Source: a virus. Taken from it: 41,220 nt of DNA. The position numbers were made by a program, and so were the translations under genes. Below are positions 1-41,220 of the stretch, one piece after another. The DNA lies in the IMG/VR virus record IMGVR_UViG_3300050821_007466, positions 1-41,220 of that record; one strand, 5' to 3'. Numbering within the stretch: the first letter of the stretch is position 1; each line of letters opens with the position of its first letter. The notes under the pieces are model-generated. The model searched no databases. It had not been told where the DNA came from and was given only the letters and a program-made list of their open reading frames with translations.

Positions 1-98
1 TCCTGGGGCAAATGAAGGGCCTTGGTTTGGAATCTCTCAGGTTATCGTTTCTGATAGAGCGCCCACAATATTTGATGACTTTGAGTCGCAATACTGGA
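1..98. repeat. Terminal direct repeat, left copy (circular join)
   Basis: These 98 bases are identical to 41123-41220 at the other end of the window. A reading frame continues through the join without a break, which indicates a circular or circularly permuted molecule written with an overlap. The length is typical of an assembler k-mer overlap, so a true packaged terminal repeat is less likely but not excluded. Confidence 0.95.
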
Positions 99-166
99 TA
101 CATATAGGCTTACAACCTTGGCGAGTTTATACAAATTCGGGTAAAGGCAAATGGCAAGAAAGATAA
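1..166 (+). CDS. Hypothetical protein, 3' part of a gene crossing the circular join
   Basis: This is the end of a 75-residue protein that starts at 41061. The frame enters at the third base of a GAT codon and ends with TAA at 164-166. The protein is hydrophilic and basic at its N terminus, with aromatic residues in the second half (for example GPWFGISQ and EDGE-free DFESQYW). I do not recognise a family. It follows the replication initiator by 2 nt at 41058/41061, so it probably belongs to the same early transcript. Confidence 0.7.
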   Translation, partial: PGANEGPWFGISQVIVSDRAPTIFDDFESQYWIHIGLQPWRVYTNSGKGKWQER

Positions 167-217
167 GGGAAATTCCGGTTAGGGACTTTTATTTTCCAAT
201 ATAAGAAGTAAAATCAT

Positions 218-328
218 ATGAACAATTATGAAATTCTCATGTGCGTAGGTGTCCTGCTTCTACTTGCTTTCAGCTTTTACAACGTGGTCAATGATGCTAA
301 AGATGACCATTCCGGAAATTCCGGATAG
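218..328 (+). CDS. Small single-pass membrane peptide (36 aa)
   Basis: The ATG at 218 opens a 36-codon frame ending in TAG at 326-328. Residues about 6-21 form one hydrophobic segment (ILMCVGVLLLLAFSFY), followed by a short acidic tail. A weak purine-rich site (AAGAAG) lies upstream. It sits in a run of small early genes. A holin-like or host-membrane role is possible, but nothing beyond the transmembrane segment supports it. Confidence 0.5.
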   Translation: MNNYEILMCVGVLLLLAFSFYNVVNDAKDDHSGNSG

Positions 329-348
329 TTCAAATAGATGGAGTGAAT

Positions 349-555
349 ATGTGTAATGAATGCAATTTGGCTTCAGATGATGATAAAGGCACTGAGACTA
401 AGCGATCTTTTCGAATAAAAATAAACACATTAGAGGAATCGCCAGAAAAAATAATCATTTCCCCGGAAGACTCAATACTTTTTATTGAAGCTTTAAGAAA
501 TTCTCCTCAATTTAAACAGGAAATTATGGATAATTCAAGCATTGAAATAGCGTGA
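349..555 (+). CDS. Hypothetical acidic protein (68 aa)
   Basis: The ATG at 349 is preferred over the in-frame GTG at 343 because GGAG (340-343) lies at proper spacing before it. The N terminus has a CNEC pair of cysteines. The rest is charged and ends at TGA 553-555. No family is recognised. It is the last gene before the IS-like noncoding stretch. Confidence 0.6.
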   Translation: MCNECNLASDDDKGTETKRSFRIKINTLEESPEKIIISPEDSILFIEALRNSPQFKQEIMDNSSIEIA

Positions 556-635
556 ACGCTTATTTTAGGAAAGGCTGCAAGTTAAAATAGTTTGACTTTC
601 CGCGAACCGTTTCCTATCGTTGCGCGGGAATTCAA

Positions 636-905
636 TTGACATCCTCCTCTCCCTTAAGGAAGAGGATTCCTACGGCGTTCTGCAGGTTTTGCAGGATCGC
701 TTCGGTAGGTACTTTCGACCCGTCTGAAGTTATTCAGACCTTTCGCCAGGCACTCATGTCGAGAGTATTGCCTGTGGGAACTTGCTTTACGAAATCGCGA
801 TATCCTCGCGCATCGACACAACTATAGTATAGAAAATGGAGGAATTATGGACTACAGAAAAAGGCACGCAAACCCCGCCCTGAAGGACGGAGTTTGCGCG
901 TGTCC
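636..905 (-). mobile_element. IS200/IS605-family remnant without tnpA/tnpB (PATE/MITE-like)
   Basis: Read on the minus strand, the stretch ends in a hairpin (646-665; arms CCTCT/AGAGG and CCTT/AAGG) followed by GGAGGATGTCAA. This is the familiar right-end pattern of IS200/IS605 elements, in which GTAGGAATCC precedes a palindrome and GTCAA closes it. At the other side lies a second hairpin (863-899) with the CCCCGCCCTGAAGGACGG core seen at ends of such elements. The GC content is clearly higher than in the flanking phage DNA. No tnpA or tnpB frame is present in the roughly 270 bp. The exact boundaries are inferred. Confidence 0.55.
637..832 (-). ncRNA. Candidate omega-RNA-like structured RNA (reRNA remnant)
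   Basis: TnpB guide RNAs are made from the 3' part and right end of IS200/IS605 elements, ending at the right-end hairpin with the guide just beyond. Here the minus strand shows only that part. It has several self-complementary blocks, such as GGTCTGAATAACTTCAGACGG (paired GTCTGA/TTCAGAC, about 719-738) and a CCTGCAAAACCTGCAG repeat (683-698). It ends with the right-end hairpin and GTCAA. A TATACT-like -10 box lies just upstream on the minus strand (about 827-832). Expression is not shown, and with no tnpB here it would have to act with a host TnpB or be inert. Confidence 0.4.
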
Positions 906-921
906 ATTGGATTACAGATGA
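847..921 (+). CDS. Short ORF (24 aa) coupled to rusA, runs through the IS-like hairpin
   Basis: An excellent Shine-Dalgarno site (GGAGG, 838-842) lies before the ATG at 847. The frame ends with TGA at 919-921, overlapping the rusA ATG at 918 as ATGA. Most of the peptide is a translation of the 863-899 hairpin (NPALKDGV). The near-repeat GGACTACAGA (849-858) and GGATTACAGA (909-918) brackets the hairpin. This suggests that the original rusA start region was split by an insertion and that the short frame now feeds ribosomes to rusA. Its product may have no function. Confidence 0.4.
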   Translation: MDYRKRHANPALKDGVCACPLDYR

Positions 922-1619
922 TTGAGTTTAAAATCATGGGAACCCCTTTCCCCAAACTAAGGGCACGCTTTTCCTCTAAAACCAAATGTTTTTACAACCT
1001 CCAGCAAGATACCGAAGAAAACATCCGCTGGTTTCTTAAATCTCAAATTCAGGAAAAATACAAGAGCGTTTACTTTCCACTCAAGGGCCCTATTGCCTGC
1101 GATATAGACTTCTTCATCAAACCGCCTGCTTCCTGGACTAAGAAAGATAACAACCTACTTTCTTGGGGCATCTATAATCACACCTCAAAGCCTGATCTTG
1201 ATAATTTCGCTAAATTTTACATTGACTGCATGAATGAAATTGTTTATGAAGACGATAGGCAGCTATATAGCATTTACGTAAAAAAGTATTACAGCTATGA
1301 GCCAAGAACTGAAATTCGTATTATGTCTAACCGAAAATCTATACAAGAAAAAGTGAAGGAAATTCTCAGTTTTCTTTCTCCAGAGGAGTTTACCGAGCTA
1401 GTTGACGATATGCAAAAGGTCGCAAGTTGTCTTGATATAGAAGTTCTTGCCAAAGAAGGGGAGCTCAAAGATAAGATGCAACTTGAAGCCGCTTACGTTT
1501 TAAGCATATTCGCTGATAGGTATGGAGCCACCTTGAACAAAATCACTAAACAACACCCAGGCATTTGGAAATGCATATCAAACTATGAAAAAACAATTTT
1601 GGAAAAGCAACCCTCTTGA
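918..1619 (+). CDS. rusA: RusA-family Holliday junction resolvase with C-terminal extension
   Basis: RusA proteins are dimeric endonucleases that resolve Holliday junctions and branched phage DNA. The family signature HTSKPDLDN is at about residues 88-96, followed by EDDRQL about 20 residues later. Together they supply the acidic metal-binding residues. The start at ATG 918 gives MIEFKIMGTP, the usual first strand of the fold; the in-frame GTG at 894 lies inside the IS-like hairpin and is rejected. The protein is about 233 residues against roughly 120-150 for typical RusA. The extra 100 residues form a charged, probably helical tail of unknown role. It likely works with YqaJ and RecT encoded at 37-39 kb. 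Confidence 0.9.
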   Translation: MIEFKIMGTPFPKLRARFSSKTKCFYNLQQDTEENIRWFLKSQIQEKYKSVYFPLKGPIACDIDFFIKPPASWTKKDNNLLSWGIYNHTSKPDLDNFAKFYIDCMNEIVYEDDRQLYSIYVKKYYSYEPRTEIRIMSNRKSIQEKVKEILSFLSPEEFTELVDDMQKVASCLDIEVLAKEGELKDKMQLEAAYVLSIFADRYGATLNKITKQHPGIWKCISNYEKTILEKQPS

Positions 1620-1716
1620 AGAGATGGGTATAAGCAGCGTGTTTTTTATAGCGGGATCGCTTTTTTTTATCATGTTTGTGATTGTGCTTATATGCGCGGT
1701 GATAAAGTTATGTTAA
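1585..1716 (+). CDS. Small membrane protein (43 aa)
   Basis: The frame starts inside the 3' end of rusA and ends with TAA at 1714-1716. A hydrophobic stretch (VFFIAGSLFFIMFVIVLICA) makes one long transmembrane helix after a short basic and polar N terminus. An internal ATG at 1624 would give a 30-residue form. No family is recognised. Tiny membrane proteins of this type in phages can be holin-like, but that is a guess. Confidence 0.5.
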   Translation: MKKQFWKSNPLEEMGISSVFFIAGSLFFIMFVIVLICAVIKLC

Positions 1717-1729
1717 CAAAGGAATATTT

Positions 1730-1885
1730 ATGCCTCTAAGACATGGTAAAAGCAAATCTGACATAAAATCGAACATTAAGACTGAAATGAACGCAGGCAA
1801 ACCGCAAAAACAAGCCGTGGCTATTGCCTTGAGCACTGCGAGACGCTCAGGCGCACACATTGCTAAGCCAAAGAAAAAGAAATGA
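1730..1885 (+). CDS. DUF6496-type small basic protein (51 aa)
   Basis: The sequence begins MPLRHGKSKSDIKSNI and contains NAGKPQKQAVAIALSTAR. This matches the compact signature of small phage proteins annotated DUF6496 (G-K-S, N/S-G-x-P-Q-K-Q-A-V-A-I-A-L-S-x-A-R). The C terminus is very lysine-rich, which suggests nucleic-acid contact. A GGAAT site precedes the ATG. The stop overlaps the next start as ATGA (1882-1885), so the two genes are translationally coupled. The function of the family is unknown. Confidence 0.75.
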   Translation: MPLRHGKSKSDIKSNIKTEMNAGKPQKQAVAIALSTARRSGAHIAKPKKKK

Positions 1886-2079
1886 ACGAAAACGACATAC
1901 AATTTTGCAGATGGCTCCTTTCCATGGGCAAAATCCACCGCGAAATTCTAGCCGTCGAAACCCTTCTTTATCTAATCACCTCAGAAGAAGAATTTAAATA
2001 TTTGCCTGTAACTACTGCAAAACACCTCAAAACCATTAAAGAGCTAATAGAAACCATGTTAAAACGTATTGAACTGTAA
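1882..2079 (+). CDS. Hypothetical helical protein (65 aa)
   Basis: The start overlaps the previous stop as ATGA. The protein looks all-helical, with leucine and isoleucine spacing in TTAKHLKTIKELIETMLKRI typical of a coiled-coil or helical bundle. No recognised domain. Confidence 0.65.
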   Translation: MNENDIQFCRWLLSMGKIHREILAVETLLYLITSEEEFKYLPVTTAKHLKTIKELIETMLKRIEL

Positions 2080-2086
2080 GGAATTT

Positions 2087-2221
2087 ATGGACAAAAGCTA
2101 TAAAAAACTCATCAAAAAAGAAAAATCCCTAGAAAAAGATACCAAAAAGGTACTTGCTAAGGATGAGAAAAGGGATGCTCTAGTAGAAAAAGGGAAGAAA
2201 ATGAAAAAGAAGGGATGCTGA
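2087..2221 (+). CDS. Lysine-rich hypothetical peptide (44 aa)
   Basis: An AAGGAATTT site precedes the ATG at 2087. About 40 percent of residues are lysine, and most of the peptide could form one charged helix. It ends at TGA 2219-2221, sharing one base with the next start. No family recognised. Confidence 0.55.
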   Translation: MDKSYKKLIKKEKSLEKDTKKVLAKDEKRDALVEKGKKMKKKGC

Positions 2222-2367
2222 TGATACCCCTACTTTGGTGCATCTTTGGAATTCTCGGCCTCTCTGCTTGTATGTTCCCGATGTCAGAACTTAAACTTTT
2301 TGAAGATGTCGTAGATGATGTAGTCGATGACATTGAAAAAGCTGAGACTCCACCAACCAATCATTGA
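2221..2367 (+). CDS. Small lipoprotein (48 aa)
   Basis: The N terminus MIPLLWCIFGILGLSAC is a short signal peptide ending in a clear lipobox (LSA|C at residues 14-17), so the mature protein would be lipid-anchored at Cys17. The mature part is short and acidic, with a repeated V-V-D-D pattern (DVVDDVVDDIEKA). Small phage lipoproteins can be o-spanins or superinfection-exclusion factors, and neither is proven here. It is the last gene before a promoter and small-RNA region, and its stop overlaps that promoter. Confidence 0.65.
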   Translation: MIPLLWCIFGILGLSACMFPMSELKLFEDVVDDVVDDIEKAETPPTNH

Positions 2368-2392
2368 CAAAATCTAAATTTAGATTTAACAA
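2364..2392 (+). promoter_or_regulatory. Promoter with perfect 16-bp palindromic operator in the spacer
   Basis: A consensus TTGACA box (2364-2369) is followed by a 17-bp spacer and a TAACAA -10-like box (2387-2392). The spacer is nearly filled by the perfect palindrome AATCTAAATTTAGATT (2371-2386), the expected place for a repressor operator. There is no convincing coding gene immediately downstream before a terminator. Confidence 0.55.
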
Positions 2393-2397
2393 TGAAT

Positions 2398-2512
2398 TCG
2401 TGGGCAGCTGGTTAAGAGATGAAGACTCTCTTTTGGTTGTCAGCGCGCCCACTCTTGTTCATTTCATTCATAAGCACCCCGCGTGGCTCGCAAGGGCCAC
2501 GTTTTCGTTTTT
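2398..2512 (+). ncRNA. Candidate regulated small RNA
   Basis: Between the promoter at 2364 and the terminator at 2481-2512 lies about 100 nt with strong secondary structure. GTGGGC (2400-2405) pairs with GCCCAC (2447-2452). Inside that, AAGAGA and TCTCTT form a second stem with a 7-nt loop (about 2415-2433). A reading frame exists from TTG 2364, but it has no ribosome site and starts inside the promoter. I favour an RNA gene over a protein. It is not a complete tRNA because no T-arm can be drawn. Confidence 0.45.
2481..2512 (+). terminator. Rho-independent terminator
   Basis: CGTGGC (2482-2487) and GCCACG (2496-2501) form a 6-bp GC-rich stem with an 8-nt loop, followed by TTTTCGTTTTT. Confidence 0.75.
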
Positions 2513-2544
2513 AGTTATATCTAAAATCAAGTATATTCGAGTAT

Positions 2545-3138
2545 ATGCCTAACACCTGCATATTAAAATGTAATGTTAAAGATAGAGATTATTTAAATGA
2601 TCTTCCGGGATTTGAACATGCTTATGAATACCACGATGCAATAGATCCATCGGAATGGGGAAGAATAAAAACAGATAAAATTATATTCAGAATATTTTTA
2701 GTGGGCGATCCTATCTTAATGAATGAATGGATAAAGGTAGAAGATAGATTGCCAAAGCATAACCAAATGATTCGAATTAAATCCGATAATCTTTGGCTTG
2801 GAGAAGGCATTTTTCAAGACGGGAAATTCGTATATTCATGGGTGAAAGGCGCCTGCTTTGGAGAAGCAACGCACTGGGCTCCCTTAGAAATTCCTAAAAA
2901 AAGCGAGTGGATCAAAGTTGAAGATAGGCTTCCAAAAGATGATTGCGATGTTTTAGTCTATCATGCTAAGGATGATCATATAACAGTGGGATGTTTCGAT
3001 AAAGATAATAGGAGTTATTATATCGAGTCAGATGGAAGTAAATTTTATATCGATGATGGATGGGAAACAGAAATACCTTGGGCACAGAAAGGAAGGGTAA
3101 CACATTGGAGGCCCTTACCGGAGAAACCGAATGAGTGA
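2545..3138 (+). CDS. Tandem DUF551 protein
   Basis: Two DUF551-like units follow a 55-residue N-terminal part of unknown type. Unit 1 opens with EWIKVEDRLP at about residue 60 and closes with THWAPLEIP. Unit 2 opens with the same EWIKVEDRLP at about residue 121 and closes with THWRPLPEKP. DUF551 is a small phage and prophage domain of unknown function defined by these ends. No clear ribosome site precedes ATG 2545, so translation could instead begin at the ATG near 2719. A third copy of the domain is encoded at 9552. Confidence 0.75.
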   Translation: MPNTCILKCNVKDRDYLNDLPGFEHAYEYHDAIDPSEWGRIKTDKIIFRIFLVGDPILMNEWIKVEDRLPKHNQMIRIKSDNLWLGEGIFQDGKFVYSWVKGACFGEATHWAPLEIPKKSEWIKVEDRLPKDDCDVLVYHAKDDHITVGCFDKDNRSYYIESDGSKFYIDDGWETEIPWAQKGRVTHWRPLPEKPNE

Positions 3139-3325
3139 AAAAATAACTGACCTTGAAATTGAAAAATATATCGATGATTTTCACTTTGAATCATTTTTAC
3201 GTGAGTATGAAGAGAAAATGCTAAAGGCTTTGAAGCTACGCTATGAAAAATATCCCACGGAAAAAAATAATCAGGAATGGCTAGAGCTTTCCAATTATGT
3301 ATGTAAAAGGGCAAAAACCAAATGA
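3131..3325 (+). CDS. Hypothetical charged protein (64 aa)
   Basis: The start overlaps the end of the DUF551 gene by 8 nt. The protein is rich in Glu, Lys, Tyr and Leu and probably helical. The stop TGA shares bases with the next ATG (ATGA, 3322-3325). No family recognised. Confidence 0.6.
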   Translation: MSEKITDLEIEKYIDDFHFESFLREYEEKMLKALKLRYEKYPTEKNNQEWLELSNYVCKRAKTK

Positions 3326-3414
3326 AAGAAAAATCTTTAAATCTTAATAATCTTTCCACAACCCCCATAATGCACTTAGAAAGGGAAACCAAATCCTTTA
3401 TTGGAGAATTCTAA
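3322..3414 (+). CDS. Short coupled peptide (30 aa)
   Basis: The frame starts in an ATGA overlap with the gene before and ends in a TAATG overlap with the HNH gene after it. This double coupling is the main reason to accept it. The peptide is polar and has no recognised motif. It may serve mainly to carry ribosomes to the HNH gene. Confidence 0.45.
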   Translation: MKEKSLNLNNLSTTPIMHLERETKSFIGEF

Positions 3415-3836
3415 TGAGTGAAAGATTAGATGCTAGCTTCATTAAAAGATGCGAAGAAATGATGAAGTCCGAAATAGAAGAAAACATTAGAGAAACCCAG
3501 AAGAAAAGAAGAGAGTATTTCTATGAATGGGTTAAGGAAAATCGTGAGGCCTTTAAAGAATCTCAAAGGAAATATAATGAATCGGAGAAAGGTAAAATAG
3601 CAAATGCTAGAAAGTCGGAGAATAGAAAGAGGGTTTTTAAAAGGGCGCGCAAATATTTAAGAGAACAAGAAAAGCTGCGTATAAAAGAATTCTATGCAAA
3701 TCGTCCTGAAGGATATCATGTTGATCATATTATACCGATTTCCAAGGGGGGGAAGCATAGACTTTCAAATTTGCAGTATCTAACGCCAGAAGACAATGCA
3801 AAAAAAGCAAATAAATTAGTTTACATATGTTCATAA
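3414..3836 (+). CDS. HNH homing-type endonuclease
   Basis: HNH nucleases cut DNA with a beta-beta-alpha metal fold. The core at residues about 101-135 reads HVDHIIPISKGGKHRLSNLQ, then LTPEDNAKKANK. It contains the His pair, the GG turn and the downstream Asn typical of the family. The first 95 residues are a long, very basic helical region that could bind DNA. It is 140 residues, usual for a free-standing phage HNH protein. It is not inserted in a visible host gene, so it may be a free-standing homing enzyme or part of packaging. Confidence 0.85.
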   Translation: MSERLDASFIKRCEEMMKSEIEENIRETQKKRREYFYEWVKENREAFKESQRKYNESEKGKIANARKSENRKRVFKRARKYLREQEKLRIKEFYANRPEGYHVDHIIPISKGGKHRLSNLQYLTPEDNAKKANKLVYICS

Positions 3837-3979
3837 CTTGGATAAAAAGCGTACGCACTTTCCACAATGCCTACAATATGATGTAGAATGGAAAAAATTT
3901 ACGAAAGCTTTCATAACATATATTATCAGACTATAACCCAAATTACGCACCAATAAACCTATTTTATGTCAAGCCTAGA

Positions 3980-4237
3980 ATGAGATTACAACCACCTAAG
4001 AATATAAAAAAATACATAGGGAAGCCTGCCACTATAAAAAATATTAAGGCATATATAGGAAATCATAGAGTGACACATTCAGGAAAAGAGATGACCCTGG
4101 ACAAGTATATAGAATTTCTAAAAGAAGATGGAGAGCATTCATTCATTCGGGAAGATATTCCAATCGTATTAGGTCTTTTTCCACTCGAACTTGAGGAGAT
4201 AGCTAGAATATATTTAGAAGAAAAGCTTCAGGATTAA
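3980..4237 (+). CDS. Hypothetical protein (85 aa)
   Basis: A 143-nt AT-rich gap (3837-3979) with no clear gene precedes it. The ribosome site is weak. The sequence has a short internal echo (IKKYIGKP and IKAYIGNH) and an acidic C-terminal helix. No family recognised. Confidence 0.6.
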   Translation: MRLQPPKNIKKYIGKPATIKNIKAYIGNHRVTHSGKEMTLDKYIEFLKEDGEHSFIREDIPIVLGLFPLELEEIARIYLEEKLQD

Positions 4238-4265
4238 GAATGTCAAATCAAAATCGACAGAAAGA

Positions 4266-5018
4266 ATGAACGAAGTCCCTAAAAGAACAGCATTTCAACA
4301 TCTTCCAGGAAAGGAAAATCCTCAATTTTTGCAAGATTGTTTGGAAAGAAAATCAATTGATATAACTTGTATATCTGATTTGCATGGCTTTTATCCCAAC
4401 GATTTACCGGAAGGCGATCTTCTTATCGTAGCAGGGGATTTGACGGCTAGAGATACTGACAAAGAATACGCAGAATTTCAGAAATGGTTTAAATCACAAA
4501 AATACACCAAAAAAATTTTTATTTCTGGCAATCATGATAATCAATTAGAAAAGATTACTTTTCCACTTTGGATTGATGGTTATAGTGACTATCTTTGCGA
4601 CTCAGGAACAGAATTCGAAGGACTTAAAATCTGGGGCTCTCCATGGACCAAAACTTTCAAGGGCATGAATCCCCATTGCAAAGCTTTTACTTGCGACACA
4701 GAAGAAGAACTCGCAGAGAAATGGGCATTGATTCCAGACGATACCGATATCTTGGTTACACATAGTCCGCCTATTGCAGTTTTAGATAGAACAATTGAAA
4801 ACAAATATGCAGGATCAGTCTCTCTATCAGCACAATTGGGATTTTTAACCAATATTAAGCTTCATATTTTTGGCCACATTCATGAGAGTTATGGGAAAAT
4901 AGATTCTCCAGCTTACTTACCCAATTATTTCGATGTTTGTAAACATTATTCAATAAATGCCAGTCACGTGAATGAACGCTACCAACCCGTCAATAAACCC
5001 ATAAGGATCATTTTATGA
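4266..5018 (+). CDS. Calcineurin-like metallophosphoesterase
   Basis: These enzymes use a two-metal site to hydrolyse phosphate mono- or diesters. The ordered motifs are present: ISDLHG at about residues 36-41, AGDLT at about 57-61, GNHDN at about 88-92, THSPP at about 165-169 and GHIH at about 203-206. The length (250 aa) matches small bacterial and phage members. Residues 1-32 are an extra N-terminal tail. The substrate cannot be deduced; possibilities include nucleotides, cyclic nucleotides (including host defence signals) or nucleic acid ends. The stop overlaps the next ATG as ATGA. Confidence 0.9.
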   Translation: MNEVPKRTAFQHLPGKENPQFLQDCLERKSIDITCISDLHGFYPNDLPEGDLLIVAGDLTARDTDKEYAEFQKWFKSQKYTKKIFISGNHDNQLEKITFPLWIDGYSDYLCDSGTEFEGLKIWGSPWTKTFKGMNPHCKAFTCDTEEELAEKWALIPDDTDILVTHSPPIAVLDRTIENKYAGSVSLSAQLGFLTNIKLHIFGHIHESYGKIDSPAYLPNYFDVCKHYSINASHVNERYQPVNKPIRIIL

Positions 5019-5296
5019 GTGAAGATAATGAACCACAATTTGCGTTTGAAAAAAAATTAGGCGTTCACGATATGGCATATGGAAATATTAAACTTATAGC
5101 AGAATCTTTACAAAAATTAATGTTATGTATGAAAGAAACAAATAAAATTCATAACGTCGATTGTGAATTTTTTCGATTAGACTTTAGACAACCTTATTTT
5201 GATGAAAGAATGCAATTTCCGATAGGATCTTTGATTTTGGATATGAAATGGGGTTCTAAAAAAGAACTACAAGAAAAATCAAAAAAGGAAGAGTAA
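5015..5296 (+). CDS. Hypothetical protein (93 aa)
   Basis: It overlaps the phosphoesterase stop by ATGA, so the two are co-translated. It has a mixed helix-strand pattern with a lysine- and glutamate-rich tail. No family recognised. Confidence 0.65.
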   Translation: MSEDNEPQFAFEKKLGVHDMAYGNIKLIAESLQKLMLCMKETNKIHNVDCEFFRLDFRQPYFDERMQFPIGSLILDMKWGSKKELQEKSKKEE

Positions 5297-5298
5297 AA

Positions 5299-5499
5299 AT
5301 GAGACAATGCGAACTTGAAAAAATAGAAGATCATCCATTTCCAAATGCTGAACTAAATCTCATAATGAAACTAAATAATGAAGGACTGATTCCAGTAGAA
5401 GACATAGCATTAATATCGGGTTTGATTCATAAATATATAAAGATTAGAACACAAGTTTTTCATGAAATTGCAAAAACAACTTCACATCAAAAAAGTTAA
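5299..5499 (+). CDS. Hypothetical protein (66 aa)
   Basis: An AGGAAGAG site (within the previous gene's last codons) precedes ATG 5299. It is probably helical. No recognised domain. Confidence 0.6.
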   Translation: MRQCELEKIEDHPFPNAELNLIMKLNNEGLIPVEDIALISGLIHKYIKIRTQVFHEIAKTTSHQKS

Positions 5500-5593
5500 C
5501 GACTCTTGGATTAAGCGCGATAAACGCAAACGCCAAAACAGAAAACAAAATGCCTGGAAAATGTGGCCCATTTTGCCAGCGAGCAAGTTTTAA
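5462..5593 (+). CDS. Short basic ORF (43 aa)
   Basis: It overlaps the end of the preceding gene in another frame and ends one base before the next gene's ATG (5595). It is strikingly basic, with WIKRDKRKRQNRKQN in its middle, as in small RNA- or DNA-binding peptides. It rests only on position and composition. Confidence 0.4.
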   Translation: MKLQKQLHIKKVNDSWIKRDKRKRQNRKQNAWKMWPILPASKF

Positions 5594-5594
5594 C

Positions 5595-5897
5595 ATGACA
5601 CACTTTTATCCTCCAAAGGCCATTCTAGTTTTAGAACTTTTCTACGCAGTCGATATCACTCTAATTAAAAGTCAACCTTCTCCAGAAAGGAACGACCCAC
5701 GTTGGCAAAAACTCCATGACTTGAATCAAAATGGCGTATTTTGGGGACTATATCCCATGGGAACCTTACGTCTTTATTTGCTAAAGAGGACTTCAGTAAG
5801 ACCGCCTACATGGATAGATATTGACAGCAAAAGCATTGCGGCTTGTCCGGATGAAGTCATAAAGATTTCAAATACTCAGCCAAAACATCCGCAATAA
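5595..5897 (+). CDS. Hypothetical protein (100 aa)
   Basis: I choose ATG 5595 (MTHFYPPKAILVL) over the upstream in-frame ATG 5550, because 5550-5593 is used by the preceding basic frame and 5595 follows its stop directly. No family recognised. Its last 41 nt are antisense to the 3' end of the minus-strand ribbon-helix-helix gene, so the two operons converge with overlap. Confidence 0.55.
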   Translation: MTHFYPPKAILVLELFYAVDITLIKSQPSPERNDPRWQKLHDLNQNGVFWGLYPMGTLRLYLLKRTSVRPPTWIDIDSKSIAACPDEVIKISNTQPKHPQ

Positions 5898-6009
5898 GCT
5901 CTTGCAAACTCCTGTTTTCTTCAAGAGCACGCTTCTTAACCGAGAGATGTAATTCCCTCGGCAGCCGAACGCATATTAATCGTAGGTCTTTCTTTGGGTC
6001 ATCCTTCAT
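5857..6009 (-). CDS. Ribbon-helix-helix (Arc/CopG-like) regulator (50 aa)
   Basis: RHH proteins are dimeric DNA binders in which a beta strand from each chain enters the major groove. The predicted strand LRLICVRLP is followed by two helices, ELHLSVKKRALEEN and SLQELIADVLAEYLKSL, the usual spacing for Arc/CopG. Its likely job is as an early repressor of phage or neighbouring genes. It is the last gene of a minus-strand operon starting at 6636. An AAGAAGAG site precedes the ATG. Confidence 0.75.
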   Translation of the reverse strand: MKDDPKKDLRLICVRLPRELHLSVKKRALEENRSLQELIADVLAEYLKSL

Positions 6010-6034
6010 TGTTTTGCTCTTCTTTTATCTTCTC

Positions 6035-6157
6035 TCAGTATTTCTTATTCTCACGAGCTATTTTCAGTAGAATTTCTATCGAAGATAGTCCTTCAAATTC
6101 TTTTGCCACTATGATATCTACCATGTCATTAACTACTGTGTTTTTTACCCATTCCAT
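6035..6157 (-). CDS. Small hypothetical protein (40 aa)
   Basis: A strong GGAGGTG ribosome site lies in the end of the upstream gene, 1-2 nt from which this frame begins. The peptide is amphipathic with a likely helix (SSIEILLKIARENKKY). It sits between two small proteins in the minus operon. Function unknown. Confidence 0.55.
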   Translation of the reverse strand: MEWVKNTVVNDMVDIIVAKEFEGLSSIEILLKIARENKKY

Positions 6158-6158
6158 C

Positions 6159-6353
6159 TTACACCTCCACCCATTCACCATTTTTCTTTTCGACATGTAC
6201 TAATGTTGCAAATTGCTCCTCTACCGTATTTTCTTCCGTGTCCCACTCATCAGCTTCTAAAGCCCAATACTGTGCAAGGTCTACAGTGCCTGTATGTGGA
6301 TTCATAAGCATGTCATCATTTTTGTATCCGAAATGTTTTGCTGTGTATTTCAT
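6159..6353 (-). CDS. Hypothetical acidic protein (64 aa)
   Basis: The ATG has an AAGGAT site. The protein is acidic and rich in aromatics (WALEADEWDTEENTVEE). Phages often encode small acidic DNA mimics or host-inhibitor proteins of this size, but no family is recognised. Confidence 0.65.
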   Translation of the reverse strand: MKYTAKHFGYKNDDMLMNPHTGTVDLAQYWALEADEWDTEENTVEEQFATLVHVEKKNGEWVEV

Positions 6354-6384
6354 AGTGTTTATCCTTACTTTGGTTGGTTTTGTG

Positions 6385-6636
6385 TTATTTACGGTCCGTT
6401 AATGATTTAAATGCATGGTATCTCTCCTCTTCTCCTTCAAACTCATCTTCTAAAAAATCATATGCTTGGTATATGTCTGCGCTATGATCTATGTCATCTG
6501 TAGCAGCTATCACGTCTAAAAGATATTTGTACGCTTCAGAAACCAATGTTATTTCATAGTACCCGTCATCTTGGGCAGAATTTTCCTTTGGCTCGTATCC
6601 CGATATCAGACTTACTAGTTTTTGTGTGTTATTCAT
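6385..6636 (-). CDS. Hypothetical acidic protein (83 aa)
   Basis: It is the first gene of the minus operon, with AGGAG five bases before ATG. The sequence is acidic, especially in its C-terminal half (YDFLEDEFEGEEERYHAF). It follows the structured leader at 6637-6729. No family recognised. Confidence 0.65.
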   Translation of the reverse strand: MNNTQKLVSLISGYEPKENSAQDDGYYEITLVSEAYKYLLDVIAATDDIDHSADIYQAYDFLEDEFEGEEERYHAFKSLTDRK

Positions 6637-6729
6637 AATACTCCTATTTTTCTTACGTTTTGTGTTTCATATGAACCGCTACAAGCTGCTGAGTTTGGTG
6701 GCTCAGTCACCAGCGAGCTTGCTCATATG
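6637..6729 (-). promoter_or_regulatory. Structured 5' leader with candidate H-type pseudoknot
   Basis: Read on the minus strand, an outer stem pairs CATATGA (6723-6729) with TCATATG (6667-6673). Inside it, CAAGCT pairs with AGCTTG. A compact core has TGGTG (6708-6712) pairing CACCA (6696-6700), while CTGAG in its loop (6702-6706) pairs CTCAG (6689-6693). That interleaving is an H-type pseudoknot. The leader ends at the ribosome site of the gene at 6636. It does not match a riboswitch I can name. Confidence 0.45.
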
Positions 6730-6735
6730 TATAAC

Positions 6736-6764
6736 AATATAGCATGATAGCAATTTACACACAA
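6736..6764 (-). promoter_or_regulatory. Minus-strand promoter for the 6636-5857 operon
   Basis: On the minus strand TTGTGT (6759-6764) and TATATT (6736-6741) are separated by 17 bp. The predicted start near 6729 places the structured leader at the 5' end of the transcript. Confidence 0.5.
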
Positions 6765-6805
6765 GCTTTTTTTCTAGACTTTTTATTCAAAAAAAGTTTG
6801 TGTGT
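6757..6805. repeat. 17-bp inverted repeat between divergent genes
   Basis: ACACACAAGCTTTTTTT (6757-6773) and AAAAAAAGTTTGTGTGT (6789-6805) are inverted copies with one mismatch around a 15-nt spacer. The left arm overlaps the minus promoter's -35 box. It could be an operator for a dimeric regulator or a bidirectional transcription barrier, since each strand ends in T-rich sequence. Confidence 0.6.
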
Positions 6806-6899
6806 TTTCTTGTTGTCAATATATCTTGTAAACAAAAAATTAAAATAATTCTTTTATGATATAGATAATAATGCGGTCACTTAACCCGCTAAGGTCAAT

Positions 6900-7583
6900 A
6901 TGTGTAAAGATGATATGTATTATACTCCTTGTTGCCAACAAGGTCCTCAAGGCGTGCCCGGTCTTCAAGGCCCTCAAGGAATTCAAGGCGTTCCTGGCCC
7001 TCAAGGTGTTTCTGGCCTTCCAGGAATGCAAGGCTCACAAGGAATGCAAGGCCCTCAAGGTCCCGCTGGAAAAGATTGCGATTGTACAAACTCTTCTCTT
7101 CCTTACGGAAATGTCTATGCAACTGTCGCACAAGTAATTCAAGCTTATAATGTGCCTGCTGTTGCCGATACCGTCCTTTTCAGCTCTCAAAATGCGATCT
7201 CTTCTCCTCTGGATTTTGATTTATCTCAAATGAATGTCACAGGAGACGTTAAATTTCTGAAACATGGTATTTATCATATGGCTTGGCAACTTCAAGCTCG
7301 TATTACTCCTCCTATTCCTTCGCCTGTTCCTTCTTGGTCTTTCGGCTTCTGGCTTGATGGCGTTTTAGTCCCAGGCTCTATCTATAGTGGGTTTACTCAA
7401 GCCCCTGGTGATGATGCTTGTCATTCAACTGGTGATGTCATCATTGAAGTGAAAGCAAACCAACTCTTAAGACTCAGAAACACTTCTGTATCTTCAGTCA
7501 ATCTTAATCCTAACGTGACCGGCTCAGTATTCCCCATTACTATCGCCAGCATCAATATCGAATGCCTTAAATCTCTTCCATAA
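6900..7583 (+). CDS. Collagen-like fibre protein with globular C-terminal domain
   Basis: Residues about 15-59 are fifteen Gly-X-Y triplets rich in P and Q ([12 protein letters not shown]...), which would form a collagen-type triple helix. A Cys-bearing linker (DCDC) and a beta-rich domain of about 160 residues follow, resembling the trimeric C1q/BclA-type heads found after phage collagen repeats. The N terminus has CKDD and CC cysteines. It is likely a virion-surface fibre or host-contact protein. A TAAGG site precedes ATG 6900, and a terminator follows directly, so it is a separate unit. Confidence 0.8.
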
Positions 7584-7590
7584 TCTTAAC

Positions 7591-7620
7591 AACGCCTCGT
7601 ATGTGGGGCGTTTTTTCTTT
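7591..7620 (+). terminator. Rho-independent terminator after the collagen-like gene
   Basis: AACGCC (7591-7596) pairs with GGCGTT (7607-7612), followed by a run of T interrupted by C. Confidence 0.8.
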
Positions 7621-7652
7621 CTTCTTATTCAAATAATTGTTATCAATAAGTC

Positions 7653-8120
7653 ATGAGTGAAAAACCCTTTGGACGTCCTAGAGAGCATAATAGAGAGCAA
7701 ATCGCTAAAGATCTTATAGAATGGGCCAAACAGCCAGATAGTATTAATTTTAACAAATTTTGCGCACTTTATCATACTCCATTTCCGGCTACTAAACTAC
7801 TTGAGTGGTCAAAAGAAGATGAAAACTTTCGTGTGGCGTATGATACTGCAAAAGCATTTTTAGGTTTTAGACGTGAAGAAAAATTGAGCAATGAAGAACT
7901 ACATGTTAAAGCTTACGATCTAAATGCAACTGTCTATGATCTAATTGCGAAAGCCGAAAAACAGGACAACGCGAAGTTTGAGGCAGCTATCAGGGCCGCA
8001 CAGGAGATAAAGACTGTATCAGAGGAAGACAAGATACGTCACGAGGCGCTAATGTCCTTACTCTTATCTATGCAATCGTCGGCACGAAAAAGCGCCGACA
8101 TCAAGACTAAAGCCGAATAA
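7653..8120 (+). CDS. Probable terminase small subunit
   Basis: The call rests mainly on position directly upstream of TerL and on size (155 aa). The N-terminal half (residues 1-75) looks like a helical DNA-binding domain (REQIAKDLIEWAKQ, then FNKFCALYHTPFPATKLLEWS). The remainder is helical with basic and acidic patches, as in the oligomerisation part of small terminases. These proteins form rings that recognise the packaging site. Its last 80 nt are antisense to a minus-strand gene. Confidence 0.65.
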   Translation: MSEKPFGRPREHNREQIAKDLIEWAKQPDSINFNKFCALYHTPFPATKLLEWSKEDENFRVAYDTAKAFLGFRREEKLSNEELHVKAYDLNATVYDLIAKAEKQDNAKFEAAIRAAQEIKTVSEEDKIRHEALMSLLLSMQSSARKSADIKTKAE

Positions 8121-8239
8121 AGATCATAATGTGTTATATAGCTCGTCATTGCCACCACGGGCAAAGCTTCGATGTTCTTAATCATCTCATTCAGCATGTC
8201 CAGAAGTTCTGATTTAGTGAATTTCTTTTGCTCTTCCAT
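8039..8239 (-). CDS. Minus-strand moron between TerS and TerL (66 aa)
   Basis: I choose ATG 8239 (MEEQKKFTKSELLDMLN) because AAAGGA precedes it at good spacing. The longer frame to 8275 lacks support. The protein is helical. Its 3' end overlaps the 3' end of the small terminase gene on the opposite strand. No family recognised. A promoter would have to lie within 8240-8300, overlapping the TerL start. Confidence 0.5.
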   Translation of the reverse strand: MEEQKKFTKSELLDMLNEMIKNIEALPVVAMTSYITHYDLYSALVLMSALFRADDCIDKSKDISAS

Positions 8240-8262
8240 AGTATTTCCTTTAACTTGAGAGT

Positions 8263-9552
8263 ATGCAAGAACCATTTAGTCCCAAGCAAGTAGAATTCAT
8301 CATAAACTCTACTAGACCTTGGAATCTTGCCCATGGCAGCGTATCAACAGGCAAAACAGTTTGCACAGCATTTCGCTTTATGCAGGCTGTAGATCAATGT
8401 CCCGACTCCGACATAGCAATGATTGGGAAGACCTCCACAACGCTTTACAACAACGTAATCAGCCTGATATTTGAGTCGCCCCAGCTTGCCACATTCCGGC
8501 CTTTCTGTACATGGATGCCAAGCACAAGGCACCTCAAGTACAAAGATAAGACGATAACGACTTATGGAGCCAAAGACGAAGGCTCTACACAACTCATACA
8601 AGGGCGAACGCTTTCTCTTGCATATTGTGACGAGATGACGTTATTTCCGCTGTCATTCATACATATGTTAGATTCAAGACTTAGAAAGGAGCACTCAATG
8701 TGCTTCGGAGCTATGAACCCATCATATCCCGGTCATATTATCAAGCAATGGATAGACAAAGGAGAATCCGGAGACCCGAACTACTATGGGTTGCACTTCA
8801 CCCTTCCAGATAACCCCTATCTCACCGAATCATACAAAAATCGTATCAAAAATTCACTCTCTGGGCTATTCTACAAGCGTAATTATCTAGGGCTATGGTG
8901 TCTAGCCGAAGGTGCAATTTTTGATTTCTTTGACCGTAATATACACATTGTTGACCGGCCTCCTGCTGCTGCTGAGTATTATATCGCTGGGATTGATTAC
9001 GGGACCAGCAACGCTTTTGCTTGCGTTCTTATTGGGGTTAGTTCTGGAAGGTATACGCAGTCTGGTAAAAGGCTTTGGGTCGAAAAAGAATACTACTGGG
9101 ACTCAAAACGAGAAGGACGACAGAAAGTAAACTCCGAATATGCTCGAGATGTAGCCGAATTCCTAGAACCCTACGGTGTAAAGCAGCTTTACATTGATCC
9201 AAGTGCAGCGGCTTTCAAAGCAGAGCTTAGACGCTTTGGCATGCATACTGTTGACGCTAACAATGACGTAGAAGATGGCATACAGATGATGACTTCAGAG
9301 ATGCAAAAGGGCAATCTCTACGTAATGAAATGCTGCCCAAATCTCATTCGTGAGATAGAAAGCTACGTTTGGGACACAAAAGCTGCTGAGAAAGGCTGGG
9401 ATGAGCCATTGAAGAAGAATGACCATGCCGTGGATGCGCTACGCTATTGTATCGCAAGCCACAAAGTGCCCGAATATCAGCCATACAAAGAGAGCCACAA
9501 CCCCGATCTGTATAGAAACGATCGATTTAATCCAATGAGCAGGAGATTTTGA
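8263..9552 (+). CDS. terL: Terminase large subunit (packaging ATPase-nuclease)
   Basis: TerL drives DNA into the prohead and cuts it at the end of packaging. Walker A is GSVSTGKT at residues 25-32, and Walker B is LAYCDEM at about 118-124. The RNase H-like nuclease has acidic residues in GIDYGTSN (about 243-250), YIDPSAAAFK and KNDHAVDALRY (about 385-395). The 429-residue length is usual for the family. The stop overlaps the next start (TTTTGATGG), so downstream genes are coupled. Confidence 0.95.
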   Translation: MQEPFSPKQVEFIINSTRPWNLAHGSVSTGKTVCTAFRFMQAVDQCPDSDIAMIGKTSTTLYNNVISLIFESPQLATFRPFCTWMPSTRHLKYKDKTITTYGAKDEGSTQLIQGRTLSLAYCDEMTLFPLSFIHMLDSRLRKEHSMCFGAMNPSYPGHIIKQWIDKGESGDPNYYGLHFTLPDNPYLTESYKNRIKNSLSGLFYKRNYLGLWCLAEGAIFDFFDRNIHIVDRPPAAAEYYIAGIDYGTSNAFACVLIGVSSGRYTQSGKRLWVEKEYYWDSKREGRQKVNSEYARDVAEFLEPYGVKQLYIDPSAAAFKAELRRFGMHTVDANNDVEDGIQMMTSEMQKGNLYVMKCCPNLIREIESYVWDTKAAEKGWDEPLKKNDHAVDALRYCIASHKVPEYQPYKESHNPDLYRNDRFNPMSRRF

Positions 9553-9761
9553 TGGAATGGATTAATATCGAAGATCGATTACCAGATATATTGAAGAATG
9601 ATGTGGGAATTCCTGTTTTAGTTTTTACTAAATGGGGAAGTATGCATGTAGCCGTTAATGGTCAGGATAAATTTACTTGGTACGATGCAGACGATGTAAC
9701 TCACTGGATGCCACTACCAAAACCACCAAGGAAAAATGATGCCCCGAAAAAAGAAAGATAA
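9552..9761 (+). CDS. DUF551 single-domain protein (69 aa)
   Basis: It starts MEWINIEDRLPD and ends THWMPLPKPP, both diagnostic of DUF551. AGGAG (9541-9545) sets ATG 9552. It is a paralogue of the two units in the gene at 2545. Its position between terminase and portal suggests a virion or packaging role here, but the domain's function is unknown. Confidence 0.8.
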   Translation: MEWINIEDRLPDILKNDVGIPVLVFTKWGSMHVAVNGQDKFTWYDADDVTHWMPLPKPPRKNDAPKKER

Positions 9762-10074
9762 CTCCGAAATGCTGCCCGTAATAACTCATAAACCAAGAGA
9801 ACAACACTTTGAAGAGATCACAACCTTTATACCTGTAAGGCAGATTGGCACGCCTCCACCAAAGTTTACGCTATCTAAAGGCGAATACAACCGCGATTAT
9901 GTTATCGCTCTTCTTAAGTCACTGCTAAATCAAATTCACGCTATGCGCTTCTCTCCTCAACATCTGCAACTCACGCTACAACATAGCATACAGAAGCTCC
10001 TTGCAGATATCGAGATGGAAAGCTATAGGGAATCAGGAATTAAACATGAACCGGAGTGTAAGTCTCGGTATTGA
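9736..10074 (+). CDS. Hypothetical late protein (112 aa)
   Basis: The start lies inside the end of the DUF551 gene, with AAGGAAA upstream. Starts at 9736 and 9739 are equally possible. The N terminus is basic (MPRKKKD) and the C-terminal half is helical. No family recognised. A late promoter follows directly. Confidence 0.65.
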   Translation: MMPRKKKDNSEMLPVITHKPREQHFEEITTFIPVRQIGTPPPKFTLSKGEYNRDYVIALLKSLLNQIHAMRFSPQHLQLTLQHSIQKLLADIEMESYRESGIKHEPECKSRY

Positions 10075-10099
10075 TATAATTAAAATTTTAATATACATT
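10071..10099 (+). promoter_or_regulatory. Late promoter for the portal operon
   Basis: TTGATA (10071-10076), a 17-bp spacer and TACATT (10094-10099). The spacer contains the palindrome TAAAATTTTA. It matches the spacer of the promoter at 20175 in 14 of 17 positions and shares its core with 14276. The predicted start near 10106 agrees with the portal start chosen at 10137. Confidence 0.5.
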
Positions 10100-10136
10100 G
10101 GCCTCAAATCAACATTTCCCTCGAAATGGAGGCTCT

Positions 10137-12248
10137 TTGTCGTTTTATTACCCACCTTGGAACAATGCGTTAGAACCTAACCAGGGAAATATTCGCCAGT
10201 GGTTAGATAATTTATACTCTAAATTTCAGCCAATCGAACAAAGTCGTTGGAACCAAAGCAACATTGATACACTTTTCTATGCAGGTTCACAAACGTTCGT
10301 CAATCGCTATTTCAATTTCTCTCCAACTACTTCTTATCAACAATATTACTTTAATCTCATACAACAGCCCGTAAACATGATTACAGGCTACGAAAGACAG
10401 CACCGTAAAAACTTCTCCTACGTCCCATGTGAAGGCGCAGACCCAGGCACTACAGATCAATACACGAAGTTGATAACGCATGTTGCTAATCGTGGATGTA
10501 TACACGAGCAGAAGAGCAAAGCCAAAGAGTTAGCAGCTGTGGCTGGAATGTGCCTTATGCAGCCCTATCTTGATTACACCGGAGATGACGCAGCACAAGG
10601 GGAATTAAAAGTAAAAATATGGGAATATAATGCATTTCTCGTCGATCCCTACTTCCGCAGTCCAGACATGTCTGATGCACAATTTGTCTGGTGTCAAGAG
10701 TATATTAGCAAGAAAGAGGCAGAATCTCGTTTTCCCGACAAACTGGAATCAATTGCGCCTATGGCAGGTACTCCGCAAAGATACGGAAGCTTCTATTTCC
10801 TCCCAGAAAATTACAATATGGCAAGAAATGACCTCATGGTGCTTTCGTATGTCTGGTATCGCTGGAAACGGAAAAAACGGCGTTTATATAGTCGTACTCG
10901 TAATCAATTTTTTGATTTTGCCGGTGATGAAGGCAATTTGGAAGCAATCTTATACAACATCCCCGACATGGAAGAGGTAACCGTTGAAACACCCACTTGG
11001 AAACTTGCCGTTGTCCTTAACGATCAGCTCATGTTTCAGGGGGATAATCCACTCGGCTTTGATAACTGTCCTTTTATACCCTATTTCTGGAACTATGAGC
11101 CCCACATCAACTATTATGATTTGCGTGTGCGGAGTCTTGTGCGCACTATGCGGGATCCTCAGTTTCTTTATAATTACAAGATTATTGTTAATAATGACAT
11201 TGCAGCAGCGACAATCAATGCGGGATGGAAGCGAAAAGTCGGAGCGGTAGCCAACGAAGACAATCTAAAGAAATCTGGCCAGGGCTGGGATGTACTCATC
11301 AATGATGGCTATGAGATGACAGACGTTGAGAAGATCATTCCAAGTGCTGTGCCCGAGTCCGATTTAGCTCTTGCTCAACAAATGGGAGATCTTATATGGG
11401 CAACTTCTGGTGTTAATATAGAGAATTGGGCAGGTCAACAAGATAAGCAGATCAGTAGTCTCACAATGCTTCTGAAACAGGCTGCTAATCTCATGGTATT
11501 GCAGAAATATTATGATCAGTGGGACTTCTCGGACAAACTTTTAGGAGATAGATTATTGCAAGTGGCGCTTAACAATTGGAATGCTGAGAAAGTTAAGCTT
11601 TATATAGGCGAAGAGCCTTCTCCGTATTTCTATAGCAAGATTTTCAGCAAGTTTCAGACCATAGTTGAAGAGAGTGACCTAACCCCAACTCAGCAGAACT
11701 TGCAAGCGCAACAGATGATGGACATGAATCAAGCTTTTGGCCGTGAAGTTTTCCCTCCATCGATGATCATTCCTAAGCTTAATGTCACTGGCAAAGGGGA
11801 GATTATTCCGTATTTACAACAGCAAGAGCAACAAATGCAGGCTGCTCAGTCTGAGGAAATGAACCTTAAGCATACAGTCGAGGAGATGAAGCTTAAAGAG
11901 CTCATGGCTAAGATCCATAATCAGCTTTCTCAAGCACGCGAGCGTGATTCTAGAAGTGCATCCAATGTAGGGTTATTTGAAGAGCGGGTTAGCGAAATAT
12001 CTAAGAATCATGCATTGGCCACAAAAGAAAAAATGGAAGCATTAACAAAACTTTTAGAGGCAATACAGAAGTTTGGCGAAGTGGAGACCTTCTTACAGGC
12101 TAATAATCTTCAATCCATCAAGTATGACGAGGAGGAGATCGAAAAAGAATCTCGTGCTAGTATAGAGAAAAACGAAGCATCAAAAAGATTTATTGAACAA
12201 ATAATGGGAAGTCAACAACAATCGGGCCAAATGGCTCAAATGAGGTAA
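10137..12248 (+). CDS. Portal protein, P22-like
   Basis: The portal is the dodecameric ring at the head vertex through which DNA passes. The sequence has the features of the P22-type podovirus portal: a large size (about 703 aa), the early pair FNLIQQPVNMITGYERQ, KELAAVAGMCLMQPYLDY, and a long helical Gln- and Glu-rich barrel region at the C terminus (about 590-700). I choose TTG 10137 because GGAGG (10128-10132) lies four bases before it. The longer frame from TTG 10098 starts inside a promoter and has no ribosome site. No ATG start exists near the N terminus. Confidence 0.85.
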   Translation: MSFYYPPWNNALEPNQGNIRQWLDNLYSKFQPIEQSRWNQSNIDTLFYAGSQTFVNRYFNFSPTTSYQQYYFNLIQQPVNMITGYERQHRKNFSYVPCEGADPGTTDQYTKLITHVANRGCIHEQKSKAKELAAVAGMCLMQPYLDYTGDDAAQGELKVKIWEYNAFLVDPYFRSPDMSDAQFVWCQEYISKKEAESRFPDKLESIAPMAGTPQRYGSFYFLPENYNMARNDLMVLSYVWYRWKRKKRRLYSRTRNQFFDFAGDEGNLEAILYNIPDMEEVTVETPTWKLAVVLNDQLMFQGDNPLGFDNCPFIPYFWNYEPHINYYDLRVRSLVRTMRDPQFLYNYKIIVNNDIAAATINAGWKRKVGAVANEDNLKKSGQGWDVLINDGYEMTDVEKIIPSAVPESDLALAQQMGDLIWATSGVNIENWAGQQDKQISSLTMLLKQAANLMVLQKYYDQWDFSDKLLGDRLLQVALNNWNAEKVKLYIGEEPSPYFYSKIFSKFQTIVEESDLTPTQQNLQAQQMMDMNQAFGREVFPPSMIIPKLNVTGKGEIIPYLQQQEQQMQAAQSEEMNLKHTVEEMKLKELMAKIHNQLSQARERDSRSASNVGLFEERVSEISKNHALATKEKMEALTKLLEAIQKFGEVETFLQANNLQSIKYDEEEIEKESRASIEKNEASKRFIEQIMGSQQQSGQMAQMR

Positions 12249-12251
12249 TAT

Positions 12252-12515
12252 ATGAAGCAACATGATGATAGCTCTAAAGGGAGCTTTAAGTCTGGTGGGC
12301 AAAGGATAGATAATCATTCCTTCTGGGCAGGTGGCAAAGGGAGTGCGTCCGTATTTCCTGATGGTCCGCATAAAGTGAAAATGGAAAGTTCAGCAGAAGG
12401 TGCTGGATCTGTTCCAAAATATATTGATACCACTGAAGATATCAGGAAAAGCCAAGTTGATGCAGGTAAGAAAATCAAGGGGCATCAAGGCAAGCTTCCT
12501 GAGTACAGGAATTAA
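12252..12515 (+). CDS. Hypothetical Gly/Ser/Lys-rich late protein (87 aa)
   Basis: It begins 3 nt after the portal stop, with GAGGTAATAT upstream. It is polar, glycine- and lysine-rich and probably poorly ordered. Its place between portal and coat suggests a minor virion protein. The 122 nt after it contain an open frame without a start (see findings). Confidence 0.65.
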   Translation: MKQHDDSSKGSFKSGGQRIDNHSFWAGGKGSASVFPDGPHKVKMESSAEGAGSVPKYIDTTEDIRKSQVDAGKKIKGHQGKLPEYRN

Positions 12516-12637
12516 TTGATCTGCCAGGTGTAGAAACAATTTGTGGTGCGTATAAAAAGCGTTATCCTCTTTCAATTTTTAATGATAGGTTTCGGGGTGA
12601 CTAGTCGTGTTTGGAACCCCTGTTAAATCGAGGTTTT

Positions 12638-12964
12638 ATGAAAAGTACAAAGACCGTTGAGAGCTATAAAAATACCGCTGCTCAAAAAAATAGGACTACT
12701 GAGAAATCTGGCAAGTCCAAGTTTGCAGATCCTATCGCAATTAAAGAGCAGAATCCTAAAGATAAGCCCGTTGACGGGGTAGGGATTCAGTGGGATTATA
12801 GATGCCCTCAGTATGATCAAAGATCTAGCAATTTTGTAAACGCTGGAACTCATTATGGTGTTGGACATAGACAACCTGTTGGGCATCCTGGAAATCCTAA
12901 ACGTGTGGTTGATGTGCTTCCGCAAACTAGGCATAATACTTTGCAAGACGATGATTTAGGGTAA
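12638..12964 (+). CDS. Hypothetical late protein (108 aa)
   Basis: ATG 12638 follows a GAGG site; the in-frame TTG 12611 is rejected. The N-terminal 50 residues are basic and polar, and the C-terminal part is rich in Gly, His and Pro (HYGVGHRQPVGHPGNP). No family recognised. It is probably a minor structural protein. Confidence 0.65.
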   Translation: MKSTKTVESYKNTAAQKNRTTEKSGKSKFADPIAIKEQNPKDKPVDGVGIQWDYRCPQYDQRSSNFVNAGTHYGVGHRQPVGHPGNPKRVVDVLPQTRHNTLQDDDLG

Positions 12965-12966
12965 GA

Positions 12967-13182
12967 ATGGCTCAAGCTCAACAAGCTGGACAACCGAATA
13001 GACAGCAGCCTAAGGGATATAAAAGAGAGCGCTTTGCTCATACCGCTAATACCAAATACGGCATGGGAGATAACTACGGCACTGGTATTAAAGCCAAATT
13101 AGGCCGTATGCGTGACGATTCTATGGGGATGATGGCGGTGACTCCGAAGAAGCTGAAGAAGCCCCCTCGTTCTCTTGCTTAA
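12967..13182 (+). CDS. Hypothetical basic late protein (71 aa)
   Basis: It is separated by 2 nt from the gene before. The N terminus is Gln-rich, the centre Gly- and Tyr-rich and the C terminus basic. Its last 62 nt are antisense to the minus-strand gene at 13121. Confidence 0.6.
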   Translation: MAQAQQAGQPNRQQPKGYKRERFAHTANTKYGMGDNYGTGIKAKLGRMRDDSMGMMAVTPKKLKKPPRSLA

Positions 13183-13399
13183 CTTTCCATCCTAGATCAA
13201 GACAGCATCCATAACTATATAATCCTTTCCCAGTCCATTTTTCTAGAGTCGCCCAAGCTTGTTTAGGCGATTTTATCCACCCGTTTTTAATCATTTCATC
13301 GATTACATCTCTGGGAAATCTATGAAATGGAGTATTCCATTTATGGTCATTTACATAGGAAATTTCATTCCACAGATGAGTTTCTAGTTCTTTCTTCAT
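13121..13399 (-). CDS. Hypothetical protein (92 aa), minus-strand island
   Basis: The sequence has a compact fold-like part (residues 1-70, with FHRFPRDVIDEMIKNGWI and WATLEKWTGKGLYSYG) and a Ser-, Glu- and Pro-rich tail. The tail is the part antisense to the plus-strand gene, so that portion may be constrained by overlap. No family recognised. Confidence 0.55.
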   Translation of the reverse strand: MKKELETHLWNEISYVNDHKWNTPFHRFPRDVIDEMIKNGWIKSPKQAWATLEKWTGKGLYSYGCCLDLGWKVKQENEGASSASSESPPSSP

Positions 13400-13421
13400 A
13401 AAATAGAATCGTTAATTTCCA

Positions 13422-13805
13422 TCAAGTTTCCCTGTCTTTTTGCCTAACTTCAAAATCGAATTGTTCTTCTAGCAACATTATAGCCTCTAATTTCTTGATT
13501 TGCATCTCATAAAACTTCTCTTTGTCCACATACTCACTATTCACCTCTGCAATGGCGGCTTCGATCTTCTTTTTCTTCTCTTCCTGTAAATAGGATTGAA
13601 ATAGATATAAAGATTGTAGGTATTGCTTTCTTGGTCTGAAGTCCGGAAGGTCAATAGGTTCTACCCAATCTGTTCTTTCAAAGGCTTCGTTGAATTCGTT
13701 TAGAGATTGGTTAACTTTAAACTCTCTTTGAGCTTCATTTGAAATTAGTCGCTGGTCGTTACGTGGATTGAATGGGGTGCATGGCCCCTCTGGTGGTTTC
13801 TTCAT
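13422..13805 (-). CDS. Hypothetical coiled-coil protein (127 aa)
   Basis: ATG 13805 is preferred over the TTG at 13808. Residues about 45-125 are strongly helical and charged (LQEEKKKKIEAAIAEVN and KKLEAIMLLEEQ). It overlaps the upstream minus gene by 47 nt in another frame. No family recognised. Confidence 0.6.
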   Translation of the reverse strand: MKKPPEGPCTPFNPRNDQRLISNEAQREFKVNQSLNEFNEAFERTDWVEPIDLPDFRPRKQYLQSLYLFQSYLQEEKKKKIEAAIAEVNSEYVDKEKFYEMQIKKLEAIMLLEEQFDFEVRQKDRET

Positions 13806-14271
13806 CAATTTCTGTTGCTACTTTTGTATAGATGTTTCTAACTGCCTCATCGCTTAAATCATCAGGGCAAGGAGCAGCCAAGCGGCTCACATTATGCCTA
13901 AACTCGTGAATACTCCATATCACAAATTCATGTTCGGTGACGTTTCCCTTTTCATATTGTGACCACATTTCATGAGGTGGAAGTAACCAGCATATTTCCA
14001 TTTGATCGGTTTTAGAAATAGCTCTAAAGCAATACGAGTTAGTCTGTGGTCTAGGTCTCGTAAGTCTCGGTTGCCATACCATACGCTTTGAAACGCCATC
14101 GTCGGCAGTTCTAGGATGCGCAAATAAGTAAACATAAGGAGAATATTGCTGCAGTCCCAATGATAAACGGTTTTTCTTTAAGCAGTCTTCAGCTCCTTGG
14201 GCAATATTTATTGCTTGATCTTGCTTAAAATGTAATAGACGGTCGTGGGTTTCTAATCGGTTAATCTTCAT
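13759..14271 (-). CDS. Hypothetical protein (170 aa), first gene of the minus-strand island
   Basis: It is a well-composed globular sequence with aromatics (YSPYVYLFAHPRT, MEICWLLPPHEMWSQYEKG and FVIWSIHEFRHN). The two histidines in HEFRHN could bind a metal, but no enzyme family is evident. Its promoter probably overlaps the plus-strand scaffold promoter at 14276-14308. Confidence 0.65.
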   Translation of the reverse strand: MKINRLETHDRLLHFKQDQAINIAQGAEDCLKKNRLSLGLQQYSPYVYLFAHPRTADDGVSKRMVWQPRLTRPRPQTNSYCFRAISKTDQMEICWLLPPHEMWSQYEKGNVTEHEFVIWSIHEFRHNVSRLAAPCPDDLSDEAVRNIYTKVATEIDEETTRGAMHPIQST

Positions 14272-14275
14272 TTGG

Positions 14276-14304
14276 TTGCTATCAAATTAAAATTTTAGTT
14301 TAAT
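14276..14304 (+). promoter_or_regulatory. Late promoter for the scaffold gene
   Basis: TTGCTA (14276-14281), a 17-bp spacer and TTTAAT (14299-14304). The spacer holds the same AATTAAAATTTTA core found in the promoter at 10071. A possible minus-strand -35 (TTGCAT, 14303-14308) faces it, so the two directions may compete. Confidence 0.55.
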
Positions 14305-14349
14305 GCAATTATATCCAACCGCACTCCTGCGTCAAGGGGAAAGGATTAT

Positions 14350-15048
14350 ATGACTGTACAACCTAACATGAGCCCCACAACAGTAAACGTAACGGGCCCA
14401 ACAGAAACTAAACCAACAGATAAAGAGCTTAATTTTCGCATGCTTGAGCAAAAATATGAAAAACAATTAGCTCAAGAAAGGGCAGAGAAAGCTCAAGAGA
14501 GAGCCGAAAGAGAACGCCTAGCCAAAGAATTAGAGTCAAAGACTCGGATGCCATACAAAGATGACGACGACGACGATGCCGAGCCTTATGTTGACCATAA
14601 GAAACTAAAAAGAGAACAAGCCAAGTTCGGACAACAACTCAAGCAAGAAACTCAAAGCGAAATACAAATGGCTGTGCAAACAGCCTTAAAGAATGAACGT
14701 CAACAAAATTGGATCAAATCCAACCCTGATTTCTACGAAGTCATGAAGCACGCCGAGAAGTTCGCACAAACTGACCCAGAATTAGCCGAAACTATTCTTG
14801 AGATGCCAGAAGGATTCGAGCGTCAAAAACTTGTATACAAGAATATAAAAGCTCTAGGATTGCACAAACCAGAGGTCAAGCAACCATCAATCCAAGATAA
14901 AATAGACGCTAATAAGAGAAGTCCCTACTACCAGCCGTCTGGTGTCGCTTCAGCCCCTTATGAAGGAAATAAAGGGGATTACAGCCCATCTGGCCAAAAG
15001 AATGCCTATGAGAAAATGCAGCAGCTTAAAAAGCAGCTTAGAATATGA
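14350..15048 (+). CDS. Scaffold-like protein
   Basis: Scaffolding proteins guide coat assembly and usually lie just before the coat gene, as this one does. Residues about 30-75 are a strong charged coiled coil (KQLAQERAEKAQERAERERLA). An acidic run of five to six Asp follows, then a helical middle and a polar C terminus ending in a short basic helix (MQQLKKQLRI), as seen in coat-binding tails. GGGGAAAGG precedes the ATG. The call is from composition and position. Confidence 0.65.
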   Translation: MTVQPNMSPTTVNVTGPTETKPTDKELNFRMLEQKYEKQLAQERAEKAQERAERERLAKELESKTRMPYKDDDDDDAEPYVDHKKLKREQAKFGQQLKQETQSEIQMAVQTALKNERQQNWIKSNPDFYEVMKHAEKFAQTDPELAETILEMPEGFERQKLVYKNIKALGLHKPEVKQPSIQDKIDANKRSPYYQPSGVASAPYEGNKGDYSPSGQKNAYEKMQQLKKQLRI

Positions 15049-15281
15049 AAACCGAAATGGCAATGTTGCCCAATGGCAATTATGAATCAATCGTTAGCCC
15101 AATTCAGCATGAGTGCATATCGAAAGATATCGTAGGCCGATGTGTAGAATATGCATGGGATAAGCATAAACTATATCTTGAACTCGAATCTGGAGATCCA
15201 TATGAAGATGGATGGAGTTTGAAAATGCAAGTAAATTATTGCCCCTTTTGTGGATACAAAGTTAGCCTGTCTCATTCCTAG
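15045..15281 (+). CDS. Small zinc-ribbon-like protein (78 aa)
   Basis: ATGA overlaps the scaffold stop. The C terminus has CPFCGYK, the second knuckle of a zinc ribbon; an earlier HEC and GRC could give the other ligands. Function unknown. Confidence 0.55.
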   Translation: MKTEMAMLPNGNYESIVSPIQHECISKDIVGRCVEYAWDKHKLYLELESGDPYEDGWSLKMQVNYCPFCGYKVSLSHS

Positions 15282-15290
15282 GATGAGAAC

Positions 15291-15323
15291 GCTATGGGTT
15301 CCGTACCTGTGGCTTTTTATTTT
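15291..15323 (+). terminator. Rho-independent terminator after the scaffold unit
   Basis: GCTATGGG (15291-15298) pairs, with several G-U pairs, to CCTGTGGC (15306-15313) across a 7-nt loop, followed by TTTTTATTTT. Confidence 0.65.
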
Positions 15324-16180
15324 AAATCCTTCCATATATGATTTCCCAATATTCTAGAAATATAATTAAGAGAAACTTCGTACATTTTTGCTAAATCTTC
15401 TTTTAGATAAAGTCCAGATTGATATAACTCTCTTAATGCTATAATTTCATGATTTTTGAACCTAGCATTCCCTTTTCTTTCATACCTAGGATTATTATCT
15501 TTCAATAAACATCCACAAGACTTTTTTTTACATTCGTGACCATTGTTAAATTTCACGATATTTCCGCATTTGCATTTGCAAACTAATTGAAGATGTCTAA
15601 ATCCTGGCTCTACATCTATTACCTTTAATTTACCAAACTTCATTCCTATTTTTTCTCGTGCTTTTTTCATAATTTCGGCGTCCACAACACACCCACAATC
15701 TGCATTTGCACTAGATCTTAGATTTTTAATGTAAATTTTTCCGCAATGACACTTCATTTTCCAATTTAAGCCATTTATCCGTTCTAAAAGTGTGCAGCCA
15801 TCTATAACTTTTCCCGGAAAATGAGAACGATTACAAGCCCTACAACCTTTATTCGTTTTTAAAGAATATCTAGTGGCAAAGATAATGTTGCCACATTTAC
15901 ATCTTGCTTCATAAGTGCGTTTTCGCCCATCTTTTCCATAAGAAAGTATATAGAAATTATTTAAATATGTTCCAACTAGAGTAATACAATCTTGTTTAGC
16001 AATACATGAACGGCATGAAGTTTGTTTAGATAACTTATTTGAAGCTACTACTTTTAACTGTCCGCATTTGCATTTTATTACATATTTAATTGATCCATCA
16101 TCTTCTACACTTATTATTGTCCAATCCCTTATTTTATCTCCTACTTTATATTTGAGTGATTTTCCCAAACTCTCCCTCAA
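15317..16180 (-). CDS. Zinc-ribbon array DNA-binding protein, homing-enzyme-like without nuclease
   Basis: Four successive modules of about 45-55 residues each carry a CxCG knuckle and a closing C-x-x-C or CGC pair: about residues 12-62, 68-117, 123-165 and 178-225. Similar modules occur in phage homing endonucleases and AP2/HNH-associated proteins as DNA readers. The last 50 residues (ITALREL-like HEIIALRELYQSG and VSLNYISRILGN) form the HTH typical of their C terminus. No HNH, GIY-YIG or LAGLIDADG motif is visible. The start is TTG 16180 or TTG 16168, since AGGGAG lies between them. The AT content is higher than its neighbours. Confidence 0.7.
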   Translation of the reverse strand: MRESLGKSLKYKVGDKIRDWTIISVEDDGSIKYVIKCKCGQLKVVASNKLSKQTSCRSCIAKQDCITLVGTYLNNFYILSYGKDGRKRTYEARCKCGNIIFATRYSLKTNKGCRACNRSHFPGKVIDGCTLLERINGLNWKMKCHCGKIYIKNLRSSANADCGCVVDAEIMKKAREKIGMKFGKLKVIDVEPGFRHLQLVCKCKCGNIVKFNNGHECKKKSCGCLLKDNNPRYERKGNARFKNHEIIALRELYQSGLYLKEDLAKMYEVSLNYISRILGNHIWKDLK

Positions 16181-16901
16181 TGCGTGAATGGTTTTTGAAG
16201 TTATAAATGTTAATCAATAGTGCATACCAATCTTCAGCGCCTCGCTGTGGCTTCAAGTCAAACCATCTTAAATCAAGTTTCTTGAAGAAAAGATCCGATT
16301 CAAAACCAGTGGTTTTAAATATCCAACGTAAAGCCCTTGTGAAATTGTGATTGGTAAACATACTGTGAGGTTTAATACGTTTATCTTTCACATACGCCGT
16401 GAAATCAAAATAGAAATTCAAGACTTCAAGTGGTTCTTCACGACCTGGAAATTTAAACTTTCCTGTTTTCAAGAATTCAAGAATATTTGCGCTGACTACA
16501 CCTAAAAGAAGGGTAAGTAGAGCTTTTGGTTTAAGTCCGGTAGCTTTGAGCATATCTTTAAGTTGGATATACTCAGCTTTTTTCTCCTTAACAGCGAAAT
16601 AGTCGATGTAGTTCTCAACCTCAAAAGATTTCTGGTTTACATTGCAGTCAATGAGGTGGTCATCTTCGATTGTGTCGGACTTGATGAAAAAGATCTCTAC
16701 ACCCAGCTGCTTGGCTGCTTCTAATCGATGTTGGCCATCTATGATTTCAAACTTGTTATTCACGATAATAGGATGTAAGTTTAGGTGATTGTTTTTCTCA
16801 ATAGAAGCCTTGAGTTTTTTAAGATGATAACGATCAATAGGGCGATTACCTGTTAAATAGGAAAATCTTTGATAATCTAAAGTTTTTTCAACTTGTTGCA
16901 T
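16146..16901 (-). CDS. ParB/sulfiredoxin-like domain protein
   Basis: Residues about 20-90 match the ParB N-terminal fold: R-P-I-D-R-Y-H-L-K-K-L-K-A-S-I, then HPIIVNNKFEIIDGQHRLEAAK with the conserved DGQHR box at 55-59. Such domains bind CTP in ParB and act as nuclease or modification domains in other phage proteins. The remaining 160 residues are unknown. No ParA is present, so plasmid-type partition is not established. AAAGGAG precedes ATG. Its 3' end overlaps the zinc-ribbon gene by 35 nt. Confidence 0.75.
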   Translation of the reverse strand: MQQVEKTLDYQRFSYLTGNRPIDRYHLKKLKASIEKNNHLNLHPIIVNNKFEIIDGQHRLEAAKQLGVEIFFIKSDTIEDDHLIDCNVNQKSFEVENYIDYFAVKEKKAEYIQLKDMLKATGLKPKALLTLLLGVVSANILEFLKTGKFKFPGREEPLEVLNFYFDFTAYVKDKRIKPHSMFTNHNFTRALRWIFKTTGFESDLFFKKLDLRWFDLKPQRGAEDWYALLINIYNFKNHSRIEGEFGKITQI

Positions 16902-17145
16902 GAGAACTCCTTTGTGTTTACATAAGTAGGATAAAATCTTTGAAGATTTTTGGTCTATTCAAGACATTTTTTGAAAATCTAGACAAATAATTAGAATGTT
17001 TTTAAAGTGAGTTTTCGCCCTCCCTGCGTCATGGGAATTCGCGTACGTAGCTTCGCACCTACAATAAGGATATGATCGAGAACCGACGTAATTAGGCTCG
17101 TCTACCGATCATCATATCGAGATTAACATTCAACTTAAGGTTGAT
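16902..17145 (+). promoter_or_regulatory. Divergent intergenic region and structured coat-gene leader
   Basis: The left part (16902-17000) is AT-rich and should hold the minus promoter for the ParB-like gene and a plus promoter; TTTTGA-N17-TAGAAT near 16970-17000 is a possible pair. The right part is GC-richer and folds. GATATGATCG (about 17069-17078) pairs with a CGATCAT/CATATC block (about 17107-17120, with a 3-nt bulge), and GACG/CGTC pair inside. A stable leader would fit high coat expression through mRNA stability, but this is inference. Confidence 0.4.
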
Positions 17146-17541
17146 ATGTCAATTACGACAACAGGCAATTTAGGGCCAATGATTCTGCAAAGTTTGGCTC
17201 CTGCTATGCTGTATGTGCCTACTCCCACGATGAATTACATTACCGTGTGCGATAAGGTTAGCATGCCAGCAAACGGCGGGACTACCTGTAGATTTATGCG
17301 CCCAAGAGCTTTACAGCCTCCAACTGTTCAGTTAGGTAATAGTGGTATCGATCCTCCGGCTCAAGTGCCTCAGAGGGATATCATAGACGCGCAAATGGCG
17401 TTTTTCGGTACTGGCTGTATTATAAACGAGCAGGTGATACTCCAGGATCAAGAGGGTTATGATGCCCTCTTAGCTGCGGCGTAATAGGTCTTGGCATGGG
17501 TAAGCGAAAGGCTTGCTGTTGCCATGCGCCAAGCCGAGGAT
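17146..17541 (+). CDS. Major capsid protein (N4-gp56 family), exon 1
   Basis: The N4-gp56 coat family has an HK97-like fold. Exon 1 shows its expected start: MILQSLAPAML, MPANGGTTCRFMRPRAL, then a GTGCIINEQVILQDQEGY strand. After LLAAA the frame meets TAA and TAG (17482-17487), then continues in the same frame as SERLAVAMRQAED, which is the family's next helix. Exon 1 ends at GAT (17539-17541), before the group I intron. Removing 24 nt around the stops would give a normal helix (ALLAAAERLAVAMRQAED). How the stops are passed is unknown. Confidence 0.85.
17482..17533 (+). other. Tandem in-frame stops and strong hairpin inside the coat coding sequence
   Basis: TAA TAG at 17482-17487 interrupts the coat frame. 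Right after, CTTGGCATGG (17490-17499) pairs with CCATG and CCAAG (17522-17526, 17529-17533). GTAAGC (17500-17505) pairs with GCTTGC (17511-17516). The left arm lies in what looks like extra sequence of about 24-27 nt, and the right arm in conserved coat codons. A stop followed at once by a hairpin is reminiscent of the T4 gene 60 bypass site. Sequencing or assembly error and a defective allele are the plain alternatives. Confidence 0.6.
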
Positions 17542-17899
17542 AGAGATTATGTCCTCGATAAATCTTCTCTGATAGACTTGGAACTCCTCGCCGCATAAAC
17601 GGACGGACAACAAGGGGCAAGATATGGAAAATGAAAAGTTAGGGCAAGTAGAAAAAATCGGAGATTACTACTATGTGAACTCCAATTTCAATCTTAAAGA
17701 ACCAATAAGATCATATCAGCCTGAACGAAGCAAGCGAGAAGACGTGGAAAAATATGGTGGTCCTTCTCATCAACCAGATGAAGGATGGCCATCAAAAAAT
17801 AGATTTCCATGATGCGGTGCTCTGAACCCTATGGAGACATAGGGAGGCCAGCTGAGAAGATTTGGCCCGCCTAGAAATAGGTCAAAAAGTAACAGATTG
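17542..17899 (+). ncRNA. Group I intron in the major capsid gene
   Basis: The exon end GAGGAT (17536-17541) pairs with the intron's GTCCTC (17551-17556), giving a six-pair P1 with the obligatory U-G at the splice site. The intron's GATTA (17545-17549) pairs with exon 2 TAATC (17901-17905), a P10. The intron ends in G (17899). Joining GAT to CTA restores the coat frame and gives RQAEDLILRDYI as the family requires. Near the 3' end are an S-element-like AAGATTTGGCCC (about 17857-17868), a CCTA-GAAA-TAGG hairpin fitting P9 (17870-17881) and CCCTATG-GAGA-CATAGGG (17828-17845). I could not settle P3, P7 and P8. Confidence 0.8.
17624..17812 (+). CDS. Intron-encoded small ORF (62 aa)
   Basis: The ATG at 17624 has an AAGGGG site 7 nt upstream, and the frame ends at TGA 17810-17812, before the 3' part of the ribozyme core. 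The product is hydrophilic (YYYVNSNFNLKEPIRSYQPE) and shows no LAGLIDADG, GIY-YIG or HNH motif, so it is not a recognisable homing nuclease. It may be a remnant of one, an unrelated small protein, or a chance frame. Confidence 0.5.
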   Translation: MENEKLGQVEKIGDYYYVNSNFNLKEPIRSYQPERSKREDVEKYGGPSHQPDEGWPSKNRFP

Positions 17900-18523
17900 C
17901 TAATCCTCCGCGACTACATTATTTCCGCCGCTTCGGACATTAACGCAGGTGGTGGAGGTAACGGTTTCAACCCAACTAACCTTGGATTGACCGACTTTAG
18001 TTTAGTAGCTACTACACTTGATACAAATAACGCTTATAAATTCATGAGCGGTATTGAGGGTATGGACAGATTCGGGACAGGTCCAGTCCGTTCAGCATAT
18101 TTTATGCTGTCCTCGACTGAGCTACAGTCCGACTTTGATCAATTGGGAGCTTCGGGTGGGATTTCCTTTATCTCACAGTGGAATTATCCAACCAATGCCT
18201 CAGCTTTGCCAAGTGAATATGGCTCTGTAGCCAATATTAGGATTTTGACAAGCTCTGAGGCTCCAGTAGCTAGAAATGCCGTGGCTAATGCTTTAGGCGT
18301 GCTTAACGACCTGTATTACAATACAGTGCTCGGCAAGCAGGCTATCACGCATATTAATCAGGATGGTTATTCCATGAACCTGATTTATCGTGATCCTTAC
18401 TATTCTGGAATGCTCGCGCAAAACGCTACTTTGGCGGTTAAATTCGCCCAAGCTCAAGCGATTACGCAAGATACCGCTATCCGCAACGTCTTAAGCACAC
18501 GCTTAAGCAACCTGGGGGTGTAG
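17900..18523 (+). CDS. Major capsid protein (N4-gp56 family), exon 2
   Basis: After splicing, codons begin at CTA 17900: LILRDYIISAASDINAGGGGNG. This is followed by family-typical segments YKFMSGIEGMDRFGTGPVR (substrate-like loop), FISQWNYPTNASALPSEYGSV, ANIRILTSSEAP and the C-terminal GMLAQNATLAVKFAQAQAITQD. It adds 207 residues, so the whole coat is about 330 residues, normal for the family. There is no ribosome site for independent translation at TTG 17897, which supports splicing. Confidence 0.9.
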   Translation, partial: LILRDYIISAASDINAGGGGNGFNPTNLGLTDFSLVATTLDTNNAYKFMSGIEGMDRFGTGPVRSAYFMLSSTELQSDFDQLGASGGISFISQWNYPTNASALPSEYGSVANIRILTSSEAPVARNAVANALGVLNDLYYNTVLGKQAITHINQDGYSMNLIYRDPYYSGMLAQNATLAVKFAQAQAITQDTAIRNVLSTRLSNLGV

Positions 18524-18524
18524 T

Positions 18525-19700
18525 ATGACTGAATATTCTAGAATGGCTAAAGGTAATTATGTCGTTTCTGGTGGAACTCTTGGGGTATCGGCTCCTAACG
18601 TTAAGGTTATTAACCTTCCGTTTAAGCCTGATTTTGTTGAGTTAATCAACTATACTCAAGCGGCTACTCCTGCTAACCATGGGATTCCATTTGCATGGTG
18701 GGATGCTTCTGTACCTCCTCTTCTAATTTCAGGTGTTAATTATGACACAGTAGTAGATGTAAATACTTCTGGTACTGCAAATAATACTGACATGGTGAAA
18801 GTAGGTGGTGGTATTAGTGTATTTTCTGGAGGATTGTCACAACAATTTGGCCCAGCAATACAAGTTGTTAGCATTGCAAAGTCTACAAGCCCAACTATTA
18901 TCACATTAGCCGCAGGTCACGGCTTATCAGTAGGAGATACTATTGTTTTAAGAGGTCTTTTCCAATCTTCAACGACTGGAATGCCTCAAATCAATGGAAT
19001 TCCCTTTACTATTACAGCTGTCACTGCCACCACTGTTTCAATAAATTGGGATAGCTCTGGAAGCAATTATACAGCTTTGACTGGATCTCCAGTTTCTGCA
19101 TTTTTGTATAAAGTACTATTTCCATTTTTATATTTGCCAGAAGATAACGTGATCTCTGCAATTACATTAGGAAACTCAACAACTATCCAAACTACAATGT
19201 ATCACAACTTTGAGATTGGACAAGAAGTTGCATTTAGAATTCCTAATGCATGGGGTACAGTGCAATTGAATTCACTTCCAAACGTGATTATTCCAGGATC
19301 TCCGGTTTATGGGTATGTCACTTCCATAACCGATAACTGGACGTTTGTTGTGAATATCAATTCATCGGCCTTTACTGCCTATACTGACAATATAGCTGTG
19401 GCAAGTGTCCCTGGGCTTACTTTCCCACAAGTTTTGTCTGTTGGAGATGTGAATTCTGGAGGTAATGTTAGTGGTTTAACATCTACTACATTGTATCCCC
19501 CTCCTCAATTCCCAACTTCCACTAATCGAGTAGGGACTATTAATGGCCCAGCGATTAGAGGTGCATTCGTCAATAACACATCTCAAGGCTTTATCATCGG
19601 CAATGCTGCAAGCAGAGTTGATGCATCGAGCTGGGTAGGTGGTTCGAATGGGGACGTCATGGAGTGGAGAGCCTACTACCATGATCTAAGTATCCCTTAG
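18525..19700 (+). CDS. Virion protein with FCCH-like beta domains
   Basis: It begins 1 nt after the coat stop. Residues about 111-190 (TLAAGHGLSVGDTIVLRGL, then NGIPFTITAVTATTVSINW) have the pattern of the small beta barrel that databases label E1 FCCH-like and that is common in phage tail and head proteins. A second, related unit is at about 207-285 (HNFEIGQEVAFRIP, then YGYVTSITDNWTFVVNINSSAF). The position suggests a head decoration or head-fibre protein. Its second half is paralogous to the next gene. Confidence 0.7.
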   Translation: MTEYSRMAKGNYVVSGGTLGVSAPNVKVINLPFKPDFVELINYTQAATPANHGIPFAWWDASVPPLLISGVNYDTVVDVNTSGTANNTDMVKVGGGISVFSGGLSQQFGPAIQVVSIAKSTSPTIITLAAGHGLSVGDTIVLRGLFQSSTTGMPQINGIPFTITAVTATTVSINWDSSGSNYTALTGSPVSAFLYKVLFPFLYLPEDNVISAITLGNSTTIQTTMYHNFEIGQEVAFRIPNAWGTVQLNSLPNVIIPGSPVYGYVTSITDNWTFVVNINSSAFTAYTDNIAVASVPGLTFPQVLSVGDVNSGGNVSGLTSTTLYPPPQFPTSTNRVGTINGPAIRGAFVNNTSQGFIIGNAASRVDASSWVGGSNGDVMEWRAYYHDLSIP

Positions 19701-19708
19701 ATTAACTA

Positions 19709-19738
19709 GGAGGGGGCGAATTTGTCCCCTCCCTTTTT
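19709..19738 (+). terminator. Strong rho-independent terminator after the coat region
   Basis: GGAGGGG (19709-19715) pairs perfectly with CCCCTCC (19726-19732) and is followed by CTTTTTG. It would partly isolate the highly expressed coat and decoration genes from those downstream. Confidence 0.85.
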
Positions 19739-19746
19739 GAGGTAAT

Positions 19747-20169
19747 ATGACAGTTTTAAGAGGTGTAATATCCTATCCGATTCCGCCTTATTCAAATGTC
19801 CCTATTCAACCCCAGTTTTATCAACCGAGTGTTTTTGTGATATCAGCGGTTACTTTGGGAACTTCAACGACCGTCACAACTGCGGTCAATCACAACTACG
19901 TTGTTGGGCAATTGGTGAGGCTTTTGATACCTGTAGGGTATGGATGTACGCAACTTAATGATAAATCGGGTTATGTGACTTCTATCCCGGCTCCAAATCA
20001 AGTGGTAGTGGCAATCAATTCAACGCAGGCGAATGCATTTATTAGTGCTAGTCTTAAACAGCAACCCCAGATTAAAGCAATAGGGGATGTGAATACAGGC
20101 GCAACTAATGCAAATGGGCGTTCTCAGAATCAAACATTCATTCCTGGAAGTTTTATAGATATCTCGTAG
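19747..20169 (+). CDS. Short paralogue of the preceding FCCH-like virion protein (140 aa)
   Basis: Its pattern VISAVTLGTSTTVTTAVNHNYVVG, then QLVRLLIPVGYGCTQLN, GYVTSIPAPNQVVVAINSTQANAF and IKAIGDVNTG matches the second half of the gene at 18525 position by position. A GAGGTAATATG start follows the terminator. It is likely a duplicated, trimmed copy with the same structural role. Confidence 0.7.
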   Translation: MTVLRGVISYPIPPYSNVPIQPQFYQPSVFVISAVTLGTSTTVTTAVNHNYVVGQLVRLLIPVGYGCTQLNDKSGYVTSIPAPNQVVVAINSTQANAFISASLKQQPQIKAIGDVNTGATNANGRSQNQTFIPGSFIDIS

Positions 20170-20174
20170 ATCTT

Positions 20175-20218
20175 TTGTGTAAATTCAAATTTTAATGTAT
20201 ATATGAATTGAATTTACA
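20175..20218 (+). promoter_or_regulatory. Late promoter overlapped by an 11-bp inverted repeat
   Basis: TTGTGT (20175-20180), a 17-bp spacer and TATATA (20198-20203). The spacer agrees with that of the portal promoter in 14 of 17 positions. Over it lies the dyad TGTAAATTCAA (20178-20188) and TTGAATTTACA (20208-20218), a likely operator. GAGG precedes the ATG at 20231. Confidence 0.5.
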
Positions 20219-20230
20219 AAGAGGTCGCAG

Positions 20231-20818
20231 ATGACTCAGAAACCTACTCCACAAACATCTTCATCAGCTAAAGAGCTAGACAAAGCCGAAAAGCAGTTCG
20301 AGGCGTTCGATAATCAAGTTAAAAACTTGAATATGGATGCTATGAATCGAATTCCTAAACCGGAAGTAGAACCACAAACAAAAATGGCTTCTAGCGAGAT
20401 TGCCAAGTCTAAAGACATCTATCTTAAGCCTGCAAAGTCTATCGGGTCAGGTCAAAAGTTTAATGAAGACTACCGCTCACAATATGAGTTCGATAAAGAA
20501 TACGTACAAATGATCGCTGAAAACAAGGAAATCATAGGCGAGACAATCGAGATGTGGACAAGGCCGTATGGAGGCATGCCCGCAGAGTTTTGGCAAATAC
20601 CCGTGAATAAACCTGTTTGGGCACCTAGGTATGTTGCAGAGCAACTCAAACGTAAGTTTTACCATAGATTGCAAACTCAAGACAGTAGAATGGTTGGATC
20701 AGATGGAATGGGATCTTACCACGGCTGCTTAGTCGTAGATACCACTATTCAAAGACTAGATGCACATCCTGTAAGCACTCGAAAATCAATCTTTATGGGA
20801 GCGACTGCCTTCGGGTGA
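20231..20818 (+). CDS. Hypothetical virion-associated protein (195 aa)
   Basis: The N-terminal 75 residues are charged and helical (ELDKAEKQFEAFDNQVKNL). The C-terminal part is more globular (TIEMWTRPYGGMPAEFWQIPVNKPVWAPRYVAEQLKRK). It lies between coat-related and connector genes. No family is recognised. The stop overlaps the 19-bp palindrome. Confidence 0.65.
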   Translation: MTQKPTPQTSSSAKELDKAEKQFEAFDNQVKNLNMDAMNRIPKPEVEPQTKMASSEIAKSKDIYLKPAKSIGSGQKFNEDYRSQYEFDKEYVQMIAENKEIIGETIEMWTRPYGGMPAEFWQIPVNKPVWAPRYVAEQLKRKFYHRLQTQDSRMVGSDGMGSYHGCLVVDTTIQRLDAHPVSTRKSIFMGATAFG

Positions 20819-20836
20819 TGTAAAGCGGATTTACAA
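20818..20836. repeat. 19-bp palindrome, copy 1
   Basis: ATGTAAAGCGGATTTACA matches the 26294 and 36023 copies except for the last base (A instead of T). The arms ATGTAAA and TTTACA(T) flank GCGGA. It straddles the stop of one gene and precedes the small gene at 20852. Confidence 0.75.
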
Positions 20837-20851
20837 CAACAAAGGAAAAAT

Positions 20852-20914
20852 ATGTCTAAGCATGATGAAAAAAAGAAAGATAAACCTAAAGAGGATGAGC
20901 CTAAAGGTAAGTAA
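20852..20914 (+). CDS. Very short lysine-rich peptide gene (20 aa)
   Basis: AAGGAAAA precedes the ATG at 20852. The peptide MSKHDEKKKDKPKEDEPKGK is almost all charged. Its TAA shares a base with the connector ATG at 20914, which makes coupling likely. It may be a true micro-protein or a leader for the connector. Confidence 0.45.
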   Translation: MSKHDEKKKDKPKEDEPKGK

Positions 20915-22137
20915 TGAATCTTCTCCAGGATATCGTGACCTATGTTCGTAGGATCATAAAGAGTCCTTCGAATGCCGTTATCACCGATGCTTTAATTATT
21001 GATTACATCAATCGTTTTTGGATCATGGATGTAGATGCGCGCGTTCAACTTTTCGACCTCAAAACCAAATATCAGTTTCAAACGGTACCTGGATATGATC
21101 AATATAACATGCCCATGTATCAACTTCAAACAGAGCCGGGCCCACAGACAATTAGCTATTATCCCGTTTATCAAGGGTTTTTAGATCCTGTTTATATTAA
21201 TGGTATTCAAGTTCCTTTTCAGACTGATAAAACTACCTTTTTCAATATCTGGCCTAATATCGTTCAGCAAATGAACGCTTCTATTTTGGGGAATGGCGGA
21301 GCTACTTATTCATTTACATTTCCAATAGCTCCAAACAACATAATGCCGATTACGACGCCGTTTCAATATATTTTGCGCGGACATGTTGATATGAACGGTA
21401 TTATAGCCCTAGCAAATAGCGCAATTTTAGGAGCTGGATTTCTTGATCCTCCTTTAGTGACACCTTTACAAGGATTACTTTCAATTCCTGTCGTTCCAGT
21501 TGCGAATGTTTTCCCCGCAGTTTATATCACCACGAATCTAGCCGATGGAACTAGTGTGGTTGTGACCGATAGTGGCCAGTTCCTAAATGGAAATCAAAAC
21601 TTTGGCTTATTGATGTCTCCCGGATCTTTTCCTACAGGAAATCTTGCTTTGGCTGGAGGGTATAGCACTACTTCGAACACGATTAACTATTTCACTGGTC
21701 AAGTTAATGTGACGTTTCCCGATCTTATTCCGGCTGGTGTCAATATCAATGCTCAGTGCTTCTTATTTCAATGTGGGTTGCCTCGTGGAGTGCTTTTTAA
21801 CAATAATACTTTAACATTCCGAAGTCCTCCCGATCAGCAATATCTCGTTGAGATAGATGCTTATCTCTCGCCAGCAGGATTTTTAGCCACTAATCAGGCC
21901 ATTCAATTTGGCTATATGTGTGAGTACATAGCAAGAGGGGCTGCTAGAAAGATTCTTTCAGATACGGGTGATGTCGAGCAATTTCAGTTTTATGAGCCGT
22001 TATTTAGAGAACAAGAACAACTTGTCTGGAAACGTAGCCAAAGGCAGTTTACAGCCTCTAGGACGCAGACGATCTATAGCCAGGGCATAAATCAAGGACA
22101 GTCAGGTTTTAACAATCTTGGAGGTAGCACACTATGA
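20914..22137 (+). CDS. Head-tail connector/tail tube-like protein
   Basis: The opening MNLLQDIVTYVRRIIKSPSNAVITDALIIDYINRFW, followed by LFDLKTKYQFQTVPGYDQYNMP, is typical of podovirus neck or connector proteins that bind below the portal. The middle (about 90-290) is beta-rich and may be an inserted domain. The end returns to helix (IARGAARKILSDTG, then EPLFREQEQLVWKRSQRQ). Position after coat and before tail genes supports the role. The stop overlaps the next start. Confidence 0.65.
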   Translation: MNLLQDIVTYVRRIIKSPSNAVITDALIIDYINRFWIMDVDARVQLFDLKTKYQFQTVPGYDQYNMPMYQLQTEPGPQTISYYPVYQGFLDPVYINGIQVPFQTDKTTFFNIWPNIVQQMNASILGNGGATYSFTFPIAPNNIMPITTPFQYILRGHVDMNGIIALANSAILGAGFLDPPLVTPLQGLLSIPVVPVANVFPAVYITTNLADGTSVVVTDSGQFLNGNQNFGLLMSPGSFPTGNLALAGGYSTTSNTINYFTGQVNVTFPDLIPAGVNINAQCFLFQCGLPRGVLFNNNTLTFRSPPDQQYLVEIDAYLSPAGFLATNQAIQFGYMCEYIARGAARKILSDTGDVEQFQFYEPLFREQEQLVWKRSQRQFTASRTQTIYSQGINQGQSGFNNLGGSTL

Positions 22138-22730
22138 GTTTTCCTTATAATCCCAACGTGCCTAATCCTCCTGATAATCCTTCTGCTGATGTTGGAGACA
22201 TGCATACAAATGCTAACTCGATTAGTACTATTATGGCCGTTGATCATTTTGGCTTTAATAACAACAATGGAGGCAAACATCAACAAGTTACGATGCCTTC
22301 AAGGGGCTCTGCACCTGCTACAATAGCTGGAAGTGCCGATCTTTATGTAAATACAGACTCAGCGGGACAACAAGCATTGTGGTTTGTAAGAGACGGATTT
22401 CCTTTATCAAATGTTCAGTTAACCACGTCAAAGATATTAGCTCCTACGGTGGCAGCAAATGGGTGTACCTTTTTACCTGGTGGCCTTCTTTTTCAATGGG
22501 GAAGTTTAACCATAAATGCAAATCCGGCTCTTACCACTATTTTATTTCCTGTTGCTTTCCCAAACGCTGTTTATTCTATTCAAACAACGAGACAACAGAC
22601 AAGTACTGGATCAACTACAGCGCAAGAAATCTTCATTGAAACTGGAAGTGTGGCTTTGATTGGTTTTCAAGTCGCTACATCTTCTTCAGCAGCAAATAAC
22701 GTTTGTTATTGGATGGCTATAGGTAGTTAA
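22134..22730 (+). CDS. Tail fibre protein with gp53-like C-terminal domain
   Basis: The last 75 residues read LPGGLLFQWGSLTINANP, then TILFPVAFPNAVYSIQTT, then GFQVATSS and YWMAIGS. This is the Gly-Gly-x-x-x-Q-W-G opening and aromatic end of the phage tail-fibre gp53-like C-terminal domain, often the receptor-binding tip. The N-terminal 85 residues are polar and probably attach to the virion. The start overlaps the connector stop and the stop abuts the next ATG. Confidence 0.8.
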   Translation: MSFPYNPNVPNPPDNPSADVGDMHTNANSISTIMAVDHFGFNNNNGGKHQQVTMPSRGSAPATIAGSADLYVNTDSAGQQALWFVRDGFPLSNVQLTTSKILAPTVAANGCTFLPGGLLFQWGSLTINANPALTTILFPVAFPNAVYSIQTTRQQTSTGSTTAQEIFIETGSVALIGFQVATSSSAANNVCYWMAIGS

Positions 22731-25700
22731 TGGGTGAAAAGCTGGTTGTAGGCCCTTTCAATCGTGGCCTTCGTAATGATAGGCCAGCATTCATGATTGA
22801 TAATGAATCGTTTCCTACGCTCATCAATGCTTATCAATGGAGAGGAAGAGTAAAAAGAAAAAGAGGCACGCAATTTATTTGTAGGCTTCAACGGTTTTTC
22901 AACTCGACGATTTCTTCTTATAAACCCACTAATAATACGATAGTTCTTGTGGCAGGCGCAGCCAATATCCTTACGGGGTTTGCCACATTTCAAACAAATG
23001 CTCAATTAGTTCCTGGAAGCATTACCATTATCGATATAACAGCGGGAAATACCTATACAGACAATTCATTAGGAATTTTGACAGGAGTTCCGGCAGGTAC
23101 AGGAACCGTTAATTATGCCACAGGGACAATAACTATTACAGGGGGAGCTGGTGATACTATTTCAGCTAGTTTCTCTTATTATCCTATCCTGCCTGTTTTA
23201 GGTCTTGAAGAGCTCATTTTGCAGGGGATGCAGTTTCCGGGAACTATGGCTTTTGATACGACTTATTCTTATGAAATCAGTACGGCGTTTCCTTATACCG
23301 CTCATAGTGTTAGTTTTTATAAAAATCCTTCTTCTGGCACCTATCCGGGTTATATCCAAAAAACCAATTGGACTCCTGTAAATTGGAATTCACAAGACTA
23401 TCAGCAAGTATGGACTGTGAATTATCAGGGCGCATTATGGGCTACAAACGGCATCACAGTACCTTTTACGACCACCAATATCGGAATGCAATTCAAACCC
23501 ATAACAGCTATTGCAATTACCGCGGCTGGGCCTCCAGCTATTGCCCAGCTTACTATTGCAGGTCATGGATTAGTTGTAGGGGATTTTCTATTTATCAATG
23601 AGGTAGCAAATGTCATCACACCTCCTTCTGGAATTACAGGAATTAATTTTCAAACTGGGTATGTCATTGCAGTAATTGATGCCAATAATGTCTCAGTAGA
23701 GTTTCCGAATGCTACTTTAGGAGGAGTTTATTCTACAGGAGGCATAGCACAATATCTAACGAGTAGTTCTGATCCGACCAAGGACACCTTAAGATATTAT
23801 GATGGAGATCCTACAAATGGAAGCAGTTCAACTCCTACTTTTTTGCCTGGCAAAGGTTGGGTAAACTTTTCTCCTCCTCTATCTGAATTTAACTTTTCAA
23901 TCGCTACGCTCGTTCCTCAAGCAGTCTATTATCTCGTTGGAGCTAGAGGAATATTGCCATTTAAAGACCGATTAGTATTCTTTGGCCCGGTTATTCAGAC
24001 TTCAACAGGCGTTCCCATCTATCTTCAAGACGCAATCGTTTTCAGCCAAAACGGAACCCCTTATTATACAGTTTCATTTTCTGGGAGTGTGTTCAATCCC
24101 ACAACTCCTCCTGGTTTTGTTCCTATTCTAGTCCCTACGAATCAAACTGCGACACCTTCAGCTTATTGGGAAGATCAAACAGGTTTTGGCGGTTCCATAT
24201 CAGCGGGTATTGATCGTGCAATGACCACTTTTAATACCAATGAAGATGCGCTTATTGTTGGTTTCGATCCTAATATTCAGACTAGAATTATTTATTCGGG
24301 TAATGATCTTCAACCGTTTAACTTTTTCCTTATCAACTCTGAGTTGGGATCTTCTAGTACATTTTCAGCGATTAACATGGATTATGGAGTTATAACTAAG
24401 GGCAATAGAGCCTACGTTGTTACCTCTCAAACTCAGGTAGAAAGGATAGACCTCGAAATACCCGATCAGGTTTTTGAGACAAAACTAACCAATAACGGCA
24501 CTGAAAGAGTAACGGCTCAAAGAGATTTCATTAATGAATGGATTTATTTCACATATCCAAGCGATCAGATTGCCTATCGTTATCCGACTCAAACCTTGCA
24601 ATATAACTATAGAGACAGATCGTGGGGCATTTTCTTTGAAAGCTATACCACCTATGGATCTTTTAGAAAGCAAACAGGATTTACATGGGCGACAGTCGGC
24701 AATATCTATCCTACGTGGAATGACTGGAATGAACCTTGGGATGCAGGGGAGTCAGAGCTTTTACAGCCTTTAGTAATAGGAGGCAATCAGCAGGGTTTTG
24801 TTTTAGGTAGAGGTGTGGGAACAGGGGAGGGAACTTCTCTTTTCATTGAAGCAATAAGCGGTTCTACTATCACCTCTCCCGATCACTGTCTAAATACAGG
24901 AGACTATATTGTTATCACCGGAGCTTTGGGCACAGTAGATCCTCAAATCAACTCTTTCACCTTCCAGATAACTGTAGTGGACAATAATAATTTCACCATC
25001 GAACCTAACCTTACCGGATCATTTACATATTTAGGGGGAGGATTAATCACCAGGATTTACGTTCCTCTCATCTTAACGAAGCAATTCCCGGTAGCTTGGG
25101 AAATGGCAAGGAAAACAAGGCTTGGGCCTCAGCAATATCTTTTCACTACTACTCAAACGGGACAAATAACTTTGCAGATCTATCTTAGTCAAAACTCTTC
25201 CACTCCTTATAACGGAGGGCCTATTGTTCCTTCTGCATTATCGACTAATAATACGCTTATTTATAGCCAAATACTCTATACATGCCCTGAGAGTACCAAT
25301 TTAGGACTTGTTCCAATTAGTTCAAATATGTCTAATCCTGCAAATACTAATCTCCAGATTGTAACAGCAGGACAGCAGGCACAGACTTGGCATAGGATGA
25401 ATACTTCATTAATTGGAGATACGGTACAAATAGGATTTACTCTTTCAGTAGAACAAATCAGTGGAGAAGATCCGGTAGACAATCCCATAGTAATTACAGG
25501 AATTACACAAGCTAATCCAGCCGTGCTTACCGTTACGCCTCCTTTTAACATGAATACCGGAAGTTTGGTCGAGATCAATGGAGTTTTAGGAATGATTCAA
25601 CTTAATGGGAATGTCTATGTTGTTTCAGCAGTTGGCCCTACTTCCATTACTATTGATGTTAATTCAACTTTCTTTTCACCTTACATGTCAGGCGGAACTG

Positions 25701-25786
25701 TTGAGCAAGTCTCCTCCAATGCTTTCTCTGAAATTGAGCTTCACGGTTTTATTTTAGACGTGCAACCCAGCCAGCTTTTAGTATGA
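22730..25786 (+). CDS. Large tail hub/stabilisation-like protein with three FCCH-like domains
   Basis: At 1018 residues it is the largest protein. The start VVGPFNRGLRNDRPAFMIDNESFPTLINAYQWRGRVKRKRG is typical of podovirus tail or stabilisation proteins that close the portal channel. A propeller-like core (about 350-690) includes ITKGNRAYVVTSQTQVERIDL. Small beta domains of FCCH type occur at about 256-345 (IAGHGLVVGDFLFI), 700-770 (LNTGDYIVITGA) and 917-990 (MNTGSLVEINGV). These are related to units in the 18525 gene. Coupled ends link it to the fibre gene before and the gene after. Confidence 0.7.
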   Translation: MGEKLVVGPFNRGLRNDRPAFMIDNESFPTLINAYQWRGRVKRKRGTQFICRLQRFFNSTISSYKPTNNTIVLVAGAANILTGFATFQTNAQLVPGSITIIDITAGNTYTDNSLGILTGVPAGTGTVNYATGTITITGGAGDTISASFSYYPILPVLGLEELILQGMQFPGTMAFDTTYSYEISTAFPYTAHSVSFYKNPSSGTYPGYIQKTNWTPVNWNSQDYQQVWTVNYQGALWATNGITVPFTTTNIGMQFKPITAIAITAAGPPAIAQLTIAGHGLVVGDFLFINEVANVITPPSGITGINFQTGYVIAVIDANNVSVEFPNATLGGVYSTGGIAQYLTSSSDPTKDTLRYYDGDPTNGSSSTPTFLPGKGWVNFSPPLSEFNFSIATLVPQAVYYLVGARGILPFKDRLVFFGPVIQTSTGVPIYLQDAIVFSQNGTPYYTVSFSGSVFNPTTPPGFVPILVPTNQTATPSAYWEDQTGFGGSISAGIDRAMTTFNTNEDALIVGFDPNIQTRIIYSGNDLQPFNFFLINSELGSSSTFSAINMDYGVITKGNRAYVVTSQTQVERIDLEIPDQVFETKLTNNGTERVTAQRDFINEWIYFTYPSDQIAYRYPTQTLQYNYRDRSWGIFFESYTTYGSFRKQTGFTWATVGNIYPTWNDWNEPWDAGESELLQPLVIGGNQQGFVLGRGVGTGEGTSLFIEAISGSTITSPDHCLNTGDYIVITGALGTVDPQINSFTFQITVVDNNNFTIEPNLTGSFTYLGGGLITRIYVPLILTKQFPVAWEMARKTRLGPQQYLFTTTQTGQITLQIYLSQNSSTPYNGGPIVPSALSTNNTLIYSQILYTCPESTNLGLVPISSNMSNPANTNLQIVTAGQQAQTWHRMNTSLIGDTVQIGFTLSVEQISGEDPVDNPIVITGITQANPAVLTVTPPFNMNTGSLVEINGVLGMIQLNGNVYVVSAVGPTSITIDVNSTFFSPYMSGGTVEQVSSNAFSEIELHGFILDVQPSQLLV

Positions 25787-26274
25787 CAACTATTGTTAAT
25801 CAATCTTCTTATCTTAGGGTAGCCAAAGAGTTTCCTAAAGACCCTGAGAGGCTAAATCTTCAGATCAATAAGAGCTGGATTGATATAGCCAACGCGGTAA
25901 ATGCTCGGGTAATCGGGCTTTATCCTACAAACGGAGCAGCTATAACAGGCGAAGAATGGTTTGTTTTACAAGGTTCTTCAAAACAGCAGTCCCTTAGGCA
26001 AGTTTATAAATTCACATCAACAGCTCCTATTCCCCATGAGATTTTTACGAATATAGCCTTTGTTTCTCCTAACTCTTACGGGAGTTTCACAGATGGCACG
26101 AACTTCTATGGAGTGATTTATGCTAATAGTTTAGTTCCTATTGCAGGACAATTGACTTTTCATGTAACTCCTAGCGTGGGTACTGTATCAGGAAATATTG
26201 TTATAGCAGCAGGAGCAGGAGCGCCCGCAATCGTGCAAGGAATTATAGTGCTTGAGTGGCTTAGTGCAGTTTAA
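25783..26274 (+). CDS. Hypothetical tail-associated protein (163 aa)
   Basis: It overlaps the hub gene stop by ATGA. It has a short helical N-terminal part with basic and acidic residues (KEFPKDPERLNLQINKSWIDIANAVNAR), then a beta-rich domain. The pattern is common in podovirus genes that attach to the tail hub. No family name can be given. Confidence 0.65.
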   Translation: MTTIVNQSSYLRVAKEFPKDPERLNLQINKSWIDIANAVNARVIGLYPTNGAAITGEEWFVLQGSSKQQSLRQVYKFTSTAPIPHEIFTNIAFVSPNSYGSFTDGTNFYGVIYANSLVPIAGQLTFHVTPSVGTVSGNIVIAAGAGAPAIVQGIIVLEWLSAV

Positions 26275-26293
26275 ATAATTTTTTGATAGTTTG

Positions 26294-26312
26294 ATGTAAA
26301 GCGGATTTACAT
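26294..26312. repeat. 19-bp palindrome, copy 2
   Basis: ATGTAAAGCGGATTTACAT, perfect 7-bp arms around GCGGA. It lies 10 nt upstream of ATG 26322, after a TTGATA box (26283-26288). The right arm would fall in the -10 position of a weak promoter. Confidence 0.8.
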
Positions 26313-26321
26313 GGGGGAATT

Positions 26322-27008
26322 ATGACTTCAATGACAGGTTCAATGGGGCCAGCAGGAAGAGCGGGGAATAAGCTCCCTTCAGGGTATAAAGTGGGACAAT
26401 TGCAAAACTTCACTCCTGAACAGATGCAGCTTTTTCAGCAACAGTTTTCTCATGTGGGTCCAGAAAGTTACCTATCTAAACTTGCAAGTGGAGATCAAAG
26501 CTTTTTCAATGAGATAGAAGCTCCAGCCCATAGACAGTTTCAAGGCGCACAAGGGCAACTTGCTTCTAGATTTAGTGGCATGGGTATGGGAGGCAGAAAA
26601 AGCAGCGGTTTTCAGAATGAAGCAACAGCCGGGGCATCTAATTTTGCCGAGCAACTTCAATCGCAACGGCAAGGACTTCAAAGACAGGCCATTCAAGACC
26701 TCATGGGAATGAGCAATACACTTCTTGGTCAAAGACCTTACGAGAGCTTCCTATATGAAAAACCTAAGAAGCAAAGTGGATGGGGTGGGGCTATAGGAGC
26801 AGGCGTAGGAGGACTTGGAGGGTTTTTACTTGGAGGGCCAGGTGGTGCTATGGCAGGCGCCCAACTAGGATATGGTCTTGGTAACTCTTTTGGCGGTGGC
26901 GGTGGTGGAGGACAAGGCGGAGGCTTTGGAGCAGGAGTAGACCTATCGCCATTTAAAAATCAGGACTTTGCATACAATTTTGCCAATCATTTTAGCCCAG
27001 GGATTTAG
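26322..27008 (+). CDS. Probable DNA-ejection protein with glycine-zipper segment (228 aa)
   Basis: A Gln-rich helical N-terminal half (FTPEQMQLFQQQFSHVG) is followed at about residues 145-185 by a glycine-zipper hydrophobic region (GAIGAGVGGLGGFLLGGPGGA) and a Gly run. Such proteins, like P22 gp7-type ejection proteins, can insert in membranes during DNA delivery. The next two genes look like partners of the same set. The call is inferred from architecture and place. Confidence 0.6.
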   Translation: MTSMTGSMGPAGRAGNKLPSGYKVGQLQNFTPEQMQLFQQQFSHVGPESYLSKLASGDQSFFNEIEAPAHRQFQGAQGQLASRFSGMGMGGRKSSGFQNEATAGASNFAEQLQSQRQGLQRQAIQDLMGMSNTLLGQRPYESFLYEKPKKQSGWGGAIGAGVGGLGGFLLGGPGGAMAGAQLGYGLGNSFGGGGGGGQGGGFGAGVDLSPFKNQDFAYNFANHFSPGI

Positions 27009-27016
27009 GTGATTTT

Positions 27017-27676
27017 ATGGTTCAAGTACTTCCTTCGTTAAAAGGCCCAAGTAGAGGGCAACGGTTTTCAGATGTTATAGGCCAGGGATTGCAAAATTTT
27101 GCACAGCAAGAGCAGCAGCAGAAAAAAGCTTCTCAACTTCAAAAATTAACAGGAATGGATGCTCCGCCTGAATTTCAAGAAGCTATTTTTAAAAATATGC
27201 TTCAACAACAACTCCAAGAACAAAAATACGGTTTTGAATCTAAATTAGCCGATGAAGCAGGTCAAAGAAAACTCAAAGAGGCGGGAGAAAAATTAAGAGG
27301 AGAAGAAGAACCTTTAAGAGGAGCTTTAGATGTTGTTGGAAGAATGAGGGCAATCCGAAAGAAAGGCAATTTAGGGATTGGAACAAATTATTCTCCTTTT
27401 CCAGAAACAAGGCAACAAGCGGGAGAATACGAACAACTAGGAAAATCTCTTATTCAATATGCGTCAAACATTCCAATCAGGAACCAAAAAGAATTTGAAA
27501 CGCTAGCAGCAGAACTTTATGACCCAAGTATTACCGATGCTAGAGCTGAAGGTGTTTTAGATGCTATGGAGCGGATTATAAATAATTCTCTTCAAAAATT
27601 TGAAGGCCAAGAAGGCGGTTCAGCAAAACCATCCGATAAAAAGAATCGACCGCCATTGTCTTCATTCCAGAGGTAA
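27017..27676 (+). CDS. Probable internal virion/ejection protein (219 aa)
   Basis: It is strongly helical and Gln- and Lys-rich (LQNFAQQEQQQKKASQLQKL, MLQQQLQEQKYGFESKL), with a conserved-looking centre (RKKGNLGIGTNYSPFPETRQQAGEYEQLGKSLI). Composition and position between two other ejection-type genes support the role. The stop lies just before the next ATG. Confidence 0.6.
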   Translation: MVQVLPSLKGPSRGQRFSDVIGQGLQNFAQQEQQQKKASQLQKLTGMDAPPEFQEAIFKNMLQQQLQEQKYGFESKLADEAGQRKLKEAGEKLRGEEEPLRGALDVVGRMRAIRKKGNLGIGTNYSPFPETRQQAGEYEQLGKSLIQYASNIPIRNQKEFETLAAELYDPSITDARAEGVLDAMERIINNSLQKFEGQEGGSAKPSDKKNRPPLSSFQR

Positions 27677-27677
27677 A

Positions 27678-29885
27678 ATGAATAGCAATTTTGATTATGA
27701 AGGAGCCAGAAAAGCCGGATATAGTGACGAGGAAATAAATTCTTTTGTTCAATCCAATAAGCCCAAACATTCAGCTTCTGATATAAACCAAAAATTGCTT
27801 CGACATAATCCCAAATTTGACGTTCAAGGCGCGATTGATGCGGGGTATTCACCTGGAGAAATCAATGAGCATCTAGAAGAATTTAAACCCAAAAGATCAT
27901 TATCTGAAAAAGCGGGAAGGTTAGGAACTCAAGCAGCTTTAGGCGCTGCTGAAAATGCTTTGCTTCCATATGAGATCGGAGTGGCCCCTTTGGCCTCTAA
28001 AGAAGCACAAACCGCTCAATATAGGGAAGGAGTCGGCGAAGACATAGAAAGGCTCTTAGAGCAAAAATCTATGGGTCTCTGGGATGAACAAGACGAGGCA
28101 TTATATAAACATCTCAGTGAACAAATGCAAGATCCTGAAAAAGCCTCTGAATACGTTAAAACCGCAGATATAGGCGTAAGGGGATTAGCTGAAAAAGCAA
28201 CGGGATTAGATTTACATCCTGAAGGTATAGCCGAAAAGGCGGCTAATTGGATTGGTTTTATAAAAAACCCTACCAAATTGGCCAATTTAGCGAAAACTGG
28301 CATTACTGCAAAAGAAGCGATTAAAGCCATTGCTCCCAGCGGATCAGATCTTTTGAGGGGAATTGGAGCGGGAACTGCTTTGGAAATGGCCGAACAAGGC
28401 AATTTCGGGCCTATAGGTACAATGGCAGCGGTTGTAATAGGAGATGTGGCTGGCGGTGGCACTTCAGCTTTAAGTAAAGAAGGCTCTAAAGCCGTAGCTC
28501 AACCTAAAAAATATCTAGCCGAATTATCTGCTAAGTTTACCCCAAAGGAAAAACTTAACCTACAAAAAGAAATCATTGAGGATTTCAAAAAATCTGGTCT
28601 ACAAGCTGACCTAGGAACGCTTACGGATAGCAATTTGATTAAATGGACTCAGTCTAGATTGGCTCAATCTGGTTTAACTGGAAAAGCTTTGGATGAGTTT
28701 AGACATGAGTTAACGGATCAAATCAAAAGGGAATATAGGGGATTAGCAGAATCTTTAGGAGAAGCTAAATATGCAACCGCCCATGAAGCCGGAGAAGCTG
28801 TAAAAGAAGGCATAAAGACAATTAGAGAAACCGATTTAAAGGCGACACGCCAACTTTACGAAAATGCCACCAAATCACTAAAAGAAAAGTCTTTCGTAGA
28901 TTCTAATAAACTGGCCTCCGTAATAGAAAAATTGGAGAAAAATTTAATTCCAGGCTCTATCAAATCTACTGAACAGCAAACAGTTCTGAATACATTGGAA
29001 AAGTTAAAGAGAGATCTTTACGACTCATCGGGAAAACTTATGTATGCGGATGTGAAAGAACTCATGAATAATAAAATCGCCTTGAATGACATCATAAATT
29101 ATGAAGTGCAGGGAGGCGCTAAACAATTACTCAAAGAAGTGGTCAAAGAGATTGATAAGGCCATTATTTCTCATGGCAAACAAAATCCGACCTTCGCCAA
29201 AAATTACATAAACGCCAATAAGAGATTTTCCCAACATGCGAAAACTTTTAGAAGTAGAGAAGTTGAGCAACTTTTGAGATCATCTGATCCATCTCAACTT
29301 CTTAATAAAATGAATACTACACATGGCATTAGAACTTTGGATAAAGTGCTTTCTAAATCACCTGAAGGTAAAGAGATTTTCAATAGTCTAAAACGTTCAA
29401 AACTTGATAAAGCAATAGGGGATAACCTAGTCGATAGTGCTACACAGCAGGTAAAATTGGGAACGTTTTCAAAACTTCTTGAAAAATCCAATAACAAAGA
29501 AATATTTAAGGAAATTCTAGGAAAAGAAGGTTTTAAGCGTCTAGAAAGATTACAAAAAAATGCGGGCAAATTAGCTAGTGCTGCCGATAAGTTTTATAAC
29601 GCTTCAAAATCTGGAGTAGTAGCCGCAGATGCTGCTGTAATGGCAAAAGGCATGAGTGATGTTGCTCATGTTCTAATGGGTAATCCTTGGCCACTTGCAA
29701 AAACAGTTGGAGGCGTTATAGGAGCAAGAAAGTTAAGCAGTTTGCTAGCCGATCCCGAATTTCTAAAATTAGCTGAACAAGCTATTCTTGCTTCAGAAAA
29801 AGGATCTCAGCCTGAACTTTTCCAAATATTTGGTAAGTTGTGTCCATATATACTTCCTCTGATGCAGCAATCTAACGAGATGTAA
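27678..29885 (+). CDS. Large internal virion/ejection protein (735 aa)
   Basis: ATG 27678 follows a GAGG site; in-frame starts further upstream lie inside the previous gene and are rejected. Two N-terminal repeats, FDYEGARKAGYSDEEIN (about 4-20) and FDVQGAIDAGYSPGEIN (about 41-57), resemble short motifs seen in phage internal proteins. The rest is mostly helical, with a hydrophobic and glycine-rich stretch near 215-270 that may contact a membrane. It is the largest of the three ejection-type proteins. No lysozyme or transglycosylase motif was found. Confidence 0.65.
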   Translation: MNSNFDYEGARKAGYSDEEINSFVQSNKPKHSASDINQKLLRHNPKFDVQGAIDAGYSPGEINEHLEEFKPKRSLSEKAGRLGTQAALGAAENALLPYEIGVAPLASKEAQTAQYREGVGEDIERLLEQKSMGLWDEQDEALYKHLSEQMQDPEKASEYVKTADIGVRGLAEKATGLDLHPEGIAEKAANWIGFIKNPTKLANLAKTGITAKEAIKAIAPSGSDLLRGIGAGTALEMAEQGNFGPIGTMAAVVIGDVAGGGTSALSKEGSKAVAQPKKYLAELSAKFTPKEKLNLQKEIIEDFKKSGLQADLGTLTDSNLIKWTQSRLAQSGLTGKALDEFRHELTDQIKREYRGLAESLGEAKYATAHEAGEAVKEGIKTIRETDLKATRQLYENATKSLKEKSFVDSNKLASVIEKLEKNLIPGSIKSTEQQTVLNTLEKLKRDLYDSSGKLMYADVKELMNNKIALNDIINYEVQGGAKQLLKEVVKEIDKAIISHGKQNPTFAKNYINANKRFSQHAKTFRSREVEQLLRSSDPSQLLNKMNTTHGIRTLDKVLSKSPEGKEIFNSLKRSKLDKAIGDNLVDSATQQVKLGTFSKLLEKSNNKEIFKEILGKEGFKRLERLQKNAGKLASAADKFYNASKSGVVAADAAVMAKGMSDVAHVLMGNPWPLAKTVGGVIGARKLSSLLADPEFLKLAEQAILASEKGSQPELFQIFGKLCPYILPLMQQSNEM

Positions 29886-29931
29886 CGGTGTCGTAATATA
29901 GTGCTAGTGCAAAGATGATTAGCCAAGTCAT
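29872..29931 (-). CDS. Tiny membrane peptide (19 aa)
   Basis: AGAGGT lies 6-7 nt before ATG. The peptide MTWLIIFALALYYDTVTSR is half hydrophobic. Its 3' end overlaps the 3' end of the large ejection gene on the other strand. It is supported only by the ribosome site and by similar neighbours. Confidence 0.35.
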   Translation of the reverse strand: MTWLIIFALALYYDTVTSR

Positions 29932-29966
29932 TGTTTTACCTCTTAATTAAGAATTTATTTTCATTT

Positions 29967-30023
29967 TCAAGCTTCAGCAAAAAACAGAAGAACAATAATT
30001 CCCCCTATGAATCCTATTATCAT
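29967..30023 (-). CDS. Tiny membrane peptide (18 aa)
   Basis: A GGGG site precedes ATG 30023, which overlaps the stop of the previous minus gene (ATGA). The peptide MIIGFIGGIIVLLFFAEA is a single hydrophobic helix. Coupling to a membrane protein gene makes it credible as a small membrane partner. Confidence 0.4.
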   Translation of the reverse strand: MIIGFIGGIIVLLFFAEA

Positions 30024-30208
30024 TTTTCCCCAAGCCTATTGATATACATTTGCTTTATTTCTTTTTGCGTATCTACATACATTTCGTAAAGTCTATCGGT
30101 TCTAGCCCCTTGCCTTTCTATCTTGCCGTCAAGAAGGTAGAATCCTCCTAACAGGGTGACTAATACAACCACCCATTCGACGTGTACGAACCAGTTTTTA
30201 TCATTCAT
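30020..30208 (-). CDS. Small membrane protein with cytosolic helix (62 aa)
   Basis: ATG 30208 with an AAGGAT site is chosen over the longer frame to 30307, which runs into the upstream gene. Residues about 10-26 (VEWVVVLVTLLGGFYLL) span the membrane, and the rest is a charged helix (TDRLYEMYVDTQKEIKQMY). Holin- or spanin-type genes often look like this, without proof here. Confidence 0.6.
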   Translation of the reverse strand: MNDKNWFVHVEWVVVLVTLLGGFYLLDGKIERQGARTDRLYEMYVDTQKEIKQMYINRLGEK

Positions 30209-30209
30209 A

Positions 30210-30428
30210 TTATTTATCCTTATTCCTTTCTTCAATGACGCAAAGTCTTCCATGAAACTCTTTAGTCTCTTGTGCCATAGTAGCCTGAAAAGCCGCCAGA
30301 TCTTCACGAATTCCTCTAATTTCTTCCCTCATTCCATTATGAAGCGAAATAGATACTCCAAAAAAAGTGAGCATGATCACTAGATTTGATCCTATGATTG
30401 CTATTACTTGAATCCATGTTTCATTCAT
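30210..30428 (-). CDS. Small membrane coiled-coil protein (72 aa)
   Basis: One N-terminal transmembrane helix (IQVIAIIGSNLVIMLTFFGVSI) precedes a charged coiled coil (MREEIRGIREDLAAFQ...KEFHGRL). It has the same layout as the next gene, so the two may form a hetero-complex in the membrane. The start overlaps the stop of the HTH gene. Confidence 0.6.
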   Translation of the reverse strand: MNETWIQVIAIIGSNLVIMLTFFGVSISLHNGMREEIRGIREDLAAFQATMAQETKEFHGRLCVIEERNKDK

Positions 30429-30636
30429 GTGATGTGTCCTTTTTAATACGGTTTCTTTCCAGTTCGAACGTTATCAGTCTCTCAATCTCTGATTCTTTTA
30501 TCCTATAAGGGCTTTTCTTAGCCTCAGATAGTCTAAAAGCCAGTATTTTGCCTTCCTTGATTAGTTTGAGAACAGTTAAAGGTTTAACCTTTATTTTTGC
30601 TGCAAACTCAGCAACTGTTAATATTTCATTCTGCAT
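30421..30636 (-). CDS. Excisionase-like HTH DNA-binding protein (71 aa)
   Basis: ATG 30636 gives MQNEILTVAEFAAKIKVKPLTVLKLIKEGKILAFR, then SPYRIKESEIERLI. This is the winged-helix pattern of the excisionase/MerR-like HTH_17 group (T-V-x-E-x-A, x-x-V-x-x-L-I-x-x-G-x-I-x-A). With no integrase in the window it may be a transcription regulator rather than an excisionase. A TATAAT-like box lies 8-10 nt upstream of the ATG. It heads the minus operon of membrane proteins. Confidence 0.7.
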   Translation of the reverse strand: MQNEILTVAEFAAKIKVKPLTVLKLIKEGKILAFRLSEAKKSPYRIKESEIERLITFELERNRIKKDTSHE

Positions 30637-30749
30637 AGATCCATTATATACCATGATATATCCATTAGCTATCTGAAAGAATTTCTTGTCTTTATCTATT
30701 GACATAATCATTTCTTTAATTCAACTTATGTTTTTACAAGGATGTATGT

Positions 30750-32948
30750 ATGTCAGGTTTAGCATATGGCTTAGGTGGTTTCATAAACGTTCCTCCTCCT
30801 GTTTTGAGTGGCAATGGACCTCCTGCAACAGGATTTAAAGGGGCTCTAGGCCAATCCTATTTTGATAATTCACAAACTCCACCTGTAGAATATGTCTATA
30901 ACGGACAATCATGGTCAACCGCTGGAGCCAATCAAGCCACTACAACTACTCCTGGAACAGTAACATTAAGTACCTTAGCTCAACTTGAAGCCGGATCGGC
31001 TCCAGCAGGCGCTGTCGTACCTTTAGCAAATGATGTGTTTACTTTCGTTAATAGTGTGGCAATAGCAGGAGCAACAGTTGCCACCACGGCAGCAGCAGGG
31101 ATTGTTTTTCTTGAAACAGATGCTAATGCTGTTCTAGGAACCGCTCCGAATCCAAATACAGCCTTGCAGCCAAGCAATTTGGCTGCTGTTTTTGCAGCGC
31201 CTCCAGTTGGTGGATTTGGAAGTACAACTCCTAGACCTGTAGCAGCGACAACATTGAATGCTTCTGGCTTAGCAGCTTTTGCAGGAAATGCCACAGTGGG
31301 CGGAACGCTTGGAGTTACTGGAGCTTCTACAATAGCTTCTTTGAGCGCAACTACAGGTACATTTAGTTCAACCTTAGGCGTGACAGGGGCTACTACATTA
31401 GCAACTTTGAGTGCTACATCGGGCACATTCAGCACAACACTAGGTGTAACAGGGGCCTCCACTCTATCCTCTCTTTCTGCTACATCGGGCACATTCAGCA
31501 CAACACTAGGTGTAACAGGGGCCTCTACATTTAGCTCAGGTACATTTAGTACCACATTAGGCGTTACGGGTCTTACTTCCCTATCAACACTTGCTGTTTC
31601 TTCTACTTCAACCTTTATGGGATTGGCTACTTTTAACGGTGGTGCAACTACAGCAGGTACTTTAACAACGGGAGCCTTAACCGTTATAGGAACCACCTTA
31701 ATTAATAACTCTGGTGGTGCAGCAACAACGATCGGCGGCGCATCTGCTGGAGCGATTGGAATCCAAGTAGGCTCCGCAGGCAACTTTAGTATGACTACAG
31801 CTACGGCTGGTGCTACAATGTCTTTTGGATCTGCTGCTCAAACAGGCCAAATTACATTAGGTGATTCAACAGCTGGGCAAATTGTGAGCATCCAAAGTGC
31901 TGCAAGCATAGCAGGAAATAACAGGGTAGATATTCTTTCTGGCGCTACACCAGCTGCGAATCAGACACTTAATATTATGACTGGCATCGGAACTGCTGGG
32001 ACATATGCCGTTAATATACTCACCGGGAATTCTACTGGCACAACTCAAACTATTTTAGCTGGCACAGGATCTGCAAGAACAGATATTACGCTGGGAGGAA
32101 CAGGAGCAAACGTTATCCAAATTGGAAATACTCAATTAGCCGGATCATTTTCTGTTGGTAACCTGATGACAACAGGAACTATAGCTCTTGGCGGAACTGC
32201 CATGACAGGATCTATAACAATAGGCCAAGCAACAAATGCAACAGGACAAACCGTTAGCGTTTTGAGTGGAACATCAATAGCAGGCCCTAACGTTCTTAAT
32301 TTGCTTTCAGGTGCGACACCAGCTGCGAATCAAACAGTAAATATTATGGCTGGAATAGGCACTGCTGGCACATATACTTTAAACGTTTTGTCAGGGGCTT
32401 CAACTGGATCAACACAAATTGTTAATTTTGCTACAGGAGCTGCAACGACAGTAAATCTAGGTATTGTTGGCGGTTCATTCGCTGTAAAGTCTCCTACAAC
32501 GATTACACTTGCTTCTGGAGCCGGAATTGGTCTTGCCGTAGATACTTCAGCAGGAACAGGAGTTGCAGCAACATTTAAATCAACAAATGCTACTACAGAT
32601 GCAATTCAACTTATTGCAGGATCTGGCGGTATCAAAACAGCTGTTACCGTGGTTGCTGCCGGAGCAAGTCCACAAACATGTAATAATCGTTTTGGACAAG
32701 TAACGTTTAGCGGTATTAGCATCGCTTCAGGCGGCTCGCAAACATTAACAATAACAAATTCAACAATAACCGGAGCGTCAACTGTAGTGGCAGTTTGGAT
32801 GTCAGGAGCAACAGCGGGTTCAGCTTTGTCAATAGCAAGCATTACTCCTGGCGCTGGTACTGTAGCTGTCATCGTAACCAATGGAACAAGCGCTACCATG
32901 GTTACAAGCGTTGCCAATATAACATTGACATTCTGGGTGATGAACTAA
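30750..32948 (+). CDS. Repetitive tail fibre protein (732 aa)
   Basis: Residues about 190-290 are 19-22-residue repeats of the form L-S-A-T-S-G-T-F-S-T-T-L-G-V-T-G-A-S-T. Later repeats include LLSGATPAANQTVNIMAGIGTAGTY, seen twice about 120 residues apart. Ala, Gly, Ser and Thr dominate, as in beta-helical fibre shafts. The last 100 residues (ASPQTCNNRFGQVTFSG, then NITLTFWVMN) form a compact C-terminal head like those of phage fibres. The N terminus (about 1-60) has YVYNGQSWSTAG typical of attachment parts. Confidence 0.75.
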   Translation: MSGLAYGLGGFINVPPPVLSGNGPPATGFKGALGQSYFDNSQTPPVEYVYNGQSWSTAGANQATTTTPGTVTLSTLAQLEAGSAPAGAVVPLANDVFTFVNSVAIAGATVATTAAAGIVFLETDANAVLGTAPNPNTALQPSNLAAVFAAPPVGGFGSTTPRPVAATTLNASGLAAFAGNATVGGTLGVTGASTIASLSATTGTFSSTLGVTGATTLATLSATSGTFSTTLGVTGASTLSSLSATSGTFSTTLGVTGASTFSSGTFSTTLGVTGLTSLSTLAVSSTSTFMGLATFNGGATTAGTLTTGALTVIGTTLINNSGGAATTIGGASAGAIGIQVGSAGNFSMTTATAGATMSFGSAAQTGQITLGDSTAGQIVSIQSAASIAGNNRVDILSGATPAANQTLNIMTGIGTAGTYAVNILTGNSTGTTQTILAGTGSARTDITLGGTGANVIQIGNTQLAGSFSVGNLMTTGTIALGGTAMTGSITIGQATNATGQTVSVLSGTSIAGPNVLNLLSGATPAANQTVNIMAGIGTAGTYTLNVLSGASTGSTQIVNFATGAATTVNLGIVGGSFAVKSPTTITLASGAGIGLAVDTSAGTGVAATFKSTNATTDAIQLIAGSGGIKTAVTVVAAGASPQTCNNRFGQVTFSGISIASGGSQTLTITNSTITGASTVVAVWMSGATAGSALSIASITPGAGTVAVIVTNGTSATMVTSVANITLTFWVMN
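31413..31525 (+). repeat. Perfect 47-nt direct repeat, 66-nt period, in the fibre gene
   Basis: The stretches 31413-31459 and 31479-31525 are identical for 47 nt and are offset by 66 nt (22 codons). More divergent copies lie on both sides (about 31347 and 31545). Identity at synonymous sites points to recent duplication or recombination. Confidence 0.85.
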
Positions 32949-32958
32949 AGGTAAAAAA

Positions 32959-33183
32959 ATGCTAAAGAACATCTCAAGACTTGAATTCACTATCAATAAT
33001 AAAGTGTATCAAATCCTTTGTGATATGGACTCTCCCGTTTTAGATCTCAAAGAAGTGCTATTCCAAGCTCTAAAATATGTGGGTCAGATAGAAGATGCGG
33101 TAAAAGCTCAACAAGAGCAGAAAGCAAAAGAAGAGGCTGAAAAAGAGCCTCCTAAAGAAGAAGCTAAACCAGAAGGTAGTTAA
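32959..33183 (+). CDS. Hypothetical fibre-cluster protein (74 aa)
   Basis: It has a short beta-rich N terminus (ISRLEFTINNKVYQILCDMD), then a helix and a Lys-, Glu- and Pro-rich tail. AAGGTAAAAAA precedes the ATG. It is coupled to the next gene by overlap (TAATG). A chaperone-like role for fibres is conceivable but unsupported. Confidence 0.6.
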   Translation: MLKNISRLEFTINNKVYQILCDMDSPVLDLKEVLFQALKYVGQIEDAVKAQQEQKAKEEAEKEPPKEEAKPEGS

Positions 33184-33524
33184 TGGGTTATTCGCAGAGA
33201 ATCGCTTGGGAGACTTTGAGGACAATAGATTCTGCCTCAGCAGGGTTTAGCACTGGCTATAACAATTTAGGAACTCCTTTAATCCATGCGGGATACATTG
33301 TTAAACTAGTGAACGCTTCAACGGTTCTCGTCACGATCTCTATTGATGGAGTAAATGACGTAGATGTAGCTCCCGCCAATTCCTTTTGGCTTTATGATGA
33401 AGGTAAAGTAGGTCAAGTTAGCGCTATGCCTGCTCTTCCTGCTGGAACTCAAATCATGGTTAAAGGTGCGGCAGCGGGTACAGGTCTTGTGTATCTTGTA
33501 GTTCAATACCTGGTGGTAGCCTAA
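33183..33524 (+). CDS. Hypothetical beta-rich virion protein (113 aa)
   Basis: The pattern IVKLVNASTVLVTISIDGVNDVDVAPANSFWLYDEGK is common in small phage proteins encoded among tail fibres. It overlaps its neighbours by TAATG. No family name can be given. Confidence 0.65.
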   Translation: MGYSQRIAWETLRTIDSASAGFSTGYNNLGTPLIHAGYIVKLVNASTVLVTISIDGVNDVDVAPANSFWLYDEGKVGQVSAMPALPAGTQIMVKGAAAGTGLVYLVVQYLVVA

Positions 33525-34081
33525 TGAGCCAAGCAGGAATTCTTAATGTAGCGGGTGGCGGTGGTGGCGGAACTCCTGTTCAGACCGTAACAGGAGACCA
33601 AGGCGGACCAGTCCCGCCATCAGGGAATAATATAAACCTATTTGGAGGCACCTCAACAGCCAATAATGCGAATGGCATAGTCGTTGTGGGAAATCCTGCC
33701 ACAAGTACAGAAACTTTTACGCTCACCAATCGTTTAACAGGCACAGCTACCACTGCAGGTGCTGTTACAACTGCTTTAGTTACTTTTCCTCTTGGAGCTG
33801 TTGCTGGCACTTATACGATTCAACTTAATGTCGCAGGTTATACGTCAACTGGCCCCGCTTCCACTTCTTACTTTGAATTCATTTGTGCTGCATCTACGGG
33901 AGCAGCTGCGAGAATAGTTTCGGCAGGGGATAGTGATGAGATTTGCTTAGAGGATGCCGCCTTAAATGCTTCCGATATTTTGGTGACTGCTTCGGGGAAT
34001 AGTGTAGTTATTTCAGCTCAAGGAGTCGTAGGGTTAACAATAGACTGGAATGCTGTAGGAACTTACATTTTTGTATCATAG
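33524..34081 (+). CDS. Fibre-type protein (185 aa)
   Basis: The N terminus has a Gly run, then the module TVTGDQGGPVPPSGNNINLFGG that recurs in the next gene. The C-terminal 100 residues are a beta-rich domain (TYTIQLNVAGYTSTGPASTSYFEFICAAST). It is a probable fibre tip or an alternative fibre. Confidence 0.7.
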   Translation: MSQAGILNVAGGGGGGTPVQTVTGDQGGPVPPSGNNINLFGGTSTANNANGIVVVGNPATSTETFTLTNRLTGTATTAGAVTTALVTFPLGAVAGTYTIQLNVAGYTSTGPASTSYFEFICAASTGAAARIVSAGDSDEICLEDAALNASDILVTASGNSVVISAQGVVGLTIDWNAVGTYIFVS

Positions 34082-34087
34082 GATTTT

Positions 34088-35146
34088 ATGGGTTTTGAAA
34101 ATGATGTCTTAGTCTGTAATAACGTTAACTTTAATGCCAATGCGGCTAAACCGCATCTTGCGCAGATTACCACTAACGGACAATTACTGATCGGCTCTAC
34201 TGCTTATCCTAACATTCGACCCGGAAACCTTACTTCCCCATCAGGAACCCTCACAATCGGTTATTCAGCTCCCAATATCACAATAGATGTAGCCGGAAGC
34301 GGCCCCGTTACTGAGACCTTGACAGGTAATTCTGGCGGCGCGGTCGGCCCGTCTGGTAATAATATCAACACAGTTGGAAGTGGAAGCATAACGATCGTAG
34401 GAAGTCCCGGCACTAACACGCTGACTACACAATTGACAGGACTTACTAACCATGCCGTTTTAGTTGGCGCAGGCACAGCGACTATAACCAAAGTGGGCCC
34501 AACAGCAACAGTAGGACAAGTTTTGCAAAGCGCAGGAGCTTCTGCAGATCCCGCTTTTAGTACGGCCACTTATCCATTAACTACAACTATCAATCAAATT
34601 CTATTTTCTTCCGCTGCAAATACCGTGACAGGCCTTACTACAGCAAATAATGGCGTTTTGACTACAGGAACCTCAGGCACTCCAGTCATTACCGCCTTAG
34701 CATCTAATGGACAATTAATTATAGGCTCAGGTTCAGGAGCTCCGGCAGCAGCTACTTTGACGGCAGGAACGGGAATCAGCATCACAAATGCAGCCAATAG
34801 CATTACCATAACCTCAACAGCTGGCGTATCGACTTGGACAGATGAAGCAATAAGTTTTAGTGCTGCTGTTGGTAATGGTTATTTTGTGACTGCTACAGCG
34901 ACAGCAACATTGCCCGCTTCTCCATCGCAAGGGAATATGATTGCTTTTGTAGTTGATTCTGCTTCTGGGATTTTAACGATCACCGCAAATACTGGGCAGA
35001 AAATTCAAGTCGGTACAGCAATTTCTGCATCTGCTGGAACATGTGCATCAAATAAAAACGGTGATTCCATAACTTTAGTTTTTAGAGCTTCTGATTCGAT
35101 TTGGTTTTCTCTTACTGGCCCTCAGGGAACTTGGACTGTCACATAG
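34088..35146 (+). CDS. Tail fibre protein (352 aa)
   Basis: It carries the module TLTGNSGGAVGPSGNNINTVGSGS shared with the gene at 33524, then Thr-, Ala- and Gly-rich repeats (LVGAGTATITKVGPTATVGQVLQS, QLIIGSGSGAPAAATL). The C-terminal domain (SFSAAVGNGYFVTATATATLPASPSQGNMIAFVVDSAS) is typical of phage fibre ends. It is probably host-contacting. Confidence 0.7.
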   Translation: MGFENDVLVCNNVNFNANAAKPHLAQITTNGQLLIGSTAYPNIRPGNLTSPSGTLTIGYSAPNITIDVAGSGPVTETLTGNSGGAVGPSGNNINTVGSGSITIVGSPGTNTLTTQLTGLTNHAVLVGAGTATITKVGPTATVGQVLQSAGASADPAFSTATYPLTTTINQILFSSAANTVTGLTTANNGVLTTGTSGTPVITALASNGQLIIGSGSGAPAAATLTAGTGISITNAANSITITSTAGVSTWTDEAISFSAAVGNGYFVTATATATLPASPSQGNMIAFVVDSASGILTITANTGQKIQVGTAISASAGTCASNKNGDSITLVFRASDSIWFSLTGPQGTWTVT

Positions 35147-35190
35147 GCAATCAATGCTTAAAGTACTAAATTTTATAAATTGAGGAAATC

Positions 35191-36021
35191 ATGATTTTAG
35201 CAAATTCTCTCGACGCAAGCGCATCAGGTTATCAAAGTCAGACTTCGACTGGAGTTTGGAATGGACGAACTTTTCAAGCTACCGGAGGGATCACATTAAT
35301 AAATCCCGATGGCACTGGAGGAAACACCACTATCGTTGGAGGTGCCGGGAGTCCAAGCGTCAATTCTGTTCTAGATGGTTTCGATGATTTTATCAACGAA
35401 GGAGCTGCGTCAGCATTGACATTCGGTGACACACCATGGGCTCTTGCTAGCGGTGCCACTATTCCCTCAGCTAGTATTATTGTGGCTGGACATCCCGGAA
35501 TTGTTTCTAGTAAAACCACGGGGTATTTTGGACTTTTTAAAGGATATGTCGCAGGGCCTACTGGTACTCTTCAATTGGGTGGAGGTGTTTTGACGGTGAC
35601 ATTTTATTTTCGCATAAACAGCTTAACAACTTATACGGTCTCTATGGGTTTAACAGATGTTCCCGAACCTGGTGCGGATGCAGTTAATGGCGTATATTTG
35701 ATTGGGCAAAACGGCGTTAACTCCGGTAACTGGCAGGGGAAAACTGCAACCGCTAGCACAATAACCACGGCTAATTCATCAACTGCCGTAACGACCGCCT
35801 GGACTGTAGCGCAAATCGTAGTTAATGCCGCTGCCACAAGCGCTTCATTTTACATTGGTACAACATTAGCTAATCTTGCACAGATTGCAAACTCTCCAAT
35901 AAGCACTAATATTCCTACATCAGCAAAATTAGGCATAAACTGGGGCGTTGCAAACGCTGGTAGCGGAACAGTTGACTTAGATCTAGTTACCTGGAACTAC
36001 GCCCTTACAACTGCCCGCTAA
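35191..36021 (+). CDS. Tail fibre protein (276 aa)
   Basis: GAGGAAATC precedes ATG 35191. The N-terminal region has INPDGTGGNTTIVGGAGSP, a variant of the module in the two genes before. The remaining 200 residues look like a beta-sandwich (VTFYFRINSLTTYTVSMGL, FYIGTTLANLAQIAN, LDLVTWNYALT) of carbohydrate-binding type. It is the last gene of the late block. Confidence 0.7.
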   Translation: MILANSLDASASGYQSQTSTGVWNGRTFQATGGITLINPDGTGGNTTIVGGAGSPSVNSVLDGFDDFINEGAASALTFGDTPWALASGATIPSASIIVAGHPGIVSSKTTGYFGLFKGYVAGPTGTLQLGGGVLTVTFYFRINSLTTYTVSMGLTDVPEPGADAVNGVYLIGQNGVNSGNWQGKTATASTITTANSSTAVTTAWTVAQIVVNAAATSASFYIGTTLANLAQIANSPISTNIPTSAKLGINWGVANAGSGTVDLDLVTWNYALTTAR

Positions 36022-36022
36022 A

Positions 36023-36041
36023 ATGTAAATCCGCTTTACAT
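36023..36041. repeat. 19-bp palindrome, copy 3 (inverted orientation)
   Basis: The plus strand reads ATGTAAATCCGCTTTACAT, the reverse of the copies at 20818 and 26294. It lies exactly between the end of the late plus-strand block (36021) and the end of the minus-strand recombination operon (36045). Confidence 0.8.
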
Positions 36042-36044
36042 CGC

Positions 36045-36356
36045 TTATTTGTATTTAGATGGGCAATTAGGATTTTGACACGGCGTTCCTATTGGCCAGT
36101 GGCTATTACAGTATGGGCAACGCCATTTCTTTTCATAAGCGCCTTCGTGAGATTTCACGATATCACTTTCGTAAATGTAAAAACCCCTGGGCTCGCTATG
36201 GATTACATTGCTTTGAATCCATATGTTTTCGCCTTCGTGGATATGAAAAGTCTCATCTGCATAGCTTAAATCATCTATATCAATGTAGATCTTTTCTGAA
36301 GCAATACCTAAAGACACAAAAAATAGGCTTAATAAAACACAAAGTAAAGTTCTCAT
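36045..36356 (-). CDS. Secreted zinc-ribbon-like protein (103 aa)
   Basis: Residues 1-19 (MRTLLCVLLSLFFVSLGIA) are a signal peptide with a likely cleavage after SLGIA. The mature part has a beta-rich domain (EKIYIDIDDLSYADETFHIHEG) and a C-terminal CPYC...CQNPNC metal knuckle. An exported protein at the end of an early recombination operon is unexpected; it may modify the envelope. No family name can be given. Confidence 0.65.
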   Translation of the reverse strand: MRTLLCVLLSLFFVSLGIASEKIYIDIDDLSYADETFHIHEGENIWIQSNVIHSEPRGFYIYESDIVKSHEGAYEKKWRCPYCNSHWPIGTPCQNPNCPSKYK

Positions 36357-36619
36357 TTATTTTCCTGGGTTGGTTTAATAATTTCATCTTGTTCTTTTAG
36401 TTTATCATGCTGTTCTTTAAGATTCGCATACCCTTCTTTCATATTTTTAAGCAGAATAGAAAAAGCATCTACGCTCATGTGAGCACAAACAAATAATAGC
36501 ATTAAATTTTCACCTAGAGCGTTTCCTATATCTTTAGTAGAATATTCTTTATTGATACAATGATTTATAACAGTTTTTATTTTAAGGGAAGCGTCTTCTC
36601 GATTTCTTGAAACTGTCAT
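36353..36619 (-). CDS. Hypothetical protein (88 aa)
   Basis: It is helical, with a coiled-coil C terminus (NLKEQHDKLKEQDEII). It overlaps genes on both sides by a few bases within the recombination operon. No family recognised. Confidence 0.6.
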   Translation of the reverse strand: MTVSRNREDASLKIKTVINHCINKEYSTKDIGNALGENLMLLFVCAHMSVDAFSILLKNMKEGYANLKEQHDKLKEQDEIIKPTQENK

Positions 36620-36846
36620 TTTTTCCTTTTAATCATCAGTTCTCTAATTTTAGCCATTTCCTCTTTAAGATCTATGATCATCTTGAAAAGCTCGGCCTGG
36701 ACGTCTTCCATCTTCTTATGTCTAGCGAATAGGCCTCTTTGGACATTACCGAATTTATCTTCGAGATGGCCGAGACGAAGTTCCATTTGGGAAAAATCGT
36801 CATGGTCTTCGAATAGATCAGTTTGGCGTGGCAGAAACATAATCAT
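36616..36846 (-). CDS. Coiled-coil protein (76 aa)
   Basis: Residues about 20-75 form a charged coiled coil (MELRLGHLEDKFGNVQ, KKMEDVQAELFKMIIDLKEEMAK) with a lysine tail. ATG 36846 overlaps the upstream stop. Unknown function. Confidence 0.6.
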   Translation of the reverse strand: MIMFLPRQTDLFEDHDDFSQMELRLGHLEDKFGNVQRGLFARHKKMEDVQAELFKMIIDLKEEMAKIRELMIKRKK

Positions 36847-37082
36847 TTTTTTGCAATTGAGTCTTCCCTAAGTCTGTTCAAAACTTCATGAATTACCTTT
36901 GGAGGCAATCCCGAATTTTTGAAACATGACTCTAAGGCTTGGCACAGGAAAGCAATAATTTTTAAGTTTGATATTTGATATTTTTCGCAATAGTTTACCA
37001 TAAAATCCGACAAACCGCGCAGTTGATCAATTTCCTCATCGGTGGGCTCTGTAAAATTTGATGACTTCAAGTTATCCTCCAT
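36843..37082 (-). CDS. Hypothetical helical protein (79 aa)
   Basis: It is all-helical (EEIDQLRGLSDFMVNYCEKY, then LKIIAFLCQALESCFKN). It overlaps the exonuclease 3' end by 16 nt. It could be an accessory of the recombination pair, but nothing specific supports this. Confidence 0.6.
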   Translation of the reverse strand: MEDNLKSSNFTEPTDEEIDQLRGLSDFMVNYCEKYQISNLKIIAFLCQALESCFKNSGLPPKVIHEVLNRLREDSIAKK

Positions 37083-37930
37083 TCTTCTTTGCTAGGCTCC
37101 CTATACTTTTCTGGATCGAGTTTCGCGTCTTTGGCGAGAGCATCAACGTCCACTTTGCCTCTCCTTGTGATCTTAGATAAGGTAACTCCTGCTCCTTGCG
37201 TCTGCATACCATTAGCCATTGCAAATAGGCAGTCTTTATACGCTTTTCGTTGATCTTCCAAAAGACTGATTTGGCGCCCGATTTCCTTGTATTGATTTGC
37301 TGCATCTGTCCACTCCTGACTATTCATTTGTATATAGTTTTTTTTTGATTTAGGTTCTGTTTTCGTTAGTACGCAATTCCAGAATTCAGCTTCTTCTTTT
37401 AAAAGATTTTCTACATACTTTTCATCGAAATGGACTTCTAAAACCTTGTATGACGTTAAAGTATAGCTGAAATAGTAAGCTTTTTTCAAGCCGGAACATT
37501 CCATTTGGTGCATTAATTGAGGAATATATTTTGCTGGCACTTCTCCATCTAAAGCGCAATTGTGGTCAATTTGACCAGGGCATTTAATCTCAACGATTGC
37601 TTTACCTGAAAGCTCCATGCCATCTAAGGAAGCCATCAAATAGTCGATTGTAGGATGCAAGACCACTTTAGGCATCATAAGATAGCCCGTAATCTGCTCG
37701 AACGTTTGTAGAGCCTGCGGCTCAAGATCTAGACCTCTCTGCATAAAAGGGCTTTTTTTGTCCTTGCAAGGCAGGTGACACTTTTCATTCCAAACATCTA
37801 AAGGAGTTTTCCAGGGCGATACTTGCATGATTGCGGGAGCGTCACTTGCGGCAATCTTGGTTTTGCGTAGGGCATGCCATTGCGGCGTGCCCTGTATAAA
37901 TTGTGGATTCATCGTATTGATATTGGCCAT
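37067..37930 (-). CDS. YqaJ-family (lambda-exonuclease-like) recombination nuclease
   Basis: The YqaJ/lambda exo fold degrades one strand of double-stranded ends to give single strands for annealing. Seen here are GTPQWHALRKTKIAASDAPAIM (residues about 14-35), the acidic MASLDGMELSGKAIVEIKCP core (about 100-119, with the D...EIK catalytic pattern) and QLMHQMECSGLKKAYYF. The length of 287 residues is normal. It is encoded 200 nt after the RecT gene, as usual for such pairs. Confidence 0.9.
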   Translation of the reverse strand: MANINTMNPQFIQGTPQWHALRKTKIAASDAPAIMQVSPWKTPLDVWNEKCHLPCKDKKSPFMQRGLDLEPQALQTFEQITGYLMMPKVVLHPTIDYLMASLDGMELSGKAIVEIKCPGQIDHNCALDGEVPAKYIPQLMHQMECSGLKKAYYFSYTLTSYKVLEVHFDEKYVENLLKEEAEFWNCVLTKTEPKSKKNYIQMNSQEWTDAANQYKEIGRQISLLEDQRKAYKDCLFAMANGMQTQGAGVTLSKITRRGKVDVDALAKDAKLDPEKYREPSKEEWRIT

Positions 37931-38127
37931 GTTTTTATCACTCCGTATTTCACTATTTCATCTCTATTTTTGAAGTCCATTATTATTCTATTCAATGGAT
38001 GCTTAGGATTATGTAAAAACCCATGATCCATAGATGTAGTGATATCAATAATCGAAGTGTTTTTAAGATCACTACGCCAAGAGTTTTTGATCCTGATGAA
38101 ACGCAATTTCCTAGTCTTTCGATTCAT
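37909..38127 (-). CDS. Hypothetical basic protein (72 aa)
   Basis: It lies between recT and the exonuclease and overlaps the latter's start by 22 nt. It is basic at the N terminus (MNRKTRKLRFIRIKN) and mixed in structure. No family recognised. Confidence 0.55.
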   Translation of the reverse strand: MNRKTRKLRFIRIKNSWRSDLKNTSIIDITTSMDHGFLHNPKHPLNRIIMDFKNRDEIVKYGVIKTWPISIR

Positions 38128-38955
38128 CTAAGCCTCCACGGCTATTTCTTCGATTAATGTCACCGATTGCTGATACTCTACGCTATTCTTCGTCAGCTTG
38201 CCTTTCACAGATTCGTACATCTTAAGAGGCAGGTTTTGCAAAGAGTTCATTTGCTTTGAGACAAGCCAATCATTAATTGCCTGTTGACAATCAGGAGAGC
38301 ATTTTTCTAATAGAGCTGCAAGCTCATCATATTGCTCGGAAGAAATAAGCTTTTCCTCTTCTACTTTAGCATCGGACATTTGAAGCTCTTCAGGCTTTGT
38401 TTCAAACCGTGGAGCTTCATCTTTGCCTCTTGCTATCTCCCTAAGCTCGTCATGAGTATAGCCAGCTCCTTTGATCACATCGGGGAAAAGCTGCCTTGCA
38501 AGCATCGACATAGCCCGATTGTAAAGCATCACCCCAGGGTATTTGTCGTACATCATCTTGGCAATTCCAGCTCTTTTCGCATCTTCCATGCTAAAAACAA
38601 TTGTCCAGGTATCGCCATTATCCGCTCTTTTCCCATGAAGGATCACTTGTGAATTGTTGGATTTAGCATCTTTGGTAATACTATGGCCCGCTTGTCTAAT
38701 CAGGCATGCCATCATCTCAGATGACATCCCTACCTTGCCTTGAACGAAATAAAGTCCACCATTTAAAGCTTCAAGGGGGTTAATGCCCAAGCTTTTGGCT
38801 TTGGACACAATTGCAAAGATCCCTTCTTGTCCCATCTTTTGATAATGAGCAGTTTTCATGAGCATCCCGCACATTTTCTCGGTTTGCTCGATCTCTTTTA
38901 AAGCAGAGCCGAAGTGATCTTCCGGCTGTATAAGGGTTAATTGTTTGCTTGTCAT
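38128..38955 (-). CDS. recT: RecT-family single-strand annealing protein
   Basis: RecT proteins pair complementary single strands made by the partner exonuclease. Characteristic stretches are AIVSKAKSLGINPLEALNGGLYFVQGKVGMSSEMMACLIRQAGH (residues about 48-92) and YNRAMSMLARQLFPDVIKGAGYTHDEL (about 145-171). The C terminus is variable and acidic, then basic, as usual. AGGAG lies before ATG. It is in one operon with YqaJ and is likely used for concatemer formation and genome circularisation. Confidence 0.88.
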   Translation of the reverse strand: MTSKQLTLIQPEDHFGSALKEIEQTEKMCGMLMKTAHYQKMGQEGIFAIVSKAKSLGINPLEALNGGLYFVQGKVGMSSEMMACLIRQAGHSITKDAKSNNSQVILHGKRADNGDTWTIVFSMEDAKRAGIAKMMYDKYPGVMLYNRAMSMLARQLFPDVIKGAGYTHDELREIARGKDEAPRFETKPEELQMSDAKVEEEKLISSEQYDELAALLEKCSPDCQQAINDWLVSKQMNSLQNLPLKMYESVKGKLTKNSVEYQQSVTLIEEIAVEA

Positions 38956-38957
38956 AC

Positions 38958-39413
38958 TTAAACTCTCCTAACTGTAACTTTTTTTTCTGAAATATCTTCA
39001 TCGCATAGCCATTCAAGATTGGATATAGCTCCGTTAATCGTGTCATGATCCACATCTTGATCACCGTAGATCTGATCTTTTAGCATCGTTAAGTGCCGTC
39101 TCATGGCTTTTTTTAGATCCTCCAATCTTTGCTCTAAGCTTTTTCTTTGATGATAAGCTGCGTTCGTGCTAATGATTGAGAGATCTTCAACATCCACATC
39201 GAAATCGGCCTCTATATTATGCGCGGTCATAAGCTTTTGCATGGCATAACACATTTTGAGCTCATCAAACTTTGAGGTAAAAAGATTACTCGCTAATGTC
39301 TCGACCGCTTCTTTCTGAGAGCGGATGGGATTCATGTCCTCATCTCTGCATATCCTCTGATAATCTACATCGATTGGGTCACATTTCCAGCTATCATAAC
39401 TTCTGTATGCCAT
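38958..39413 (-). CDS. Hypothetical first gene of the recombination operon (151 aa)
   Basis: An AAGGAGG site precedes ATG 39413. The sequence is acidic and helical in the middle (HQRKSLEQRLEDLKKAMRRHLTML) with a Cys near the end. Its stop is 2 nt from the recT start, so they are co-expressed. No family recognised. Confidence 0.65.
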   Translation of the reverse strand: MAYRSYDSWKCDPIDVDYQRICRDEDMNPIRSQKEAVETLASNLFTSKFDELKMCYAMQKLMTAHNIEADFDVDVEDLSIISTNAAYHQRKSLEQRLEDLKKAMRRHLTMLKDQIYGDQDVDHDTINGAISNLEWLCDEDISEKKVTVRRV

Positions 39414-39433
39414 ATTGGCCTCCTTGGTTGGTT

Positions 39434-39470
39434 ACATTTAAACATAACAAATGTCACGTTTTTTAGTCAA
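39434..39470 (-). promoter_or_regulatory. Promoter/operator of the recombination operon
   Basis: On the minus strand TTGACT (39465-39470) and TATGTT (39441-39446) are 18 bp apart. The dyad ACATTT/AAATGT (39434-39439, 39449-39454) surrounds the -10 box, as expected of an operator. The divergent XRE-like gene at 39551 is the natural candidate to bind it. Confidence 0.55.
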
Positions 39471-39550
39471 CCGTAAATTTATGGTCTTGCAAAGAAATTT
39501 CGGATTAAGGCAAAATGCGCCTGTAATTTCCCTCACAACTAAGGTCTTAT

Positions 39551-39811
39551 ATGCACATTAAAGAATTTCTTTACAAGAATGACGGATTGGAAGTTAGCGA
39601 CATAGCCGAAGCGGCCGGCCTTCCTAGAGTGACAATATCCATGATTTTACATGGCCACAGAAACCCAAGAAAGAAAACAATGGAAAAGATCACCAAATGT
39701 ACGCAAGGTCTAGTTACCGAGATGGATCAAAAAAAATTCTTCCACGAAATGCAGAAAAATAGGATTGTGAATCGTGACAAAAAGAAAAGTCCTTTAGTCT
39801 CAATAATATAA
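39551..39811 (+). CDS. XRE/Cro-like HTH regulator (86 aa)
   Basis: The HTH is at residues about 14-45 (LEVSDIAEAAGLPRVTISMILHGHRNPRKKTMEKI), a standard lambda-repressor-like pattern of four helices. The C-terminal 30 residues are basic. It stands between the recombination operon and the replication initiator, like Cro or CII in other phages. A TAAGG site precedes the ATG. Confidence 0.75.
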   Translation: MHIKEFLYKNDGLEVSDIAEAAGLPRVTISMILHGHRNPRKKTMEKITKCTQGLVTEMDQKKFFHEMQKNRIVNRDKKKSPLVSII

Positions 39812-40047
39812 ACCCATGCTTGAAATTGGAATAGTCGCTAGAAAAGTAAAAAGCCCCGATTACTCGGGGCCCCTTACTGCCTGCAACCAACCAAGGCTAC
39901 AAGCTTATACAATAGGATTAGAACGCAACACAGGGTCAACTATGATATTCAATGAGTCGCCAAACTCATCAAACCAAATACTATCTCTTGAATATCATTC
40001 TCCTGTTTTCGCTGGTTTTATTGCAACAAAAAACAAGGAGAAAAAAA
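39812..40047. other. Intergenic region before the initiator; hairpin of terminator type facing left
   Basis: GCCCCGA (39853-39859) and TCGGGGC (39864-39870) form a perfect 7-bp stem. The T-run that would make it a terminator is on the minus strand (39843-39852), although no minus-strand gene is seen to its right. On the plus strand it would be a hairpin in the initiator leader. TTAGAA-N17-TATGAT near 39916-39944 is a possible plus promoter. Open frames here have no ribosome sites, and I do not call a gene. Confidence 0.45.
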
Positions 40048-41058
40048 ATGTCTTTACAAGAAGTTCCTCGGCCATCAGGTGAAAATTATTCCGTTGATGT
40101 GGTCATGGCCACCAAATATGGGATAGAAGAAGCGTTCCTAATCCGGCATCTTCAATTCTGGATACGCTTCAATAAGAATAAACAAGCCAATCTCATTGAA
40201 GGTCGAACCTGGACATATCAAACTCTAAAGGAAATAGCTGATCATTTTCCTTTTCTTAATGAGAGAAAGATTAAATACGCAATGGAAAATCTTGAAAAAA
40301 TGGAAGTCATTTTAAAAGGAAATTTTAATAAATCGGCAATGGATAAAACTTGTTGGTATGCTTTTGTTAACGAAGAGATTTATGTACCTTCACTCTCAGA
40401 AGATTCAAAAAAGTCTTACGAAAGACAAAATTGTCTGTCGACGGACAAAATTGTCTCATCGATGGACAAAATTGTCCCACCTATACCAGATACTAAACCA
40501 GATTCTAAACCTTCAAATAACCCTCCCTCCTTAAATAGTTCCATTTTGGAAGATCCCCAACCTGATAAAAAAGGGGAGGGAGGGAAGGGAATAGAGAATG
40601 ACGAATGGGTTTTTCTCCAATCGGTCGCTATAGATGCCAAAGACAAAGAACGTATTAAACGTGACTATGCACCCGAATTTTCCAAGAAAGTAATTGAATA
40701 CGTGACTACTCCAGGTTTTTTTATCAATAAAACCCTCGATCGTGCTATATTTCACTTCCTGAGAAATCCTGATCAAATGAAGCAGGAACAAGAAAAGGCC
40801 AAGGAAGAAAGTAACATGTCAAATGAAGATCTTGAAATAGCCTTAAGAAAAAGAGGCGAGCAATATTGCAAAGAATGCCCTGTGACAGACAGTACTCCTA
40901 CATGTACTTTTCATTACATAGAATTTCGCCACTCGGGCAAAAAGATCAATTTCAATGACGCTAATTTCAAAAGACTTTGCCAAGAACAAATTAAATCCTA
41001 TCAGGATTATTGCAAGGAATATACCAGGAAATGCCAAAAGCAAATGGGAAAGCCATAG
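40048..41058 (+). CDS. Replication initiator with winged-helix N-terminal domain (336 aa)
   Basis: AAGGAG (40035-40040) sets ATG 40048. Longer forms from 39952 would add a hydrophobic tail and are rejected. Residues about 15-110 (YGIEEAFLIRHLQFWIRFNKNKQ, RTWTYQTLKEIADHFPFLNERKIKYAMENLEKMEVI) are a winged helix like those of phage and plasmid initiators. A flexible Pro- and Ser-rich linker (about 125-190) carries the DNA iterons. A C-terminal part contains CKECPV...C and may bind metal. Its role is origin binding and helicase loading, by analogy with lambda O. Confidence 0.75.
   Translation: MSLQEVPRPSGENYSVDVVMATKYGIEEAFLIRHLQFWIRFNKNKQANLIEGRTWTYQTLKEIADHFPFLNERKIKYAMENLEKMEVILKGNFNKSAMDKTCWYAFVNEEIYVPSLSEDSKKSYERQNCLSTDKIVSSMDKIVPPIPDTKPDSKPSNNPPSLNSSILEDPQPDKKGEGGKGIENDEWVFLQSVAIDAKDKERIKRDYAPEFSKKVIEYVTTPGFFINKTLDRAIFHFLRNPDQMKQEQEKAKEESNMSNEDLEIALRKRGEQYCKECPVTDSTPTCTFHYIEFRHSGKKINFNDANFKRLCQEQIKSYQDYCKEYTRKCQKQMGKP
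40419..40476. repeat. Three iterons inside the initiator gene, candidate replication origin
   Basis: CGANNGACAAAATTGTC occurs three times, at 40419-40435, 40439-40455 and 40460-40476. The offsets are 20 and 21 bp, about two helix turns. Each core GACAA-AA-TTGTC is an inverted repeat fit for a dimer. Placement within the initiator's own linker region is the lambda O/ori layout. The peptide repeat D-K-I-V-x-S-x-D is a by-product. Confidence 0.7.
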
Positions 41059-41060
41059 AA

Positions 41061-41220
41061 ATGACCCATAGCGAAATAAAATCGCACAAACGTGAAAAGA
41101 GCCAGCCAAAGACTTCGCGCGATCCTGGGGCAAATGAAGGGCCTTGGTTTGGAATCTCTCAGGTTATCGTTTCTGATAGAGCGCCCACAATATTTGATGA
41201 CTTTGAGTCGCAATACTGGA
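41061..41220 (+). CDS. Hypothetical protein, 5' part of the gene crossing the circular join
   Basis: ATG 41061 lies 2 nt after the initiator stop. The frame is open to the end of the window and continues from base 1 (or equally through the repeated 98 bases) to TAA at 166, giving 75 residues. The first 20 residues are basic and polar. Function unknown. Confidence 0.65.
   Translation, partial: MTHSEIKSHKREKSQPKTSRDPGANEGPWFGISQVIVSDRAPTIFDDFESQYW
41123..41220. repeat. Terminal direct repeat, right copy
   Basis: Identical to bases 1-98. See the left copy. Confidence 0.95.

Follow-up and report, generated by a model that had tools for sequence, protein, structure and literature searches.

The window, i.e., the whole stretch of DNA that was analysed (41,220 bp; IMG/VR record IMGVR_UViG_3300050821_007466), is a phage record with genes for a RusA-like resolvase, a terminase, a portal protein and a replication protein. 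A 98-bp direct repeat is shared by its two ends (positions 1–98 and 41123–41220), and thus the record, classed as linear by IMG/VR, is probably a complete genome. Its minus strand carries a short element of the IS200/IS605 type, the parts of which are listed in Table 1. The initial annotation had described the minus strand of 640–830 as the last part of such an element; all features which it named were found, namely the paired blocks, GTAGGAATCC (673–664), a palindrome (666–645), the terminal GGAGGATGTCAA, which ends at 636, and, upstream, a -10-like box (TATACT, 831–826). The element reaches, however, to position 910 and includes a left-end hairpin of its own (stem 900–865), and is therefore complete from left end to right end. 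Read along the minus strand, the order is left-end hairpin, TATACT, RNA-like region, GTAGGAATCC, hairpin and GGAGGATGTCAA.

Table 1. Features of the element and of its flanks in the window.
Feature	Position	Strand	Basis or remark
Complete non-autonomous IS200/IS605-type (PATE-like) element, 275 bp	636..910	-	Relatives compared and flanks joined
Left-end hairpin (16-bp stem, 4-nt loop), followed by T-rich, terminator-like sequence	865..900	-	Near-identical across all copies
Target/TAM position, TGTAAT	911..916	-	TTGAT in six other copies (four in G001, one each in G003 and G006)
-10-like box TATACT, directly 5' of the conserved RNA	826..831	-	Alignment
Omega-RNA-like scaffold, nine helices including a pseudoknot	636..819	-	Covariance model and covariation analysis
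40-nt segment, invariant among full-length family copies	776..815	-	Alignment
Part homologous to tnpB-linked omega-RNAs (positions 1–146 of model R1)	636..768	-	Covariance model
Right-end hairpin	645..666	-	Folding
Flank in guide position, TTGAATTCCCGCGCAACGAT	616..635	-	Placed by comparison with the ISDra2 reRNA (PMC8612924)

Subterminal hairpins, as in IS200/IS605 elements, are thus present at both ends. Folding of the minus strand was better than that of shuffled sequences, both as RNA (620–830, z = -3.6) and as DNA (600–930, z = -5.1). At the place of the TATACT box the aligned relatives have CATAAT, TATAAT or AACATA; a sigma-70 scan of the minus strand yielded no full promoter, the -10-like box alone being visible. 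The element is too short for a transposase, possesses IS605-like palindromes near its termini and shows neither terminal inverted repeats nor target duplication, as is characteristic of PATEs. Lengths in the family range from 270 to 289 bp, and the border was fixed by means of the empty site of one copy (c4, see below).

Y1 transposase (PF01797) and the TnpB zinc ribbon (PF07282) were absent from the window and from six records which carry relatives of the element, with positive controls for both domains, and no TnpB match was found upstream of the window's element, as fits the earlier statement that the phage contains no tnpB. Since the protein search covered these two domains, and some of the carrier records are fragments, a protein of strongly diverged sequence may have escaped detection. 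As TnpA is not encoded, the element is non-autonomous, and in neither the window nor the carriers is the putative omega-RNA linked to a tnpB gene.

Elements with a tnpB gene share the right end. The last 50 nt of the window's element matched, in blastn comparisons with plasmids, elements of K. pneumoniae, Salmonella and Arsenophonus, the matched sequence lying precisely at the 3' end of genes annotated as TnpB, and the motif GTAGGAATCC-N6-30-GGAGGATGTCAA occurred in 111 viral stretches, in many of them directly 3' of a TnpB frame. The ends are therefore related to those of IS200/IS605 elements. A covariance model (R1) was built from 13 omega-RNAs which follow tnpB, the window's family being excluded; the RNAalifold alignment of these contained 32 pairs, 21 of which had changed on both sides. 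R1 matched 636–768 of the window (minus strand) with 79.2 bits and E = 8.6e-23, which places the previously noted blocks far beyond chance, and it matched every full-length copy of the family. Much of the score is supplied by the right-end motif, but the middle region and the helices align as well. In sequence and structure the RNA is thus homologous to RNAs encoded 3' of tnpB.

In Rfam, the window remained below every gathering cut-off, with weak matches to HgcC (RF00062; window 627–742, E 0.0033) and sot0042 (RF02656), whereas the relative G006 exceeded the cut-off of HPnc0580 (RF02269) with 41.4 vs 37 bits. The 5' half of the window's RNA is specific to its own family. R1 also matched 25 of 25 other viral loci which had been picked by the right-end motif and have no TnpB upstream; guide-only elements may therefore be common among phages. 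A cellular guide-only candidate was noticed on the Janthinobacterium lividum plasmid NZ_CP139977.1 (L012, 2429–2569), with an omega-RNA match of 72.5 bits and no TnpB annotated.

Exact long core patterns gave no match in viral contigs or GTDB representative genomes; relaxed patterns in viral contigs then recovered the family. The family is represented in at least three further phage lineages, recognisably akin to the window in their portal proteins; over all carriers, that of the B-type described below included, portal identity to the window is 68, 61, 28 and 25%. One phage, represented by 3300042090_001080 and 3300014169_000033, has an A-type copy of 85% identity, and 3300032053_000625 (G003) one of 71%; the 41-kb phage 3300049215_000467 (G001), of which 3300047172_000189 is another record likewise containing the A-type, possesses four A-type copies, one of them split across the contig ends. 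A relative designated B-type, which shares the left end, occurs in 3300036790_000182.

The empty allele of c4, one of the G001 copies, is available in 3300036790_000182: it reads TTGAT followed directly by GAGATATTCC, as against TTGAT, element and GAGGTATTCC in the filled allele. Insertion therefore took place exactly 3' of TTGAT and without duplication. In 3300049215_000467 this copy splits a DNA-methyltransferase-like gene after TTGAT; the interrupted gene continues beyond the element with GAGGTATTCCATGAGTTTTAGGGGC, and the uninterrupted homologue in 3300036790_000182 has GAGATATTCCATGAGTTTAAGAGGC directly after TTGAT. Joining of the flanks restored open frames at three more insertions (c1, c2 and the G006 copy). 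At the level of the family, a short, fixed target directly 5' of the insertion is thus seen at c4 and in the TTGAT context of the copies given in Table 1. The window copy is preceded not by TTGAT but by TGTAAT, and that of G004 by ATGAT; the donor joint of the window copy may hence not be cut. For the window's own site no empty allele was found, relatives of the neighbouring RusA gene giving two weak matches only. Since the family was recently mobile, the label "remnant" in the initial annotation undersells the element, and its suggestion of a MITE or PATE moved in trans gains support from the multiple copies, the empty site without duplication and the lack of Y1 transposase and TnpB domains.

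Not all copies are intact: one G001 copy (c3; 3300049215_000467, 31475–31717; L154/L155) has a terminator-like hairpin in place of the right-end hairpin, and the 3' scaffold of the G003 copy is degenerate. The counterpart of c3 in 3300047172_000189 (11083–11227) has, in addition, an internal deletion between short GCGATTT repeats. A cluster of imperfect repeats was observed in G001 at 35921–36624 (3300049215_000467; L161/L162).

The same phages showed insertions of another kind. The probable major-capsid gene of the window (17146–18523) is split by a 358-nt group-I-like intron (17542–17899), which had no Rfam match at E <= 1; pairing is possible between the exon sequence GAGGAT^ and GTCCTC, and the last base of the insert is G. 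The gene is intact in 3300032053_000625, and that of 3300049215_000467 contains several such insertions. A further insert of 30 nt with in-frame stops lies at 17458–17487 of the window (GAGGGT^TATGATGCCCTC...TAATAG^GTC; carets mark the junctions), and exact removal of both inserts restores the full capsid frame of 332 aa. In a related phage (L161, 4427–4472) an insert of 46 nt at another site has a similar appearance (exon-insert pairing, U before, G at the end). The inserts of 30 and 46 nt resemble P1-only mini-introns or translational bypass.

Four distinct A-type sequences fit a fold of nine helices, in which the pseudoknot is formed by (A/G)UGUCG at the 5' end and CGACAU within the second domain. 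Among these four sequences 98.4% of the cells were paired and 10 pairs had changed on both sides, compared with a mean of 2.9 in shuffles (0/500); with partners slid by 1–3 columns, at most one such pair was left. Examples are found in the G003 copy, where the helix-3 arms read UAAGC/GCUUA instead of CAGGC/GCCUG, and the pseudoknot arms GCCG/CGGC instead of GUCG/CGAC. The structure is thus conserved by compensatory changes, as in omega-RNAs, within a sample of four distinct sequences. The stretch 815–776 is invariant in full-length copies, whereas the part of the element that separates the left-end hairpin from the start of the RNA diverges.

On the opposite strand, an open reading frame of 63 aa (636–827) is open in the window. 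It might be supposed that this frame, or a regulatory RNA of the phage with no relation to TnpB, accounts for the conservation; but stops or frameshifts break the frame in the G001, G004 and G003 copies, the RNA is homologous to tnpB-linked omega-RNAs, and the copies are situated in unrelated genomic contexts, so that this explanation deserves hardly any credence. A coding function of the frame was rejected on account of its stops and frameshifts, and the locus is not a conserved coding region in relatives. The covariation, the 40 invariant nt and the unpreserved frame together argue that, as far as this small sample of sequences can tell, selection acts on an RNA and not on the transposon ends only. 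The initial proposal that the locus may encode a stand-alone omega-RNA is accordingly supported by both the homology to tnpB-linked omega-RNAs and the compensatory changes.

These results bear on another explanation, in which the element would be a plain PATE, a DNA parasite moved by host TnpA, with a scaffold that is a roleless leftover of the 3' end of tnpB and with copies which are alike through recent descent. It would be in keeping with the known origin of PATEs from IS605 elements by core deletion (PMC3119063), with the mobility of the family and with the lack of TnpB in the carriers. Recent descent would, however, hardly account for paired bases which change together, nor for 40 nt, far from the ends, which do not vary even in the G003 copy with its 71% identity, and the pseudoknot is not needed for recognition of the ends by TnpA; we therefore consider this explanation rather unlikely. 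Homology, mobility, absence of TnpA and TnpB, and covariation taken together indicate that the element, to judge from its sequence and those of its relatives, is mobile, non-autonomous and PATE-like and carries a full omega-RNA under selection, and is not a dead remnant.

A left-end pattern gave six matches in GTDB representative genomes, none recognised as an element, and a search for the element in 369 Gammaproteobacteria returned matches of 20–44 nt only and no copy; the invariant 23-mer GATGCGCGAGGATATCGCGATTT was scanned in viral contigs only. Within the limits of these searches (by pattern in the GTDB representatives), the A-type is thus known only from phages. In a comparison with named phages to identify the host, the portal protein showed only 20–23% to phages of Pseudomonas, Serratia and Burkholderia, and the capsid protein had no relative among named phages.

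A phage might also keep such a scaffold as a decoy or inhibitor, which would tie up the TnpB of the host, or another Cas12-like protein, and so shield the genome. Conservation of the scaffold without a nuclease gene, the restriction of the family to viral contigs within the scans made, and the high copy number in one phage would be consistent with this. A decoy would, however, need neither full transposon ends nor an exact border at the guide position, both of which are kept, and its copies would not have to jump; most copies lie directly 3' of TTGAT, as would suit a guide that targets actively. A decoy function would therefore appear very improbable.

Both protein genes are lost, yet the guide RNA is conserved and the relatives move, and for these reasons the element is probably dependent on the host cell for the proteins it needs. 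We favour, with moderate confidence, the view that this is a non-autonomous yet mobile phage element of the IS200/IS605 group with an omega-RNA as its sole product, the RNA being kept as a trans-acting guide for homing or retention and parasitic on host proteins. TnpA of the host or of a co-resident element would mobilise the element in single-stranded form, by excision and insertion, in the course of replication. The RNA would be transcribed from its own promoter across the border of the element, the flank thus becoming the guide, and would be loaded into host TnpB, which could then cut empty sites with a TAM in sister genomes, whether these have lost the element by excision or are co-infecting. 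If repair after the cut restored or copied the element, the RNA would be maintained by selection as such a guide.

The guide would, as the initial annotation supposed, be the phage flank just past the end of the element, although its span has to be corrected from 619–635 to 635 down to about 616. Of the guides compared, only that of c4 has a convincing TAM-flanked target, other matches being at chance level: the empty allele of c4 carries a TAM and differs at one base over the first 14 of the guide, and would be the kind of target which such a guide meets in a co-infection. More tentatively, and with less than even odds, these could be members of a phage-specific lineage of guide-RNA-only elements which use host TnpB in trans for homing between co-infecting phages, the pseudoknotted 5' domain adapting the RNA to stand-alone expression.

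The element would be a natural case of a TnpB-system guide RNA selected without its nuclease, inside phages. Action of an omega-RNA in trans, RNA-guided homing between phages, and the identity of the host TnpA and TnpB which serve the element become testable. A search of the open-access literature found no direct statement of a phage element consisting of an omega-RNA only, although this absence is no proof of novelty.

For ISDra2, TTGAT serves as the TAM as well as the insertion target, and the last ~16 nt of the reRNA derive from flanking DNA (PMC8612924). The family described here resembles ISDra2 in the use of TTGAT as target/TAM, its rule of insertion; but ISDra2 encodes tnpA and tnpB, the 3' end of the latter overlapping the reRNA (PMC8612924), whereas the window's element contains no protein gene. 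TldR repressors of temperate phages are likewise phage-borne relatives of the TnpB guide-RNA system, but TldR is a phage-encoded protein (PMC13418256), and in the window phage no TnpB-like protein was detected, nor is there a nuclease-dead one beside the guide RNA. For plasmids, TnpB-driven homing of insertion sequences has been proposed (PMC11870625); compared with that proposal, the nuclease would here act in trans. The PATEs of Haloquadratum walsbyi are likewise short, multicopy and moved in trans, with near-terminal IS605-like palindromes and without transposase or target duplication (PMC3119063). They are, however, cellular (archaeal) and defined by their ends only (PMC3119063), whereas the window's family is one of phages, and its omega-RNA scaffold is complete, covarying and extended at the 5' end by a pseudoknotted part. 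Relative to PATEs and omega-RNAs, what is new, on the comparisons made here, is a phage-restricted guide-only element with a 5' pseudoknot domain of its own.
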